A stretch of 64,000 bases of DNA. Origin: Streptococcus gwangjuense (lineage in GTDB: Bacteria; Bacillota; Bacilli; Lactobacillales; Streptococcaceae). The stretch spans positions 620,001 to 684,000 of the forward strand of contig NZ_CP032621.1 of the NCBI RefSeq assembly GCF_003627155.1, in the 5' to 3' direction. The position numbers and the translations under genes are program-made. The notes beneath the pieces were generated by a model. That model saw nothing but the letters and a program-made list of their open reading frames with translations. It had not been told where the DNA came from and ran no database searches. Position 1 is the stretch's first letter, and each line of letters begins with the position of its first letter. Positions 1-64,000 of the stretch are shown one piece after another.

Positions 1-86
1 TCTTTGAATCATTTTTCTTAGGTATGGCAAACTTATCGGAGAACTCTTCTGAGTTCGTCCAAACCAGAGTTATCACAGAAAACTAA
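1..86 (+). CDS. prp: Prp, cysteine protease that processes ribosomal protein L27 (3' end only)
   Basis: The window opens inside this gene. The frame starting at base 3 encodes 27 residues ending VITEN and a TAA stop at 84-86. Genes of the Prp (YsxB) family lie between rplU and rpmA in Firmicutes and cut the N-terminal extension off L27. The next gene encodes an L27 with exactly such an extension. Only the C-terminal tail is visible; the catalytic His and Cys lie upstream of the window. The call rests on position and on the L27 substrate next door. Confidence 0.7.
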
Positions 87-102
87 CACGGAGGAAAACA
101 TT

Positions 103-396
103 ATGTTAAAAATGACTCTTAACAACTTGCAACTTTTCGCCCACAAAAAAGGTGGAGGTTCTACATCAAACGGACGTGATTCACAAGCAAAACGTCTTGG
201 AGCTAAAGCAGCTGACGGACAAACTGTAACAGGTGGATCAATCCTTTACCGTCAACGTGGTACACACATCTACCCAGGTGTGAACGTTGGACGTGGTGGA
301 GACGATACTTTGTTCGCTAAAGTTGAAGGCGTAGTACGCTTTGAACGTAAAGGACGCGATAAAAAACAAGTTTCTGTTTACCCAATCGCTAAATAA
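103..396 (+). CDS. rpmA: 50S ribosomal protein L27 with cleavable N-terminal extension
   Basis: Ribosomal protein of the large subunit whose N-terminus reaches the peptidyl-transferase centre. The 97-residue product is full length. It starts with a short leader containing NLQLF, then AHKKGGGS, the form found in Firmicutes in which Prp cuts after Phe12 so that mature L27 begins AHKKGGG. A strong ribosome site (GGAGGA) lies 11 bases before the ATG. It follows prp by 16 bases and would be co-transcribed with rplU and prp upstream of the window. Two terminators follow it. Confidence 0.97.
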
Positions 397-417
397 AAAG
401 GTCCAGTGAACCTTTTT
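395..417 (+). terminator. first terminator after rpmA
   Basis: AAAAAGGT and ACCTTTTT form an 8-bp stem around a 7-base loop and overlap the rpmA stop codon. The loop and the sequence after it (ccagtga, gccgagcc, ggcgagg) resemble the 49-bp repeat unit found before trmFO at 9119. Confidence 0.6.
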
Positions 418-469
418 ATGCCGAGCCTTGAAATGTAAAGGCGAGGAAGCTAGAAGTAGCATTAAATAA

Positions 470-502
470 GGCTTTCCGAGTTTTCGGAGAGCCTATTTTT
501 TG
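470..502 (+). terminator. second terminator after rpmA
   Basis: GGCTTTCCG pairs with CGGAGAGCC (one G-U pair) around a short loop and is followed by TATTTTTT. This is the stronger of two tandem terminators closing the ribosomal protein operon. Confidence 0.8.
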
Positions 503-588
503 TTTTGATACCCATGATTTTTTCTTTCTTAGTGTAGATGAATTTTATGAGTGACATTATTTTTCTTCGATGGAAAACTTCTAAAATA

Positions 589-597
589 TGGTATAAT
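589..597 (+). promoter_or_regulatory. extended -10 promoter of cpsY operon
   Basis: TGGTATAAT is an extended -10 element 29 bases before the ATG. No convincing -35 is seen, which is usual for extended -10 promoters in streptococci. Confidence 0.65.
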
Positions 598-625
598 GAA
601 AAAATAAAGAAGTTGGGGGTAGAAG

Positions 626-1534
626 ATGAACATTCAACAATTACGCTATGTTGTTGCCATTGCCAATAGTGGGACTTTCCGTGAAGCTGCTGAAAAGATG
701 TATGTTAGTCAGCCGAGTCTGTCCATTTCTGTTCGTGATTTGGAAAAAGAGTTGGGTTTTAAGATTTTCCGTCGGACCAGCTCAGGGACTTTCTTGACTC
801 GTCGTGGTATGGAATTCTATGAAAAAGCGCAAGAATTGGTTAAAGGATTTGATATTTTTCAAAATCAGTATGCCAATCCTGAAGAAGAAAAAGATGAATT
901 TTCCATTGCTAGTCAGCACTATGACTTCTTGCCACCGACGATTACGGCTTTTTCAGAGCGCTATCCTGACTATAAGAACTTTCGTATTTTTGAATCAACT
1001 ACTGTTCAAATCTTAGACGAAGTGGCCCAAGGGCACAGTGAGATTGGGATTATCTACCTCAACAATCAAAATAAAAAAGGGATTATGCAACGCGTTGAAA
1101 AGTTGGGCCTTGAGGTCATTGAGTTGATTCCCTTTCATACCCATATTTATCTTCGTGAAGGGCATCCTTTAGCCCAGAAAGAGGAATTGGTCATGGAGGA
1201 TTTAGCTGATTTACCAACGGTTCGTTTTACTCAAGAGAAAGACGAGTACCTTTATTATTCAGAGAATTTTGTTGATACCAGCGCGAGCTCACAGATGTTC
1301 AATGTGACAGACCGTGCTACCTTGAATGGTATTTTAGAGCGGACGGACGCCTATGCGACAGGTTCTGGATTTTTAGATAGTGATAGTGTTAATGGTATCA
1401 CAGTTATTCGTCTCAAGGATAACCTAGATAATCGCATGGTTTATGTTAAACGTGAAGAAGTGGAGCTGAGTCAAGCTGGGACTCTCTTTGTAGAAGTCAT
1501 GCAAGAATATTTTAATCAGAAGAGGAAATCATGA
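626..1534 (+). CDS. cpsY: LysR-family regulator (CpsY/MtaR-like)
   Basis: DNA-binding transcription regulator of 302 residues, the usual LysR length. A winged helix-turn-helix occupies about residues 1-60 ([10 protein letters not shown], then the recognition part with VSQPSLS). The effector-binding domain fills residues 90-295. The sequence resembles CpsY/MtaR of streptococci, which controls methionine and other amino-acid uptake and surface properties; that role is known of the family, not shown here. A GGGGGT ribosome site precedes the ATG. Its stop overlaps the lspA start (ATGA), so the regulator is translationally coupled to lspA and rluD although these have no obvious functional link to it. 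Confidence 0.88.
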
Positions 1535-1992
1535 AAAAAAGAGGAATAGTGGCAGTCATTGTACTACTTTTGATTGGGCTTGATCAGTTGGTAAAATCCT
1601 ATATCGTCCAGCAGATTCCACTGGGTGAAGTACGCTCTTGGATTCCCAATTTCGTTAGTTTGACCTACCTGCAAAATCGAGGTGCAGCCTTTTCTATCTT
1701 ACAAGATCAGCAGTTGTTATTCGCTGTCATTACCCTGGTTGTCGTGGTAGGTGCCATTTGGTATCTACATAAACACATGGAGGACTCATTCTGGATGGTC
1801 TTGGGTTTGACCTTGATTATCGCAGGTGGTCTTGGAAACTTTATTGACAGGGTAAGTCAGGGCTTTGTTGTGGATATGTTTCACTTGGACTTTATCAATT
1901 TTGCAATTTTCAATGTGGCAGATAGCTATCTGACTGTTGGAGTGATTATTTTATTGATTGCAATGCTAAAAGAGGAAATAAATGGAAATTAA
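1531..1992 (+). CDS. lspA: lipoprotein signal peptidase II
   Basis: Membrane aspartyl protease that removes signal peptides from diacylglyceryl-modified prolipoproteins, such as PrsA later in this window. The product has 153 residues with four hydrophobic segments. Conserved blocks are NRGAAF (49-54), GNFIDR (102-107), VVD with the catalytic Asp115, and FNVADS with catalytic Asp131. Its ATG overlaps the cpsY stop by 4 bases, and its own 3' end overlaps rluD by 11 bases, so the three genes form one operon. Confidence 0.96.
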
Positions 1993-2872
1993 AATTGAAA
2001 CTGGTGGCCTGCGTTTAGATAAGGCTTTGTCGGATTTGACAGAATTATCACGCAGTCTCGCGAATGAACAAATCAAATCAGGTCAGGTTTTGGTCAATGG
2101 CCAAGTCAAGAAAGCTAAATACACTGTCCAAGAGGGCGATGTCGTTACTTACCATGTGCCAGAACCAGAGGTTTTAGAGTATGTGGCTGAGAATCTTCCA
2201 CTAGAAATCATCTATCAAGATGAGGATGTGGCCGTCGTTAACAAGCCTCAGGGGATGGTTGTGCATCCGAGTGCTGGTCATACTAGTGGAACTCTGGTAA
2301 ATGCCCTCATGTACCATATCAAGGACTTGTCGGGTATCAATGGGGTTCTGCGTCCAGGAATTGTTCACCGTATTGATAAGGATACGTCAGGCCTTCTCAT
2401 GATTGCTAAAAACGATGAGGCGCATCTAGCACTTGCCCAAGAACTGAAGGATAAAAAGTCTCTTCGCAAATATTGGGCGATTGTTCATGGAAATCTGCCT
2501 AATGATCGTGGTGTCATTGAAGCTCCGATTGGCCGTAGTGAAAAAGACCGTAAGAAACAGGCTGTGACTGCTAAAGGGAAGCCTGCAGTAACCCGTTTCC
2601 ACGTCTTGGAACGCTTTGGAGATTATAGCTTAGTGGAGTTACAACTGGAGACAGGGCGTACCCATCAAATCCGTGTTCACATGGCTTATATTGGTCATCC
2701 AGTCGCTGGTGATGAAGTCTATGGCCCTCGCAAGACTTTGAAAGGACATGGACAATTTCTTCATGCCAAGACTCTAGGATTTACGCATCCACGAACAGGT
2801 GAGATCTTGGAATTTACAGCAGATATCCCAGAGATTTTTAAGGAAACCTTGGAGAGATTGAGAAAGAATTAG
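1982..2872 (+). CDS. rluD: 23S rRNA pseudouridine synthase, RluD family
   Basis: Converts uridines to pseudouridines in large-subunit rRNA. An N-terminal S4 RNA-binding domain (about 1-70) is followed by the catalytic domain with HRIDKDTSG around residues 129-137; Asp132 is the expected nucleophile. The Arg-Thr-His-Gln-Ile-Arg block typical of the family ([10 protein letters not shown]) lies in the C-terminal half. The 296 residues match the usual length. It is the last gene of the cpsY-lspA-rluD operon. RluD and RluC-type enzymes are similar, so the exact target uridines are inferred from family resemblance. Confidence 0.9.
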
Positions 2873-2880
2873 ATTTGATA

Positions 2881-2911
2881 AAAGGTTGAGATGGCTTGTC
2901 TCGACCTTTTT
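2881..2911 (+). terminator. terminator after rluD
   Basis: AAAGGTTGAGA pairs with TCTCGACCTTT (one G-U) around a 7-base loop, followed by a T run. Confidence 0.85.
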
Positions 2912-2943
2912 CCTATCAACTCTTTTCTATTTCCTGCCATTCA

Positions 2944-2952
2944 TGTTATAAT
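2944..2952 (+). promoter_or_regulatory. extended -10 promoter of proBAC
   Basis: TGTTATAAT lies 29 bases before the chosen proB start. The in-frame ATG at 2961 is within about 9 bases of the -10, too close to be translated with a ribosome site, which supports the downstream start. Confidence 0.75.
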
Positions 2953-2981
2953 GGATAAATATGAAGAATCGGAGTGAGACT

Positions 2982-4091
2982 ATGAAATTCAAACGGATTG
3001 TCTTTAAGGTGGGGACTTCTTCTCTGACGAATGAGGATGGAAGTTTATCACGTAGTAAAGTAAAAGCTATTACCCAACAGTTGGCTATGCTGCACGAGGC
3101 TGGTCATGAATTGATTTTGGTGTCGTCAGGTGCCATTGCGGCTGGTTTTGGGGCTTTAGGATTTAAAAAGCGTCCGACTAAGATTGCTGATAAACAGGCT
3201 TCAGCAGCGGTAGGACAAGGGCTTTTGTTGGAAGAATACACGACCAATCTTCTCTTGCGCCAAATCGTTTCTGCACAAATTTTGCTGACTCAGGATGATT
3301 TTGTGGATAAGCGCCGTTATAAAAATGCCCATCAGGCTTTGTCAGTTCTACTTAGCCGTGGCGCGATTCCTATTATCAATGAGAATGACAGTGTCGTTAT
3401 TGATGAGCTCAAGGTCGGGGACAATGACACTCTAAGTGCTCAGGTAGCATCCATGGTCCAAGCAGACCTTTTGGTCCTCCTGACAGACGTAGACGGTCTT
3501 TATACTGGAAATCCTAATTCAGATCCAACAGCCAAACGCTTGGAGAAAATCGAGACTATCAATCGTGAGATTATTGATATGGCCGGTGGGGCAGGTTCTT
3601 CAAACGGAACTGGGGGCATGCTAACAAAAATCAAGGCTGCAACTATTGCGACAGAATCAGGAGTTCCTGTTTATATCTGCTCATCCTTGAAGTCAGATGC
3701 CATGATTGAGGCAGCTGAGGAGACCAAGGATGGTTCCTACTTTGTTGCTCAAGAGAAGGGACTTCGTACCCAGAAACAATGGCTGGCCTTTTATGCTCAG
3801 AGTCAAGGTTCTATTTGGGTTGATAAAGGGGCTGCAGAAGCTCTTTCTCAACATGGAAAGAGTCTTCTCTTATCTGGTGTTGTTGACGCAGAAGGATCCT
3901 TTTCTTACGGTGATATCGTGACAGTATTTGACAAGGAAAGTGGAAAATCACTTGGAAAAGGACGTGTGCAATTTGGAGCATCTGCTTTGGAGGATATGTT
4001 GCGTTCTCAAAAAGCCAAGGGGGTCTTGATTCACCGTGACGATTGGATTTCCATTACTCCTGAAATCCAACTACTCTTTACAGAATTTTAG
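2982..4091 (+). CDS. proB: glutamate 5-kinase
   Basis: First step of proline synthesis: phosphorylates glutamate with ATP. An amino-acid kinase domain fills about residues 1-255 (FKVGTSSLT at the start, [15 protein letters not shown], and a glycine-rich [12 protein letters not shown] block), followed by a C-terminal PUA domain. I chose the ATG at 2982 because it follows a GGAG ribosome site at good spacing and gives 369 residues; an ATG 21 bases upstream lies on top of the promoter. proA follows after 9 bases and proC after that, giving a complete glutamate-to-proline operon. Confidence 0.95.
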
Positions 4092-4100
4092 AGGTAAACT

Positions 4101-5363
4101 ATGGTAAGTACACAAGAACAATTTGAACAGGTACAGGCTGTTAAAAAATCAATCAACACAGCCAGTGAAGTCGTGAAAAACCAAGCTCTGCTAGCCATGG
4201 CTGATCACTTAGTGGCTGCTACTGAGGAAATTTTAGCGGCCAATGCCCTCGATATGGAAGCGGCCAAGGGTAAAATCTCAGATGTGATGCTGGATCGTCT
4301 TTATTTGGATGCAGGGCGTATAGAAGCAATGGCAACTGGGATTCGTGAAGTGGTTGCCTTACCAGATCCAATAGGTGAAGTTTTAGAAACAAGTCATCTT
4401 GAAAATGGTTTGGTTATCACCAAAAAACGTGTGGCTATGGGTGTTATCGGTATTATCTATGAAAGTCGTCCAAATGTGACGTCAGACGCAGTTGCTTTGG
4501 CTCTCAAGAGTGGAAATGCGGTTGTTCTTCGTAGTGGGAAGGATGCCTATCAAACTGCCCATGCCATTGTCACAGCCTTGAAGAAGGGCTTGGAAACGAC
4601 TACTATTCACCCAGATGTGATTCAACTGGTGGAAGATACCAGCCGTGAAAGTAGCTATGCCATGATGAAGGCCAAGGGCTATCTAGACCTTCTCATTCCT
4701 CGTGGAGGGGCTGGCTTGATCAATGCCGTGGTTGAGAATGCGATTGTACCTGTTATCGAAACAGGGACTGGGATTGTCCATGTTTATGTGGATAAGGACG
4801 CAGACGAAGACAAGGCCCTGTCTATCATCAACAATGCTAAAACCAGTCGTCCTTCTGTCTGCAATGCCATGGAGGTTCTGCTGGTTCATGAAGACAAGGC
4901 AGCAAGTTTCCTTCCTCGCTTGGAGCAAGTGCTGGTTGAGAATCGAAAAGAAGCTGGGTTGGAACCAATTCAATTCCGCTTGGATAGCAAAGCAAGCCAG
5001 TTTGTTTCAGGTAAAGTAGCTGAAGCAAAAGACTTTGACACCGAGTTTTTAGACTATGTTCTAGCTGTTAAGGTTGTGAGCAGTTTAGAAGAAGCGATTG
5101 CCCATATTGAAGCCCACAGTACCCATCATTCGGATGCCATTGTGACTGAAAATGCTGAAGCTGCAGCTTACTTTACAGATCAAGTGGACTCTGCAGCGGT
5201 GTATGTTAATGCCTCAACTCGTTTCACAGATGGTGGCCAATTTGGTCTTGGTTGTGAAATGGGGATTTCTACTCAGAAATTGCACGCGCGTGGTCCCATG
5301 GGCTTGAAAGAGTTGACCAGCTACAAGTATGTGATCACTGGTGATGGACAGATAAGGGAGTAA
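4101..5363 (+). CDS. proA: gamma-glutamyl phosphate reductase
   Basis: NADPH-dependent enzyme that reduces glutamyl 5-phosphate to the semialdehyde, the second step of proline synthesis. The 420-residue product is of the aldehyde-dehydrogenase superfamily. The catalytic Cys lies in RPSVCNAME, about residue 255, and [16 protein letters not shown] is typical of the C-terminus. It sits between proB and proC with 3-9 base gaps, so the three are one transcript and probably act as a channelled set, because the intermediate is unstable. Confidence 0.96.
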
Positions 5364-5366
5364 GAG

Positions 5367-6164
5367 ATGAAGATTGGATTTATCGGTTTGGGGAATATGG
5401 GTGCTAGCTTGGCCAAGTCTGTTTTGCAGGCCAAGACGTGTGATGACATTCTTCTTGCCAATCGTAGTCAAGCCAAGGTGGATGCTTTCATCGCCAACTT
5501 TGGTGGTCAGGCTTCCAGCAATGACGAAATCTTTGCAGAAGCAGATGTGATTTTTCTAGGAGTGAAGCCTGCTCAGTTTTCTGAACTGCTTTCTCAATAC
5601 CAGACCATCCTTGAAAAAAGAGAAAGTCTTCTTTTGATTTCCATGGCAGCTGGATTGACTTTAGAAAAACTAGTAAGTCTTATCCCAAGTCAACACCGAA
5701 TTATTCGTATGATGCCAAATACCCCTGCTTCTATCGGACAAGGAGTGATTAGTTATGCCTTGTCTTCTAATTGCAGGGCTGAGGACAGTGAGCTCTTTTG
5801 TCAGCTTTTAACTAAGGCTGGTCTCTTGGTTGAACTGGGAGAAGGATTAATCGACGCGGCGACAGGTCTTGCAGGTTGTGGACCGGCCTTTGTCTATCTC
5901 TTTATCGAAGCCTTGGCAGATGCAGGTGTTCAGACAGGATTACCACGAGAAACAGCATTGAAAATGGCAGCTCAAACAGTTGTCGGCGCTGGACGATTGG
6001 TCCTAGAAAGCCAAGAGCATCCTGGAGTCTTGAAAGACCAAGTTTGTAGCCCAGGAGGTTCGACTATCGCTGGTGTAGCAAGCTTAGAAGCGCATGCTTT
6101 TCGAGGAACAGTCATGGATGCAGTTCATCAATCCTACAAACGAACACAAGAATTAGGTAAATAA
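5367..6164 (+). CDS. proC: pyrroline-5-carboxylate reductase
   Basis: Last step of proline synthesis. The N-terminus MKIGFIGLGNMG is a classical Rossmann NAD(P)-binding glycine motif, and the C-terminal half carries the dimer domain with ATGLAGCGPAFVY and the SPGGSTIAG substrate loop. 265 residues is full length. The start lies 3 bases after the proA stop with a GGGAG ribosome site inside the end of proA. A terminator follows directly. Confidence 0.96.
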   Translation: MKIGFIGLGNMGASLAKSVLQAKTCDDILLANRSQAKVDAFIANFGGQASSNDEIFAEADVIFLGVKPAQFSELLSQYQTILEKRESLLLISMAAGLTLEKLVSLIPSQHRIIRMMPNTPASIGQGVISYALSSNCRAEDSELFCQLLTKAGLLVELGEGLIDAATGLAGCGPAFVYLFIEALADAGVQTGLPRETALKMAAQTVVGAGRLVLESQEHPGVLKDQVCSPGGSTIAGVASLEAHAFRGTVMDAVHQSYKRTQELGK

Positions 6165-6189
6165 GAGGTAGTTTTATCTGCCTCTTTTA
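6165..6189 (+). terminator. terminator after proC
   Basis: GAGGTAG and CTGCCTC (one G-U) enclose a 6-base loop and are followed by TTTT; the stem starts directly after the stop codon. Confidence 0.7.
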
Positions 6190-6217
6190 TGGTGGTTGAA
6201 ATGAGAAGACAAAAAGA

Positions 6218-6248
6218 TTGTCACAAACCCCTATTTTTTTGATAGAAT
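6218..6248 (+). promoter_or_regulatory. probable tmk operon promoter
   Basis: TTGTCA and TAGAAT, 19 bases apart, lie 30 bases before tmk. The spacing is longer than ideal, so the assignment is tentative. Confidence 0.4.
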
Positions 6249-6277
6249 AGAAGTAGTAAAAAAGAAATGAGTTAGAC

Positions 6278-6916
6278 ATGTCAAAAGGATTTTTAGTCTC
6301 TCTTGAGGGACCAGAGGGGGCAGGAAAGACCAGTGTTTTAGAGGCTCTGCTACCAATTTTAGAGGAAAAAGGGGTAGAGGTGCTGACGACCCGTGAACCA
6401 GGCGGAGTCTTGATTGGGGAGAAGATTCGGGAAGTAATTTTGGACCCAAGTCATACTCAGATGGATGCGAAGACAGAACTTCTTCTCTATATCGCCAGTC
6501 GCAGACAGCACTTGGTGGAAAAAGTTCTTCCAGCACTTGAAGCTGGCAAGTTGGTCATTATGGACCGCTTCATCGATAGTTCTCTTGCCTATCAGGGATT
6601 TGGTCGTGGCTTGGATATTGACGCCATTGACTGGCTCAATCAGTTTGCGACAGACGGCCTTAAACCCGATTTGACACTCTATTTTGATATCGAGGTGGAA
6701 GAGGGACTGGCTCGCATTGCTGCTAATAGCAATCGTGAGGTCAATCGTTTGGACTTGGAAGGATTGGACTTGCATAAAAAAGTCCGTCAAGGTTACCTTT
6801 CTCTTCTGGACAAAGAAGGAAGTCGTATTGTCAAGATTGATGCTAGTTTTCCTTTGGAGCAAGTTGTGGAAACTACCAAGTCTGTCTTGTTTGATAGAAT
6901 GGGATTGGCTAAATGA
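6278..6916 (+). CDS. tmk: thymidylate kinase
   Basis: Phosphorylates dTMP to dTDP for DNA synthesis. A P-loop, GPEGAGKT, lies at residues 11-18, and the thymidylate kinase signature [12 protein letters not shown] in the middle. 212 residues is the family length. The 3' end overlaps holB by 4 bases (ATGA). The operon tmk-holB-yabA-rsmI joins nucleotide supply with the replication clamp loader and an initiation regulator, a grouping conserved in Firmicutes. Confidence 0.96.
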
Positions 6917-7803
6917 AACAAGATCAACTAAAGGCCTGGCAGCCAGATCAGTTTGACCGTTTTGTCCGTATCCTAGAACAAGACCAGCTCAATCACGCCT
7001 ATCTTTTTTCAGGTTTCTTTGGAAGTTTGGAAATGGCGCAATTTTTGGCTAAGAGCCTCTTCTGTGCAGAGAAGGTAGGCGTTTTACCATGTGAGAAATG
7101 CCGAAATTGTAAGCTGATTGAACAGGGAGAATTTCCCGATGTCACTTTGATTAAGCCAGTCAATCAGGTCATAAAGACAGAACGCATTCGGGAATTGGTG
7201 GGACAATTTTCCCAAGCAGGGATTGAAAGCCAGCAGCAGGTCTTTATTATCGAGCAAGCTGAGAAAATGCATCCTAATGCAGCCAATTCTCTGCTCAAGG
7301 TCATCGAAGAACCCCAGAGTGAGGTTTATATTTTCTTCTTGACCAGCGATGAGGAAAAGATCTTACCAACCATCCGCAGTCGGACGCAAATTTTTCACTT
7401 TAAAAAACAAGAAGAGAAGCTCATCTTGCTCTTAGAACAAATGGGACTGGTTAAGAAAAAAGCGACTCTCCTAGCTCAGTTTAGTCAATCGCGAGCTGAA
7501 GCAGAAAAGTTGGCTAATCAGGCAGGTTTTTGGACCTTGGTCGATGAAAGTGAACGCCTGCTGACTTGGTTAGTGGCTAAGAAAAAAGAAAGTTATCTGC
7601 AGGTTGCTAAACTAGCTAGCTTGGCAGATGACAAGGAAAAACAAGACCAGGTTTTACGGATTCTTGAAGTTCTCTGTGGACAAGATATCCTACAAGCAAG
7701 AGTAAGAGTGATTCTACAAGATTTGCTAGAAGCTAGAAAAATGTGGCAAGCTAATGTCAGCTTTCAAAATGCCATGGAATATCTGGTCTTGAAAGAAATA
7801 TAA
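6913..7803 (+). CDS. holB: DNA polymerase III delta' subunit
   Basis: Clamp-loader subunit of the replicative polymerase. The 296-residue product has an AAA+ fold with a zinc-binding module, [16 protein letters not shown], near residues 51-66, and a sensor region containing SLLKVIEEP and TIRSRTQIF. The usual Walker A is replaced by SGFFGS, as expected for delta', which does not hydrolyse ATP. It is translationally coupled to tmk. Confidence 0.92.
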
Positions 7804-7842
7804 ACTCAAAAATGAATGATAAAGAAAGGAAAGGGCTGTTTT

Positions 7843-8160
7843 ATGGACAAAAAAGAATTATTTGACGCGCTGGATGATTTTTCCCAACAGTTATTGGTAA
7901 CCTTGGCCGATGTGGAAGCCATCAAGAAAAATCTCAAGAGCCTGGTAGAGGAAAATACAGCTCTTCGTTTGGAAAATAGTAAGTTGCGCGAACGTTTGGG
8001 TGAGGTGGAAGCAGACGCTCCTGTCAAGGCTAAGCATGTTCGTGAAAGTGTCCGTCGAATTTATAAAGATGGTTTTCACGTATGTAATGATTTTTATGGA
8101 CAACGTCGAGAGCAGGATGAGGAATGTATGTTCTGTGACGAGTTGTTATACAGGGAGTAG
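7843..8160 (+). CDS. yabA: YabA, regulator of replication initiation
   Basis: Small protein that bridges DnaA and the sliding clamp and restrains re-initiation in Firmicutes. With the start at 7843 (after AAAGGG) it has 105 residues; a start 27 bases upstream is in frame but lacks a good ribosome site. The N-terminal half is a leucine-rich coiled coil (about 10-55). The C-terminal domain has the zinc ligands His79, Cys81, Cys95 and Cys98. It sits between holB and rsmI as in other streptococci. Confidence 0.92.
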
Positions 8161-8162
8161 GC

Positions 8163-9041
8163 ATGCAGATTCAAAAAAGTTTTAAGGGGCAGTCTCCCTA
8201 CGGCAAGCTGTACCTAGTTGCAACGCCGATTGGCAATCTAGACGATATGACCTTTCGAGCTATCCAGACCTTGAAAGAAGTGGACTGGATTGCTGCTGAG
8301 GACACGCGCAATACGGGGCTTTTGCTCAAGCATTTTGATATTTCCACCAAGCAGATTAGTTTTCATGAGCACAATGCCAAGGAAAAGATTCCTGATTTGA
8401 TTGGTTTCTTGAAAGCAGGGCAAAGTATTGCTCAGGTATCGGATGCAGGTTTGCCAAGCATCTCAGACCCTGGTCATGATTTGGTTAAGGTAGCCATTGA
8501 GGAAGAAATTGCAGTTGTCACCGTTCCAGGTGCCTCTGCAGGGATTTCTGCCTTGATTGCCAGTGGTTTAGCGCCACAGCCACATATCTTTTACGGCTTT
8601 TTACCGAGAAAATCAGGCCAGCAAAAGCAATTTTTCGACTCGAAAAAAGACTATCCTGAAACTCAGATTTTCTATGAATCGCCCCATCGTGTAGCTGATA
8701 CGTTGGAAAATATGCTAGCAGTTTATGGCGACCGCTTGGTGGTCTTGGTTAGAGAATTGACCAAAATCTATGAAGAATACCAAAGAGGTACCATTTCTGA
8801 ATTGCTGGAAAGTATCGCTGCAACGCCACTCAAGGGCGAATGCCTTCTCATTGTTGAAGGTGCCAGCCAAGATGTGGAGGAAAAAGATGAGGAGGACTTG
8901 TTCTTAGAAATCCAAGCCCGTATCCAGCAAGGTATGAAGAAAAATCAAGCTATCAAGGAAGTCGCTAAGATTTACCAGTGGAATAAGAGTCAACTCTATG
9001 CTGCCTACCACGAATGGGAAGAAAATCAAGAAAATGACTAA
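8163..9041 (+). CDS. rsmI: 16S rRNA 2'-O-methyltransferase RsmI
   Basis: SAM-dependent methylation of the 2'-OH of C1402 in 16S rRNA. The 292-residue tetrapyrrole-methylase fold begins with LYLVATPIGNLDDMT and contains AEDTRNTG, SDAGLPSISDPG and VPGASA, all family signatures. It begins 2 bases after the yabA stop with a GGGAG ribosome site and is the last gene of the tmk operon; a terminator follows. Confidence 0.95.
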   Translation: MQIQKSFKGQSPYGKLYLVATPIGNLDDMTFRAIQTLKEVDWIAAEDTRNTGLLLKHFDISTKQISFHEHNAKEKIPDLIGFLKAGQSIAQVSDAGLPSISDPGHDLVKVAIEEEIAVVTVPGASAGISALIASGLAPQPHIFYGFLPRKSGQQKQFFDSKKDYPETQIFYESPHRVADTLENMLAVYGDRLVVLVRELTKIYEEYQRGTISELLESIAATPLKGECLLIVEGASQDVEEKDEEDLFLEIQARIQQGMKKNQAIKEVAKIYQWNKSQLYAAYHEWEENQEND

Positions 9042-9044
9042 ACA

Positions 9045-9071
9045 GGGAAGTTTGCCTTCTTCCCTTTTTTT
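9045..9071 (+). terminator. terminator after rsmI
   Basis: GGGAAG and CTTCCC around an 8-base loop, then seven T. Confidence 0.85.
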
Positions 9072-9079
9072 GTTATACT
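9071..9079 (+). promoter_or_regulatory. extended -10 promoter of trmFO
   Basis: TGTTATACT directly follows the rsmI terminator. The transcript would carry about 240 bases of leader before trmFO. Confidence 0.6.
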
Positions 9080-9118
9080 AGTAGAAGAAAAAATTAGAAA
9101 GATTTGTGGGAGTGAAAA

Positions 9119-9286
9119 AGTCCGGGGGACTTTTTCAGCCTGAGCCAAGAAACTCGAAAGCGAAGTAAGTCCTGTGGACTTTTTCAGCCTGAGCCAAGAA
9201 ATTCGAGAGCGAGGAAAGTCCAGTGGACTTTTTCAGCTTGAGCCAAGAAACTCGAAAGCGAAGTAAGTCCGATTGGCTTTTTCAAT
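9119..9286 (+). repeat. array of 49-bp repeats carrying small hairpins in the trmFO leader
   Basis: Three full units with an exact 49-bp period start at 9119, 9168 and 9217; a fourth, partial unit starts at 9266. Each begins AGTCC-NNN-GGACTTTTT, a short hairpin with a T run (the first can form 8 bp, the others 6-7 bp), followed by CAGCNTGAGCCAAGAAA and GAAAGCGAAG-like sequence. GGGAGTG at 9108 and CACTCCC at 9303 could close the array. The array lies between the promoter and the start codon of trmFO, so it may attenuate transcription. A diverged relative follows rpmA at 400-460. Confidence 0.75.
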
Positions 9287-9326
9287 GTGAAACTTGTCTT
9301 CACACTCCCAAAGAGGTATTAGTGTC

Positions 9327-10661
9327 GTGTCTCAATCTTATATCAATGTTATCGGTGCTGGTTTGGCAGGTTCTGAAGCTGCCTACCAAATTGCAGAACG
9401 TGGTATTCCAGTTAAACTTTATGAAATGCGTGGTGTCAAGTCAACACCCCAGCACAAAACAGACAATTTTGCTGAGTTGGTTTGCTCCAATTCTCTTCGC
9501 GGTGATGCTCTGACTAATGCTGTCGGGCTTCTCAAGGAAGAAATGCGTCGCTTGGGTTCTGTTATTTTGGAATCTGCTGAAGCAACCCGTGTTCCTGCAG
9601 GAGGTGCGCTTGCGGTGGACCGAGATGGTTTCTCTCAAATGGTGACCGAAAAAGTGGCTAACCACCCTTTGATTGAAGTGGTGCGTGATGAAATTACAGA
9701 ATTGCCGACAGATGTTATTACAGTTGTGGCGACTGGTCCTTTGACAAGTGATGCCTTGGCTGAAAAAATTCATGCCCTTAATGATGGCGATGGTTTCTAT
9801 TTCTACGATGCGGCAGCGCCTATTATCGATGTCAATACTATCGATATGAGCAAGGTTTATCTTAAGTCTCGTTATGATAAGGGGGAAGCGGCCTACCTCA
9901 ATGCCCCTATGACCAAGCAAGAGTTTATGGATTTCCATGAAGCCTTGGTCAATGCGGAAGAAGCTCCGCTTAATTCTTTCGAAAAGGAAAAGTATTTTGA
10001 AGGTTGTATGCCTATCGAAGTTATGGCCAAGCGTGGTATTAAAACCATGCTTTATGGTCCTATGAAGCCAGTGGGGCTTGAGTATCCGGACGACTATACT
10101 GGACCTCGTGATGGCGAATTTAAAACACCTTATGCGGTTGTGCAACTTCGTCAGGATAATGCAGCTGGTAGCCTCTATAATATCGTTGGTTTCCAGACCC
10201 ACCTCAAATGGGGAGAACAAAAGCGTGTCTTCCAAATGATTCCAGGTCTTGAAAATGCGGAGTTTGTCCGTTATGGTGTCATGCACCGCAATTCTTATAT
10301 GGATTCACCAAATCTTCTTGAACAGACCTATCGTTCTAAGAAACAACCAAATCTCTTCTTTGCTGGTCAGATGACGGGTGTGGAAGGCTATGTTGAGTCC
10401 GCAGCGTCAGGATTAGTTGCGGGAATTAATGCGGCTCGTCTCTTCAAGGGAGAAAGCGAGGCTATTTTCCCAGAAACAACAGCGATTGGAAGTTTAGCTC
10501 ATTACATCACCCATGCCGACAGCAAGCATTTCCAACCAATGAATGTTAACTTTGGAATTATCAAGGAGTTGGAAGGCGAACGTATCCGTGATAAGAAGGC
10601 TCGTTATGAAAAAATTGCAGAGCGTGCCCTCAGTGATTTAGAGGAATTTTTAACAGTCTAA
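9327..10661 (+). CDS. trmFO: tRNA m5U54 methyltransferase, folate/FAD-dependent
   Basis: Makes 5-methyluridine at position 54 of tRNA using methylene-tetrahydrofolate and FAD. The N-terminus has the FAD glycine motif [12 protein letters not shown], and the end carries [19 protein letters not shown], typical of the GidA/TrmFO fold. I chose the GTG at 9327 (AGAGG ribosome site), giving the usual 444 residues; a TTG 33 bases upstream is in frame but has no ribosome site. It stands alone between a hairpin-rich leader and pyrH. Confidence 0.93.
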
Positions 10662-10666
10662 TTTTT

Positions 10667-10717
10667 TTGAAAGAATTGCTCATGATACTATAAAAATCTT
10701 AGAAATTATGATAAAAT
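10667..10717 (+). promoter_or_regulatory. pyrH promoter region
   Basis: TTGAAA and TATAAA with a 16-base spacer (10667-10694), and slightly downstream an extended -10, TGATAAAAT (10709-10717). Either could serve pyrH; I cannot decide between them. Confidence 0.45.
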
Positions 10718-10744
10718 AGGTAGGATAAAAAAAGGAGAGTGAAA

Positions 10745-11482
10745 ATGGCGAATCCCAAGTATAAACGTATTTTAATCAAGTTATCAGGTGAAGCCCTTGC
10801 CGGTGAACGTGGCGTAGGGATTGATATCCAAACAGTTCAAACAATCGCAAAAGAGATTCAAGAAGTTCATAGCTTAGGTATCGAAATTGCCCTTGTTATC
10901 GGTGGAGGAAATCTTTGGCGTGGAGAACCTGCTGCTGAAGCGGGTATGGACCGCGTTCAGGCAGATTACACAGGAATGCTTGGGACTGTTATGAATGCTC
11001 TTGTGATGGCAGATTCATTGCAACAAGTTGGAGTTGATACACGTGTACAAACAGCTATTGCCATGCAACAAGTGGCAGAGCCTTATGTCCGTGGACGTGC
11101 CCTTCGTCATCTTGAAAAAGGCCGTATCGTTATCTTTGGTGCTGGAATTGGTTCACCTTACTTCTCAACAGATACAACAGCGGCTCTTCGTGCAGCTGAA
11201 ATCGAAGCGGATGCTATCCTTATGGCTAAAAATGGCGTAGATGGTGTTTACAATGCCGATCCTAAGAAGGACAAGACAGCTGTTAAATTTGAAGAATTGA
11301 CCCACCGTGATGTTATTAACAAAGGTCTTCGTATCATGGACTCAACAGCTTCAACCCTCTCAATGGATAACGACATTGACTTGGTTGTCTTCAACATGAA
11401 CCAACCAGGCAACATCAAACGTGTCGTATTTGGTGAAAATATCGGAACAACAGTTTCAAATAATATCGAAGAAAAGGAATAA
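10745..11482 (+). CDS. pyrH: UMP kinase
   Basis: Phosphorylates UMP to UDP. It is a bacterial amino-acid-kinase fold enzyme: [12 protein letters not shown] at the start, [10 protein letters not shown], and [20 protein letters not shown]. The ATG at 10745 gives 245 residues with AAAGGAG 8 bases upstream; an in-frame GTG 6 bases earlier overlaps the ribosome site itself. frr follows after 8 bases, the pyrH-frr pairing seen across bacteria. Confidence 0.96.
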
Positions 11483-11490
11483 GAAAGATT

Positions 11491-12048
11491 ATGGCTAACG
11501 CAATTATTGAAAAAGCTAAAGAGAGAATGACCCAGTCTCACCAATCACTTGCTCGTGAATTTGGTGGTATCCGTGCTGGTCGTGCCAATGCAAGCTTGCT
11601 CGACCGTGTACATGTAGAATACTATGGAGTCGAAACTCCTCTTAACCAAATCGCTTCAATTACCATTCCAGAAGCGCGTGTTTTGTTGGTAACACCATTT
11701 GACAAGTCTTCATTGAAAGACATCGAACGTGCCTTGAATGCCTCTGATCTTGGTATCACACCAGCTAACGACGGTTCTGTGATCCGCTTGGTTATCCCAG
11801 CTCTTACAGAAGAAACTCGTCGTGATCTTGCTAAAGAAGTGAAGAAGGTCGGTGAAAATGCTAAAGTGGCTGTCCGCAATATCCGTCGTGATGCTATGGA
11901 CGAAGCTAAGAAACAAGAAAAAGCAAAAGAAATCACTGAAGACGAATTGAAGACTCTTGAAAAAGACATTCAAAAAGTAACAGACGATGCTGTCAAACAC
12001 ATCGACGACATGACTGCCAACAAAGAGAAAGAACTTTTGGAAGTCTAA
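11491..12048 (+). CDS. frr: ribosome recycling factor
   Basis: Splits post-termination ribosomes together with EF-G. The 185-residue product has the family's length and pattern: [31 protein letters not shown], and a charged C-terminal helix. Codon use is strongly biased (GGT, CGT, GAA), as in the ribosomal proteins here, consistent with high expression. It follows pyrH closely. Confidence 0.97.
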
Positions 12049-12060
12049 AAATAAACAGAA

Positions 12061-12090
12061 AAACTCAGTTGGCATTGCTGGCTGAGTTTT
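12061..12090 (+). terminator. weak terminator between frr and cvfB
   Basis: AAACTCAG and CTGAGTTT with a 13-base loop and only four T at the end. It may allow read-through into cvfB. Confidence 0.5.
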
Positions 12091-12107
12091 ATTCGAAAGA
12101 AGGAAAT

Positions 12108-12962
12108 ATGAATACAAATCTTGCAAGTTTTATCGTTGGACTTATCATCGATGAAAATGATCGTTTCTACTTTGTGCAAAAGGATGGTCAGACCTATGCA
12201 CTTTCCAAGGAAGAAGGTCAACATACGGTAGGTGATACGGTCAAAGGTTTTGCTTACACGGATATGAAGCAAAAACTCCGCTTGACCACTCTAGAAGTGA
12301 CTGCTACTCAGGACCAATTTGGTTGGGGGACTGTAACAGAAGTTCGTAAAGATTTGGGTGTTTTTGTAGATACAGGTCTTCCTGACAAGGAAATCGTGGT
12401 GTCACTCGATATTCTCCCTGAGCTCAAGGAACTCTGGCCTAAGAAGGGTGACCAACTCTACATCCGTCTTGAAGTGGACAAGAAAGACCGTATCTGGGGA
12501 CTCTTGGCCTATCAAGAAGACTTCCAACGTCTGGCTCGTCCTGCCTACAACAACATGCAGAACCAAAACTGGCCAGCTATTGTATACCGTCTCAAGCTGT
12601 CAGGAACTTTTGTTTACCTGCCAGAAAATAACATGCTTGGCTTTATCCATCCTAGCGAGCGCTATGTAGAGCCACGTTTGGGTCAAGTTTTAGATGCGCG
12701 TGTTATTGGTTTCCGTGAAGTGGACCGTACCTTGAACCTTTCCCTCAAACCACGTTCTTTTGAAATGTTGGAAAATGATGCTCAGATGATTTTGACTTAC
12801 TTGGAAAGCAATGGCGGTTTTATGACCTTGAATGATAAGTCATCCCCTGAGGATATCAAGGCAACCTTTGGTATTTCTAAAGGTCAGTTCAAGAAAGCAC
12901 TCGGTGGTTTGATGAAGGCTGGCAAAATCAAGCAAGACCAGTTTGGGACAGAGTTGATCTAG
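12108..12962 (+). CDS. cvfB: CvfB-type S1 RNA-binding protein
   Basis: RNA-binding regulator family; in Staphylococcus aureus CvfB affects virulence gene expression. The 284-residue product from the ATG at 12108 (AAGGAA ribosome site) contains OB-fold/S1-like segments (about 1-60, 65-130, 145-215) and a C-terminal winged-helix part. An ATG 39 bases upstream is in frame but lies inside the hairpin preceding the gene. yozE follows after 8 bases. Function in streptococci is inferred from the family only. Confidence 0.87.
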   Translation: MNTNLASFIVGLIIDENDRFYFVQKDGQTYALSKEEGQHTVGDTVKGFAYTDMKQKLRLTTLEVTATQDQFGWGTVTEVRKDLGVFVDTGLPDKEIVVSLDILPELKELWPKKGDQLYIRLEVDKKDRIWGLLAYQEDFQRLARPAYNNMQNQNWPAIVYRLKLSGTFVYLPENNMLGFIHPSERYVEPRLGQVLDARVIGFREVDRTLNLSLKPRSFEMLENDAQMILTYLESNGGFMTLNDKSSPEDIKATFGISKGQFKKALGGLMKAGKIKQDQFGTELI

Positions 12963-12970
12963 GGTGACTT

Positions 12971-13186
12971 ATGAGAAAATCATTTTACACTTGGCTCATG
13001 ACTGAGCGCAATCCTAAAAGTAATAGTCCCAAAGCTATCTTGGCAGACCTCGCTTTTGAAGAATCAGCATTTCCGAAACACACAGATGATTTTGATGAGG
13101 TGAGTCGCTTTTTGGAGGAGAACGCTAGTTTCTCTTTCAACTTAGGAGACTTTGACGCTATCTGGCAAGAATACTTAGAACACTAG
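12971..13186 (+). CDS. yozE: YozE family small protein (UPF0346)
   Basis: A 71-residue cytosolic protein of unknown function. It is recognised by [17 protein letters not shown] at the start, the acidic middle with [17 protein letters not shown], and [11 protein letters not shown] at the end, all conserved in the family. A GGTGA ribosome site lies just after the cvfB stop, so it is probably co-transcribed with cvfB. Confidence 0.88.
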
Positions 13187-13227
13187 CATGATTCACTAGG
13201 TTTGGGCTAGTAATTTCTCCACCCCTT

Positions 13228-13236
13228 TGCTATAAT
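13228..13236 (+). promoter_or_regulatory. extended -10 promoter of phoH
   Basis: TGCTATAAT, 34 bases before the TTG start of phoH. Confidence 0.7.
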
Positions 13237-13270
13237 AAAAAGAAATAAAAGGATTAGAGAGGTTCTTTAT

Positions 13271-14266
13271 TTGAAGGAACATTCAATAGACATTCAACTG
13301 AGTCATCCAGATGACTTGTTTCATCTTTTTGGTTCCAATGAACGCCATCTTCGTTTGATGGAAGAAGAGCTTGATGTTGTGATTCATGCTCGTACGGAGA
13401 TTGTCCAAGTTTTGGGAGAAGAGTCTGCTTGCGAGGAAGCCCGTCAGGTTATTCAGGCTTTGATGGTCTTGGTAAATCGTGGGATGACCGTTGGTACGCC
13501 AGATGTGGTGACTGCAATTAGCATGGTCAAAAACGATGAAATTGATAAGTTTGTCGCCCTTTACGAAGAAGAAATCATCAAGGACAATACAGGGAAGCCT
13601 ATCCGTGTCAAAACATTGGGTCAAAAACTTTATGTGGATAGTGTTAAACAGCACGATGTGACCTTTGGAATTGGGCCAGCAGGTACAGGGAAGACCTTTC
13701 TTGCAGTGACCTTGGCTGTGACAGCTCTTAAACGTGGTCAGGTTAAGCGGATTATCCTAACACGCCCGGCAGTGGAAGCTGGCGAGAGTCTAGGTTTTCT
13801 TCCGGGTGATCTTAAAGAGAAGGTAGATCCTTACCTTCGACCTGTTTATGATGCCTTGTATCAGATTCTGGGAAAAGACCAAACAACCCGACTCATGGAG
13901 CGTGAAATTATCGAGATTGCACCCCTTGCCTATATGCGTGGCCGAACCTTGGATGATGCTTTTGTCATTCTCGATGAGGCGCAAAACACGACCATCATGC
14001 AGATGAAGATGTTCTTGACTCGTTTAGGTTTTAATTCTAAGATGATTGTCAATGGAGATATCAGTCAGATTGACCTGCCACGTAATGTCAAGTCAGGTTT
14101 GATTGATGCCCAAGAGAAACTCAAGAACATCCATCAGATTGACTTTGTTCATTTTTCAGCCAAAGATGTAGTTCGCCATCCTGTTGTTGCTCAGATTATC
14201 AGAGCTTATGAACCAGTACCAGTTAAAAATGAAGAGAGTGAAGAAGTCCAAGAAGAAACAGAATAG
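13271..14266 (+). CDS. phoH: PhoH-like ATPase
   Basis: Cytosolic P-loop ATPase, probably involved in RNA metabolism. The product has 331 residues with an N-terminal KH-like segment (1-110), Walker A GPAGTGKT near 135, and Walker B FVILDEAQN near 233. The start is a TTG with GAGAGG 8 bases upstream; no ATG lies nearby and the residues after it (KEHSIDIQLSHPDDL) are typical of the streptococcal family. A bidirectional terminator separates it from the convergent ald. Confidence 0.93.
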   Translation: MKEHSIDIQLSHPDDLFHLFGSNERHLRLMEEELDVVIHARTEIVQVLGEESACEEARQVIQALMVLVNRGMTVGTPDVVTAISMVKNDEIDKFVALYEEEIIKDNTGKPIRVKTLGQKLYVDSVKQHDVTFGIGPAGTGKTFLAVTLAVTALKRGQVKRIILTRPAVEAGESLGFLPGDLKEKVDPYLRPVYDALYQILGKDQTTRLMEREIIEIAPLAYMRGRTLDDAFVILDEAQNTTIMQMKMFLTRLGFNSKMIVNGDISQIDLPRNVKSGLIDAQEKLKNIHQIDFVHFSAKDVVRHPVVAQIIRAYEPVPVKNEESEEVQEETE

Positions 14267-14270
14267 CAAA

Positions 14271-14304
14271 AAAGAGCAGTTCAGGTGGAATTGCTCTTTC
14301 TTTT
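14271..14304. terminator. bidirectional terminator between phoH and ald
   Basis: AAAGAGCAGTTC pairs with GAATTGCTCTTT (12 bp, one G-U). A and T runs on either side serve both strands. Confidence 0.75.
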
Positions 14305-14322
14305 ATCTGCTAATTAGATTTT

Positions 14323-15435
14323 TTAGATTAGTTCGTCAATTGGAGTATGTTTTTTATCGAGACCTTGGGCTACTGGAAGACTGGTTAAGTAACCTTGATA
14401 AGTGGTAACACCTTGGCGCAAGCCCTCATCTTCAGAGATTGCTTGTGCGAATCCTTTGCCAGCCAAAGATTCGATATAAGGAAGAGTGACATTGGTTAGG
14501 GCGATGGTTGAAGTACGAGCAACCGCTCCGGGGATGTTGGCAACGGCATAGTGGAGCACACTGTGTTTTTCATAGACAGGTTCATCGTGCGTTGTCACAC
14601 GGTCAGCTGTCTCGATAACGCCACCTTGGTCAACGGCAACGTCAACGATGACTGATCCTGGACGCATTTGTTTGACCATCTCATCTGTCACCAATTTTGG
14701 TGCTTTGGAACCAGGAATGAGAACCGCTCCAATAACAACATCCGCATCTCTCACACTGGCTTCGATGTTGAATGAATTGGACATGAGAGTTTGAATTTGG
14801 TGGCCAAAGATCTCCTCTAAAACGGAGAGACGTTTAGCACTGATATCAAGGATGGTTACTTGAGCTCCCAATCCTAAAGCGATGCGGGCAGCATGGGTCC
14901 CTACGACACCGCCACCGATGATGGTTACTTTCCCTTTAGGTACACCCGGTACACCACCCAGTAGGACACCAGAACCTCCTGCTTGCTTAGTTAGGAAATG
15001 AGCACCGATTTGGACTGCCATACGGCCTGCAACCTCACTCATAGGAACGAGGAGTGGTAACTGACCTTGGGAATCACGAACAGTTTCATAGGCAATCCCT
15101 GTTGTTTTTGCTGCTAGCATAGCATCTGCTAATTCAGGCGCAGCGGCCATGTGCAAGTAGGTGAAGAGAAGCAGGTCTTCACGCAAGTACTCATATTCAG
15201 AAGGTAATGGTTCTTTTACTTTCACGACTAACTCTGCAGCCCAAGCTTCACCAGCAGTAGCGACAATCTCAGCTCCTTGCTTTTGATAGTCAGCATCAGT
15301 AAATCCTGAACTGAGACCAGCATTTGTTTCGATAAGGACGCGATGACCACGACCGACTAAGCTGTGGACACCAGCAGGTGTGAGGGCAACACGGTTTTCA
15401 TTATTCTTAATTTCTTTTGGAATTCCGATTAACAT
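14323..15435 (-). CDS. ald: alanine dehydrogenase
   Basis: NAD-dependent conversion of alanine to pyruvate and ammonia. The 370-residue product starts [20 protein letters not shown], the family signature. It has a Rossmann segment [21 protein letters not shown] near 170 and [15 protein letters not shown] near 270. The reading frame is intact. It is one of four minus-strand loci in the window and is convergent to phoH. A promoter with a catabolite-repression-like site lies upstream, which suits a gene for using alanine as a carbon or nitrogen source. Confidence 0.95.
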
Positions 15436-15509
15436 AGAGAAAAACTCCCTTTCTATTGACGGGTTGTAAATGATTTATCACATTATCTATAAAATAAGGT
15501 GATGATTTT

Positions 15510-15538
15510 ATTCTATATGAAACCGCTTTAAAAAGCAA
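15510..15538 (-). promoter_or_regulatory. ald promoter with a probable cre (CcpA) site in the spacer
   Basis: On the minus strand TTGCTT (complement of 15533-15538) and TAGAAT (complement of 15510-15515) are 17 bases apart. The spacer holds TGAAACCGCTTTAA (15518-15531), which departs from the cre consensus TGWNANCGNTNWCA only at its second-last base. CcpA bound there would block the promoter. Confidence 0.5.
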
Positions 15539-15640
15539 GAGAAACTTGTTGTAAACTATCTATAAGGACAGATTGGACCAAAAAGAACCAGAAAGAATCG
15601 TTACAAGAATTCATTATGTCTTGACTAAGGAAGATTATTT

Positions 15641-15648
15641 TGCGAATA
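15641..15648 (+). promoter_or_regulatory. second σX-box-like sequence upstream of comEA
   Basis: TGCGAATA, one base from the competence box TACGAATA and identical to the box in front of coiA at 52648. It lies just before a terminator hairpin, so transcripts starting here would end after about 30 bases. Confidence 0.35.
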
Positions 15649-15654
15649 AATAAG

Positions 15655-15684
15655 CAGTTGAGAAGAAATTTTCAACTGTTTTTT
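15655..15684 (+). terminator. terminator directly upstream of the comEA σX box
   Basis: CAGTTGA and TCAACTG with a 10-base loop, then six T. The T tract also provides the T-rich stretch expected upstream of a σX box. Confidence 0.7.
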
Positions 15685-15692
15685 CTTCCTCT

Positions 15693-15700
15693 TACGAATA
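15693..15700 (+). promoter_or_regulatory. σX competence box (com-box) of comEA-comEC
   Basis: TACGAATA, the exact competence-specific sigma factor recognition octamer, 19 bases before the comEA ATG and preceded by a T tract. Confidence 0.9.
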
Positions 15701-15719
15701 ATCTAAGAGAGGAGAAAAT

Positions 15720-16370
15720 ATGGAAGCAATTATCGAGAAAATCAAAGAGTATAAAATCATTGTCATCTGTACTGGTCTGGGCTTGCTTGTCGGCGGATTT
15801 TTCCTGCTAAAACCAGTTCCACACACACCTGTCAAAGAAACGAATTTGCAGGCTGAAGTTGCAGCTGTTTCCAATGATTCGGTATCCGAAAAGGAAGTGA
15901 AGAAGGAAGAAGAGGAAGAACCTGTTGAACAAGATCTAATCACAGTAGATGTGAAAGGCGCTGTCAAATCACCAGGGATTTATGATTTGCCTGTAGGTAG
16001 TCGGGTCAATGATGCTGTTCAGAAGGCTGGTGGCTTGACAGAGCAAGCAGACAGCAAGGCACTCAATCTAGCTCAGAAAGTTAGTGATGAGGCTCTGGTT
16101 TACGTTCCAACTAAGGGAGAAGAATCGGCTAGTCAACAGGCAGGTTCTGGAGCGCCTTCTTCAACAAGCAAGGAAAAGAAGGTAAATCTTAACAAGGCCA
16201 GTCTGGAAGAGCTTAAACAGATTAAGGGACTGGGAGGAAAACGAGCTCAGGACATTATCGACCATCGTGAGTCAAATGGGAAATTCAAGTCGGTTGATGA
16301 ACTCAAGAAAGTTTCTGGAATTGGTGCCAAGACCATAGAAAAGTTAAAAGATTATGTTACAGTGGATTAA
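15720..16370 (+). CDS. comEA: ComEA, DNA receptor for transformation
   Basis: Membrane-anchored double-strand DNA receptor of the competence uptake machine. In 216 residues: one N-terminal membrane segment (about 13-31), an acidic linker with a KEEEEEP run, a SLBB-type domain (about 76-135, starting ITVDVKGAVKSPG), a Ser/Gly-rich linker, and a C-terminal helix-hairpin-helix DNA-binding domain (about 155-216, LNKASLEELKQIKGLG and VSGIGAKTIEKL). A strong AGAGGAGA ribosome site precedes the ATG, and an exact σX box lies upstream. It overlaps comEC by 17 bases. Confidence 0.95.
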   Translation: MEAIIEKIKEYKIIVICTGLGLLVGGFFLLKPVPHTPVKETNLQAEVAAVSNDSVSEKEVKKEEEEEPVEQDLITVDVKGAVKSPGIYDLPVGSRVNDAVQKAGGLTEQADSKALNLAQKVSDEALVYVPTKGEESASQQAGSGAPSSTSKEKKVNLNKASLEELKQIKGLGGKRAQDIIDHRESNGKFKSVDELKKVSGIGAKTIEKLKDYVTVD

Positions 16371-18594
16371 GAATTTCCCCATGCCCCTAATTTACCTGAG
16401 TTTTCTGTTATTTTGGCTTTACTACGCTATTTTCTCAGCATCCTATCTTGCTTTGTTGGGCTTTGTTTTTCTGCTAGTCAGTCTTTTTTTCCAATTTCCT
16501 TGGAAACCTGCTAGCAAAGTTCTAGTGATTTGTGGAATCTTTGGTTTCTGGTTTCTGTTTCAAAATTGGCAACAGAGTCAAGCGAGTCAGAATTTGACGG
16601 ATTCTGTTGAAAGGGTACGGATTTTGCCTGACACTATTAAGGTAAATGGCGATAGTCTGTCCTTTCGTGGTAAGTCTGATGGACGCATTTTTCAAGTCTA
16701 TTATAAACTCCAGTCCGAGAATGAAAAAGAGCAATTTCAAGCCTTAACAGACCTTCATGAGATAGAACTAGAAGGAAAACTTTCGGAGCCAGAGGGGCAG
16801 AGGAATTTTGGTGGATTTAACTATCAAGCCTATCTGAAGACTCAGGGAATTTACCAGACTCTCAATATCAAAAAAATCCAGTCACTTCAAAAGGTTGGCA
16901 GTTGGGATATAGGAGAAAATCTGTCCAGTTTACGCCGTAAGGCTGTGGTTTGGATTAAGACGCACTTTCCAGACCCTATGCGCAATTACATGACGGGTCT
17001 TCTATTAGGACATCTGGACACAGATTTTGAGGAGATGAATGAGCTGTATTCCAGTCTAGGAATTATTCACCTTTTTGCCTTGTCGGGTATGCAGGTAGGA
17101 TTTTTCATGGATGGATTTAAGAAACTACTCTTGCGATTGGGCTTGACCCAAGAAAAGTTGAAATGGCTGACCTATCCCTTTTCCATTCTCTATGCTGGTC
17201 TGACAGGATTTTCAACTTCGGTTATTCGCAGTCTCTTGCAAAAGCTACTGGCTCAACATGGGGTTAAGGGCTTTGATAATTTTGCCTTGACGGTCCTTGT
17301 CCTATTTATCATTATGCCTAACTTTTTCCTGACTGCAGGAGGAGTTTTGTCATGTGCTTATGCTTTTATCTTGACCATGACCAGCAAAGAAGGAGAAGGC
17401 CTCAAGGCTGTTGCTAGAGAAAGTCTAGTCATTTCCTTGGGAATATTACCCATCCTATCCTTCTATTTTGCAGAATTTCAGCCTTGGTCTATCCTTTTGA
17501 CCTTTGTCTTTTCCTTTCTATTTGACTTGGTCTTCTTACCGCTCTTATCTATCATATTTGCCCTTTCCTTTCTCTATCCAGTCATTCAGCTGAATTTTAT
17601 CTTTGAATGGTTGGAGGGAATGATTCGCTTGGTGTCGCAGGTGGCAAGTAGGCCTCTGGTCTTTGGACAACCCAATGCATGCCTTTTAATCCTATTGTTA
17701 ATTTCCTTGGCTTTAGTTTATGATTTGAGGAAAAACATTAAAAGGCTAGCAGTATTGAGCTTATTGATTACAGGTCTCTTTTTCCTGACCAAGTATCCAC
17801 TGGAAAATGAAATTACCATGCTGGATGTGGGGCAAGGGGAAAGTATTTTCCTACGGGATGTAACTGGGAAAACCATTCTCATAGATGTAGGTGGCAAGGC
17901 AGAATCTGATAAGAAAATCGAAAAATGGCAAGAAAAGGCGACGACCAGTAATGCCCAGCGAACCTTGATACCCTATCTCAAAAGTCGCGGAGTATCCAAG
18001 ATTGACCAGCTAATTTTGACCAATACGGACAAGGAATATGTTGGAGATTTGTTGGAGGTGACCAAGGCTTTCCATGTAGCGGAGATTTTAGTGTCAAAAG
18101 GTAGTTTGAAACAGAAGGAATTTGTGGTAGAACTACAGGCAACTCAAACCAAGGTGCGCAGTTTGACAGTAGGAGAGAAGTTGACAATTTTTGGAAGTCA
18201 GTTAGAAGTCCTATCTCCAAGGAAAATTGGAGATGGAGGTCATGAAGATTCCCTGGTTTTGTATGGAAAACTCTTGGATAAAAACTTTCTTTTCACAGGA
18301 AATTTGGAGGAGAAGGGGGAGAAGGCATTGCTGAAGCAGTATCCTGACCTAGAAGTGGATGTTTTGAAAGCTGGCCAACATGGCTCTAAAAAATCATCAA
18401 GTTCAGCCTTTTTAGAACAGCTCAAACAAGAGATGACCCTCATCTCAGTTGGAAAGAACAATCGAACGAAACTCCCCCATCAGGAAACCTTGACACGACT
18501 AGAAGATATCAATAGCAAAGTTTACCGAACTGATCAGCAAGGAGCTATACGCTTTAAAGGGTGGAAAAATTGGAAAATCGAAACGGTTGGTTAA
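16354..18594 (+). CDS. comEC: ComEC, membrane channel for DNA uptake
   Basis: Multispanning protein that moves single-stranded DNA through the membrane in transformation. The 746 residues comprise N-terminal membrane helices, an extracellular OB-like domain (about 90-200), the 'competence' membrane domain (about 225-480, with LFALSGMQVGFF), and a C-terminal metallo-beta-lactamase-like domain starting at about 487 (ITMLDVGQGESIFL, AGQHGSKKSSS). It begins inside comEA and shares its σX promoter. Confidence 0.95.
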   Translation: MLQWIKNFPMPLIYLSFLLFWLYYAIFSASYLALLGFVFLLVSLFFQFPWKPASKVLVICGIFGFWFLFQNWQQSQASQNLTDSVERVRILPDTIKVNGDSLSFRGKSDGRIFQVYYKLQSENEKEQFQALTDLHEIELEGKLSEPEGQRNFGGFNYQAYLKTQGIYQTLNIKKIQSLQKVGSWDIGENLSSLRRKAVVWIKTHFPDPMRNYMTGLLLGHLDTDFEEMNELYSSLGIIHLFALSGMQVGFFMDGFKKLLLRLGLTQEKLKWLTYPFSILYAGLTGFSTSVIRSLLQKLLAQHGVKGFDNFALTVLVLFIIMPNFFLTAGGVLSCAYAFILTMTSKEGEGLKAVARESLVISLGILPILSFYFAEFQPWSILLTFVFSFLFDLVFLPLLSIIFALSFLYPVIQLNFIFEWLEGMIRLVSQVASRPLVFGQPNACLLILLLISLALVYDLRKNIKRLAVLSLLITGLFFLTKYPLENEITMLDVGQGESIFLRDVTGKTILIDVGGKAESDKKIEKWQEKATTSNAQRTLIPYLKSRGVSKIDQLILTNTDKEYVGDLLEVTKAFHVAEILVSKGSLKQKEFVVELQATQTKVRSLTVGEKLTIFGSQLEVLSPRKIGDGGHEDSLVLYGKLLDKNFLFTGNLEEKGEKALLKQYPDLEVDVLKAGQHGSKKSSSSAFLEQLKQEMTLISVGKNNRTKLPHQETLTRLEDINSKVYRTDQQGAIRFKGWKNWKIETVG

Positions 18595-18629
18595 TGAGCA
18601 GAAACTTTTCAAAAAAATAACTTTTTATC

Positions 18630-18658
18630 TTGACAAGGGCTAGAAAACTTGGTATCAT
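18630..18658 (+). promoter_or_regulatory. σA promoter of infC operon
   Basis: TTGACA and TATCAT with a 17-base spacer, upstream of a leader of about 155 bases. Confidence 0.85.
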
Positions 18659-18664
18659 ATAAAA

Positions 18665-18822
18665 GTTGAGAAAAGCAGAAGTGAGAGCTTCTCGCCTTGT
18701 GACATTAAGTTGCCTGGCCCTACGGATGAAAAGTTTCTAAGAAACGCTATCATAACGTGCGGGCTTGTATATTTACGAGTCCGCTATTGTTTTTCTCTAA
18801 TAAAACAAAAGAGGTGAAAACC
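18665..18822 (+). promoter_or_regulatory. infC-rpmI-rplT leader with attenuator (L20-type autoregulation)
   Basis: The untranslated leader contains an intrinsic terminator at 18759-18795: GCGGGCTTGTA pairs with TACGAGTCCGC (11 bp, two G-U) and is followed by ATTGTTTTT, about 30 bases before the start codon. Upstream hairpin segments (GAGAAAAGCAGAAGTGAGAGCTTCTC region) could form alternative folds. In Firmicutes L20 represses its own operon through such a leader. The family is known; the exact L20 site here is inferred. Confidence 0.7.
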
Positions 18823-19344
18823 ATAGCAAAGCAAGACTTATTCATCAATGATGAGATTCGTGTACGTGAAGTTCGCTTGATTGGTCTTGAAGGAGAACAG
18901 CTAGGCATCAAGCCACTCAGTGAAGCGCAAGCTTTGGCTGATAACGCTAATGTTGACCTAGTATTGATTCAACCCCAAGCCAAACCGCCTGTTGCAAAAA
19001 TTATGGACTACGGTAAGTTCAAATTTGAGTACCAGAAGAAGCAAAAAGAACAACGTAAAAAACAAAGTGTTGTTACTGTGAAAGAAGTTCGTCTAAGTCC
19101 AACTATTGACAAGGGTGACTTTGATACAAAACTTCGCAATGCACGCAAATTCCTTGAAAAAGGAAATAAAGTTAAGGTATCTATTCGCTTTAAGGGTCGT
19201 ATGATTACCCATAAAGAGATTGGTGCAAAAGTTTTAGCCGAGTTTGCTGAAGCAACTCAAGATATTGCCATCATCGAACAACGTGCTAAAATGGATGGAC
19301 GTCAAATGTTCATGCAATTGGCGCCAGCGACTGACAAAAAATAA
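18823..19344 (+). CDS. infC: translation initiation factor IF-3, with an ATA start codon
   Basis: IF-3 binds the 30S subunit and rejects non-canonical start codons. The frame from the ATA at 18823 gives 173 residues beginning with [16 protein letters not shown], the normal N-terminus of the family, with GAGGTGA ending 6 bases before it. An upstream ATG would add about 22 residues encoded by the terminator loop and ribosome site, which is implausible. Start codons that IF-3 discriminates against (such as ATT) are known for infC and allow autoregulation; ATA fits that. Both IF-3 domains are complete. Confidence 0.9.
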
Positions 19345-19376
19345 TTGTCAGAAAGTTAAATAAAGGAGAAAAAATC

Positions 19377-19577
19377 ATGCCAAAACAAAAAACACACCGC
19401 GCATCAGCTAAACGTTTCAAACGTACAGGTTCTGGTGGACTTAAACGTTTCCGTGCTTACACTTCTCACCGTTTCCACGGAAAAACTAAGAAACAACGTC
19501 GTCATCTTCGTAAAGCATCTATGGTGCATTCAGGAGATTACAAACGTATCAAAGCAATGCTTACTCGCTTGAAATAA
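19377..19577 (+). CDS. rpmI: 50S ribosomal protein L35
   Basis: A 66-residue, very basic ribosomal protein with the L35 signature [20 protein letters not shown]. It lies 32 bases after infC with an AAAGGAG ribosome site, in the conserved infC-rpmI-rplT order. Confidence 0.98.
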
Positions 19578-19628
19578 TAGCTTGACTGTAAGTAAACAAT
19601 TCTAGGAAATATTTGGAGGAAATAAAAC

Positions 19629-19988
19629 ATGGCACGTGTTAAAGGTGGCGTTGTATCACGCAAACGTCGTAAACGTATTCTTAAATTAGCAAAAGGTTAC
19701 TATGGAGCTAAACACATCTTGTTCCGTACTGCAAAAGAACAAGTAATGAACTCTTACTACTATGCATACCGTGACCGTCGTCAGAAAAAACGTGACTTCC
19801 GCAAATTGTGGATCACTCGTATCAACGCGGCAGCTCGTATGAACGGACTTTCATACTCACAATTGATGCATGGTTTGAAATTGGCTGAGATCGAAGTTAA
19901 CCGTAAAATGCTTTCTGACTTGGCTGTTAACGATGCAGCAGCTTTCACAGCTCTTGCAGATGCAGCTAAAGCAAAACTTGGTAAATAA
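19629..19988 (+). CDS. rplT: 50S ribosomal protein L20
   Basis: Binds 23S rRNA early in large-subunit assembly and, in Firmicutes, represses this operon through the leader. The 119-residue product begins [29 protein letters not shown], the family signature written here in part ([15 protein letters not shown]). A GGAGGAA ribosome site precedes it. It ends the operon; a terminator follows. Confidence 0.98.
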
Positions 19989-19996
19989 TAACTGAT

Positions 19997-20027
19997 AAGA
20001 CTGGAACAGGATTGTCCCAGTCTTTTT
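19997..20027 (+). terminator. terminator after rplT
   Basis: AAGACTGG and CCAGTCTT with a 12-base loop that can pair further, then TTTTT. Confidence 0.85.
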
Positions 20028-20046
20028 AAAAATAAAGGAGAAAAAT

Positions 20047-20427
20047 ATGGCTTCAAAAATGCTACATACTTGCTTGCGAGTAGAAAATCTTGAAAAATCA
20101 ATCGCATTTTATCAAGATGCTTTTGGATTTAAAGAATTGCGTCGCAGAGATTTTCCAGACCATGCCTTCACGATTGTCTATCTAGGTCTTGAGGGTGATG
20201 ACTATGAGTTGGAGTTGACTTATAACTACGATCATGGTCCTTATGTGGTTGGAGATGGATTTGCCCATATCGCCCTAAGTACACCTGATCTTGAGGCGCT
20301 TCATCAAGAGCATAGTGCCAAAGGTTATGAAGTGACTGAGCCAAATGGTCTACCAGGAACTGCACCAAACTATTACTTTGTCAAAGATCCTGATGGCTAC
20401 AAGGTTGAAGTCATTCGTGAAAAATAA
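20047..20427 (+). CDS. gloA: lactoylglutathione lyase (glyoxalase I)
   Basis: Isomerises the hemithioacetal of methylglyoxal and glutathione in aldehyde detoxification. The 126 residues form two VOC modules. The expected metal ligands are visible at His7, Glu56, His74 and Glu121. The gene follows the rplT terminator with its own AAGGAG ribosome site. It could be another VOC-fold enzyme, but the four ligands and the length support glyoxalase I. Confidence 0.87.
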   Translation: MASKMLHTCLRVENLEKSIAFYQDAFGFKELRRRDFPDHAFTIVYLGLEGDDYELELTYNYDHGPYVVGDGFAHIALSTPDLEALHQEHSAKGYEVTEPNGLPGTAPNYYFVKDPDGYKVEVIREK

Positions 20428-20434
20428 TCTCGTG

Positions 20435-20473
20435 AAGTCAAGTGGAATGTTCGTTTTCTACTTGACTTTTTTT
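20435..20473 (+). terminator. terminator after gloA
   Basis: AAGTCAAGT and ACTTGACTT around a 16-base loop, then TTTTT. Its 3' arm overlaps the -35 of the pyrK promoter. Confidence 0.8.
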
Positions 20474-20490
20474 AGCTGAAAGAGTATACT
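20462..20490 (+). promoter_or_regulatory. promoter of pyrK-pyrD
   Basis: TTGACT and TATACT with a 17-base spacer. The -35 is built from the 3' arm of the gloA terminator. Confidence 0.8.
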
Positions 20491-20504
20491 AATAAAAATT
20501 TAAC

Positions 20505-20657
20505 CTTTAAGGGGAGTCCAGAGAGACTCACAAGGTGTCAGATAAAAGAATAGTGCAATTTTCTAGAGGAGACTTTTTGAGTGTGCTCTCTTCTGTTGTA
20601 CGATTTTAACTGAGGCCTTGCATTAGCAAGGTCTTTTCTTTGTCTGGTCCCCTTAAA
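20505..20657 (+). promoter_or_regulatory. PyrR-type pyrimidine attenuator
   Basis: AGTCCAGAGAGACTC at 20515 matches the PyrR RNA-binding loop (consensus ARUCCAGAGAGGYU). A terminator follows at 20613-20640: AGGCCTTGC pairs with GCAAGGTCT (one G-U), then TTTTCTTTG. In this mechanism PyrR with UMP stabilises the anti-antiterminator and transcription stops. In addition TTTAAGGGGA (20506-20515) is exactly complementary to TCCCCTTAAA (20648-20657) just before the ribosome site. Confidence 0.85.
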
Positions 20658-20675
20658 ATTTAAGGAGGAAAAGTC

Positions 20676-22425
<1,750 letters not shown>

Positions 22426-22495
22426 GCTAGACCATCCTTATTGTTAATAAGAAATAGAATTTTCATCATTTTGTAATATTTTCTTCTTTTAACTA

Positions 22496-22504
22496 TGTTA
22501 AAAT
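22496..22504 (+). promoter_or_regulatory. probable extended -10 promoter of lytB
   Basis: TGTTAAAAT lies 48 bases before the lytB ATG. No clear -35 is seen. Confidence 0.4.
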
Positions 22505-22552
22505 AAAGTTAATTACGAATGATGTAGACGAATATCTACTTAGGGGAGTAAA

Positions 22553-24631
22553 ATGAAGAGAACACTACTTGTAAGCACGGCAGTGCTTGCATTGGCAATT
22601 GTGCCCACAACATCAGTCTTTGCTGAAGATAGTAAAACAACGGACCAAAGTCAAACGACGAATAAGAATCAATCTGTGGACAAAAATCAGTCTAAAGATA
22701 AAAATCAGACTCCAGCTTCAGAAGAGAAAAAAGTTGTTGAAAATACAAAGAATGAAACTGAAAAGACGGAAAAAAAGAAAGAACCAGTTGTTGTAAAAGA
22801 AAATAATTCTAAAAAAGAGGCTATTTCAAATAAAGAAAAAGTTGAAGAAGCTCATAAGAATGGTTGGCAGAAAGAGCATGGGAAATGGCTTTTTTATGAG
22901 AATAATCAACCAATCAAAAATTGGAAAAAAATTGCGGGTGTCTGGTATTTATTTGATCAACATGGAATCATGGCCAGCAATACTATTGTTAATGACTATG
23001 CTTTTCAAAATAGTGGAGCAATGGTAGAAAATTCCTGGGTAAAAATTGCGGATAAATGGTACTATGCTACAGATTCAGGAAAGATTGTTCGTAATAGATG
23101 GGAAAAAATTAGCAATGTTTGGTATTACTTCAAGCAAGATGGAGTTATGGCTAGCAATGTTCTAGTGAACGATTATCTTCTTAATAGTAGTGGAGCAATG
23201 GCTCAAAATGCTTGGGTGAAGATTACTGATAAATGGTATTATGCTACAGATTCAGGAAAGATCCTTCGTAATAAATGGGAAAAGATTAAGGGCACATGGT
23301 ACTATTTTAACAGTGATGGTGTGATGGCTAGTAATCAGTGGAAAGATGATTACTATCTAAAAAATAGTGGAGCAATGGCTCAGAATGCTTGGGTGAAGAT
23401 TACTGATAAATGGTATTATGCTACAGATTCAGGAAAAATCCTTCGTAATAAATGGGAAAAGATTAAGGGCACATGGTACTATTTTAACAGTGATGGTGTG
23501 ATGGCTAGTAATCAGTGGAAAGATGCTTACTATCTAAAGAATAGTGGAGCAATGGCTGAAAAAGAATGGATTTTTGATAAATCTTATAATAGCTGGTTTT
23601 ACCTAAAATCAGGTGGTGCTTATGCTTCACGTGAATGGATTGGTGCTTATTACCTCAAATCTGGTGGTTATATGGCCAAGAATGAATGGATTTTTGATCC
23701 TAACTACAATGCATGGTACTACCTGAAAGAAGATGGAAGCTATGTTACTGGTAGTTTTAATATTAAAAATAAGGAGTATTTCTTCCAGAGTAATGGAAAG
23801 TGGATTCAAAGTCCAAAATATTTTAAGGTTAAACCAATCACAGCCTATATTTATAGCGAATCAGGAGATATTTTGAGCTATGTCAATCAGGGAAGTATTG
23901 TGACCTATGATGGCTCTAAAAGCAAGGGTAGTCGTCTAGCTGTTTCAATATCAGGCTTGTCCGGTTATATGAATCAAAGTGATTTGGCTTTAGTTGATGA
24001 AGGAAGTGAGTTTATTCCTCACTATACTACAGATGGAAGATTCCTATACCATGAACTTTCTCCATACACTAGTATACGGGTAGCTCCACATACTTCAGCT
24101 ATGAAAATTGGTAAGAAGTATTATTCAAAGGATGGAGAACATTTCGATGGGTTTACTATCAAAAATCGTTTCCTTTTCAAGAATTTAACTGAACCAACCA
24201 ACTATAGTGCGGATGAATTAAATAGAGTTTATTCGATGATGAATATCCGAAACAGCCGTCTTGCTGGTAAAGGAGCAATTTTTAAAGAAGCTGAAAAACG
24301 TTATGGTGTCAATGCTCTCTATTTAATGGCTCACAGTGCGCTAGAAAGTGCTTGGGGACGTAGCCAAATTGCTAATGATAAAAATAACTTCTTCGGTATA
24401 GCTGCTTACGATACCAGTCCCTATGATTCAGCTAAGAAATTTGATGATGTAGACAAAGGAATTCTTGGTGCGGCCAAGTGGATTCGTGAGAACTATATTG
24501 ACCGTGGAAGAGATCATCTTGGAAATAAAGCGACAGGAATGAATGTACGCTATGCATCAGATCCGTACTGGGGTGAAAAAATAGCTAGTATCATGATGAA
24601 TATTAACAGTCGACTTGGTGGAAAAGATTAA
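22553..24631 (+). CDS. lytB: LytB, choline-binding endo-beta-N-acetylglucosaminidase
   Basis: Secreted murein hydrolase that separates daughter cells. Domains in order: signal peptide (1-24, ending VFA), a low-complexity Lys/Gln/Asn-rich linker with repeated KNQ (25-100), choline-binding repeats (about 103-430, W and Y-rich units such as GTWYYFNSDGVMAS), an SH3-like segment (about 430-490), a linking module, and a C-terminal GH73 domain (about 560-692). In the last, AHSALESAWG holds the likely catalytic Glu598. One 59-residue stretch of the choline-binding region is duplicated almost exactly. The choline-binding repeats imply choline-bearing teichoic acid, as in the mitis group. Confidence 0.95.
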   Translation: MKRTLLVSTAVLALAIVPTTSVFAEDSKTTDQSQTTNKNQSVDKNQSKDKNQTPASEEKKVVENTKNETEKTEKKKEPVVVKENNSKKEAISNKEKVEEAHKNGWQKEHGKWLFYENNQPIKNWKKIAGVWYLFDQHGIMASNTIVNDYAFQNSGAMVENSWVKIADKWYYATDSGKIVRNRWEKISNVWYYFKQDGVMASNVLVNDYLLNSSGAMAQNAWVKITDKWYYATDSGKILRNKWEKIKGTWYYFNSDGVMASNQWKDDYYLKNSGAMAQNAWVKITDKWYYATDSGKILRNKWEKIKGTWYYFNSDGVMASNQWKDAYYLKNSGAMAEKEWIFDKSYNSWFYLKSGGAYASREWIGAYYLKSGGYMAKNEWIFDPNYNAWYYLKEDGSYVTGSFNIKNKEYFFQSNGKWIQSPKYFKVKPITAYIYSESGDILSYVNQGSIVTYDGSKSKGSRLAVSISGLSGYMNQSDLALVDEGSEFIPHYTTDGRFLYHELSPYTSIRVAPHTSAMKIGKKYYSKDGEHFDGFTIKNRFLFKNLTEPTNYSADELNRVYSMMNIRNSRLAGKGAIFKEAEKRYGVNALYLMAHSALESAWGRSQIANDKNNFFGIAAYDTSPYDSAKKFDDVDKGILGAAKWIRENYIDRGRDHLGNKATGMNVRYASDPYWGEKIASIMMNINSRLGGKD
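23201..23554 (+). repeat. 177-bp tandem duplication within lytB
   Basis: Two adjacent 177-bp copies (23201-23377 and 23378-23554) differ at only a few bases. Each encodes 59 residues covering three choline-binding motifs. The near identity points to a recent duplication or ongoing copy-number change. Confidence 0.9.
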
Positions 24632-24640
24632 AAGATAAGC

Positions 24641-24675
24641 AACGATAACTGCTGAAAAGTGGTTGTCGTTTTTTT
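24641..24675 (+). terminator. terminator after lytB
   Basis: AACGATAAC and GTTGTCGTT (one G-U) with a 12-base loop, then five T. Confidence 0.8.
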
Positions 24676-24690
24676 ATTTAACTATTATGC

Positions 24691-24737
24691 TTTACAAACT
24701 AGTGTGAAAGTGGTATATTATAGATGAAGTCACTAGT
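24691..24737 (+). promoter_or_regulatory. promoter and candidate operator of the PadR operon
   Basis: TTTACA and TATATT with a 17-base spacer (24691-24719). ACTAGTG at 24698 and CACTAGT at 24731 are an exact inverted repeat of 7 bp flanking the -10. This is a plausible binding site for the regulator encoded just downstream. The half-site spacing is longer than in typical PadR operators. Confidence 0.5.
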
Positions 24738-24770
24738 AGGTATTACCAAATAGATTAGAAGGGAGAAGGG

Positions 24771-25091
24771 ATGAAAGAAACTCAACTATTAAAAGGTGTT
24801 CTTGAAGGTTGTGTCTTGGATATGATTGGTCAAAAAGAGCGGTATGGTTATGAGTTGGTTCAGACTCTACGAGAGGCTGGATTTGACACTATAGTTCCAG
24901 GAACTATTTATCCTTTGTTGCAAAAGTTAGAAAAAAATCAATGGATAAGAGGCGATATGCGCCCGTCGCCAGATGGTCCAGATCGGAAGTATTTTTCGTT
25001 AACGAAAGAAGGAGAAGAGCGTGTTTCGGTCTTTTGGCAACAATGGGACGATTTGAGTCAAAAAGTAGAAGGAATTAAGAATGGGGGTTAA
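24771..25091 (+). CDS. PadR-family transcription regulator
   Basis: A 106-residue repressor-type protein with a winged helix: LLKGVLEGCVLDMIG, RYGYELVQTLREAGF and PGTIYPLLQKLEKNQWI are PadR landmarks, followed by a short C-terminal dimerisation helix. The GGGAGAAGG ribosome site is good. The next gene, a membrane protein with an N-terminal four-helix DUF1129-like region, starts 3 bases later; PadR plus such a membrane protein is a common pair in lactic bacteria. The effector is unknown. An inverted repeat in the promoter suggests autoregulation. Confidence 0.87.
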   Translation: MKETQLLKGVLEGCVLDMIGQKERYGYELVQTLREAGFDTIVPGTIYPLLQKLEKNQWIRGDMRPSPDGPDRKYFSLTKEGEERVSVFWQQWDDLSQKVEGIKNGG

Positions 25092-25094
25092 ACC

Positions 25095-25910
25095 ATGAAG
25101 AAAATGAAGTATTATGAAGAAACAAGCGCTTTGTTGCATGAATTTTCTGAGGAGAATCAGCAGTATTTTGAGGAACTGTGGGATAGTTTTAATCTTGCTG
25201 GATTTCTCTATGATGAGGACTATCTCAGAGAGCAGATTTATTTGATGATGTTAGATTTCTCCGAAGCAGAACGAGATGGCATGAGTGCAGAGGAGTATCT
25301 AGGTAAGAATCCTAAAAAATTAATGAAAGAGATGCTTAAGGAAGCACCTCGCAGTTCTATCAAGGAGTCCCTTTTGACGCCAATTCTTGTCCTAGCGGTA
25401 TTACGTTATTATCAACTACTAAGTGATTTTTCTAAAGGTCCTCTCTTAACAGTCAATTTGCTTACTTTTTTAGGGCAACTTCTTCTTTTTCTGATTGGAT
25501 TTGGACTTGTGGCCACAATCTTACGTTGGGGGCTAGTCCAAGATTCTCCTAAGATGAAAATTGGCACTTATATTGTCGTTGGAATTCTTGTTCTGCTAGT
25601 CGTTCTAGGATATGGAGGAATGGGAAGTTTCATACAAGAAGGAGCCTTTTATCTTCCTGCTCCCTGGGATAGTTTATCTATCTTTACACTTTCTCTAGTC
25701 ATCAGTATTTGGAATTGGAAAGAAGAGTTTTTTCGTCCCTTTAACAGTATGATTGTTGCCCATCTTATTGTAGGTTCTCTGCTCCGTTACTATGAGTGGA
25801 TGGGAATTTCAAATGTTTTTCTTACAAAAGCTATTCCTTTAGCTGTCCTCTTTATTGGAATCTTTGTCTTGTTCCGTGGGTTTAAGAAGATAAAATGGAA
25901 TGAAATATAG
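25095..25910 (+). CDS. DUF1129-like membrane protein, partner of PadR regulator
   Basis: A 271-residue protein. The N-terminal cytosolic part (about 1-95) is acidic and helical, with YYEETSALLHEF and SAEEYLGKNPKKLMKEM, a pattern common in DUF1129/DUF1048 proteins. About six hydrophobic segments follow (roughly 98-115, 120-145, 155-172, 190-207, 217-232, 240-260). No catalytic motif is visible. It is probably co-expressed with the PadR regulator. The function is unknown, and the family name is assigned from overall resemblance. Confidence 0.65.
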   Translation: MKKMKYYEETSALLHEFSEENQQYFEELWDSFNLAGFLYDEDYLREQIYLMMLDFSEAERDGMSAEEYLGKNPKKLMKEMLKEAPRSSIKESLLTPILVLAVLRYYQLLSDFSKGPLLTVNLLTFLGQLLLFLIGFGLVATILRWGLVQDSPKMKIGTYIVVGILVLLVVLGYGGMGSFIQEGAFYLPAPWDSLSIFTLSLVISIWNWKEEFFRPFNSMIVAHLIVGSLLRYYEWMGISNVFLTKAIPLAVLFIGIFVLFRGFKKIKWNEI

Positions 25911-25980
25911 TCAAAAAGCCGTTGAAAAGCGGTTTTTTGTTATAATTAATTGAAGAATGTAGAATCAAAGGAGAAAAATT
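25908..25980 (+). repeat. direct repeat copy A: terminator, promoter and ribosome site
   Basis: The sequence AGTCAAAAAGCCGTT, a hairpin with AAGCGGTTTTTT, TGTTATAAT and AAAGGAGAAAAA recurs in the same order at 26934-27008. The terminator (25913-25938) closes the membrane-protein gene. The extended -10 (25938-25946) drives the broken reductase gene that follows. Confidence 0.75.
25913..25938 (+). terminator. terminator in copy A
   Basis: AAAAAGCCG pairs with CGGTTTTTT (one G-U) around an 8-base loop. Confidence 0.75.
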
Positions 25981-25982
25981 TG

Positions 25983-26909
25983 ATGAGATACATAACTCTT
26001 GGTCAAGATGACAAAGAATTATCAGAAATTGTTCTCGGAATGATGAGAATAGAAAATAAGTCTGTAAAAGAAGTTGAAGAGCTTGTAGAAACAGCACTGT
26101 CTGTTGGAATCAATGCTTTTGACTTGGCTGATATTTATGGTCGTGGTCGTTGTTAAGAACTGTTAGGTCTTGTCCTAAAAAATCGTCCAGATTTAAGAGA
26201 AAAGATGTGGATTCAGTCCAAATGCGGCATTCGCATTGAAGAATTTACCTATTTTGATTTTTCTAAGGACTATATTATAAAATCAGTTGACGGAATTTTG
26301 CAAAGATTGAAGATAGATCATCTAGATAGCTTGCTCCTTCATCGACCAGATGCTTTGATGGAATCTGACCAAGTAGCAGAAGCCTTTGATCTCCTTTATA
26401 AACAAGGTAAGGTCCGAGATTTTGGAGTTTCTAATCAAAATCCTATGATGATGGAGTTGCTTAAAAAAGATGTCAAGCAGCCGTTAGCTGTTAATCAGCT
26501 ACAATTGAGTGCGGCTTTTACTCCAGGATTCGAATCAGGTTTTCATGTTAATATGGAAGATAATCAAGCAGCTATGCGAGATGGCAGCATTTTTGAATAT
26601 TGCAAATTACACGATGTGGTCATTCAAGCATGGTCTGTCTTACAATTCGGGTATTTTAAAGGGAATTTTGTTGGAAATGAGAAATTTCAAGCTTTAAATC
26701 AAGTACTTGATCGTTTAGCTATTAAATATGGAGTAACCTCTTCAACTATTGCCATTTCTTGGATATTGCGTTACCCAGCAAAAATGCAGGCAGTCGTAGG
26801 TACAACAAATCCTAAGCACTTGAGAGAAGTTAGACAAGCGGCAAACTTTAGCTTAACAAGAAAAGAATGGTATGAAATTTATCTTGCTGCAGGGAATAAT
26901 TTGCCGTAA
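25983..26909 (+). pseudogene. aldo/keto reductase, interrupted by one in-frame stop
   Basis: Encodes a 308-residue NAD(P)H-dependent reductase of the YdhF-like aldo/keto family, but codon 58 is TAA. Reading through it gives a continuous product: VLGMMRIENKS and GINAFDLADIYG (active-site Asp and Tyr) before the stop, ELLGLVLKNRPDLREK after it. Later blocks are LLLHRPDALM, GKVRDFGVSNQNP and AVVGTTNP. TAA differs by one base from GAA or CAA, so a single substitution would explain it. The ribosome site AAGGAGAAAAA before the ATG at 25983 is intact. The lack of further damage suggests a recent loss. Confidence 0.88.
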
Positions 26910-26933
26910 GTAGAAGCAGATGTAAATAAATCA

Positions 26934-27008
26934 CAGTCAAAAAGCCGTTTTAAAGCGGTTTTTTTGTTATAATGAAGGGGAGAATTATTGATATTAAAGG
27001 AGAAAAAC
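26934..27008 (+). repeat. direct repeat copy B: terminator, promoter and ribosome site
   Basis: Second copy of the module at 25908. The terminator (26939-26965) ends the reductase pseudogene, TGTTATAAT (26965-26973) is an extended -10, and AAAGGAGAAAAA supplies the ribosome site of the DUF2829 gene. Recombination between copies A and B would remove the reductase gene cleanly. Confidence 0.75.
26939..26965 (+). terminator. terminator in copy B
   Basis: AAAAAGCCG pairs with CGGTTTTTT (one G-U) around an 8-base loop, followed by further T. Confidence 0.75.
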
Positions 27009-27245
27009 ATGACATTTGAAGAAATGCTACCTGGATTAAAGGCTAAGAAAAAATATGTTCGTACTGGCTGGGGAGGAGCTGAAAACTATGTGCAGCTTTT
27101 TGACACCATTGAACAAAACGGGGTTGCACTTGAAGTGACGCCCTATTTCCTAATCAACGTGTCTGGAGAAGGTGAAGGTTTTTCCATGTGGAGCCCGACA
27201 CCTTGTGATGTTTTAGCGACAGATTGGGTAGAAGTGCATGACTAA
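27009..27245 (+). CDS. DUF2829 protein, Tad2-like
   Basis: A 78-residue protein whose pattern fits DUF2829: MTFEEMLPGLKAKKKYVRTGW near the start, then a G-W-G turn, Y-V-Q-L, P-Y-F-L in the middle and DVLATDWVEV at the end. This family includes phage Tad2, which counteracts Thoeris defence by binding cyclic nucleotide signals. The family link is recognised from the pattern, and no such activity can be claimed here. It starts after AAAGGAG and overlaps the following SDR gene by 8 bases, so it belongs to a two-gene chromosomal unit rather than a prophage. Confidence 0.8.
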   Translation: MTFEEMLPGLKAKKKYVRTGWGGAENYVQLFDTIEQNGVALEVTPYFLINVSGEGEGFSMWSPTPCDVLATDWVEVHD

Positions 27246-27936
27246 ACGTGTACTCATTACAGGAGTGAGTTCAGGAATTGGCCTGGCTCAAGCTCAGCTT
27301 TTTTTAGAGAATAACTATCAAGTTTATGGAGTGGACCAAGGTGAAAATCCACTCTTACAGGGTGATTTCCACTTTTTACAGAGAGATTTGACCTTGGACT
27401 TGGAACCTATTTTTGACTGGTGTCCTTGTGTGGATGTTTTGTGTAATACTGCTGGAGTTTTGGATGATTACAAACCACTGTTGGAACAGACAACGCAGGA
27501 GATTCAAGAAATTTTTGAAATTAATTATATGACTCCTGTTGAGTTGACTCGCTATTATTTAATGCAAATGCTGGAAAATAAAAAGGGAATCATCATCAAC
27601 ATGTGTTCTATTGCTTCTAGCCTAGCAGGTGGAGGTGGTCACGCCTATACTTCATCTAAGCATGCCTTGGCTGGATTTACCAAGCAGTTGGCTCTAGATT
27701 ATGCTGAAGATGGGATTCAGGTCTTTGGTATTGCTCCAGGAGCAGTCAAGACAGCTATGACCGCTGCGGATTTTGAACCAGGTGGCCTAGCAGACTGGGT
27801 GGCGAGTGAAACGCCAATCAAGCGCTGGATTGAGCCAGAGGAAGTCGCAGAAGTCAGTCTCTTTTTAGCCAGTGGAAAGGCATCTGCCATGCAAGGACAA
27901 ATTCTGACAATAGATGGTGGCTGGTCTTTGAAGTAA
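27238..27936 (+). CDS. short-chain dehydrogenase/reductase
   Basis: A 232-residue NAD(P)-dependent oxidoreductase. The N-terminus RVLITGVSSGIGLAQ is the TGxxxGxG cofactor motif, NTAG (about 71-74) stabilises the fold, and the catalytic Ser lies in INMCSIASS with Tyr and Lys in YTSSK (about 138-142). IDGGWS at the end is typical of 3-oxoacyl-ACP-reductase-like SDRs. The substrate cannot be read from sequence. Translation is coupled to the DUF2829 gene by an 8-base overlap. Confidence 0.87.
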   Translation: MTKRVLITGVSSGIGLAQAQLFLENNYQVYGVDQGENPLLQGDFHFLQRDLTLDLEPIFDWCPCVDVLCNTAGVLDDYKPLLEQTTQEIQEIFEINYMTPVELTRYYLMQMLENKKGIIINMCSIASSLAGGGGHAYTSSKHALAGFTKQLALDYAEDGIQVFGIAPGAVKTAMTAADFEPGGLADWVASETPIKRWIEPEEVAEVSLFLASGKASAMQGQILTIDGGWSLK

Positions 27937-27946
27937 GGGGAGTTGG

Positions 27947-28063
27947 ATGGAAATCAAAAATCACAGAAGAGAATGCATCGCCAGAAGTCTTGAAAGTCAA
28001 AGCAGAATTATTATGATTTCCAGAATTGGACGAGACCTCTTACATGAATTGGAGGGTGAATGA
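27947..28063 (+). CDS. possible 38-codon small ORF or gene remnant
   Basis: An ATG with AAGGGGAG just upstream opens a 38-codon frame that ends in TGA overlapping the next start (ATGA). The product (MEIKNHRREC...) has no recognised motif. The frame one base later (WKSKITEENASPEVLKVKAEL, stop at 28014) looks more protein-like but has no start codon. This may be the debris of a lost gene. Coding status is uncertain. Confidence 0.3.
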   Translation: MEIKNHRRECIARSLESQSRIIMISRIGRDLLHELEGE

Positions 28064-28947
28064 TGAGAAACCAACTAGCTCTTAGTGGCGAAAAAATTAC
28101 TGAAAAAGTTTACCCACAACTATTTCACCACATTGGAATGATTCGTGGGGAATACTTGTTGAGGGAGCTTAACCAAAACATCCTGTTACCAAGTTGTCAG
28201 CAATTTGTAAAAGATTATCTAGATACTATTTGCTCCTTGTACTCAGATGAAGAGGTATGGTATCGTTTTTCTGAATTAACGAATACAGAAGCCAATTGTT
28301 TAGAGGGGACTAAAGAGTATTTTGATGAAAATCATCCCTTGTTTGGCTATAGAGGAACCAGGCGTTTACTGGCATGTTTGGATGAATTTCAGGCTGAAGC
28401 AAATGTTGTTACAGAAGTTTATCAAACCAATCCCAATTTGTCTCTCATTTTTCCTTTTGTAAATGATGCCGACCAATTAAAACAAGCTATTACAGTATTG
28501 CGTCAGTATGGTTTTACTGGGAAAGTCGGTACGATGATTGAATTACCATCAGCGTATTTTGACTTAGATAGGATTCTGAAAACGGGCATTTCAAAGATTG
28601 TAGTGGGAATGAATGATTTGACTTCTTTTATTTTTGCCACTGTTAGAAGCAGTCAATGGCATGATATGGAAAGTCCAATAATGTTAGATATGCTGAGACA
28701 GATGCAGGATAAAGCAAGGATGAAAAAGATTGACTTTGCTGTAGCAGGCTATCTGAATACTTCTTTCAGACAAAAAATGAATCAGATGGGTATCAAGTGC
28801 ATTATCCACTATAGTTCTATTCCAGAGATTTTTGATTTAGAGATTGACCATCCAGACCATCTCAAACACATAAAAGAAGAAAGTAAAAAATTACAAAGGA
28901 GCACCCATGACACCGCAAGAAATGTGGAATGCATACAAGAAAATTAA
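28060..28947 (+). CDS. stand-alone PEP-utiliser TIM-barrel domain protein
   Basis: A 295-residue protein corresponding to only the C-terminal barrel of PEP synthase, pyruvate phosphate dikinase and enzyme I. Landmarks: IGMIRGEYLL (25-34), FGYRGTRRLL (95-104, substrate Arg), LIFPFV (129-134), MIELPSA (159-165) and VGMNDLTSF (182-190). No phospho-His or ATP-binding domain is present, and the family's catalytic Cys block (CGE) near the C-terminus is not seen. It may bind PEP or pyruvate without full catalysis. The start may be either ATG at 28060 or 28063; GGAGGGTG spacing favours the second. The last 15 residues are read from sequence shared with the next gene. Confidence 0.7.
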   Translation: MMRNQLALSGEKITEKVYPQLFHHIGMIRGEYLLRELNQNILLPSCQQFVKDYLDTICSLYSDEEVWYRFSELTNTEANCLEGTKEYFDENHPLFGYRGTRRLLACLDEFQAEANVVTEVYQTNPNLSLIFPFVNDADQLKQAITVLRQYGFTGKVGTMIELPSAYFDLDRILKTGISKIVVGMNDLTSFIFATVRSSQWHDMESPIMLDMLRQMQDKARMKKIDFAVAGYLNTSFRQKMNQMGIKCIIHYSSIPEIFDLEIDHPDHLKHIKEESKKLQRSTHDTARNVECIQEN

Positions 28948-29347
28948 CCCCTCTATAGGAGATGAAATCGATGCTTGGGCTTTTGGAGTGGAAGCCGATC
29001 TCTTGGCAGATTTAGTCCTAAGAGGCGAAAAGACGGCAACGGCTTCGGCCTATGACCTCTACGAACTAGAAGGCGAACTTCTTCCGCAAGAAGGGACCTT
29101 TGACATCATTTTAGACAGTCAAAATCAGGCTGTCTGTATTGTCGAAATTACAAGGGTTTCTGTGCAATCTTTTAAGCAAGTTTCTGCGAAACATGCCTAT
29201 AAGGAAGGTGAGGGAGACAAATCTTTAGCTTATTGGCGTCAGGTTCATGAGGACTTTTTCACTGAGTGGCTGCGTGAGGCAGGAATGACTTTTACACCTG
29301 AAAGCAAGGTTGTTTTAGAAGAATTTCGCAAGGTCTACCCACTGTAG
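28907..29347 (+). CDS. ASCH-domain protein
   Basis: A 146-residue protein of the ASCH superfamily (a PUA-like fold that binds RNA or nucleosides). LRGEKTATASAYDLYE, VEITRVSVQSF, EGEGDKSLAYWRQVHEDFF and FTPESKVVLEEFRKVYP follow the family pattern. In related enzymes this fold acts as an amidohydrolase on N4-acylcytidine or in RNA modification; which applies is unknown. It overlaps the barrel gene by 41 bases and has its own AAAGGAG ribosome site inside that gene. Confidence 0.82.
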   Translation: MTPQEMWNAYKKINPSIGDEIDAWAFGVEADLLADLVLRGEKTATASAYDLYELEGELLPQEGTFDIILDSQNQAVCIVEITRVSVQSFKQVSAKHAYKEGEGDKSLAYWRQVHEDFFTEWLREAGMTFTPESKVVLEEFRKVYPL

Positions 29348-29408
29348 ACTGTTAGACGGAAGAAAGTTTTGGAAATCGCTGTCCAATCCTTTTTTCTTAA
29401 GCAAAACA

Positions 29409-29447
29409 TGATATAATAAGTTTGTTTGAAGAAGAGCTCTAGCTCTT
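29409..29447 (+). promoter_or_regulatory. pepN promoter with a palindrome at the transcript start
   Basis: TGATATAAT (29409-29417) is an extended -10. AAGAGCT-CT-AGCTCTT (29432-29447), a perfect 7+7 palindrome, lies just downstream, where a repressor or an mRNA hairpin could act. Confidence 0.6.
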
Positions 29448-29469
29448 AAACTTAGAATAGGAGAAAATT

Positions 29470-32016
29470 ATGCAAGCAGTTGAACATTTTATTCAGCAAT
29501 TTGTTCCTGAACATTATGATTTATTTTTAGACTTGAGTCGTGAGACCAAGACCTTTTCTGGGAAGGTGACCATCACTGGTCAAGCTAAAAGTGACCGTAT
29601 TTCCCTTCACCAAAAAGACTTGGAAATCGCTTCTGTAGAAGTTGCAGGTCAAGCTCGTCCATTCACAGTCGATAATGAAAACGAAGCTCTTCATATCGAA
29701 CTTGCAGATGCAGGTCAAGTTGAAGTGGTTATCGCTTTTTCAGGTAAAATCACAGACAACATGACAGGGATTTACCCATCTTACTACACAGTTGATGGAG
29801 TCAAGAAGGAAGTCTTGTCAACTCAATTCGAGAGCCACTTTGCGCGAGAAGCCTTCCCATGTGTGGATGAGCCAGAAGCCAAAGCAACTTTTGATCTCGC
29901 TCTTCGCTTTGACCAAGCAGAAGATGAGTTAGCCTTGTCTAACATGCCAGAAATCGAAGTGGAAAACCGTAAGGAAACAGGTATCTGGAAGTTTGAGACA
30001 ACACCTCGCATGTCTTCTTACTTGTTAGCCTTTGTAGCAGGTGATTTGCAAGGGGTAACAGCGAAAACTAAAAACGGTACCCTCGTAGGTGTCTACTCAA
30101 CCAAAGCCCACCCACTATCTAACCTTGATTTCTCACTAGATATTGCCGTTCGCTCAATCGAGTTTTATGAAGATTACTACGGAGTTAAGTACCCAATCCC
30201 TCAATCTCTTCATATCGCCCTCCCTGACTTCTCAGCTGGTGCTATGGAAAACTGGGGTCTTGTGACCTACCGTGAAGTTTACTTGGTTGTGGATGAGAAC
30301 TCTACCTTTGCCAGCCGTCAACAAGTTGCTCTTGTTGTGGCCCATGAATTGGCTCACCAATGGTTTGGTAACCTCGTAACGATGAAATGGTGGGATGACC
30401 TTTGGCTCAATGAAAGCTTCGCCAACATGATGGAATACGTCTGTGTGGATGCTATTGAACCAAGCTGGAATATCTTTGAAGATTTCCAAACAGGTGGTGT
30501 TCCGTCTGCCTTGAAACGTGATGCGACTGATGGTGTTCAGTCTGTTCACGTCGAAGTTAAACATCCAGATGAAATCAATACGCTCTTTGACGGAGCTATC
30601 GTCTATGCCAAAGGAAGTCGCCTCATGCACATGCTTCGTCGTTGGCTAGGTGATGCCGATTTTGCCAAAGGTTTGCATGCCTACTTTGAAAAACATCAAT
30701 ACAGCAATACAATTGGTCGTGACCTTTGGGATGCTCTTGGTCAAGCGTCTGGACGTGATGTCGCAGCCTTTATGGATTCTTGGTTGGAACAGCCTGGTTA
30801 CCCAGTTCTTACTGTCAAAGTTGAAAATGATGTCTTGAAGATTTCACAAAAACAATTCTTCATCGGTGAGCATGAAGACAAGAACCGTCTATGGGTTGTG
30901 CCACTGAATAGCAACTGGAAAGGCTTGCCTGATACACTTGAAACTGAAAGTATCGAAATCCCTGGCTACGCAGCTCTTCTTGCTGAAAATGAAGGAGCTC
31001 TTCGTCTCAACACTGAAAATACAGCCCACTACATTACAGACTATCAAGGAGTCTTGTTAGAAGCTGTTCTCGCTGACCTAGTTGAGCTTGATAACACAAG
31101 CAAACTGCAAATCGTTCAAGAACGTCGTCTGCTTGCAGAAGCAGGGCACATTTCTTATGCAGACTTGCTTCCAGTCCTTGATAAGCTTGCTAAGGAAGAA
31201 TCTTACCTTGTCGTTTCAGCTGTTTCTCAAGTAATTTCTGCCCTAGAGCGCTTTATCGATGAAGGTACAGAAGCTGAAAGAGCCTTCAAAGAATTGGTTG
31301 CTAAATTGGCTCGTCATAACTATGACCGTCTTGGTTTTGAAGCTAAAGATGGAGAATCAGATGAGGATGAATTGGTTCGTCAGTTGGCTGTTTCTATGAT
31401 GATTCGTTCAAATGATGCAGAAGCTAGCCAAGTAGCTAGCCAAATCTTCGAAGCTCACAAGGATCAGCTTGCAGGACTTCCAGCAGCTATTCGCTCACAA
31501 GTTCTGATCAATGAGATGAAACATCATGAGACTAAAGACTTGTTGGCACTTTATCTTGATACTTATACTCACGCAACAGATGCGGTCTTTAAACGTCAGT
31601 TGGCAGGAGCTCTTGCATACAGCACAGATGCGGACAATATCCAAACCTTGATTGCTTCTTGGAAGGACAAATTTGTGGTCAAACCGCAAGACTTGTCAGC
31701 TTGGTATTTCCAGTTCTTAAACCATCAAGCAACTCAGGAAACAGCTTGGTCTTGGGCGCGTGAAAACTGGGATTGGATTAAGGCAGCTCTTGGAGGAGAT
31801 ATGAGCTTTGATAGCTTTGTTATCCTTCCTGCCCATGTATTTAAGACTCAGCAACGCTTGGCAGAGTACAAGGAGTTCTTTGAACCACAACTTTCTGATC
31901 TTGCTCTTAGCCGTAACATCGGTATGGGAATCAAGGAAATTGCAGCGCGTGTTGACTTGATTAACCGTGAAAAAGCTGCGGTGGAAGCAGTTGTTCTTCA
32001 ATACGGAACTAAATAA
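29470..32016 (+). CDS. pepN: aminopeptidase N (M1 family)
   Basis: Zinc metallopeptidase that removes N-terminal residues from peptides in the cytosol, part of peptide use in lactic bacteria. The 848-residue product contains GAMENWGL (substrate amino-end recognition, about 257) and the zinc site HELAH at 292-296, with the third ligand Glu in NESFA about 19 residues later. The C-terminal half is the ERAP1-like helical domain. It has a GGAG ribosome site and its own promoter, and a terminator before ciaR. Confidence 0.96.
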   Translation: MQAVEHFIQQFVPEHYDLFLDLSRETKTFSGKVTITGQAKSDRISLHQKDLEIASVEVAGQARPFTVDNENEALHIELADAGQVEVVIAFSGKITDNMTGIYPSYYTVDGVKKEVLSTQFESHFAREAFPCVDEPEAKATFDLALRFDQAEDELALSNMPEIEVENRKETGIWKFETTPRMSSYLLAFVAGDLQGVTAKTKNGTLVGVYSTKAHPLSNLDFSLDIAVRSIEFYEDYYGVKYPIPQSLHIALPDFSAGAMENWGLVTYREVYLVVDENSTFASRQQVALVVAHELAHQWFGNLVTMKWWDDLWLNESFANMMEYVCVDAIEPSWNIFEDFQTGGVPSALKRDATDGVQSVHVEVKHPDEINTLFDGAIVYAKGSRLMHMLRRWLGDADFAKGLHAYFEKHQYSNTIGRDLWDALGQASGRDVAAFMDSWLEQPGYPVLTVKVENDVLKISQKQFFIGEHEDKNRLWVVPLNSNWKGLPDTLETESIEIPGYAALLAENEGALRLNTENTAHYITDYQGVLLEAVLADLVELDNTSKLQIVQERRLLAEAGHISYADLLPVLDKLAKEESYLVVSAVSQVISALERFIDEGTEAERAFKELVAKLARHNYDRLGFEAKDGESDEDELVRQLAVSMMIRSNDAEASQVASQIFEAHKDQLAGLPAAIRSQVLINEMKHHETKDLLALYLDTYTHATDAVFKRQLAGALAYSTDADNIQTLIASWKDKFVVKPQDLSAWYFQFLNHQATQETAWSWARENWDWIKAALGGDMSFDSFVILPAHVFKTQQRLAEYKEFFEPQLSDLALSRNIGMGIKEIAARVDLINREKAAVEAVVLQYGTK

Positions 32017-32035
32017 TTAAGACTAAATAAAAAGC

Positions 32036-32080
32036 AAACTCAGCTATCTCATGTAAAATGCAGAGAGTTGAGTTTTTTTT
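32036..32080 (+). terminator. terminator after pepN
   Basis: AAACTCA and TGAGTTT close a stem whose inner part (CTC/GAG) can also pair, followed by a T run. The T run leads directly into the ciaR promoter. Confidence 0.65.
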
Positions 32081-32099
32081 AAGGCAAATTTGGTATAAT
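32078..32099 (+). promoter_or_regulatory. ciaRH promoter with a partial CiaR repeat
   Basis: TGGTATAAT (32091-32099) is an extended -10. TTTAAG-GCAAA-TTTGGT (32078-32094) matches the first half of the CiaR direct repeat TTTAAG-N5-TTTAAG and three bases of the second, consistent with weak autoregulation. Confidence 0.5.
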
Positions 32100-32123
32100 G
32101 GTTTTAATAAGGAGGAGTTTCTC

Positions 32124-32798
32124 ATGATAAAAATCTTATTGGTTGAGGATGACCTAGGCCTGTCAAATTCAGTATTTGACTTTTTAGACGATTTTGCAGA
32201 TGTCATGCAGGTGTTTGATGGGGAAGAGGGTCTCTACGAAGCTGAGAGTGGTGTCTATGACTTGATTTTGCTCGATTTGATGCTGCCTGAAAAAAATGGC
32301 TTCCAAGTCTTGAAAGAATTGCGTGAAAAGGGAATTACGACACCAGTTCTGATTATGACTGCCAAGGAAAGTTTGGATGACAAGGGACATGGATTTGAAC
32401 TGGGAGCGGATGATTATCTGACTAAACCTTTCTATTTAGAAGAACTCAAAATGAGGATTCAAGCCCTTCTCAAACGTTCAGGCAAGTTTAATGAAAACAC
32501 CTTGACTTATGGAAATATTGTAGTTAATTTGTCAACCAATACCGTTAAGGTTGAAGATACTCCTGTCGAATTGTTGGGGAAAGAGTTCGATTTACTAGTT
32601 TATTTCCTTCAAAATCAAAATGTTATTTTGCCTAAGACTCAGATTTTTGATCGTCTATGGGGATTTGATAGTGATACAACGATTTCGGTTGTCGAAGTCT
32701 ATGTTTCAAAAGTCCGTAAGAAATTAAAAGGAACCACTTTTGCAGAGAATTTGCAAACCTTGCGCAGTGTTGGGTATATTTTAAAAGATGTTCAGTAA
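32124..32798 (+). CDS. ciaR: response regulator CiaR
   Basis: OmpR-type response regulator of the CiaRH system, which controls competence, beta-lactam tolerance and cell-wall stress in mitis-group streptococci. It has 224 residues from the ATG at 32124 (GGAGGAG). The receiver domain has acidic residues Glu8/Asp9/Asp10, phospho-acceptor Asp51 and Lys in LTKPF. The C-terminal winged helix contains [13 protein letters not shown] and [14 protein letters not shown] longer frame upstream overlaps the promoter and is not used. ciaH overlaps by 11 bases. Confidence 0.96.
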
Positions 32799-34122
32799 AC
32801 TAAAAAAAACATGGTATGCGGATGACTTTAGTTATTTTATCCGTAACTTTGGTGTCTTCACTCTGATTTTTTCTACCATGACTCTGATTATTTTGCAGGT
32901 CATGCATTCGAGTCTCTATACTTCGGTGGATGATAAGCTTCATGGACTGAGTGAAAATCCTCAGGCAGTTATTCAGCTGGCAGTAAATAGGGCAACAGAA
33001 GAGATTAAAGATTTGGAGAATGCTGCTACAGATTCTAGCAAGACTGAGGTGAAACCCAATGTCAGCTCCAATACGGAGGTTATTCTTTTTGATAAGAATT
33101 TTACCCAGCTCCTTTCTGGAAATCGATTTTTGGGCTTGGATAAGATTAAGTTAGAGAAGAAAGAACTAGGCCATATCTATCAGATTCAGGTTTTTAATAG
33201 TTATGGACAGGAAGAAATCTATCGCATGATTTTGATGGAAACGAATATTAGTTCGGTTTCAACCAATATCAAGTATGCAGCTGTCTTGATTAATACCAGT
33301 CAGTTGGAGCAGGCTAGTCAAAAGCACGAGAAATTGATTGTGGTCGTGATGGCAAGTTTCTGGATTTTGTCTTTACTTGCCAGTCTCTATCTAGCTAGGG
33401 TCAGTGTTCGTCCTCTGCTTGAGAGCATGCAGAAGCAGCAGTCCTTTGTGGAAAATGCCAGTCATGAGTTACGAACTCCACTCGCAGTTTTGCAAAATCG
33501 CTTAGAGACCCTTTTCCGTAAGCCAGAAGCTACCATTATGGATGTGAGCGAAAGCATTGCATCGAGTTTGGAAGAAGTCCGAAATATGCGGTTTTTGACG
33601 ACGAACTTGTTGAATTTAGCTCGTAGAGATGATGGGATTAAGCCGGAACTTGCAGAAGTTCCAACCAGTTTTTTCAATACGACTTTCACAAACTATGAAA
33701 TGATTGCTTCAGAAAATGACCGTGTCTTCCGTTTTGAAAATCGCATCCATCGAACAATTGTCACAGATCAACTTCTTTTGAAACAACTGATGACCATCCT
33801 ATTTGATAATGCTATCAAATATACTGAAGAGGATGGTGAAATTGATTTTGTGATTTCAGCGACCGATCGCAATCTGTATTTACTTGTTTCTGATAATGGA
33901 GTCGGTATTTCCGCAGAAGATAAGAAGAAAATATTTGACCGCTTTTATCGAGTGGACAAAGCTAGAACTCGTCAAAAAGGTGGTTTTGGTTTAGGTTTAT
34001 CCCTAGCCAAGCAAATTGTAGATGCCCTAAAAGGAAGCATTACTGTTAAAGATAATAAACCAAAAGGAACAATCTTTGAAGTGAAAATTGCCATCCACAC
34101 ACCATCTAAAAAGAAAAAATAA
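32788..34122 (+). CDS. ciaH: sensor histidine kinase CiaH
   Basis: Membrane kinase partner of CiaR. In 444 residues: one membrane segment near 20-40, an extracytoplasmic domain (about 40-180), a second membrane segment (about 184-203), the phospho-accepting His226 in [11 protein letters not shown], and an ATPase domain with N box (LFDNAIKYT), DNGVGI and GFGLGLSL. It starts within ciaR (11-base overlap), so the two are made together. Confidence 0.96.
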
Positions 34123-34151
34123 AAATATCGCTCCAGATGGGGCGATATTTT
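34122..34151. terminator. bidirectional terminator between ciaH and the DUF3270 gene
   Basis: AAAATATCGC and GCGATATTTT are exactly complementary, with a short GC-rich extension inside; A and T runs serve both strands. Confidence 0.8.
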
Positions 34152-34155
34152 GGAT

Positions 34156-34443
34156 TTATCTTCTACGTTTTCGTTTGATAATAGACCGTTGAACTTTTAA
34201 AACAAGTAAGCTGGATCCGATTGCTGCGACAAAGGCAAGAGCAGGTGATAATTTTAATGCTAAAAAGATAAAACTAAAGATAGCAATACAGATACAAAAA
34301 ACAGCGATATTAACAAAAAATAGGATTTCCTTGAGATTGGTATCAGATTGCGCTTCAGGTGTATAATCTTGATAGCGAGGAACCTGCTGGCTTAATTCTT
34401 CTTGATTGTCTACCTCATAGGATTGTAATTTTCTTACGGGCAT
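34156..34443 (-). CDS. DUF3270 small membrane protein
   Basis: A 95-residue protein with a hydrophilic N-terminal half (to about residue 38), two adjacent hydrophobic segments (about 40-63 and 68-85) and a basic tail ending KRKRRR. It matches the DUF3270 family that accompanies ciaRH in streptococci on the opposite strand. No function is known. A GGAGAG ribosome site precedes the ATG. Confidence 0.75.
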   Translation of the reverse strand: MPVRKLQSYEVDNQEELSQQVPRYQDYTPEAQSDTNLKEILFFVNIAVFCICIAIFSFIFLALKLSPALAFVAAIGSSLLVLKVQRSIIKRKRRR

Positions 34444-34469
34444 TATTCTCTCCTTAACAGTACATACCT

Positions 34470-34478
34470 ATTTTATCA
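34470..34478 (-). promoter_or_regulatory. extended -10 promoter of the DUF3270 gene
   Basis: On the minus strand TGATAAAAT, 27 bases before the start codon. Confidence 0.5.
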
Positions 34479-34566
34479 TTTTTTCAGCAGAGAATTATTA
34501 CAGAAAGGTTACAATAAGAATAAAGTCCCTTTTCATTTTTAAAGAATGGCTGATTTTCCAGAAATG

Positions 34567-34575
34567 TGGTATAAT
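34567..34575 (+). promoter_or_regulatory. extended -10 promoter of the U32 gene, placing the start codon at the transcript start
   Basis: TGGTATAAT ends 7 bases before the ATG at 34583. Transcription would begin at or next to the start codon, and no Shine-Dalgarno sequence lies between them. Confidence 0.6.
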
Positions 34576-34582
34576 TTTTCTT

Positions 34583-35512
34583 ATGGAAAAGATTATCATT
34601 ACAGCAACTGCTGAAAGTATTGAACAAGTTAAACAACTTCTCGAAGCTGGCGTAGACCGTATCTATGTCGGTGAGAAAGATTTTGGCCTTCGCCTGCCAA
34701 CGACCTTTAGTTATGACCAATTGCGTGAAATCGCTAATCTGGTTCATGATACTGGTAAGGAATTGATCGTTGCGGTTAACGCCCTCATGCACCAAGATAT
34801 GATGGATCGTATCAAGCCTTTCTTAGACTTTTTGGAAGAAATCAAGACAGACTACATTACGATTGGGGATGCAGGTGTCTTTTACGTAGTCAACCGCGAT
34901 GGTTATTCCTTTAAGACCATCTACGATGCTTCAACCATGGTAACTAGCAGTCGCCAGATTAACTTCTGGGGACAAAAGGCTGGCGCATCTGAGGCTGTTT
35001 TGGCGCGTGAAATTCCATCTGCTGAACTCTTCAAAATGCCAGAGATTTTGGAAATTCCTGCTGAAGTTTTGGTTTACGGAGCTAGTGTTATTCACCATTC
35101 TAAGCGTCCGCTCTTGCAAAACTACTATAACTTCACGCATATCGATGATGAAAAGACTCGCAAGCGTGACCTTTTCTTGGCAGAGCCAAGTGACCCTGAG
35201 AGCCATTATTCCATTTTTGAAGACAATCATGGTACTCATATCTTTGCCAATAACGACCTTGATTTGATGACAAAATTGACAGAATTGGTAGAGCATGGCT
35301 TTACTCACTGGAAACTAGAAGGGCTCTACACTCCTGGTCAGAACTTTGTTGAAATTGCAAAACTCTTTATCCAAGCGCGTAGCTTGATTCAAGAGGGCAA
35401 TTTTAGCCATGACCAAGCCTTCTTGCTGGATGAAGAATTGCGTAAACTTCACCCTAAAAACCGTTTCCTTGATACAGGATTTTATGACTACGATCCTGAC
35501 ATGGTTAAATAG
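34583..35512 (+). CDS. U32-family protein, tRNA hydroxylation (TrhP1-like)
   Basis: A 309-residue protein of peptidase family U32. The N-terminus with EAGVDRIYVGEKDFGLRLP and the middle with TIGDAGVF, SAELFKMPEILEI and LEGLYTP fit the shorter of the two U32 proteins that, in Bacillus, are linked to prephenate-dependent hydroxylation of uridine 34 in tRNA. The usual second, longer member is not adjacent here. The gene appears leaderless. The biochemical role is inferred from the family. Confidence 0.78.
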   Translation: MEKIIITATAESIEQVKQLLEAGVDRIYVGEKDFGLRLPTTFSYDQLREIANLVHDTGKELIVAVNALMHQDMMDRIKPFLDFLEEIKTDYITIGDAGVFYVVNRDGYSFKTIYDASTMVTSSRQINFWGQKAGASEAVLAREIPSAELFKMPEILEIPAEVLVYGASVIHHSKRPLLQNYYNFTHIDDEKTRKRDLFLAEPSDPESHYSIFEDNHGTHIFANNDLDLMTKLTELVEHGFTHWKLEGLYTPGQNFVEIAKLFIQARSLIQEGNFSHDQAFLLDEELRKLHPKNRFLDTGFYDYDPDMVK

Positions 35513-35518
35513 GACATC

Positions 35519-35548
35519 AAAACCCGAAATAAAAATGTTCGGGTTTTT
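35519..35548 (+). terminator. terminator after the U32 gene
   Basis: AAAACCCGAA and TTCGGGTTTT with a 9-base loop, then T. Confidence 0.85.
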
Positions 35549-35579
35549 CCAGAGTATCCATGAAATAAAAAGGGATACA

Positions 35580-35588
35580 TGTTATAAT
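35580..35588 (+). promoter_or_regulatory. extended -10 promoter of the rpiA-deoB operon
   Basis: TGTTATAAT, 30 bases before the rpiA start. Confidence 0.7.
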
Positions 35589-35617
35589 AAAAGTAGCTCT
35601 TTAATGGAGGTGTTTGA

Positions 35618-36301
35618 GTGGAAAATCTGAAGAAAATGGCAGGCATCAAGGCTGCTGAGTTTGTCAAGGATGGGATGGTTGTTGGACTGGGAACGGGCTC
35701 TACTGCCTACTATTTCGTAGAAGAAATAGGTCGTCGTATCAAGGAAGAAGGGTTGCAGATTACAGCTGTAACAACTTCTAGTGTGACTAGTAAACAGGCT
35801 GAAGGGCTTAAGATCCCTCTCAAGTCTATTGACCAAGTTGACTTTGTTGATGTGACGGTTGATGGCGCGGATGAAGTGGATAGTCAGTTTAACGGAATCA
35901 AAGGCGGTGGGGGCGCCCTTCTCATGGAGAAGGTTGTGGCAACGCCTTCAAAAGAATACATTTGGGTGGTGGATGAAAGCAAGCTGGTAGATAAACTAGG
36001 TGCTTTTAAATTGCCAGTAGAAGTGGTTCAGTATGGCGCAGAGCAAGTTTTTCGTCGTTTTGAGCGAGCTGGCTATAAACCAAGTTTCCGTGAAAAAGAC
36101 GGCCAACGTTTTGTGACTGATATGCAGAATTTTATCATTGACCTTGCCTTGGATGTCATTGAAGATCCAATTGCCTTTGGGCAAGAATTGGACCATGTCG
36201 TTGGTGTTGTAGAACACGGCTTATTTAACCAAATGGTAGATAAGGTCATCGTTGCTGGACAAGATGGAGTTCAGATTTTAACTTCAACAAAAGCAAAATA
36301 A
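35618..36301 (+). CDS. rpiA: ribose-5-phosphate isomerase A
   Basis: Interconverts ribose 5-phosphate and ribulose 5-phosphate. The 227 residues include [23 protein letters not shown] and [13 protein letters not shown], the family's active-site blocks. The start is GTG with GGAGGTG 5 bases before it. deoB follows after 23 bases; phosphopentomutase makes ribose 5-phosphate, the substrate here, so the operon feeds nucleoside sugars into the pentose pathway. Confidence 0.96.
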
Positions 36302-36324
36302 TCAAAATAATAAGGAGATACACT

Positions 36325-37536
36325 ATGTCAAAATTTAATCGTATTCACTTGGTAGTACTAGATTCTGTGGGAATTGGTGCTGCACCAGATGCTAATAACT
36401 TTGTCAATGCAGGGGTTCCAGATGGGGCTTCTGACACATTGGGACACATTTCAAAAACAGTTGGTTTGAATGTGCCAAATATGGCTAAAATCGGTCTAGG
36501 AAATATTCCTCGTGCAACTCCTCTTAAGACTGTACCGGCAGAAAGCAATCCAACTGGATATGCAACAAAATTAGAAGAAGTATCTCTTGGTAAGGATACT
36601 ATGACTGGACACTGGGAAATCATGGGACTCAACATTACTGAGCCTTTCGATACTTTCTGGAACGGATTCCCAGAAGAAATCTTGACAAAAATCGAAGAAT
36701 TCTCAGGACGCAAGGTTATTCGTGAAGCTAACAAACCTTACTCAGGTACAGCTGTTATCGATGACTTTGGACCACGTCAGATGGAAACTGGGGAGTTGAT
36801 TATCTATACTTCGGCTGACCCTGTTTTGCAAATTGCTGCCCACGAAGATATTATTCCTTTGGATGAATTGTATCGTATCTGTGAATACGCTCGTTCGATT
36901 ACCCTTGAGCGCCCAGCCCTTCTAGGTCGTATTATTGCTCGCCCTTATGTAGGTGAACCAGGTAACTTCACTCGTACAGCAAACCGTCGTGATTTGGCAG
37001 TTTCACCATTTGCTCCAACTGTTTTGGATAAATTAAACGAAGCTGGTATTGATACTTACGCTGTTGGTAAAATCAATGATATCTTTAACGGTGCTGGTAT
37101 CAACCATGACATGGGCCACAACAAGTCAAACAGCCATGGAATTGATACACTATTGAAGACCATGGGCCTTGCTGAGTTTGAAAAAGGATTCTCCTTCACA
37201 AACTTAGTTGACTTTGATGCCCTTTATGGACACCGTCGCAATGCTCATGGCTACCGTGATTGCTTGCATGAGTTTGATGAACGCTTGCCCGAAATTATCG
37301 CAGCCATGAGAGAGAATGATCTTCTTTTGATTACTGCGGACCATGGAAATGACCCAACCTATGCAGGAACAGACCACACACGTGAATATATTCCATTATT
37401 GGCCTATAGCCCTGCCTTTAAAGGAAATGGTGTCATTCCAGTAGGACATTTTGCAGATATCTCAGCGACTATTGCCGATAACTTTGGTGTTGAAACTGCC
37501 ATGATTGGGGAAAGTTTCTTAGGTAAATTGGTATAA
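36325..37536 (+). CDS. deoB: phosphopentomutase
   Basis: Moves phosphate between C1 and C5 of ribose or deoxyribose, linking nucleoside phosphorylases to sugar metabolism. The 403-residue product is an alkaline-phosphatase-superfamily enzyme: [14 protein letters not shown] (metal Asp), [11 protein letters not shown] (catalytic Thr) and [19 protein letters not shown] (metal ligands). An AAGGAG ribosome site is present. It is followed after one base by the DUF1697 gene and then punA. Confidence 0.96.
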
Positions 37537-37537
37537 G

Positions 37538-38098
37538 ATGACGCGATATGCTTTACTTGTTCGGGGCATTAACGTAGGTGGGAAAAATAAGGTTGTCATG
37601 GCGGAGCTACGTCAAGAATTGTCCGAATTGGAGCTTGAAAAGGTTGAAACCTACATAAACAGTGGCAATATTTTCTTTACTTCGACAGCTCCCAAAGCCC
37701 GATTGGTTGAAAAGTTAGAGGCTTTCTTTGAAGTCCATTATCCATTTATTCAGAGCTTTTCCTTGTTGAGTCTTGAGGACTTTGAAGAGGAACTTGAAAA
37801 TCTGCCTGAATGGTGGACCAAAGATTTGGCACGAAAGGATGTGCTCTTCTACACGGATAGCTTGGATGTGGATCAAGTCATCGAGAAAGTGAACAGTTTG
37901 GAACTGAAAGATGAAGTGGTTCATTTTGGAAGACTTGGGATTTTCTGGGGGAAATTCTCTGAGGAATCCTACTATGCAACTGCCTATCATAAGTACTTGC
38001 TCAAGATGCCTTTTTATCGCAACATCACCATTCGCAATGCTAAAACTTTTGACAAAATCAGTCAAATGCTAAAAAATAATAACGGAGACACACAATGA
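37538..38098 (+). CDS. DUF1697 family protein
   Basis: A 186-residue cytosolic protein of unknown function. The N-terminus RYALLVRGINVGGKNKVVMAEL and the later YINSGNIFF are the hallmarks of DUF1697. It lies between deoB and punA with a 1-base gap before it and a 4-base overlap after it, so it is part of the nucleoside operon, but nothing in the sequence shows a catalytic role. Confidence 0.82.
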   Translation: MTRYALLVRGINVGGKNKVVMAELRQELSELELEKVETYINSGNIFFTSTAPKARLVEKLEAFFEVHYPFIQSFSLLSLEDFEEELENLPEWWTKDLARKDVLFYTDSLDVDQVIEKVNSLELKDEVVHFGRLGIFWGKFSEESYYATAYHKYLLKMPFYRNITIRNAKTFDKISQMLKNNNGDTQ

Positions 38099-38904
38099 CA
38101 TTTTTAGACAAAATCAATGAGACAGCTGCTTTCCTGAAGGATAAGGGAATCCAAACGCCTGAGTTCGGTCTAATCCTTGGATCAGGACTTGGAGAACTTG
38201 CAGAAGAGATCGAAAATCCAGTTGTAGTAGACTATGCTGAGATTCCAAATTGGGGCCGATCTACAGTAGTCGGTCACGCTGGTAAATTAGTATATGGTGA
38301 ACTTGCAGGTCGTAAGGTCTTAGCTCTTCAAGGGCGTTTCCATTTCTACGAAGGAAATCCTCTGGAAGTTGTGACTTTCCCAGTTCGTGTCATGAAAGTT
38401 CTTGGATGTGAAGGTGTCATTGTAACCAATGCAGCTGGAGGTATTGGATTTGGCCCAGGTACTTTGATGGCTATCTCAGACCATATCAACATGACGGGGC
38501 AAAACCCATTGATGGGTGAAAACTTGGATGAATTTGGTCCTCGTTTCCCTGATATGTCTAAGGCCTATACACCAGAATACCGTGCTACTGCCCATGAAGT
38601 GGCTAAAAAACTTGGTATCAAGCTTGATGAAGGTGTCTATATTGGTGTAACTGGTCCGACTTATGAAACACCAGCAGAAATTCGTGCCTATAAGACACTG
38701 GGAGCAGATGCTGTGGGTATGTCTACGGTTCCTGAAGTTATCGTGGCAGCCCACTCAGGTTTAAAAGTTCTGGGAATTTCATGTATTACTAACTTTGCTG
38801 CTGGATTCCAAGAAGAACTGAACCACGAAGAGGTTGTAGAAGTGACTGAACGTGTTAAAGGCGACTTCAAAGGCTTGCTTAAAGCAATTCTTGCTGAATT
38901 GTAA
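38095..38904 (+). CDS. punA: purine nucleoside phosphorylase (PunA)
   Basis: Phosphorolysis of inosine and guanosine. The 269-residue product is of the trimeric PNP class: GLILGSGLGELAEE, VVGHAGKLVYG, LQGRFHFYEG, TNAAGGIGFG, and the specificity region with CITNFAAGF. It overlaps the DUF1697 gene by 4 bases. It is the second purine nucleoside phosphorylase in the window besides DeoD, with which it differs in family and substrate range. Confidence 0.95.
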   Translation: MTFLDKINETAAFLKDKGIQTPEFGLILGSGLGELAEEIENPVVVDYAEIPNWGRSTVVGHAGKLVYGELAGRKVLALQGRFHFYEGNPLEVVTFPVRVMKVLGCEGVIVTNAAGGIGFGPGTLMAISDHINMTGQNPLMGENLDEFGPRFPDMSKAYTPEYRATAHEVAKKLGIKLDEGVYIGVTGPTYETPAEIRAYKTLGADAVGMSTVPEVIVAAHSGLKVLGISCITNFAAGFQEELNHEEVVEVTERVKGDFKGLLKAILAEL

Positions 38905-38906
38905 TC

Positions 38907-40190
38907 ATGTTAATAGAATTGAGGAGTATTTTTCGAAAAATTCCTTATAATTTTAGATTATTCATAGCAGTAATTCTGCAAGGAATAGTTTCGGGTTTAT
39001 CTGGTATATTTCTCCATTATCTTTTAGAGATGATGGAGAAGCTAGCTTTTGGTCAGTCAGAGCACCATAGTGGTTTTTTGACAGATGGAGTTTCCTCCTC
39101 ACGGATAGGACTAAGTTTAATAATCGTGGGTCTTAGCTCGTCCTTAGTCTGGTACTTCTTGCAAAAAGGGTCGAAGATTTTTTCCATCAAAGCTCAGATG
39201 AAGGATGAGACTTCACAATACAAGCTTCATTTTCTAAAACAGCTATTTCATTCAATTTGGCAGATCATTGCAGTTGGAGGGGGAGCCCCTATTGGCAAAG
39301 AAGCTGCACCACGAGAAATTGGAACTCTATTTGCAGGACCAATTGGAAAAATATGTTCTCTCTCTAAGAAGGATCAAATCTTTCTCCTTGCTTGTGGTGC
39401 TGGTGCTGGTTTAGCAGCTGTCTATCAGGTTCCATTAACAAGTGTCTTCTTTGTTTTTGAAACCCTAGGAATTGCTCTATCTATTAAACGATTTGTCTTA
39501 GTCGGTTTGACTACCTATGTGTCAACCTATACAGCAGGCTGGGTTATTTCAGATCAGGCTCTCTACCAGATTCCAGCTATCACATGGTCATTAAAGGAAA
39601 TATGGATTATTCCCTTATTACTTCTTTTCTTAACCCCACTGGCTTGGCTTTTTGGTCGCTTAAGTAAAGAAGCGTCTTCAAACAGAATAAAAGATAAACG
39701 AATACTTCTCACATTGCCCTCAGCTTTTCTTTTTCTTGTTGGTCTTGCAAGTTCCTTTCCACATCTACTTGGTAATGGACGCATGATGGCTCAGGAAATT
39801 TTAAATGGTAGCAGTGGTCAAACAGTGCTTCTCATGTTTTTCCTAAAAGCAGTGGTCGTTCTTATTATCCTTTGGGCAGGGGCCTATGGTGGTACTCTTA
39901 CGCCATCTTTTGCCTTGGGGATGGCTGGAGCTGCCCTCTTTGGAATAATTCTAGGTGTGGATAGCCAGCCAACCACTTTACTTTTGGGATCTGTTTGCTT
40001 TTTGTCCGTGACTTTGAAGGCTCCCTGGTCTGCAACCGGATTAGTTATAGGTTTCACTGGGCTAGGTATAGATTCTATTCCGTATTTCTTAGTAACAGCT
40101 GTTTTAGCCTATGAATTTGCAAAAATGCTAGACCGCTTTCCTTGGGCTAGCATATTGTGTCAGAAGTCAAAGAATAAAGTAATTAGGTAG
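38907..40190 (+). CDS. ClC-family chloride channel or antiporter
   Basis: A 427-residue integral membrane protein of the ClC fold with about ten membrane segments. The filter region GGGAPIGKEAAPRE (about 128-141) contains the gating Glu of the GKE motif, and GAYGGTLTPSFALGMAGAAL near 331 is the second anion-site block. The first family motif (GSGIP) is not recognisable. It begins 2 bases after punA and is probably co-transcribed with it. The transported ion (chloride or another anion) cannot be decided from sequence. Confidence 0.83.
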   Translation: MLIELRSIFRKIPYNFRLFIAVILQGIVSGLSGIFLHYLLEMMEKLAFGQSEHHSGFLTDGVSSSRIGLSLIIVGLSSSLVWYFLQKGSKIFSIKAQMKDETSQYKLHFLKQLFHSIWQIIAVGGGAPIGKEAAPREIGTLFAGPIGKICSLSKKDQIFLLACGAGAGLAAVYQVPLTSVFFVFETLGIALSIKRFVLVGLTTYVSTYTAGWVISDQALYQIPAITWSLKEIWIIPLLLLFLTPLAWLFGRLSKEASSNRIKDKRILLTLPSAFLFLVGLASSFPHLLGNGRMMAQEILNGSSGQTVLLMFFLKAVVVLIILWAGAYGGTLTPSFALGMAGAALFGIILGVDSQPTTLLLGSVCFLSVTLKAPWSATGLVIGFTGLGIDSIPYFLVTAVLAYEFAKMLDRFPWASILCQKSKNKVIR

Positions 40191-40287
40191 GAAATGCCCA
40201 TTTCTTCTAGTCAGGGATTTATCTTAAAAGATTAAAAACTATTGTCAGTTTATCAATAACTGTTTTAAATAAAAATGTAGTAGGCTT

Positions 40288-40315
40288 ATCGGAGTCATGA
40301 TTGAATCCGATTTTT
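40288..40315 (+). terminator. terminator after the ClC gene
   Basis: ATCGGA and TCCGAT with a 12-base loop, then TTTT. Confidence 0.7.
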
Positions 40316-40486
40316 CCTAGCTATGAAATATAAAAATAAAAAAAGAAAGGTAGAGCGTGTGTTCTGATTTGAACACGAGCGGAAAACTTTTCTAAAAATC
40401 AGAAAGTAAGGGTAGTTCGGGTTTGAATTGAAGCCGGTCTAATCTTCTCAATATCATCAAAATTAAGAAAGAAAGGAATTGACCCC

Positions 40487-40575
40487 ACCCTAAAAGCAGT
40501 GGGAAAAAGATAGTTGGTCTAGCGAGCATCGCTCACTGCTCCCAACTCCTATTTCCCCTTTGCTTTTTGACGGGT
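40487..40575 (+). promoter_or_regulatory. hairpin element, unit 2
   Basis: Five helices stack in order: ACCC/GGGT, AAAAGCA/TGCTTTT, GGGAAA/TTTCCC, then an internal loop AAGAT opposite CCTA, AGTTGG/CCAACT, a second internal loop opening TCT, and AGCGA/TCGCT with a 3-base loop. The same architecture with other base pairs occurs at 40647. Confidence 0.7.
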
Positions 40576-40646
40576 TTGGTATCTTTCTGATTATAAATTT
40601 TAGAATAAAGAAAGGATGGGTTAACTGTATTCATTGAACTGAATAC

Positions 40647-40733
40647 GGGCGGAGAACTGTGTAAAAAAGATAAACTGTCTAGCATCTGCGATGCGTCGTC
40701 AGTTTCCTATTTTTACTTTGTTCTCTGTCGCCC
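40647..40733 (+). promoter_or_regulatory. hairpin element, unit 3, directly before deoD
   Basis: Helices in order: GGGCG/CGCCC, AGAAC/GTTCT, GTAAAAA/TTTTTAC, internal loop AGAT opposite CCTA, AAACTG/CAGTTT, a second internal loop opening TCTA, and GCATC/GATGC with a 3-base loop. It ends 14 bases before the deoD ATG. Confidence 0.7.
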
Positions 40734-40747
40734 TTTATATCTTAACT

Positions 40748-41458
40748 ATGTCTATCCATATTGCTGCTCAGCAGGGTGAAATTGCTGATAAAATTCTTCT
40801 TCCTGGAGATCCTCTTCGTGCTAAGTTTATTGCGGAGAATTTCCTTGAAGATGCTGTTTGTTTTAACGAAGTACGTAACATGTTTGGTTACACTGGTACT
40901 TACAAGGGCCACCGTGTATCAGTCATGGGAACTGGGATGGGGATGCCATCTATTTCGATTTATGCGCGTGAGTTGATTGTTGACTACGGTGTGAAAAAAT
41001 TGATCCGTGTGGGAACAGCAGGTTCATTGAATGAAGATGTTCACGTCCGTGAATTAGTTTTGGCGCAGGCAGCTGCAACCAACTCTAACATCATCCGCAA
41101 TGACTGGCCACAGTACGATTTCCCACAAATTGCTAGCTTTGATTTGCTGGACAAGGCCTACCATATCGCTAAAGAACTTGGTATGACAACCCACGTTGGG
41201 AACGTTTTGTCATCTGATGTCTTTTACTCAAACTACTTTGAAAAGAATATCGAGCTTGGTAAATGGGGAGTCAAGGCTGTGGAAATGGAAGCAGCAGCCC
41301 TTTACTATCTGGCGGCCCAACACCATGTTGACGCGCTTGCCATCATGACTATTTCTGATAGTTTGGTCAATCCAGATGAAGATACGACTGCAGAAGAACG
41401 CCAAAATACCTTCACTGATATGATGAAGGTTGGATTGGAAACCTTAATTGCAGAGTAA
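40748..41458 (+). CDS. deoD: purine nucleoside phosphorylase (DeoD, hexameric class)
   Basis: Phosphorolysis of purine ribo- and deoxyribonucleosides, including adenosine. From the ATG at 40748 it has 236 residues beginning [22 protein letters not shown], the family start. [27 protein letters not shown] and [13 protein letters not shown] are signature blocks, and [17 protein letters not shown] carries the catalytic Asp. The frame continues 57 bases upstream to another ATG inside the hairpin element, which is unlikely to be used. No Shine-Dalgarno sequence precedes the chosen ATG. A terminator separates it from pavA. Confidence 0.93.
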
Positions 41459-41468
41459 AATGTAAAAG

Positions 41469-41502
41469 AAAATCCTGATTTCAAGTGAAATCAGGATTTT
41501 TT
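41469..41502. terminator. bidirectional terminator between deoD and pavA
   Basis: AAAATCCTGATTTC and GAAATCAGGATTTT are exactly complementary (14 bp) with loop AAGT. The pavA stop codon lies within the stem. Confidence 0.9.
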
Positions 41503-43146
41503 CATGGATGCGATTTTTTCTGGGTCTGGTGTGACACGGAGGGTCTTTTGTCCCGTGTAAGTTACAAAGCCTGGTTTGCCACCAGTTGGTTTGTTGAGTT
41601 TTTTGACTTCAATCATATCCACCTGGACCAGATTTGACAGGCGACCTTGAGAGAAGTAGGCTGCAAGTTCTGCTGCGTCTGTCTTGACTTCATCAGATGG
41701 GTCTAGGTTGCCTGAGATGACAACGTGGCTTCCAGGAATGTCCTTGACATGGAACCAAAGTTCCTCCTTGCGTGCCATTTTAAAGGTTAGCTCCTCATTT
41801 TGCAGGTTATTGCGTCCGACATAGATGATGGTTTTGCCATCGCTCGCCATATACTGTTCTGGTTTTTTGCGTTTCTGAATTTTCTCTCGCTGTCTTCTGC
41901 GGATAAAACCTGTTTGGATCAATTCTTCACGGATTTCAGCGATTTCTTCCAGCCCAGCTTGGTTGAGAACAGTTTCCACACTTTCCAGATAGAGAATGGT
42001 TGCCTTGGTTTCTTCAATCAGATCAGTCAAGTATTTGACAGCTTCTTTGAGTTTCTGGTAACGTTTAAAATAGCGTTGGGCATTCTGGTTGGGAGTCAGA
42101 GCCTTATCAAGCGCAATGGTGATAGGTTGATTAGTATAGTAGTTGTCTAGAATAACCTGGTCTTGGTCGTTAGGCACTTGGTGGAGGAAGGTTGTTAGCA
42201 ATTCACCCTTTTGGCGAAATTCCTCAGCATTGTCTGTCGCTAGTAACTCTTTTTCTTGTTTTTTGAGTTTGTGTCGGTTTTTATGAAGTTCATTTTCAAC
42301 ACGACGAATGAGTTCACTGGCTTGCTGTTTGACGCGGTCGCGCTCAGCCTTATCCTTATAGTAGGTGTCCAACAAATCAGAAAGACTGGCAAAAGGCTCT
42401 CCCACCTGATTTGCAAAAGGAACTGGGCTGAAGGATGTCTCTGTCAAGCAGGGCTTGGTTTCTTGACTGAAAAAGTTACGGAAAGTAGACAGTTTATCAC
42501 TAATCAGCAGGTCTTCCAATTCATTTGCCGTATCACGTCCCAGACCTTGAAAGAGGCTTTGAAGATTTTTAGCTGTCGTTTCCTGTGTTTGTAGGATTTC
42601 AAAGAGCTTTTCATCCTTGATCGTAAAAGGATTGAGAGATTCCGTACTTGGCGGAGCTATGTAGGTCGATCCAGGAAGCAAGGTACGGTAGCTATTTTGT
42701 GAAAAGCCGACGTGTTTGATAACTTCGAGGATTTTATGACTGCTTTTATCGACCAGTAGAATATTACTGTGTTTCCCCATAATTTCGATAATCAAGGTAG
42801 CCTGAATATGGTCTCCAATCTCGTTTTTATTGGAAACTATCATTTCCACAATACGGTCATTTTCCACTTGCTCAATAGACTCAATCAGGGCACCCTGCAA
42901 ATATTTTCTCAAAACCATGATAAAGGTGGAAGGTTGGGCTGGATTTTCAAAAGTCGTTTGGGTCAGCTGAATGCGTCCAAAAACTGGATGGGCAGAAAGG
43001 AGCAGGCGATGACTTTGGCGATTGCTGCGGATTTGCAAGACTAATTCTTGTTCAAAAGGCTGATTGATTTTCTGGATGCGACCATTCACTAACTCTCTTC
43101 GCAATTCCTCAACCATGTGGTGTAAAAAAAATCCGTCAAATGACAT
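41491..43146 (-). CDS. pavA: PavA/RqcH, ribosome-associated quality control protein with fibronectin-binding activity
   Basis: RqcH/NEMF homologues bind obstructed 50S subunits and add alanine tails; in pneumococcus the same protein was described as the fibronectin-binding adhesin PavA. The start at 43146 gives 551 residues beginning MSFDGFFLHHMVEEL. NFACT-N fills about 1-200, a coiled coil about 280-430, and NFACT-R about 435-540 with KEELWFHVKDIPGSHVVI. A start 27 bases upstream lacks a ribosome site. It is transcribed away from ybeY. Confidence 0.95.
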   Translation of the reverse strand: MSFDGFFLHHMVEELRRELVNGRIQKINQPFEQELVLQIRSNRQSHRLLLSAHPVFGRIQLTQTTFENPAQPSTFIMVLRKYLQGALIESIEQVENDRIVEMIVSNKNEIGDHIQATLIIEIMGKHSNILLVDKSSHKILEVIKHVGFSQNSYRTLLPGSTYIAPPSTESLNPFTIKDEKLFEILQTQETTAKNLQSLFQGLGRDTANELEDLLISDKLSTFRNFFSQETKPCLTETSFSPVPFANQVGEPFASLSDLLDTYYKDKAERDRVKQQASELIRRVENELHKNRHKLKKQEKELLATDNAEEFRQKGELLTTFLHQVPNDQDQVILDNYYTNQPITIALDKALTPNQNAQRYFKRYQKLKEAVKYLTDLIEETKATILYLESVETVLNQAGLEEIAEIREELIQTGFIRRRQREKIQKRKKPEQYMASDGKTIIYVGRNNLQNEELTFKMARKEELWFHVKDIPGSHVVISGNLDPSDEVKTDAAELAAYFSQGRLSNLVQVDMIEVKKLNKPTGGKPGFVTYTGQKTLRVTPDPEKIASMKKS

Positions 43147-43176
43147 CGTTCTCTCCTTGTGATTGTATTCCATAGT

Positions 43177-43185
43177 ATTATATCA
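43177..43185 (-). promoter_or_regulatory. extended -10 promoter of pavA
   Basis: On the minus strand TGATATAAT, 31 bases before the start codon. Confidence 0.65.
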
Positions 43186-43212
43186 AAAAGGTAGAATAAA
43201 ATCATGGAAATG

Positions 43213-43221
43213 TGGTATAAT
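43213..43221 (+). promoter_or_regulatory. extended -10 promoter of the ybeY-era operon
   Basis: TGGTATAAT, 30 bases before the ybeY ATG. It lies back to back with the pavA promoter, about 35 bases away. Confidence 0.7.
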
Positions 43222-43250
43222 AAAGCCAAGTAAAGAGAAACGAGAAGCAC

Positions 43251-43748
43251 ATGTATATTGAAATGGTAGATGAAACTGGTCAAGTTTCAAAAGAAATGTT
43301 GCAACAAACCCAAGAAATTTTGGAATTTGCAGCCCAAAAATTAGGCAAAGAAGACAAGGAAATGGCAGTTACCTTTGTGACCAATGAACGTAGTCATGAA
43401 CTCAATCTGGAGTACCGTGACACCGACCGTCCGACAGATGTCATCAGCCTTGAGTATAAGCCAGAGTTGGAAATTGCCTTTGACGAAGAGGATTTACTTG
43501 AAAATCCAGAATTGGCAGAGATGATGTCTGAGTTTGATGCCTATATTGGGGAACTGTTCATCTCTATCGATAAAGCACATGAGCAGGCCGAGGAATATGG
43601 CCATAGCTTTGAGCGTGAGATGGGCTTCTTGGCAGTACACGGCTTTTTACATATCAACGGCTATGATCACTACACTCCGGAAGAAGAAGCGGAGATGTTC
43701 GGTTTACAAGAAGAAATTTTGACAGCCTATGGACTCACAAGACAATAA
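43251..43748 (+). CDS. ybeY: endoribonuclease YbeY
   Basis: Metal-dependent RNase for 16S rRNA 3'-end maturation and ribosome quality control. The 165 residues include [12 protein letters not shown] and the zinc site [11 protein letters not shown], with three His as in the family. It heads ybeY-dgkA-era-mutM-coaE-pmrA-rpmG; the 3' end overlaps dgkA by 20 bases. Confidence 0.95.
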
Positions 43749-44124
43749 ACGAAAATGGAAAAATCGTGACCTGATATCCAGTTTAGAATTTGCTCTCACA
43801 GGAATTTTTACTGCCATCAAGGAAGAACGCAATATGCGAAAACATGCAGTGACGGCTCTTGTGGTCGTCCTTGCCGGTTTTGTTTTTCAGGTGTCACGAA
43901 TCGAATGGCTCTTTCTCCTATTGAGCATTTTCTTGGTAGTAGCCTTTGAAATTATCAACTCTGCTATTGAAAATGTGGTGGATTTGGCCAGTCACTATCA
44001 CTTTTCTATGCTGGCTAAAAATGCCAAGGATATGGCGGCTGGCGCGGTATTAGTGGTCTCTCTTTTCGCAGCCTTAACAGGCGCATTGATTTTTCTCCCA
44101 CGGATTTGGGATTTATTATTTTAA
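43729..44124 (+). CDS. dgkA: diacylglycerol/undecaprenol kinase, DgkA type
   Basis: Small membrane kinase that phosphorylates undecaprenol (or diacylglycerol) for lipid-carrier recycling. In 131 residues: an amphipathic N-terminus with [23 protein letters not shown], then three membrane helices (about 43-60, 63-82 and 100-122) with [14 protein letters not shown] holding the catalytic and metal-binding Glu residues. It begins inside ybeY. Confidence 0.94.
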
Positions 44125-44140
44125 ATAGCAAGAGGAAATT

Positions 44141-45040
44141 ATGACTTTTAAATCAGGCTTTGTAGCCATTTTAGGACGTCCCAATGTTGGGAAGTCAACT
44201 TTTTTAAATCACGTTATGGGGCAAAAGATTGCCATCATGAGTGACAAGGCGCAAACAACGCGCAACAAAATCATGGGAATTTACACGACTGATAAGGAAC
44301 AAATCGTCTTTATCGACACACCAGGGATTCACAAGCCTAAAACGGCCCTTGGAGATTTCATGGTAGAATCTGCCTATAGCACCCTTCGTGAAGTGGATAC
44401 CGTTCTTTTTATGGTACCTGCTGATGAAGCGCGTGGTAAGGGGGACGATATGATTATCGAGCGTCTTAAGGCTGCCAAGGTTCCTGTGATTTTGGTGGTG
44501 AACAAGATTGATAAGATTCACCCAGATCAGCTTCTGTCTCAGATTGATGATTTTCGTAATCAAATGGACTTCAAGGAAATCGTTCCTATCTCAGCCCTTC
44601 AGGGAAATAACGTGTCTCGTCTAGTGGATATTTTGAGCGAAAATCTGGACGAAGGTTTCCAGTATTTCCCGTCTGATCAAATCACAGACCATCCAGAACG
44701 TTTCTTGGTTTCAGAAATGGTTCGTGAGAAAGTCTTGCACCTAACTCGTGAAGAAATTCCTCACTCAGTTGCCGTAGTAGTTGATTCTATGAAACGAGAC
44801 GAAGAAACAGACAAGGTTCACATCCGTGCAACCATCATGGTTGAGCGCGATAGTCAGAAAGGGATTATCATCGGTAAAGGTGGTGCTATGCTTAAGAAAA
44901 TCGGTAGCATGGCCCGTCGTGATATTGAACTCATGCTAGGAGACAAGGTCTTCCTAGAAACCTGGGTCAAGGTCAAGAAAAACTGGCGCGATAAAAAGCT
45001 AGATTTAGCTGACTTTGGCTATAATGAAAAAGAATACTAA
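44141..45040 (+). CDS. era: GTPase Era
   Basis: Essential GTPase that binds the 3' end of 16S rRNA in 30S assembly. The 299 residues show the G1 motif GRPNVGKST (about 12), G3 DTPGIH, G4 NKID and a C-terminal KH domain with [14 protein letters not shown]. An AGAGG ribosome site follows dgkA. The neighbouring ybeY also acts in 16S maturation. Confidence 0.97.
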
Positions 45041-45088
45041 GTAGAGGTGGGCTCATGCCTGCTTCTTGTTTTTACAGAAGGAGGACTT

Positions 45089-45913
45089 ATGCCTGAATTA
45101 CCTGAGGTTGAAACCGTTCGTCGTGGCTTAGAAAAATTGATTTTGGGTAAAAAGATTTCGAGTGTAGAAATTCGCTACCCCAAGATGATTAAGACAGATT
45201 TGGGCGAATTTCAAAAGAAAGTGCCTGGTCAAGTTGTTGAGTCAATGGGACGTCGTGGGAAATATTTGCTTTTTTACCTGACAGACAAGGTCTTGATTTC
45301 CCATCTGCGGATGGAGGGCAAGTATTTTTACTATCCAGACCAAGTACCTGAACGCAAGCATGTCCATGTTTTCTTTCAGTTTGAAGATGGTGGCACGCTT
45401 GTTTATGAGGATGTACGCAAGTTTGGTACTATGGAACTCTTGGCTCCTGACCTTTTAGACGCCTACTTTATTTCTAAAAAATTAGGTCCTGAGCCAAAAG
45501 AGTCAGACTTTGATGTGCAGGTCTTTCAAGATGCTCTAGCCAAGTCCAAAAAGCCTATCAAATCCCATCTCCTAGACCAGACCTTGGTAGCTGGACTTGG
45601 CAATATCTATGTGGATGAGGTTCTCTGGCGAGCTCAGGTTCATCCAGCTAGACCTTCCCAGACTTTGACAGCAGAAGAAGCGACTGCCATTCATGACCAG
45701 ACCATTGCTATTTTGGGTCAGGCTGTTGAAAAAGGTGGTTCCACCATTCGGACCTATACCAATGCCTTTGGGGAAGATGGAACCATGCAGGATTTTCATC
45801 AAGTCTATGACAAGGCTGGTCAAGAATGTTCACGTTGTGGCGCCGTGATTGAGAAAATCCAACTAGGTGGACGAGGCACCCACTTTTGTCCAAACTGCCA
45901 AAGGAGGAGCTGA
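45089..45913 (+). CDS. mutM: formamidopyrimidine-DNA glycosylase
   Basis: Removes 8-oxoguanine and other oxidised purines from DNA. The start at 45089 follows AAGGAGG and exposes the catalytic N-terminus [13 protein letters not shown] (Pro2, Glu3); this decides against an in-frame start 42 bases upstream. It has 274 residues, with a C-terminal zinc finger (CSRCGAVI and CPNC). The stop overlaps the coaE start (TGATG). Confidence 0.96.
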
Positions 45914-46518
45914 TGGGGAAAATCATCGGAATCACAGGAGGAATTGCCTCTGGTAAGTCAACAGTGACAAATTTTCTAAGAAAGCAAGGCTTTCAAGTAG
46001 TGGATGCCGACGCAGTCGTCCACCAACTACAGAAACCTGGTGGTCGTCTGTTTCAGTTTCTAGTCCAGCACTTTGGTCAAAAAATTATCTTAGAAAATGG
46101 AGAACTCAATCGCACTCTCCTAACTAGTCTCATCTTTTCAAATACTGATGAACGAGAATGGTCTAAGCAAATTCAAGGAGAGATTATTCGTGAGGAACTG
46201 GCTATTTTGAGAGACCAATTGGCTCAGACAGAAGAGATTTTCTTCATGGATATTCCTCTACTTTTTGAGCAGGACTACAGCGCTTGGTTTGATGAGACAT
46301 GGTTAGTCTATGTGGACCGAGATGTCCAAGTGAAACGCTTAATGAAAAGGGACCAGTTGTCCAAGGATGAAGCTGAGTCTCGTTTGGCAGCCCAGTGGCC
46401 CTTAGAAAAAAAGAAACATTTGGCCAGTTATGCGCTAGACAACAATGGCAATCAGGATCAGCTTTTAACTCAAGTGCTTATTCTTCTTGATGGAGGTAAG
46501 CAAGATGACAGAGATTAA
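45913..46518 (+). CDS. coaE: dephospho-CoA kinase
   Basis: Final step of coenzyme A synthesis. The 201-residue product starts [17 protein letters not shown] with a P-loop. VVDADAVVHQLQ and FFMDIPLLFE are family blocks. The ATG at 45913 shares a base with the mutM stop and has GGAGGAG upstream. It overlaps pmrA by 14 bases. Confidence 0.95.
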   Translation: MGKIIGITGGIASGKSTVTNFLRKQGFQVVDADAVVHQLQKPGGRLFQFLVQHFGQKIILENGELNRTLLTSLIFSNTDEREWSKQIQGEIIREELAILRDQLAQTEEIFFMDIPLLFEQDYSAWFDETWLVYVDRDVQVKRLMKRDQLSKDEAESRLAAQWPLEKKKHLASYALDNNGNQDQLLTQVLILLDGGKQDDRD

Positions 46519-47704
46519 CTGGAAGGATAATCTGCGCATTGCCTGGTTTGGTAATTTTCTTACAGGAGCCAGTATTTCCTTGGTTGTGCCTTTTATGCCC
46601 ATCTTTGTAGAAAATTTAGGTGTAGGGAGTGATCAAGCTGCTTTTTATGCAGGTTTAGCTATTTCTGTCTCTGCCATTTCTGCGGCGCTTTTCTCTCCTA
46701 TCTGGGGTATCCTTGCTGACAAATACGGTCGAAAACCCATGATGATTCGGGCCGGCATGGCCATGACCATTACTATGGGAGGCTTGGCTTTTGTTCCAAA
46801 TATTTATTGGTTAATCTTTCTTCGTTTGCTAAATGGTGTATTTGCAGGTTTTGTTCCCAATGCAACGGCTCTGATAGCTAGTCAGGTTCCAAAGGAGAAA
46901 TCAGGCTCTGCTCTTGGGACTTTGTCTACAGGAGTAGTTGCAGGTACTTTAACTGGTCCCTTTATAGGGGGCTTTATCGCAGAATTATTTGGCATTCGTA
47001 CTGTTTTCTTACTGGTTGGTAGTTTTCTGTTTTTAGCCGCTCTTTTGACTATTTGCTTTATCAAGGAAGATTTTCAACCAGTAGCCAAGGAAAAGGCCAT
47101 CCCAACAAAGGAATTATTTACATCAGTTAAATATCCCTATCTTTTGGTCAATCTCTTTCTGACCAGTTTTGTCATCCAATTTTCAGCCCAATCGATTGGC
47201 CCTATTTTAGCACTTTATGTGCGCGACTTAGGCCAGACAGAGAATCTTCTCTTTGTGTCAGGTTTGATTGTATCCAGTATGGGCTTTTCTAGCATGATGA
47301 GTGCAGGAATCATGGGCAAGCTAGGTGACAAGGTGGGTAATCATCGCCTCTTGGTTGTAGCTCAGTTTTATTCAGTCATCATCTATCTCCTCTGTGCCAA
47401 TGCTTCTAGCCCCCTTCAACTAGGACTCTATCGTTTCCTCTTTGGCTTGGGGACCGGTGCCTTGATTCCTGGAGTTAATGCCCTTCTCAGCAAGATGACA
47501 CCCAAATCTGGCATTTCGAGGGTCTTTGCCTTTAACCAGGTATTCTTTTATCTGGGAGGTGTCGTTGGTCCTATGGCAGGTTCTGCAGTAGCAGGTCAAT
47601 TTGGCTACCATGCTGTCTTTTATGCGACAAGTCTTTGTGTTGCATTTAGTTGTCTCTTTAACCTGCTTCAATTTCGAACATTATTAAAAGTAAAGGAAAT
47701 CTAG
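46505..47704 (+). CDS. pmrA: PmrA, MFS multidrug efflux pump
   Basis: Twelve-helix proton-driven exporter; in pneumococcus PmrA exports fluoroquinolones and dyes. From the ATG at 46505 (GGAGGTAAG) it has 399 residues. The MFS loop motif [13 protein letters not shown] lies near 75 and [17 protein letters not shown] near 138. The substrate range cannot be read from sequence. Its stop overlaps the GTG of rpmG. Confidence 0.93.
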
Positions 47705-47853
47705 TGCGAGTAAAAATTAATCTCAAATGCTCCTCTTGTGGCAGTATCAATTACCTAACAAGTAAAAATTCAAAAACTCATCCAGACAAGATCGAGGTTT
47801 TAAAGTATTGTCCCAAGGAAAGAAAAGTAACCCTACATCTTGAATCTAAGTAG
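47704..47853 (+). CDS. rpmG: 50S ribosomal protein L33
   Basis: A 49-residue ribosomal protein read from a GTG that shares a base with the pmrA stop. The sequence starts [14 protein letters not shown] and ends [15 protein letters not shown], the L33 pattern. Cys9 and Cys12 form one half of a zinc site, but only Cys36 remains of the second pair (CPKE), so this is probably a zinc-independent form. Confidence 0.9.
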
Positions 47854-47859
47854 ATTTTA

Positions 47860-47868
47860 TGGTAAAAT
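47860..47868 (+). promoter_or_regulatory. probable extended -10 promoter of secG
   Basis: TGGTAAAAT, 24 bases before the secG ATG. Confidence 0.45.
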
Positions 47869-47892
47869 AATAAGGATTTTAAGGAGTTTGAT

Positions 47893-48126
47893 ATGTATAA
47901 CCTATTATTAACCATTTTATTAGTATTATCTGTTGTGATTGTGATTGCGATTTTCATGCAACCAACTAAAAACCAATCCAGCAATGTATTTGATGCCAGC
48001 TCAGGTGATTTGTTTGAACGCAGTAAAGCACGCGGTTTTGAAGCTGTAATGCAGCGTTTGACAGGGATTTTAGTCTTTTTCTGGCTAGCCATTGCCTTAG
48101 CATTGACGGTATTATCAAGTAGATAA
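47893..48126 (+). CDS. secG: preprotein translocase subunit SecG
   Basis: Small subunit of the SecYEG channel. The 77 residues have two membrane helices (about 2-20 and 54-75) joined by a polar loop with SGDLFERSKARGFE, the usual SecG layout. AAGGAG lies 9 bases before the ATG. It is followed by a terminator and rnr, the secG-rnr-smpB order common in Gram-positive bacteria. Confidence 0.93.
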   Translation: MYNLLLTILLVLSVVIVIAIFMQPTKNQSSNVFDASSGDLFERSKARGFEAVMQRLTGILVFFWLAIALALTVLSSR

Positions 48127-48135
48127 GAAAATAAT

Positions 48136-48163
48136 GGGCAGGACTAGGTCTTTGCCTCTTTTT
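48136..48163 (+). terminator. terminator after secG
   Basis: GGCA and TGCC with an inner GGAC/GTCT pairing, then CTCTTTTT. Confidence 0.5.
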
Positions 48164-48226
48164 ATTTTTAAAGGATATTTGAGCAGGTTTTACAGTAAAA
48201 GAAAATAAAAAATCTAGAAAGAAAAT

Positions 48227-50581
48227 ATGAAAGATAGAATAAAAGAATATTTGCAAGATAAGGGAAAGGTGACTGTCAATGACTTGGCTCAGGCTTTGGG
48301 AAAAGATGGTTCCAAGGATTTTCGTGAGTTGATTAAAACCTTGTCCCTAATGGAAAGAAAGCATCAGATACGCTTTGAGGAAGATGGCAGTCTGACTTTG
48401 GAAGTCAAGAAAAAACATGAGATTACCCTCAAGGGGATTTTTCATGCCCATAAAAATGGCTTTGGCTTTGTCAGTCTAGAAGGCGAGGAGGACGACCTTT
48501 TTGTAGGGAAAAACGATGTCAACTATGCTATTGATGGAGATACAGTTGAGGTCGTGATTAAGAAAGTCGCTGACCGCAATAAGGGAACAGCAGCAGAAGC
48601 AAAAATTATCGATATCCTAGAACACAGTTTGACAACCGTTGTAGGTCAAATCGTTCTAGATCAGGAAAAGCCTAAGTATGCCGGCTATATCCGTTCGAAA
48701 AACCAGAAAATCAGTCAACCGATTTATGTTAAGAAACCAGCCCTTAAACTAGAAGGAACAGAAGTTCTCAAGGTCTTTATCGACAAATACCCAAGCAAGA
48801 AACATGATTTCTTTGTCGCGAGTGTCCTCGATGTAGTGGGTCATTCAACGGATGTCGGAATTGATGTCCTTGAGGTTTTGGAGTCTATGGACATTGTCTC
48901 AGAATTTCCAGAGGCTGTTATCAAAGAGGCAGAAAGTGTGCCTGATGCTCCGTTTCAAAAGGATATGGAGGGTCGTCTGGATCTGAGAGATGAGATTACC
49001 TTTACCATTGACGGTGCTGATGCCAAGGACTTGGATGACGCAGTTCACATCAAGGCTTTGAAAAATGGCAATATCGAACTTGGAGTTCACATCGCAGATG
49101 TTTCCTACTATGTGACTGAGGGTTCTGCTCTTGACAAGGAAGCCCTTAACCGCGCAACTTCTGTCTATGTGACAGACCGTGTGGTCCCAATGCTGCCAGA
49201 ACGACTGTCAAATGGTATCTGCTCTCTCAATCCTCAAGTTGACCGCCTGACCCAGTCAGCTATTATGGAGATTGATAAACATGGTCGTGTGGTCAACTAC
49301 ACCATTACACAAACGGTAATCAAGACAAGCTTCCGTATGACCTATAGCGATGTCAATGATATTATAGCTGGCGACGTGGAAAAGAGACAAGAGTATCAGA
49401 AAATTGTCCCAAGTATTGAACTTATGGCTAAGCTCCATGAAACTCTAGAAAACATGCGTGTGAAACGTGGTGCCCTCAATTTCGATACCAACGAAGCGAA
49501 GATTTTAGTGGATAAACAAGGTAAGCCTGTTGATATTGTTCTTCGTCAGCGTGGTGTTGCTGAGCGCATGATTGAGTCCTTTATGTTGATGGCCAACGAA
49601 ACAGTTGCCGAGCATTTTAGTAAGCTGGATTTGCCTTTTATCTATCGAATTCACGAGGAGCCAAAGGCTGAAAAAGTTCAGAAGTTTATTGATTATGCTT
49701 CGAGTTTTGGCTTGCGCATTTATGGAACTGCCAGTGAGATTAGCCAAGAGGCCCTTCAAGACATCATGCGTACTGTTGAGGGAGAACCTTATGCGGATGT
49801 ATTGTCCATGATGCTTCTTCGCTCTATGCAGCAGGCTCGCTATTCGGAGCACAATCACGGCCACTATGGATTAGCGGCTGACTATTACACTCACTTTACT
49901 AGTCCGATTCGTCGTTATCCAGACCTTCTTGTTCACCGTATGATTCGTGATTACGGCCGTTCTAAGGAAATAGCAGAGCATTTTGAACAAGTGATTCCAG
50001 AGATTGCGACCCAGTCTTCCAACCGTGAACGTCGTGCCATTGAGGCTGAGCGTGAAGTCGAAGCCATGAAAAAGGCTGAGTATATGGAAGAATATGTAGG
50101 TCAAGAGTACGATGCTGTTGTATCAAGTATTGTCAAATTCGGTCTCTTTGTTGAATTGCCAAACACGGTGGAAGGTTTGATTCACATTACCAATCTACCT
50201 GAATTTTATCATTTCAACGAACGTGATTTGACTCTGCGTGGAGAAAAATCAGGAACCACCTTCCGTGTAGGACAACAGATTCGTATCCGAGTTGAAAGAG
50301 CCGACAAGATGACGGGTGAAATCGACTTCTCTTATATCCCAAGTGAGTTTGATGTGATTGAAAAAGGCTTAAAACAGTCTAATCGCAGCGACAGAGGGCG
50401 TGGTTCAAGTCGTCGTTCAGATAAGAAGGAAGATAAGAGAAAATCGGGACGCTCAAATGATAAGCGCAAGCATTCACAAAAAGATAAGAAGAAAAAAGGA
50501 AAGAAACCTTTTTATAAGGAAGTAGCTAAGAAAGGAGCCAAGCATGGCAAAGGGCGAGGGAAAGGTCGTCGCACAAAATAA
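48227..50581 (+). CDS. rnr: ribonuclease R
   Basis: 3'-5' exoribonuclease that degrades structured RNA and works with SmpB-tmRNA in removing defective messages. In 784 residues: a helix-turn-helix start, cold-shock domains (about 65-235), the catalytic RNB domain with [15 protein letters not shown] (metal Asp residues, about 263-277), an S1 domain (about 620-705), and a Lys/Arg-rich tail. smpB begins inside its 3' end (38-base overlap), fitting their joint role. Confidence 0.96.
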
Positions 50582-51011
50582 AAAAGCGCGCCACGACTAT
50601 ACAATCGTAGATACGCTAGAGGCAGGGATGGTCCTGACTGGAACTGAAATCAAGAGTGTGCGAGCTGCTCGAATCAATCTCAAGGATGGCTTTGCCCAAG
50701 TAAAAAATGGGGAAGTTTGGTTGAGCAATGTTCATATTGCGCCTTACGAAGAGGGCAATATCTGGAATCAAGAACCAGAACGTCGTCGTAAACTCCTGCT
50801 CCATAAAAAGCAAATCCAAAAGTTGGAACAAGAGACCAAAGGGACAGGTATGACCCTGGTTCCCCTTAAAGTCTATATCAAAGATGGCTATGCCAAGCTT
50901 CTTTTAGGACTTGCCAAAGGGAAGCATGACTATGACAAAAGGGAGTCTATCAAACGTCGTGAGCAGAATCGCGATATTGCGCGCGTGATGAAAGCTGTTA
51001 ATCAGCGATAA
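50544..51011 (+). CDS. smpB: SsrA-binding protein SmpB
   Basis: Carries tmRNA to stalled ribosomes. The 155 residues show the family blocks [35 protein letters not shown] and the basic tail with KRRE and DIARVMK. An AAAGGAG ribosome site lies within rnr. Confidence 0.97.
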
Positions 51012-51025
51012 AAAGAGGAATGAAG

Positions 51026-51886
51026 ATGGAAAAACTAGTTGCCTATAAACGTATGCCTTTGTGGACTAAAGAAACCATGCCAGAGGCTGTTCAGCAAAAG
51101 CACAATACAAAAGTTGGAACTTGGGGGAAAATTACTGTCTTGAAGGGAGCTCTCAAGTTTATTGAATTGACAGAAGATGGTGAGGTTTTAGCTGAGCACA
51201 TCTTTGAAGCAGGAGCCGACAATCCCATGGCACAACCACAAGCCTGGCACCGAGTGGAGGCTGTAACAGACGATGTAGAGTGGTACTTGGAATTTTATTG
51301 TAAACCTGAGGATTATTTTCCTAAGAAATACAATACCAATCCTGTTCATTCAGAGGTCCTAGAGGCAATGCAGACAGTAAAACCAGGGAAAGCCTTGGAT
51401 TTGGGCTGTGGTCAAGGCCGTAACTCTCTCTTTCTTGCACAGAATGGTTTTGATGTGACGGCTGTGGATCAAAATGAATTGGCCCTTGAAATCTTGCAAA
51501 GCATTGTGGAGCAGGAAGACCTGGATATGCCTGTAGGTCTTTACGATATCAATTCAGCCAGCATTGGACAAGCGTATGATTTCATCGTATCGACGGTGGT
51601 GCTGATGTTTCTGCAAGCAGACCGCATTCCTGCAATTATCAAAAATATGCAGGAGCATACCACGGTCGGTGGTTATAATCTTATCGTTTGTGCTATGGAC
51701 ACGGAGGATTATCCTTGCTCTGTGAACTTCCCATTTACCTTTAAAGAAGGGGAATTGGCAGACTATTACAAGGACTGGGAATTGATTAAGTACAATGAAA
51801 ATCCAGGCCATCTTCACCGTCGCGATGAGAATGGCAATCGCATTCAACTACGCTTTGCGACCATGCTAGCTAAGAAAATCAAGTAA
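51026..51886 (+). CDS. tehB: TehB-type SAM-dependent methyltransferase
   Basis: Tellurite-resistance-type methyltransferase. The 286 residues comprise an N-terminal cupin-like DUF1971 domain (about 1-95, MEKLVAYKRMPLWTKETMPE) and a C-terminal Rossmann methyltransferase with ALDLGCGQGRNSLFLA (about 115-131). I prefer the ATG at 51026 to one 6 bases upstream, which would abut the AGAGGA ribosome site. The natural substrate is unknown. A terminator follows, which is duplicated further on. Confidence 0.9.
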   Translation: MEKLVAYKRMPLWTKETMPEAVQQKHNTKVGTWGKITVLKGALKFIELTEDGEVLAEHIFEAGADNPMAQPQAWHRVEAVTDDVEWYLEFYCKPEDYFPKKYNTNPVHSEVLEAMQTVKPGKALDLGCGQGRNSLFLAQNGFDVTAVDQNELALEILQSIVEQEDLDMPVGLYDINSASIGQAYDFIVSTVVLMFLQADRIPAIIKNMQEHTTVGGYNLIVCAMDTEDYPCSVNFPFTFKEGELADYYKDWELIKYNENPGHLHRRDENGNRIQLRFATMLAKKIK

Positions 51887-51892
51887 ACATAC

Positions 51893-51937
51893 ATGAAGAT
51901 TAGGAAATTTCCTGATCTTTTTTCTTTTTTACGAATA
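51893..51937 (+). repeat. 45-bp direct repeat, copy 1: terminator plus canonical σX box
   Basis: Contains a near-perfect palindrome (AAGAT-TAGGAAATTTCCTG-ATCTT), T runs and TACGAATA (51930-51937). It is identical in 44 of 45 bases to 52611-52655. It ends tehB and would serve as a competence promoter reading into hicA. Confidence 0.9.
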
Positions 51938-51952
51938 GATAAGATAGAAGGA

Positions 51953-51981
51953 TTGACAAAAATACGCATTATAAGTATAAT
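51953..51981 (+). promoter_or_regulatory. σA promoter of hicAB with overlapping inverted repeat
   Basis: TTGACA and TATAAT with a 17-base spacer, a consensus promoter. ATTATA-AG-TATAAT (51968-51981) is a palindrome covering the -10, a likely operator for HicB. Confidence 0.8.
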
Positions 51982-52004
51982 TTTAGATAGAAAGATGACC
52001 ATAA

Positions 52005-52193
52005 ATGCCAATCACAGGTAAGGAAATGGTAAAATTAGCTCTTGCAAATGGATGGATTGAAGTTCGTAAGAGAGGAAGTCATCATCATTTTAAGAAAGAA
52101 GGGGTTCCCTATCTTGTCACTATTCCAGTTCACGGTAATGATGACCTAGGAAAAGGTTTAGAGAGAAATATATTAAAAGATTTGGGATTGTAG
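52005..52193 (+). CDS. hicA: HicA toxin (mRNA interferase)
   Basis: A 62-residue protein with the HicA double-stranded RNA-binding-like fold: PITGKEMVKLALANGW, RKRGSHHHF with the catalytic His cluster (GSHHHF, 24-29), and HGNDDLGKGLERNILKDLG at the end. HicA toxins cut mRNA and block translation. hicB follows after 27 bases. The cassette lies between tehB and coiA, bounded by duplicated terminator/σX-box sequence. The ribosome site is weak (AAAGATGA), which would keep toxin levels low. Confidence 0.92.
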   Translation: MPITGKEMVKLALANGWIEVRKRGSHHHFKKEGVPYLVTIPVHGNDDLGKGLERNILKDLGL

Positions 52194-52220
52194 TTGATTT
52201 GGAAATTGTGGAGGTGTATT

Positions 52221-52598
52221 ATGCTAAAATCTTATCCTGCTATTTTTCATAAAGAAGGTACTGGATACTGGATTGAATTTCCGGAGTTTGGAGGTGGGAC
52301 TGAAGGAGCAACGATTGAACTTGCAATGAAAAATGCTCGGGAAATGCTTGAGAGTGTTTTAGCTTCTTATATTGATGAAGGACTGGCTCTGCCTACTCCT
52401 AGTGATATTTCTAAGTTGAAAGCTCCTGATGGATTTGTGACTTTGATTCAGGTCAATCCCTTGCCTTTCGTAAAGAATAATAAGGCGATTCGAAAAAATG
52501 TTACGGTTCCAGAGTGGCTAGTCAGACTTGCAGATCGTGAGAAAGTGAACTATTCTGAAGTGTTGACACAAGCTCTTGAAAATCGCTTGCAACTCTAA
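52221..52598 (+). CDS. hicB: HicB antitoxin
   Basis: The 125-residue partner of HicA. The N-terminal partial RNase-H fold (MLKSYPAIFHKEGTGYWIEFPEF, then GATIELAMKNAREML) binds the toxin. The C-terminal part (TVPEWLVRLADREKVNYSEVLTQALE) is a DNA-binding dimerisation region. The chosen ATG follows GGAGGTG, a much stronger ribosome site than that of hicA, fitting excess antitoxin. An in-frame start 27 bases earlier lacks one. Confidence 0.92.
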   Translation: MLKSYPAIFHKEGTGYWIEFPEFGGGTEGATIELAMKNAREMLESVLASYIDEGLALPTPSDISKLKAPDGFVTLIQVNPLPFVKNNKAIRKNVTVPEWLVRLADREKVNYSEVLTQALENRLQL

Positions 52599-52610
52599 AA
52601 TTATAGAGTG

Positions 52611-52655
52611 ATGAAGATTAGGAAATTTCCTGATCTTTTTTCTTTTTTGCGAATA
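52611..52655 (+). repeat. 45-bp direct repeat, copy 2: terminator plus σX box of coiA
   Basis: Second copy of the sequence at 51893; the only difference is TGCGAATA (52648-52655) in place of TACGAATA. It terminates hicAB and provides the competence promoter of coiA, 22 bases before the coiA ATG. Confidence 0.9.
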
Positions 52656-52676
52656 ATATAGAAAAGGAGGGAAATC

Positions 52677-53630
52677 ATGTTTGTTGCGAAAAATGCTAGG
52701 GGACAGCTGGTAAATGTGTTAGAGGATAAGCTTGAGAAGCAAGCATACACTTGCCCAGCTTGTGGAGGTCAGCTCCGTTTGCGTCAAGGACCAAGTGTCC
52801 GGCCCCATTTTGCCCATAAATCTTTAAAAGACTGTGATTTTTCCTCTGAAAATGAAAGTCCAGAACACCTGGCAAATAAGGAATTCCTTTATCACTGGTT
52901 GAAAAAAGAGACAGAGGTTCAATTAGAATACCCGCTTCCAGAACTTAAACAGATTGCAGATCTATTTGTAAATGGCAATCTAGCTTTAGAAGTTCAGTGT
53001 AGTCCCTTGCCACAAAAACTTCTTAAAGAGCGTAGCGAGGGCTATCGTAGTCAGGGTTACCAAGTACTGTGGTTACTGGGAGAAAAACTTTGGCTCAAGG
53101 AGCGTTTGACTCGTCTGCAACAAGGTTTTCTCTATTTTAGTCAAAACATGGGATTTTATGTTTGGGAATTGGACAAGGAAAAACAGCTTTTAAGACTCAA
53201 ATACCTGATTCACCAAGATCTCCGAGGCAGACTCTATTATCAAATCAAGGAATTTCCCTATGGTCAAGCTAGTTTATTGGAAATATTGCGTTTCCCTTAT
53301 AAGAAACAAAAAATATCTCATTTTGCAGTTTCTGAGGATAAGGACATCTGTCGCTATATTCAGCAACAACTGTACTATCAAAATCCCTTTTGGATGAAAG
53401 AACAAGCAGAAGCATATCAAAAGGGAGAAAATCTCCTGACTTATGGGCTAAAAGAATGGTATCCACAAATTCGACCACTAGTAGGTGAGTTTTTTCAGAT
53501 TAAGCAAGACTTGACTAGCTATTATCAGTATTTTCAAATCTATTACCAAGAAAATCCTCAAAATGATTGGCAAAAGCTTTATCCACCAGCCTTTTATCAG
53601 CAATATTTCTTGAAAAATATGGTAGAATAG
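52677..53630 (+). CDS. coiA: CoiA, competence-induced recombination protein
   Basis: Cytosolic protein made during competence and needed to recombine incoming single-stranded DNA. In 317 residues: an N-terminal zinc-finger-like segment (CPAC at 26-29, PHFAH about 43-47), a nuclease-fold core with ADLFVNGNLALEVQCS (about 97-112), and a helical C-terminal part. A GGAGGG ribosome site and a σX box precede it. pepF follows after 18 bases, so competence transcripts may continue into it. Confidence 0.94.
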   Translation: MFVAKNARGQLVNVLEDKLEKQAYTCPACGGQLRLRQGPSVRPHFAHKSLKDCDFSSENESPEHLANKEFLYHWLKKETEVQLEYPLPELKQIADLFVNGNLALEVQCSPLPQKLLKERSEGYRSQGYQVLWLLGEKLWLKERLTRLQQGFLYFSQNMGFYVWELDKEKQLLRLKYLIHQDLRGRLYYQIKEFPYGQASLLEILRFPYKKQKISHFAVSEDKDICRYIQQQLYYQNPFWMKEQAEAYQKGENLLTYGLKEWYPQIRPLVGEFFQIKQDLTSYYQYFQIYYQENPQNDWQKLYPPAFYQQYFLKNMVE

Positions 53631-53648
53631 AAAAGATGGAGGAATCTA

Positions 53649-55451
53649 ATGGTATTACAAAGAAATGAAATAAATGAAAAAGATACATGGGACCTATCAA
53701 CAATCTACCCAACTGACCAGGCTTGGGAAGAAGCCTTAAAAGATTTAACAGAACAATTGGAGAAAGTAGCCCAGTATGAAGGCCATCTCTTGGATAGTGC
53801 GGATAACCTACTAGAAATCACTGAATTTTCTCTTGAAATGGAACGCCAAATGGAGAAGCTTTACGTTTATGCTCATATGAAAAATGACCAGGACACACGT
53901 GAAGCCAAGTACCAAGAGTACTATGCCAAAGCAATGACTCTCTACAGTCAGCTAGATCAAGCTTTTTCATTCTATGAGCCTGAATTTATGGAAATCAGTG
54001 AAAAGCAATATGCTGACTTTTTAGAGGCTCAACCAAAATTGCAGGTTTATCAACACTATTTTGATAAGCTTTTACAAGGCAAGGATCACGTTCTTTCACA
54101 ACGTGAAGAAGAATTATTGGCTGGAGCTGGAGAAATCTTTGGTTCAGCAAGTGAAACCTTCGCTATCTTGGACAATGCGGATATTGTGTTCCCTTATGTC
54201 CTCGACGATGATGGTAAGGAAGTGCAGCTCTCTCATGGGACTTACACACGTCTGATGGAGTCTAAAAATCGTGAGGTGCGTCGTGGTGCTTATCAAGCTC
54301 TTTATGCAACTTATGAGCAATTCCAACATACTTATGCTAAAACCTTGCAAACAAATGTTAAAGTTCAAAACTATCGTGCAAAAGTTCGCAACTACAAGAG
54401 TGCTCGTCATGCAGCCCTTGCAGCAAATTTTGTTCCAGAAAGTGTTTATGACAATTTGGTAGCAGCAGTTCGCAAGCATTTGCCCCTCTTGCATCGTTAC
54501 CTTGAGCTACGTTCAAAGATTTTGGGGATTTCAGACCTCAAAATGTACGATGTCTACACACCGCTTTCGTCTGTCGAATACAGTTTTACTTACCAAGAAG
54601 CTTTGAAAAAGGCAGAAGATGCTTTGGCAGTCTTGGGTGAGGATTACTTGAGCCGTGTCAAACGTGCCTTCAGTGAGCGTTGGATTGATGTTTACGAAAA
54701 TCAAGGCAAGCGTTCAGGAGCTTACTCTGGTGGTTCTTACGATACAAATGCCTTTATGCTTCTTAACTGGCAGGACAATCTAGACAATCTCTTTACTCTT
54801 GTTCATGAAACAGGTCACAGCATGCATTCCAGCTATACTCGCGAAACGCAGCCTTATGTTTACGGGGATTACTCTATCTTCTTGGCTGAGATTGCATCGA
54901 CTACCAATGAAAATATCTTGACGGAGAAATTATTGGAAGAAGTGGAAGATGATGCAACGCGCTTTGCTATTCTCAATAACTTTCTAGATGGTTTCCGTGG
55001 AACAGTTTTCCGTCAAACTCAATTTGCTGAGTTTGAGCACGCAATCCACCAAGCAGACCAAAACGGGGAGGTCTTGACAAGCGATTTCTTAAATAAACTC
55101 TACGCAGACTTGAACCAAGAGTATTATGGTTTGAGTAAGGAAGACAATCCTGAAATCCAATACGAGTGGGCTCGCATTCCACACTTCTACTATAACTACT
55201 ATGTATACCAATATTCAACAGGTTTTGCAGCAGCCTCAGCCCTGGCTGAAAAGATTGTTCATGGTAGTCAAGAAGACCGTGACCGTTATATCGACTACCT
55301 CAAGGCAGGTAAGTCTGACTATCCACTTAATGTCATGAGAAAAGCTGGTGTTGATATGGAGAAGGAAGACTATCTCAACGATGCCTTTGCAGTCTTCGAA
55401 CGTCGTTTGAATGAGTTTGAAGCCCTTGTTGAAAAATTGGGATTGGCATAA
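53649..55451 (+). CDS. pepF: oligoendopeptidase F (M3 family)
   Basis: Zinc endopeptidase that cuts oligopeptides in the cytosol. The 600-residue product has the zinc site HETGH (386-390) in [13 protein letters not shown], with the third ligand Glu in AEIASTTNE. The N-terminal oligoendopeptidase domain fills about 110-180. It lies just downstream of coiA, with GGAGG before the ATG, and is followed 1 base later by a methyltransferase gene. Confidence 0.95.
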
Positions 55452-55452
55452 G

Positions 55453-56166
55453 ATGGTTGAATCATATAGTAAGAATGCCAATCATAACATGCGTCGTCCT
55501 GTTGTCAAGGAAGAAATTGTGGACTTGATGCGTCAGCGTCAAAAGCAAGTAACAGGCTCTTTGAAAGAATTGGAAGACTTTGCTCGCAAGGAAAATATTC
55601 CTATCATTCCCCATGAAACGGTTGCTTATTTCCGTTTTCTCATGGAAACTATGCAACCAAAAAACATTCTAGAAATTGGGACGGCTATCGGTTTTTCAGC
55701 CCTCTTGATGGCTGAACATGCGCCAAATGCTAAGATTACAACCATTGACCGCAATCCAGAAATGATTGGTTTTGCCAAGGAAAATTTCGCCCAGTTTGAC
55801 AGTCGCAAGCAAATTACGCTCCTAGAAGGAGATGCGGTAGATGTCTTATCTACCTTGACAGAGTCCTATGATTTCGTCTTTATGGATTCAGCCAAGTCTA
55901 AATACATCGTCTTTCTGCCAGAAATCCTCAAACATTTGGAAGTCGGTGGTGTGGTTGTCTTGGATGATATCTTCCAAGGTGGTGATGTTGCCAAGGACAT
56001 TATGGAGGTTCGTCGTGGCCAGCGAACTATTTATCGAGGCCTTCAAAGATTATTTGATGCAACTTTAGACAATCCAGGACTCACTGCAACATTAGTACCT
56101 TTAGGGGACGGCATTCTCATGCTTCGTAAAAATGCAGCAGATGTTCAATTGCTTGACAGCGAATAA
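55453..56166 (+). CDS. O-methyltransferase, class I SAM-dependent
   Basis: A 237-residue methyltransferase of the catechol/caffeoyl-CoA O-methyltransferase-like family (TrmR-type). ILEIGTAIGFSALLMAEHAP near 77 is the SAM-binding motif, ITTIDRNPEM the acidic loop and VVLDDIFQGGDV a metal site. Related Bacillus proteins methylate 5-hydroxyuridine in tRNA (TrmR); this would link it to the U32 hydroxylation gene at 34583, but that is inference. It starts 1 base after pepF. Confidence 0.83.
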   Translation: MVESYSKNANHNMRRPVVKEEIVDLMRQRQKQVTGSLKELEDFARKENIPIIPHETVAYFRFLMETMQPKNILEIGTAIGFSALLMAEHAPNAKITTIDRNPEMIGFAKENFAQFDSRKQITLLEGDAVDVLSTLTESYDFVFMDSAKSKYIVFLPEILKHLEVGGVVVLDDIFQGGDVAKDIMEVRRGQRTIYRGLQRLFDATLDNPGLTATLVPLGDGILMLRKNAADVQLLDSE

Positions 56167-56167
56167 T

Positions 56168-56199
56168 TTTCAGAAAAATTTAAGAAAATATAGTAAAAT
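56168..56199 (+). promoter_or_regulatory. prsA promoter with CiaR direct repeat
   Basis: TTTCAG-AAAAA-TTTAAG (56168-56184) matches the CiaR binding pattern NTTAAG-N5-NTTAAG with one change, followed by TATAGT or TAAAAT as -10. CiaR control of ppmA/prsA has been reported for pneumococcus. Confidence 0.65.
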
Positions 56200-56232
56200 A
56201 GATAGGGTAACACTTATCTCAAAGGAGTAGAC

Positions 56233-57171
56233 ATGAAGAAAAAACTATTGGCAGGTGCCATTACACTATTATCAGTAGCAACTTTAGCAGCTTGTTCGAA
56301 AGGTTCAGAAGGGGCAGACCTTATCAGCATGAAAGGGGATGTCATCACAGAACATCAATTTTATGAGCAAGTGAAAATCAATCCTTCAGCCCAACAAGTC
56401 TTGTTGAACATGACCATCCAAAAAGTATTTGAGAAGCAATATGGCTCAGAGGTAGATGACAAAGAAATCGATGAAATCATTTCTGGAGAAGAAAAACAAT
56501 ATGGTGAGAATTACCAACGTGTCTTATCACAATCAGGTATGACTCTTGAAACACGTAAAGCACAAATTCGTACAAGTAAATTAGTTGAATTTGCAGTTAA
56601 AAAGGCTGCAGAAGCTGAATTAACTGATGAAGCGTATAAGAAAGCATTTGAGAGCTATACTCCGGACGTAACTGCTCAAATTATTCGTCTTGATAATGAG
56701 GATAAAGCGAAAGAAGTCCTCGAAAAAGCTAAGGCAAGTGGCGCAGATTTCGCTCAATTAGCTAAAGATAACTCAACTGATGAGAAAACCAAAGCGAATG
56801 GTGGTGAAATCACTTTTGATTCAGCTTCAACAGAACTACCAGATCAAGTTAAGAAAGCAGCTTTTGCCTTGGATGTTAACGGCATTTCTGATGTCATTAC
56901 AGCTACTGGTACTCAAGCATACAGCAGTCAATATTACATTGTAAAACTCATTAAGAAAACAGAAAAGTCATCTAATATCGATGACTACAAAGAAAAATTG
57001 AAAACTGTTATCTTGACTCAAAAACAAAATGATGCATCATTTGTTCAAAGTATTGTCGGAAAAGAATTGCAAGCAGCCAATATCAAGGTTAAAGATCAAG
57101 CCTTCCAAAATATCTTTACCCAATATATCGGTGGTGGAGATTCAAGCTCAAGCAGTTCTTCAAAAGAATAA
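56233..57171 (+). CDS. prsA: PrsA/PpmA foldase lipoprotein
   Basis: Extracellular peptidyl-prolyl isomerase lipoprotein that helps secreted proteins fold. In 312 residues: a signal peptide with lipobox LAAC (lipidated Cys21), an N-terminal chaperone part, a parvulin-type domain (about 146-240, DFAQLAKDNSTDEKTKANGG) and a Ser-rich tail. LspA at the start of the window would process it. Its promoter carries a CiaR-type repeat. The terminator that follows lies within an IS remnant. Confidence 0.95.
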   Translation: MKKKLLAGAITLLSVATLAACSKGSEGADLISMKGDVITEHQFYEQVKINPSAQQVLLNMTIQKVFEKQYGSEVDDKEIDEIISGEEKQYGENYQRVLSQSGMTLETRKAQIRTSKLVEFAVKKAAEAELTDEAYKKAFESYTPDVTAQIIRLDNEDKAKEVLEKAKASGADFAQLAKDNSTDEKTKANGGEITFDSASTELPDQVKKAAFALDVNGISDVITATGTQAYSSQYYIVKLIKKTEKSSNIDDYKEKLKTVILTQKQNDASFVQSIVGKELQAANIKVKDQAFQNIFTQYIGGGDSSSSSSSKE

Positions 57172-57213
57172 AATAGAATGTCTCTTTGTCAACTGTAGTG
57201 GGTTGAAGAAAAG

Positions 57214-58147
<934 letters not shown>

Positions 58148-58168
58148 GAAAATTAGGAGGAATTAAAT

Positions 58169-59755
58169 TTGGAGAATATAATTTTTTGCTCATCACCCTT
58201 CCAGGTGATGGTCGCTAGGGAAGTTGTTCAGACTATTACAGAAGACTTTATTGGAATTTATCTAAAAATGTCAAATGATGCGAGACAGACTTTTTATGCT
58301 GAACGGATGAAAGAATTTTGTAAGGAAGTCATTGTTTTAGAAGGGAAGACAGTTTTGAATGATATTCAGGAGGTTCTGAAAGGCAGGTCAATTTGTAATC
58401 TCTATCTAGCAAGCTTAGACAATCCTGTAGCTCTTAGTATCTTTAAACCTAGCACGATGAGTCTGTATACCTTTGATGATGGAAGTACTTCTATTGTCCC
58501 TTACAGTATGTATACACAAGAAAATGAGAGGGATATTCCGTATACAAACTTTACCTTGAGACAGGTCATGTCTTTGTCAAATAGACATTTCACGGTATTT
58601 GAGGACTGTCTCCTTTTCCCAAAAGAGAAGCAGGTTTTTCTAAAGCTTCATCTTGAACCAGGTAATTTTCAAAGAGCTAAAAATGGTAAGAAAATTCGCG
58701 TTTTTCTTGGGCAGTTTTTAGGCTCCCTCTTTTATCAGGAAGATTTGGAAATTACCCAAAAATTGACGGCTAAAATTTTAGATGAACAGAAGATTGACTA
58801 CTACTATCCCCATCCTAGAGTACCTTTGAATCCCTATCAAGATAAATTGAAAGAAACTATATTTTGCTTTGAAGAAGAAATTTATTTTTTACTGGAGGAG
58901 TATGAGTTCGTTGAGGTACATGGTTTTTACTCAACCTCGCTTTTGATGGTCAAAAATATAGAGGGTGTATCAGTTCATGGGTATCGGACTTTTTTAACAA
59001 CTCATGAATCAAATGTTTTTGCAAAACGAGGTGTGCCCTATCAAAATGTGTCTCAATCAGACACACCTGTTGATATTGTTATGCCTGTCTATAATGGGGC
59101 TGAAACCATTAGTCAAACGATTGATTCAGTCTTAAACCAAACCCACCAAGCCTTTCGACTGCTAATTGTTGATGATGGCTCGACAGATAATACAGAGGAA
59201 ATATGTAAGCCTTATCTAGTAGACGAGCGAATACAGTATATCAGGGAAAGTCATAAAGGGATTTCAGAAACTTTAAATCATGGAGTCAGCCTGTCTCAAA
59301 CGAAATATGTAGCCAGACAAGATGCAGATGATGTATGGATGCCTTGGCACTTAGATTTTCTCTTGCAAAAGTTAGAGAAAAATCCTCAATTGGACCTTAT
59401 CGGAGCTAGAGTCGTCGCAGAAGAAGATGCCATAATAGATAAAATCAAACGGAATCCATCTCATCACTTATCAGGAGAAAAATTATGGTTAGAGCTTGCT
59501 TATCGAAATGTCTTTAATCATTCAACTGTTATCTTTAAACGCTCTGCCTATGATGAGGCAGGAGGCTATGATGCTAAGTGTGATGGATTTGAAGATTGGC
59601 ATTTGTGGTCTCGAATGGTTACAAAGGATAATGCTTTAGTTTTGAATATAGTAACAACCTACTATCGTTTATCAGAACGTTATAAACGTGGCATGACTTT
59701 TCGTGCGAGACTAGCAAGAAGTCGTGGTTTAAGATTGGAGGATGTATTAAAATAA
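58169..59755 (+). CDS. fusion of a GT52 sialyltransferase-like domain and a GT2 glycosyltransferase
   Basis: A 528-residue protein read from a TTG with AGGAGG upstream. Residues 1-290 resemble GT52 sialyltransferases: IIFCSSPFQVMVA at the start, TFDDGS near 110, and YYYPHPR (His215) in the middle. From about residue 299, PVDIVMPVYNGAETISQTID opens a GT2 domain with VDDGSTD and the metal-binding DAD at 385-387, and the acceptor region DGFEDWHLWSRM near 478. Two transferases in one chain suggest successive sugar additions. It sits 21 bases after the rmlB pseudogene and 3 bases before the next transferase. Confidence 0.78.
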   Translation: MENIIFCSSPFQVMVAREVVQTITEDFIGIYLKMSNDARQTFYAERMKEFCKEVIVLEGKTVLNDIQEVLKGRSICNLYLASLDNPVALSIFKPSTMSLYTFDDGSTSIVPYSMYTQENERDIPYTNFTLRQVMSLSNRHFTVFEDCLLFPKEKQVFLKLHLEPGNFQRAKNGKKIRVFLGQFLGSLFYQEDLEITQKLTAKILDEQKIDYYYPHPRVPLNPYQDKLKETIFCFEEEIYFLLEEYEFVEVHGFYSTSLLMVKNIEGVSVHGYRTFLTTHESNVFAKRGVPYQNVSQSDTPVDIVMPVYNGAETISQTIDSVLNQTHQAFRLLIVDDGSTDNTEEICKPYLVDERIQYIRESHKGISETLNHGVSLSQTKYVARQDADDVWMPWHLDFLLQKLEKNPQLDLIGARVVAEEDAIIDKIKRNPSHHLSGEKLWLELAYRNVFNHSTVIFKRSAYDEAGGYDAKCDGFEDWHLWSRMVTKDNALVLNIVTTYYRLSERYKRGMTFRARLARSRGLRLEDVLK

Positions 59756-59758
59756 ACC

Positions 59759-61003
59759 ATGGTTAAAGTATTTACAATTAAAGAAGTAGTTCCTGTAAGT
59801 TCTTATGGTTTTGAAAGAAGTCAATTAGCACGTCAGGAAATCTTTAAAAGTTTAGAGGTAGAACAGGAACTTGTTTTAACAAATTTAGAGAATTTTGTAC
59901 CAAATTTTGTTGAAACCCTTGAAAATCTTGGATTTGAAGATTTTCACCATGTTATTTATGATCAGTCAAATCTAGCTAGACAGAAACCCAGTGTAAAAAA
60001 AGATTTTGTAGAAGAGCTAAAGGGTGTTGTTAGGGTTGAGTCTACAAATGAGGGGTATGTTGGTCTTATTCGCTATCAAGATGGAAGTGTTGAATGTTAT
60101 ACCTCTCAACTATTGTATCGATATTCTCATCAAGAAAAGTTGTTTACTCTTTATGATAGTAAAGGAGAATTACTCAAAGGGGATGTGAGTGAAAATTACC
60201 ATTCTTATCAAAATCTAAGAAGTGGTGAAACCTATACCCAATGGCAGTTAGTCAGTCTCTATCTAGCTAACAATTCTACAGTCGAAGATCGCTTTATCAT
60301 CGATATGGTTAATGAATACCCTCTTCAATTGAGGAAGTTCTTCCAAAACACAGGTCGTACCTTGTTTGCATATACTCATTACAATATTTTAGACACTCAA
60401 ATGAAGTTTGTCTTACAAAACTGGTGTCAAAATTTAGTTGCAAGTCCAGTTTTGGAAGAGCGATTAGGATCTAATTTGGTCCGGTTCTTGCCCCCGATTT
60501 ATGTAAAAGAGGGTATAGAAAAAGAGTACACTTCTGTAACAGATTGGTGTATTGTAGGGAACATGACTTTTTTGAAACGTTGTGAGTGGGCGATTGAGGC
60601 GTTTAGGGAGTTACCTGATAGTAAATTGACGATTTATGGAAATTTACCTGTAGGTTATACTGAAGAAGATTTACCTGATAATGTTCATTTTAAAGGATTT
60701 GTTGAAAATGTTCCTTATGAGAATCATGAGGGTTATATCTCTTGTTCTATGAGCGAATGTTTTGCAAATGCTGCTGTTGAAGCATCTTCATGTGGTTTGG
60801 TTTGTTTGCTTTCTGATGTAGATTTAGCACATAAATTTTATGCAAGTAAATGTGAAAATACTAAGGTTTTTCGTACATCTGAAGAATTGAAATCTTTACT
60901 ATTCGATTATCGAATAGGCAGGTGCTTTAAATCTTCAAGGTTTTATTCTTGCTATACAAAAGACACTGTGTTAGAATTATACCGATACTTGATTTTAGGT
61001 TAA
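59759..61003 (+). CDS. glycosyltransferase, GtfA/TarM-like two-domain type
   Basis: A 414-residue protein. The N-terminal half (to about 240) resembles the non-catalytic extension of adhesin glycosyltransferases of the GtfA/TarM type (SYGFERSQLARQEIF, then RYQDGSVECYTSQLL). The C-terminal half is GT4-like: WCIVGNMTFLKRCEWAIEAF, LTIYGNLPVGY and the EX7E motif with Glu333 and Glu341 in SECFANAAVEASSCG. It follows the fusion transferase by 3 bases and precedes the adhesin gene, so glycosylation of the adhesin is a reasonable inference. The exact sugar is unknown. Confidence 0.7.
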   Translation: MVKVFTIKEVVPVSSYGFERSQLARQEIFKSLEVEQELVLTNLENFVPNFVETLENLGFEDFHHVIYDQSNLARQKPSVKKDFVEELKGVVRVESTNEGYVGLIRYQDGSVECYTSQLLYRYSHQEKLFTLYDSKGELLKGDVSENYHSYQNLRSGETYTQWQLVSLYLANNSTVEDRFIIDMVNEYPLQLRKFFQNTGRTLFAYTHYNILDTQMKFVLQNWCQNLVASPVLEERLGSNLVRFLPPIYVKEGIEKEYTSVTDWCIVGNMTFLKRCEWAIEAFRELPDSKLTIYGNLPVGYTEEDLPDNVHFKGFVENVPYENHEGYISCSMSECFANAAVEASSCGLVCLLSDVDLAHKFYASKCENTKVFRTSEELKSLLFDYRIGRCFKSSRFYSCYTKDTVLELYRYLILG

Positions 61004-61101
61004 GTATTTAGGATTTATTAGCTAAAATATAGTAGTAAAGCCTTTATCTTTCTGAAAGAAGTGGAAGGATTGTATTTAATTTTAATATTGCGAGGTAAAG
61101 A

Positions 61102-64000
61102 ATGTTTAGAGACAACAAGCGTGAAATTTTTTCTTTCCGTAAATATAAGAATGGTAGAACTGATTCAAAATTAATCGGTGCAACACTTCTTGCACTAGGT
61201 GTTGGTTTAGTTACAACAACACAATCAGTTTCGGCAGATGTTGTAAATGGTGCAGGTGGAAGTGAGGTTGCATTGGTAGATAGTGTCGATAAGACAACTT
61301 CTAAAAATACGAATACATTCACAGATGATACTGATACCAGTAAAGTTGCTAAATTCGATGCAGTCTTGAATAAAGGGGTTGCTGAACCTACTAAAGCTAA
61401 CGAAAATAAAGGTGACGCTGACGGTTCGGATGTGCTAACTGTCACTTCTGAGACTACTGTAAATTACAAGTTGGAAGAAGATAAGTCACTTTTGAAAACT
61501 GAAACAGTAGCGACAGGTCAAGGAACAATTACAACTCCTTACGATAAGAAAGGTCTTGCCGCAGATACAGACGGTAAAGACTACCGTGAGTCAACTGTTG
61601 ATAAAAAGGGGATTACTGTTTCTGAAGAAACAGGTAAAGAAGACACTCTTGAATTGAACGGTAAGGTTTATGAACGTACACGCTCTGAGGTTGAGGGTGC
61701 TGACAAAGCTAAGTATAGTAAAACTCAATTCAACGATATCGAAGCAAGTGTGTCACCAGAAGGAATGCACAACAAACTAGGGGAAATTGATTATACAAAA
61801 ACGACAGGTAAAGTTTATCTTGTCGAAGAAACTTCTGACGGTCACTACGGTAAGTTCGTAGAAACTGACGGGGTATCAAGCGATGAAGATGCTGTTTCTA
61901 AATGGAAAGCAGGTCTTGCAAATGCTAAAGACTTCACGAAAGCAAATGTAACTCTTCAAGAAGGCGACTCTATTCTTGTATTAGATAAAGATACTTATGC
62001 AGTGGCAAATCCTAGTCTTGTGAAAACTAAAAAACGTTATAGTTCACCAACTTATGAAGTGATTCCAGATGTTGTCGATACTGATAGTTCTGTAAATTTT
62101 GATAATCCTACTTATGTGTTAGAGCAAATAGATGCAAATCAAACAGCTAATATTTTAGAAGCTGGTAAAGATGGTATTTTTGGTACATCTGATGATGTGG
62201 AACGAACTGTAACAGGGGATAAAATTGCTGATTTTTCAGCTGGGTCTGGTAAAGCTTTTATAAAGGAAGATTTGAAACCTTTCTTTAATTTACCTGACTA
62301 TAATGTTTTACCTGTAAATACTAATCCTAGTATAAAGGACGTTTTAAAAAATCATGAATCGTATTACGTTTTATATGAAATTTTAAAATTTGCAGAAAAT
62401 GAGGCAACTAGTGATTCAGATAAAGAGAAAATAAGGGCTGCTAAGTCTAAAGTGGATGCTTATTTGGATTCGGTAGCTACTACTTTAGAGAGCAAAGGCT
62501 TGAAAGTTGCTTATGTAAAAGATTCAACTTTAAGTAACATTCGAGGTAAATACTACTTTGTTTCAGATGGTTCAACCGAAGGTGACCAATTCTTAGCTAA
62601 TAGTGAAGAAGCTTCTAAGCTACTTAGTCCAAACTCATCTAATATTCACAGTAATTTTGAAAATCTAACATTTTCGAATGTTAAGGAAACAAAATCTATT
62701 TCAGGTGATATTGAAACTACTGTAAAAGTTGAGAAAAATTATAAGATTTTAGATACTGCTAGTTTAGAACTGGAAACAATTACAACAACAAAACGTACTC
62801 ATTTAGTCACTAAAGAAAATATATTGTCTAACTATCTTGAAGGTCAAGATACTGTAACCAAGGAAGAAACATCTGATTTAGTTAAAAAAGGTTCAGTTAA
62901 AGTTAACGATGATGGTTCGGTGACGGTGACAACAGTAGAAACTATGCCTGTTTATAAATTTTATAAAGGTGTTAGTTTTGATCATGATAATGAAAATTCG
63001 AATGAGGTGCAACCTGATTCAGATGGATTTTTACGATTATCTGATGATGCCAATGGTTTCTCAGCTACAGCTGAAAGCTCTCATAATGAAACAACTTATA
63101 ACAAACGTGAGGTAATTACACCTATTCGAGCTTATAAAGTTGTTGCTGATGGTAATTCTGTGGTAACACATTACTACCGTGAGAAGAAAGCCCCTCTGAA
63201 CGTTAACTACTATCTAGAAAATACAACGACTTCTCTAGCACCTAGTGAAAACCAAGCAGACTTACCAGTTAAGTCTGACTACACAACTCAAGCTAAAACG
63301 ATTGAACCAAAAACAGAGGTTCAAGACTTACCAGAGAAAACAGTTACGACAGTAACTACTTATGAGTTAGTAGCTACACCAGATAATGCGAATGGTAAGA
63401 TTGCTGAGGGTGGAACAACTGTTAATTATTACTACCGAGCAGTAGTTAATACTACTGAAGTAGCGAAGAAAGCGCCTGTGTTGGTAAATTATTATATTGA
63501 AAACACTGAGACTAAACTAGCACCGAGCGATGATCAAGGTCAAAAGGATATTGGATCTAAGTATACGTCAGAAACTAAGGTGATTGAACCAAAAGTTGAA
63601 ACTGAGGACTTACCAGACCGTGTAGTAACAAAAACTACAAGATATGAGTTGGTAAGTGTGCCTAGTGATAAAGAAGGGACAGTTCCAGTTGAGGGTAAAG
63701 TAGTAAATTACTATTACCGTCCAGTTGTAACAACTGAAACTGTCATGAAGAAAGCACCCGTTCTTGTAAACTACTACATTGAAAACACTGAAACTAAATT
63801 AGCTCCAAGTGATGACCAAGGTCAAAAAGAAATTGGCTCTAACTATACTAGTGAAACTAAGGTAATTGAACCAAAAGTAGAAAAAGAAGAACTTCCTGAT
63901 AGAACTATCACTAAGACAACTAAGTACGAACTTGTGAAAGTACCTGAAGACAAGGAAGGTACCGTTCCAGTTGAGGGTAAAGTAGTCAATTACTATTACC
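61102..64000 (+). CDS. large repeat-containing cell-surface adhesin (5' part; continues beyond the window)
   Basis: An open frame of 966 codons without a stop. The N-terminus MFRDNKREIFSFRKYKNG with LIGATLLALGVGLV is a YSIRK-like export signal; cleavage is expected after SVSA (residue 45). A long non-repetitive region follows (46-694), with a metal-binding-type loop KDGIFGTSDD (356-365). From residue 695 there are MucBP-like repeats of 94 residues, each ending in VNYYYR. A GAGG ribosome site precedes the ATG. The C-terminal anchor (probably LPXTG) lies outside. Glycosyltransferases upstream suggest that it is glycosylated. Confidence 0.88.
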   Translation, partial: MFRDNKREIFSFRKYKNGRTDSKLIGATLLALGVGLVTTTQSVSADVVNGAGGSEVALVDSVDKTTSKNTNTFTDDTDTSKVAKFDAVLNKGVAEPTKANENKGDADGSDVLTVTSETTVNYKLEEDKSLLKTETVATGQGTITTPYDKKGLAADTDGKDYRESTVDKKGITVSEETGKEDTLELNGKVYERTRSEVEGADKAKYSKTQFNDIEASVSPEGMHNKLGEIDYTKTTGKVYLVEETSDGHYGKFVETDGVSSDEDAVSKWKAGLANAKDFTKANVTLQEGDSILVLDKDTYAVANPSLVKTKKRYSSPTYEVIPDVVDTDSSVNFDNPTYVLEQIDANQTANILEAGKDGIFGTSDDVERTVTGDKIADFSAGSGKAFIKEDLKPFFNLPDYNVLPVNTNPSIKDVLKNHESYYVLYEILKFAENEATSDSDKEKIRAAKSKVDAYLDSVATTLESKGLKVAYVKDSTLSNIRGKYYFVSDGSTEGDQFLANSEEASKLLSPNSSNIHSNFENLTFSNVKETKSISGDIETTVKVEKNYKILDTASLELETITTTKRTHLVTKENILSNYLEGQDTVTKEETSDLVKKGSVKVNDDGSVTVTTVETMPVYKFYKGVSFDHDNENSNEVQPDSDGFLRLSDDANGFSATAESSHNETTYNKREVITPIRAYKVVADGNSVVTHYYREKKAPLNVNYYLENTTTSLAPSENQADLPVKSDYTTQAKTIEPKTEVQDLPEKTVTTVTTYELVATPDNANGKIAEGGTTVNYYYRAVVNTTEVAKKAPVLVNYYIENTETKLAPSDDQGQKDIGSKYTSETKVIEPKVETEDLPDRVVTKTTRYELVSVPSDKEGTVPVEGKVVNYYYRPVVTTETVMKKAPVLVNYYIENTETKLAPSDDQGQKEIGSNYTSETKVIEPKVEKEELPDRTITKTTKYELVKVPEDKEGTVPVEGKVVNYYY
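63184..64000 (+). repeat. 282-bp tandem repeats of the adhesin
   Basis: Repeats start at 63184, 63466 and 63748, exactly 282 bp (94 codons) apart. The second and third are very similar (KKAPVLVNYYIENTETKLAP in both); the first is more diverged (KKAPLNVNYYLENTTTSLAP). The third is cut by the window end. Confidence 0.92.

Follow-up and report, generated by a model that had tools for sequence, protein, structure and literature searches.

What are the folded units that stand in front of the purine-nucleoside phosphorylase gene deoD in Streptococcus gwangjuense, and what does their position mean for the gene behind them? In the window, i.e. the whole 64,000-nucleotide stretch of DNA analysed here, deoD occupies 40748..41458 (+); its product matches TIGR00107 above the cut-off (8.7e-87), and 80/80 orthologues examined start with MSIH at the position of the 40748 ATG. 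A sequence-only reading had described two upstream arms, at 40487-40575 and 40647-40733, which share a fold while most of the paired bases differ, and had offered a cis-regulatory RNA, a mobile structured element or a processed small RNA as options.

The unit array upstream of deoD

Both arms are present and fold as described: the predicted fold reaches -33.9 kcal/mol for 40487-40585 (z -3.5; 2/200 shuffles as good) and -43.5 kcal/mol for 40609-40740 (z -5.0; 0/200 shuffles as good). The elements themselves are real, but their bounds had been drawn too narrowly, because the basal helix (GAACA/TGTATC type) also covaries; as defined by the family model, they extend 11 nt further 5' and 14 nt further 3'. 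The full structured element that is flush with the deoD start codon, type C, spans 40636..40747 (+). It scores 107.8 bits (E 4.7e-25) in R1, a covariance model built from 35 copies, and is 91.6% identical over 143 nt to locus L082. The full element preceding it, type A (40476..40589, +), has the same predicted arm, scores 96.5 bits (E 5.5e-22) and is 97.9% identical over 145 nt to an S. mitis unit. Each is accompanied by an extended Shine-Dalgarno sequence (SD), AGAAAGGA, at 40470..40477 (+) for unit A and at 40609..40616 (+) for unit C, the latter being the only candidate deoD SD seen within 140 nt of the ATG. A 5' hairpin, H (CTGTATTCA/TGAATACGG; 40625..40648, +), is indicated by the predicted fold and by triple covariation, and shares a strand with the basal helix of the type C element.

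What had been taken for a third, degenerate unit at 40343-40440 turned out to be the 5' parts of two truncated units. One, of type B, retains only about 58 nt (40333..40389, +; 96.6% over 58 nt to L081, the S. mitis 321A unit that is flush with deoD); the other, of type D, retains only about 47 nt (40393..40441, +; 89.8% over 49 nt to an S. parasanguinis unit, L146). Neither scores in R1 at E <= 1. The opening motif AAGAAAGG noted before is real, with AGAAAGG at 40344-40350 in the type B unit, while the fourth, truncated unit of type D carries AGAAAGT instead (40401-40407). With truncated units in lower case, the order upstream of deoD in the window is b-d-A-C. An in-frame ATG inside the type C element (40691-40747, +) lengthens the longest deoD frame by 19 codons; since the orthologues start at 40748, gene callers may mis-start deoD at this internal ATG. 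Between deoD and the convergent gene lies a hairpin with A and T runs (41469-41502), which is probably a bidirectional terminator and weakly resembles the SpF36 sRNA on both strands (22.9 bits; family cut-off 48). Elsewhere in the window, a ribosomal protein L20 leader (RF00558) is found at 18667-18798 (+; 71.7 bits, above the gathering score).

The array is shared by related streptococci. Among mitis-group deoD loci, a unit is flush with the ATG and preceded by GAAAGG in 80/80 cases (the top 80 out of 463 matches and so close relatives). These flush units fall into four types, represented by 37, 22, 13 and 8 loci, each type occurring in several species. Up to seven units precede the ATG, b-d-A-C-B being the longest order seen more than twice. 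The last unit before deoD is full length in 81/81 loci, compared to 50/147 of the upstream units, the other 97 being truncated (a BLAST match of <= 101 nt, by which a divergent unit could be miscounted). To judge from these sequences, and with species that are not independent, the array fits an exchange of units combined with selection on the last one, and cis-regulation of deoD by the element is plausible.

A dispersed repeat family with a conserved fold

The type C element is found by BLAST at seven places in its own genome and has matches in 20/41 genomes, all of its own genus. A search with R1 detected 15 copies in the S. gwangjuense genome and matches in 125/127 Streptococcus genomes (at most 29 candidates scored per genome), and eight further genomes searched singly gave 18-68 matches each. 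In a family-wide draw at E <= 0.01, 14/14 Streptococcus genomes and 18/45 other genomes had a match. Of 24 loci fetched from other genera, 19 were inspected, and 18 of these share the arm and its AGAT/CCTA (or TAGAT/CCTAA, TCTA) loop; the 19th is on a short contig, where the extracted slice missed the element. The element family is a Streptococcaceae repeat of ~110 nt whose ends resemble AATTGAAC...GTATCTTA and which carries a five-helix arm. In the other genus g23, a GGAG-type SD lies just 3' of the element in 10/11 loci shown (by eye), so that there the element precedes the whole ribosome binding site.

The arm had been proposed to be under selection as RNA structure, and the covariation bears this out. 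Helix pairing amounts to 97.0% of cells among 150 aligned matches (142 distinct), and both sides change in 23/25 pairs of the alignment of the 142 distinct rows. The covariation score of 0.586 compares to 0.166 in shuffles, with 0/500 shuffles as high; the alignment was fitted to the structure, which biases it in the structure's favour. As a control, sliding the partner by 1-3 columns lowers pairing from 97% to 40-53%. Covariation stems from all four modelled helices, the apical hairpin having been left out of the model. G-T mispairs outnumber A-C mispairs 53 to 22, but only 22 to 17 without one pair, and the scan's own score favoured G-T; the mispairs thus indicate no clear preference for either strand. 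The fold of the element is under selection.

The internal loop, AGAT opposite CCTA, had also been called conserved, and it is kept in nearly all family copies: among the distinct cores of the three position classes described below, AGAT occurs in 92/93, 104/109 and 36/39 and CCTA in 87/93, 101/109 and 38/39. Watson-Crick pairing is 94% in copies flush with a start codon, 95% in unplaced copies and 97% in copies antisense to a gene and flush with its stop codon, with the loops kept in all. As antisense and unplaced copies are equally well paired, translation is not the sole selection on the fold; it is also maintained by something that acts whatever the orientation, the simplest candidate being movement of the element itself.

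In agreement with the statement that the fold matches no known riboswitch class, 40333-40747 gave no Rfam match at E <= 5, nor at the gathering score. A description of the family or of an SD-repeat-AUG class was not found in the open-licence PMC literature, the only literature covered, nor was the family described in the available portions of PMC6212727, PMC8632094 and PMC4448216. Like BOX, RUP and SPRITE of S. pneumoniae, the element is a small, interspersed, strongly folded and presumably mobile streptococcal repeat. According to excerpts of PMC3049150, BOX is modular, RUP is ~107 bp long and AT-rich (27.5% GC), SPRITE consists of an 18-bp duplex with a U-rich tail (28% GC), and all three are almost absent from S. 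sanguinis. Identity with them was set aside on these published descriptions and on the presence of the element in S. sanguinis, where deoD carries it (L135, L152). Neither an intrinsic nor a SPRITE-like terminator fits, as the arm is followed by TATCTTAATT and the ATG or stop codon, with no U-tract after the stem. Enterobacterial ERIC/RU and other intergenic transcribed repeats are imperfect palindromes of ~100-130 bp that sit inside operons in either orientation; they share size, palindromic form and variable orientation with the element and differ in their hosts, and we know of no SD-element-AUG class among ERIC/RU. A survey of non-coding RNAs in 50 genomes lists 250 mobile or repeat candidates (MRSC) that, like the element, are multi-copy structured motifs with covariation and inconsistent orientation, Streptococcus being among the hosts; the one described in the accessible text, MRSC-65-2 with UYCCGG repeats, differs from the streptococcal element, which may be among the undescribed candidates (PMC11109978).

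The option of a mobile structured element has gained ground: the family is dispersed, both orientations relative to the neighbouring genes occur, and near-identical units stand at unrelated sites, with identity stopping at the element's ends. These ends, AATTGA/TTAATT, are weakly inverted (by eye). From its distribution we infer that the element is a small MITE-like repeat that has spread by moving. Neither a transposase nor a target duplication nor a clean empty site was identified, and the element-free rpsO 3' flanks and carB sites hold no readable target-site duplication. In five of the rpsO flanks that lack the element (L406, L407, L416, L420, L426) there are long hairpins of another sort, with CTTCG and CCTAG motifs, which may belong to further repeat families. 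Recent transposition in genome G023 was considered and rejected: its equal-scoring copies sit in identical repeats of 1.5-2.2 kb that look like rRNA operons, and these copies are therefore not independent insertions. In one streptococcus, a copy lies in identical repeats, in an apparent 16S-23S spacer (L373, L374, L375), the adjoining sequence being what we take to be the 5' end of 23S rRNA. Between rpsN and rpsH, a pair of oppositely oriented elements meets head to head (L004, 560-795), and in S. gwangjuense elements separate grpE, dnaK and dnaJ, the one before dnaK being antisense and the one before dnaJ sense (L068, L069).

Position between Shine-Dalgarno sequence and start codon

Besides the variable four-type array at deoD, a second feature had not been foreseen: AAGAAAGG is an SD, and the element lies between this SD and the start codon. 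The motif AGAAAGG is an extended SD of the form (A)GAAAGG(A). The positions were classified on 442 distinct full-length copies obtained from 590 nhmmer rows after removal of copies that left model positions 8-106 uncovered, lay near locus ends or had identical flanks. A copy was called start-flush when its 3' end lay <= 12 nt from a sense ATG opening at least 100 codons. By this definition 189 copies are start-flush, among them several chance frames (five lying at 0 or 12 nt, three in fusA-rpsG antisense, two others); 68 abut a stop codon in antisense, 176 do neither, 5 abut GTG or TTG and 4 are unplaceable. This sample is enriched for loci fetched by gene (80 of deoD, 30 each of dnaJ and carB). 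The 190 copies not fetched by gene comprise 45 start-flush, 39 stop-flush, 104 in neither position and 2 at GTG/TTG. The loci are the best-scoring of each search, by which divergent copies are under-sampled, and the species are not independent. In an earlier count of 295 copies, the element's other end was almost never near a start or stop codon.

An SD lies <= 60 nt 5' of the element in 181/189 start-flush copies, compared to 0/68 stop-flush and 29/176 unplaced copies, and in 38/45 of the start-flush copies not fetched by gene. Between element and ATG, an SD-like motif occurs in 0/189 start-flush copies. NCBIfam named 19/20 scanned start-flush genes, mostly on 250-residue pieces and hence partly below the curated cut-offs. 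Those starting with ATG are deoD, dnaJ, carA, carB, prfA, prmA (two), proS, alaS, thrS, hisS, purB, uvrA, parC, era and sufB, together with a lipoyl-domain dihydrolipoyl dehydrogenase and an alcohol dehydrogenase-like gene; mutM and cshA start with TTG and also have a flush element. At hisS, the SD pattern used gave no clear SD. By eye, the element lies between AGAAAGG and ATG in 29/30 dnaJ loci (the best 30 of 59) and between SD and ATG in 25/30 carB loci (the best 30 of 48 genomes with carB). Other carB loci show an ordinary close SD without the element (L306, L313), an SD with only the tail TTTGTATCATCATT (L311), or an unrelated hairpin at the element's place (L316, L319). In the carA-carB gap of a further locus (L007, 1305-1508), a small hairpin is followed by GAATAGAAAGG twice in tandem, the second being the element's SD.

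These positions could also be read as those of a purely selfish MITE-like repeat, with a fold that helps it to move as DNA or RNA and with sites beside start and stop codons that reflect an insertion preference tolerated by the genes. The two orientations, the near-identical units whose identity ends with the element, the fold and loops conserved equally in sense, antisense and unplaced copies, the up to 68 copies per genome and the copies in the apparent 16S-23S spacer would all be expected of such a repeat, for which, on the other hand, a transposase, target duplication and clean empty site are the missing marks. Against it, the deoD-adjacent unit is never truncated, whereas upstream units often are, and SDs are kept 5' of start-flush copies only. 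Both facts point to host selection at these sites, and we regard a purely selfish repeat as unlikely.

Possible initiation across the folded arm

In the start-flush cases, the insert between SD and AUG measures 108-151 nt (lengths printed). A single closed domain is predicted for 90% of 167 distinct cases, compared to 34% of 6680 shuffles; ranked by energy among shuffles of its own sequence, the insert averages 0.0013. The unpaired length left between SD and AUG has a median of 14 nt (quartiles 10-15), which is not shorter than in shuffles (13). The optimum of SD-AUG spacing is 5-9 nt, and the longer median counts against reading these sites as split ribosome binding sites. If the folded segment is widened to take in SD and AUG, the predicted minimum-energy structure leaves an open path between the two in 10% of cases versus 2% of shuffles; the path is seldom open because the first bases of the SD often pair with the UCUU tail. 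Mean unpaired probability is 0.62 for the SD (0.43 in shuffles) and 0.51 for the AUG (0.45). By these predictions, bridging of the arm by the ribosome is plausible, and sequestration of the SD by the fold is conceivable.

A precedent exists in phage T4, where RNA structure between SD and AUG of genes 25 and 38 cuts the spacing from 27 to 11 nt and from 22 to 5 nt and helps initiation (from the available part of PMC3014915). The likeness lies in the folded RNA between a distant SD and the AUG. In T4, single genes with 22-27 nt are concerned and the effect on translation has been demonstrated, whereas the streptococcal element is a repeat family with 108-151 nt at more than a dozen genes and is known here from its sequence and predicted fold. 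We consider it probable that a MITE-like structured repeat forms the folded insert of split ribosome binding sites comparable to those of T4 25 and 38; both initiation across the arm and mobility are parts of this proposal that we infer. An element of this class sits in sense exactly between the start codon, which lacks any other SD, and the extended SD, (A)GAAAGG(A), and is predicted to close into one domain, with a median of 14 nt left unpaired on the way from SD to AUG. The 30S subunit could then bind SD and AUG with the arm looped out, as in a split, 'accommodated' ribosome binding site. The deoD site holds a row of seemingly exchangeable units, the last of them invariably full length, and a protein or ligand might use the AGAU/CCUA loop or the competing basal helices to tune translation.

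Two accounts of the start sites do without such bridging. The 3' end of the element could be a promoter that yields leaderless mRNAs beginning at the ATG, given that TATCAT/TATCTT resembles a -10 hexamer (TATC[TA]T). A -10 hexamer lies 6-7 nt from the transcription start, and the gap between hexamer and ATG is 4-5 nt in 147/189 copies, too short for a start at the A. An SD 5' of the element would moreover be useless, yet it is kept in 181/189. Even with a precedent in the 78 genes reported as leaderless in S. agalactiae (excerpt of PMC4448216), we hold such a promoter to be very improbable. Alternatively, the SD might serve a small upstream reading frame, with the main gene reached by reinitiation. 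Start codons do occur 3-13 nt after the SD in 34/84 deoD, 21/35 dnaJ and 15/24 carB copies, but 19/25 gene groups have none, and the frames listed are short and stop well before the AUG, which leaves this account scarcely credible.

The split-site reading leaves room for regulation. Where a start-flush copy has a 5' extension, two alternative partners are available to the 5' strand of its basal helix, one at the 3' end of the element and one further upstream, and the three strands covary: GAACA/TGTTC/TGTATC, GAATA/TATTC/TATATC and GAACC/GGTTC/GGTATC occur in 45, 19 and 7 of 158 such copies. An exact upstream complement is present in 76/158 extended and 7/33 unextended start-flush copies, compared to 7/167 unplaced and 1/63 stop-flush copies; among distinct copies the count is 55/113 (shuffled mean 28, maximum 40). 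These sequences suggest that the pair of basal helices may act as a functional switch. A trans-acting protein or ligand that binds the AGAU/CCUA loop, or shifts hairpin H against the basal helix, and thereby controls the translation of a housekeeping regulon would agree with this three-way covariation, with its bias towards extended start-flush copies, and with the retention of AGAT and CCTA in all three classes and in other genera. Copies that run antisense to the adjacent gene, however, keep the loop equally well, the genes concerned form a mixed set (tRNA ligases, a chaperone, DNA repair, purine and pyrimidine genes), and we know of no protein that binds the arm. Such a regulator is a doubtful candidate.

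More speculatively, a mobile structured RNA may have been adopted repeatedly across the genus as an exchangeable initiation module, with the competing basal helices and the AGAU/CCUA loop as a common translational switch and with the four-type deoD array allowing strains to swap the module next to the ATG; we put this forward tentatively. The exceptions to a near SD-AUG spacing found in the literature, as far as the available excerpts go, are single phage genes (T4). If the split-site reading is true, ribosomes throughout the genus would bridge 110-150 nt of folded RNA when they start on genes for tRNA ligases, chaperone, release factor and nucleotide metabolism, and models of start-site choice as well as gene callers that expect a near SD would need amending. 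The family would then offer a naturally occurring collection of folded inserts with which to study how 30S subunits cope with structure, and would be an example of a repeat that may have been domesticated at ribosome binding sites.
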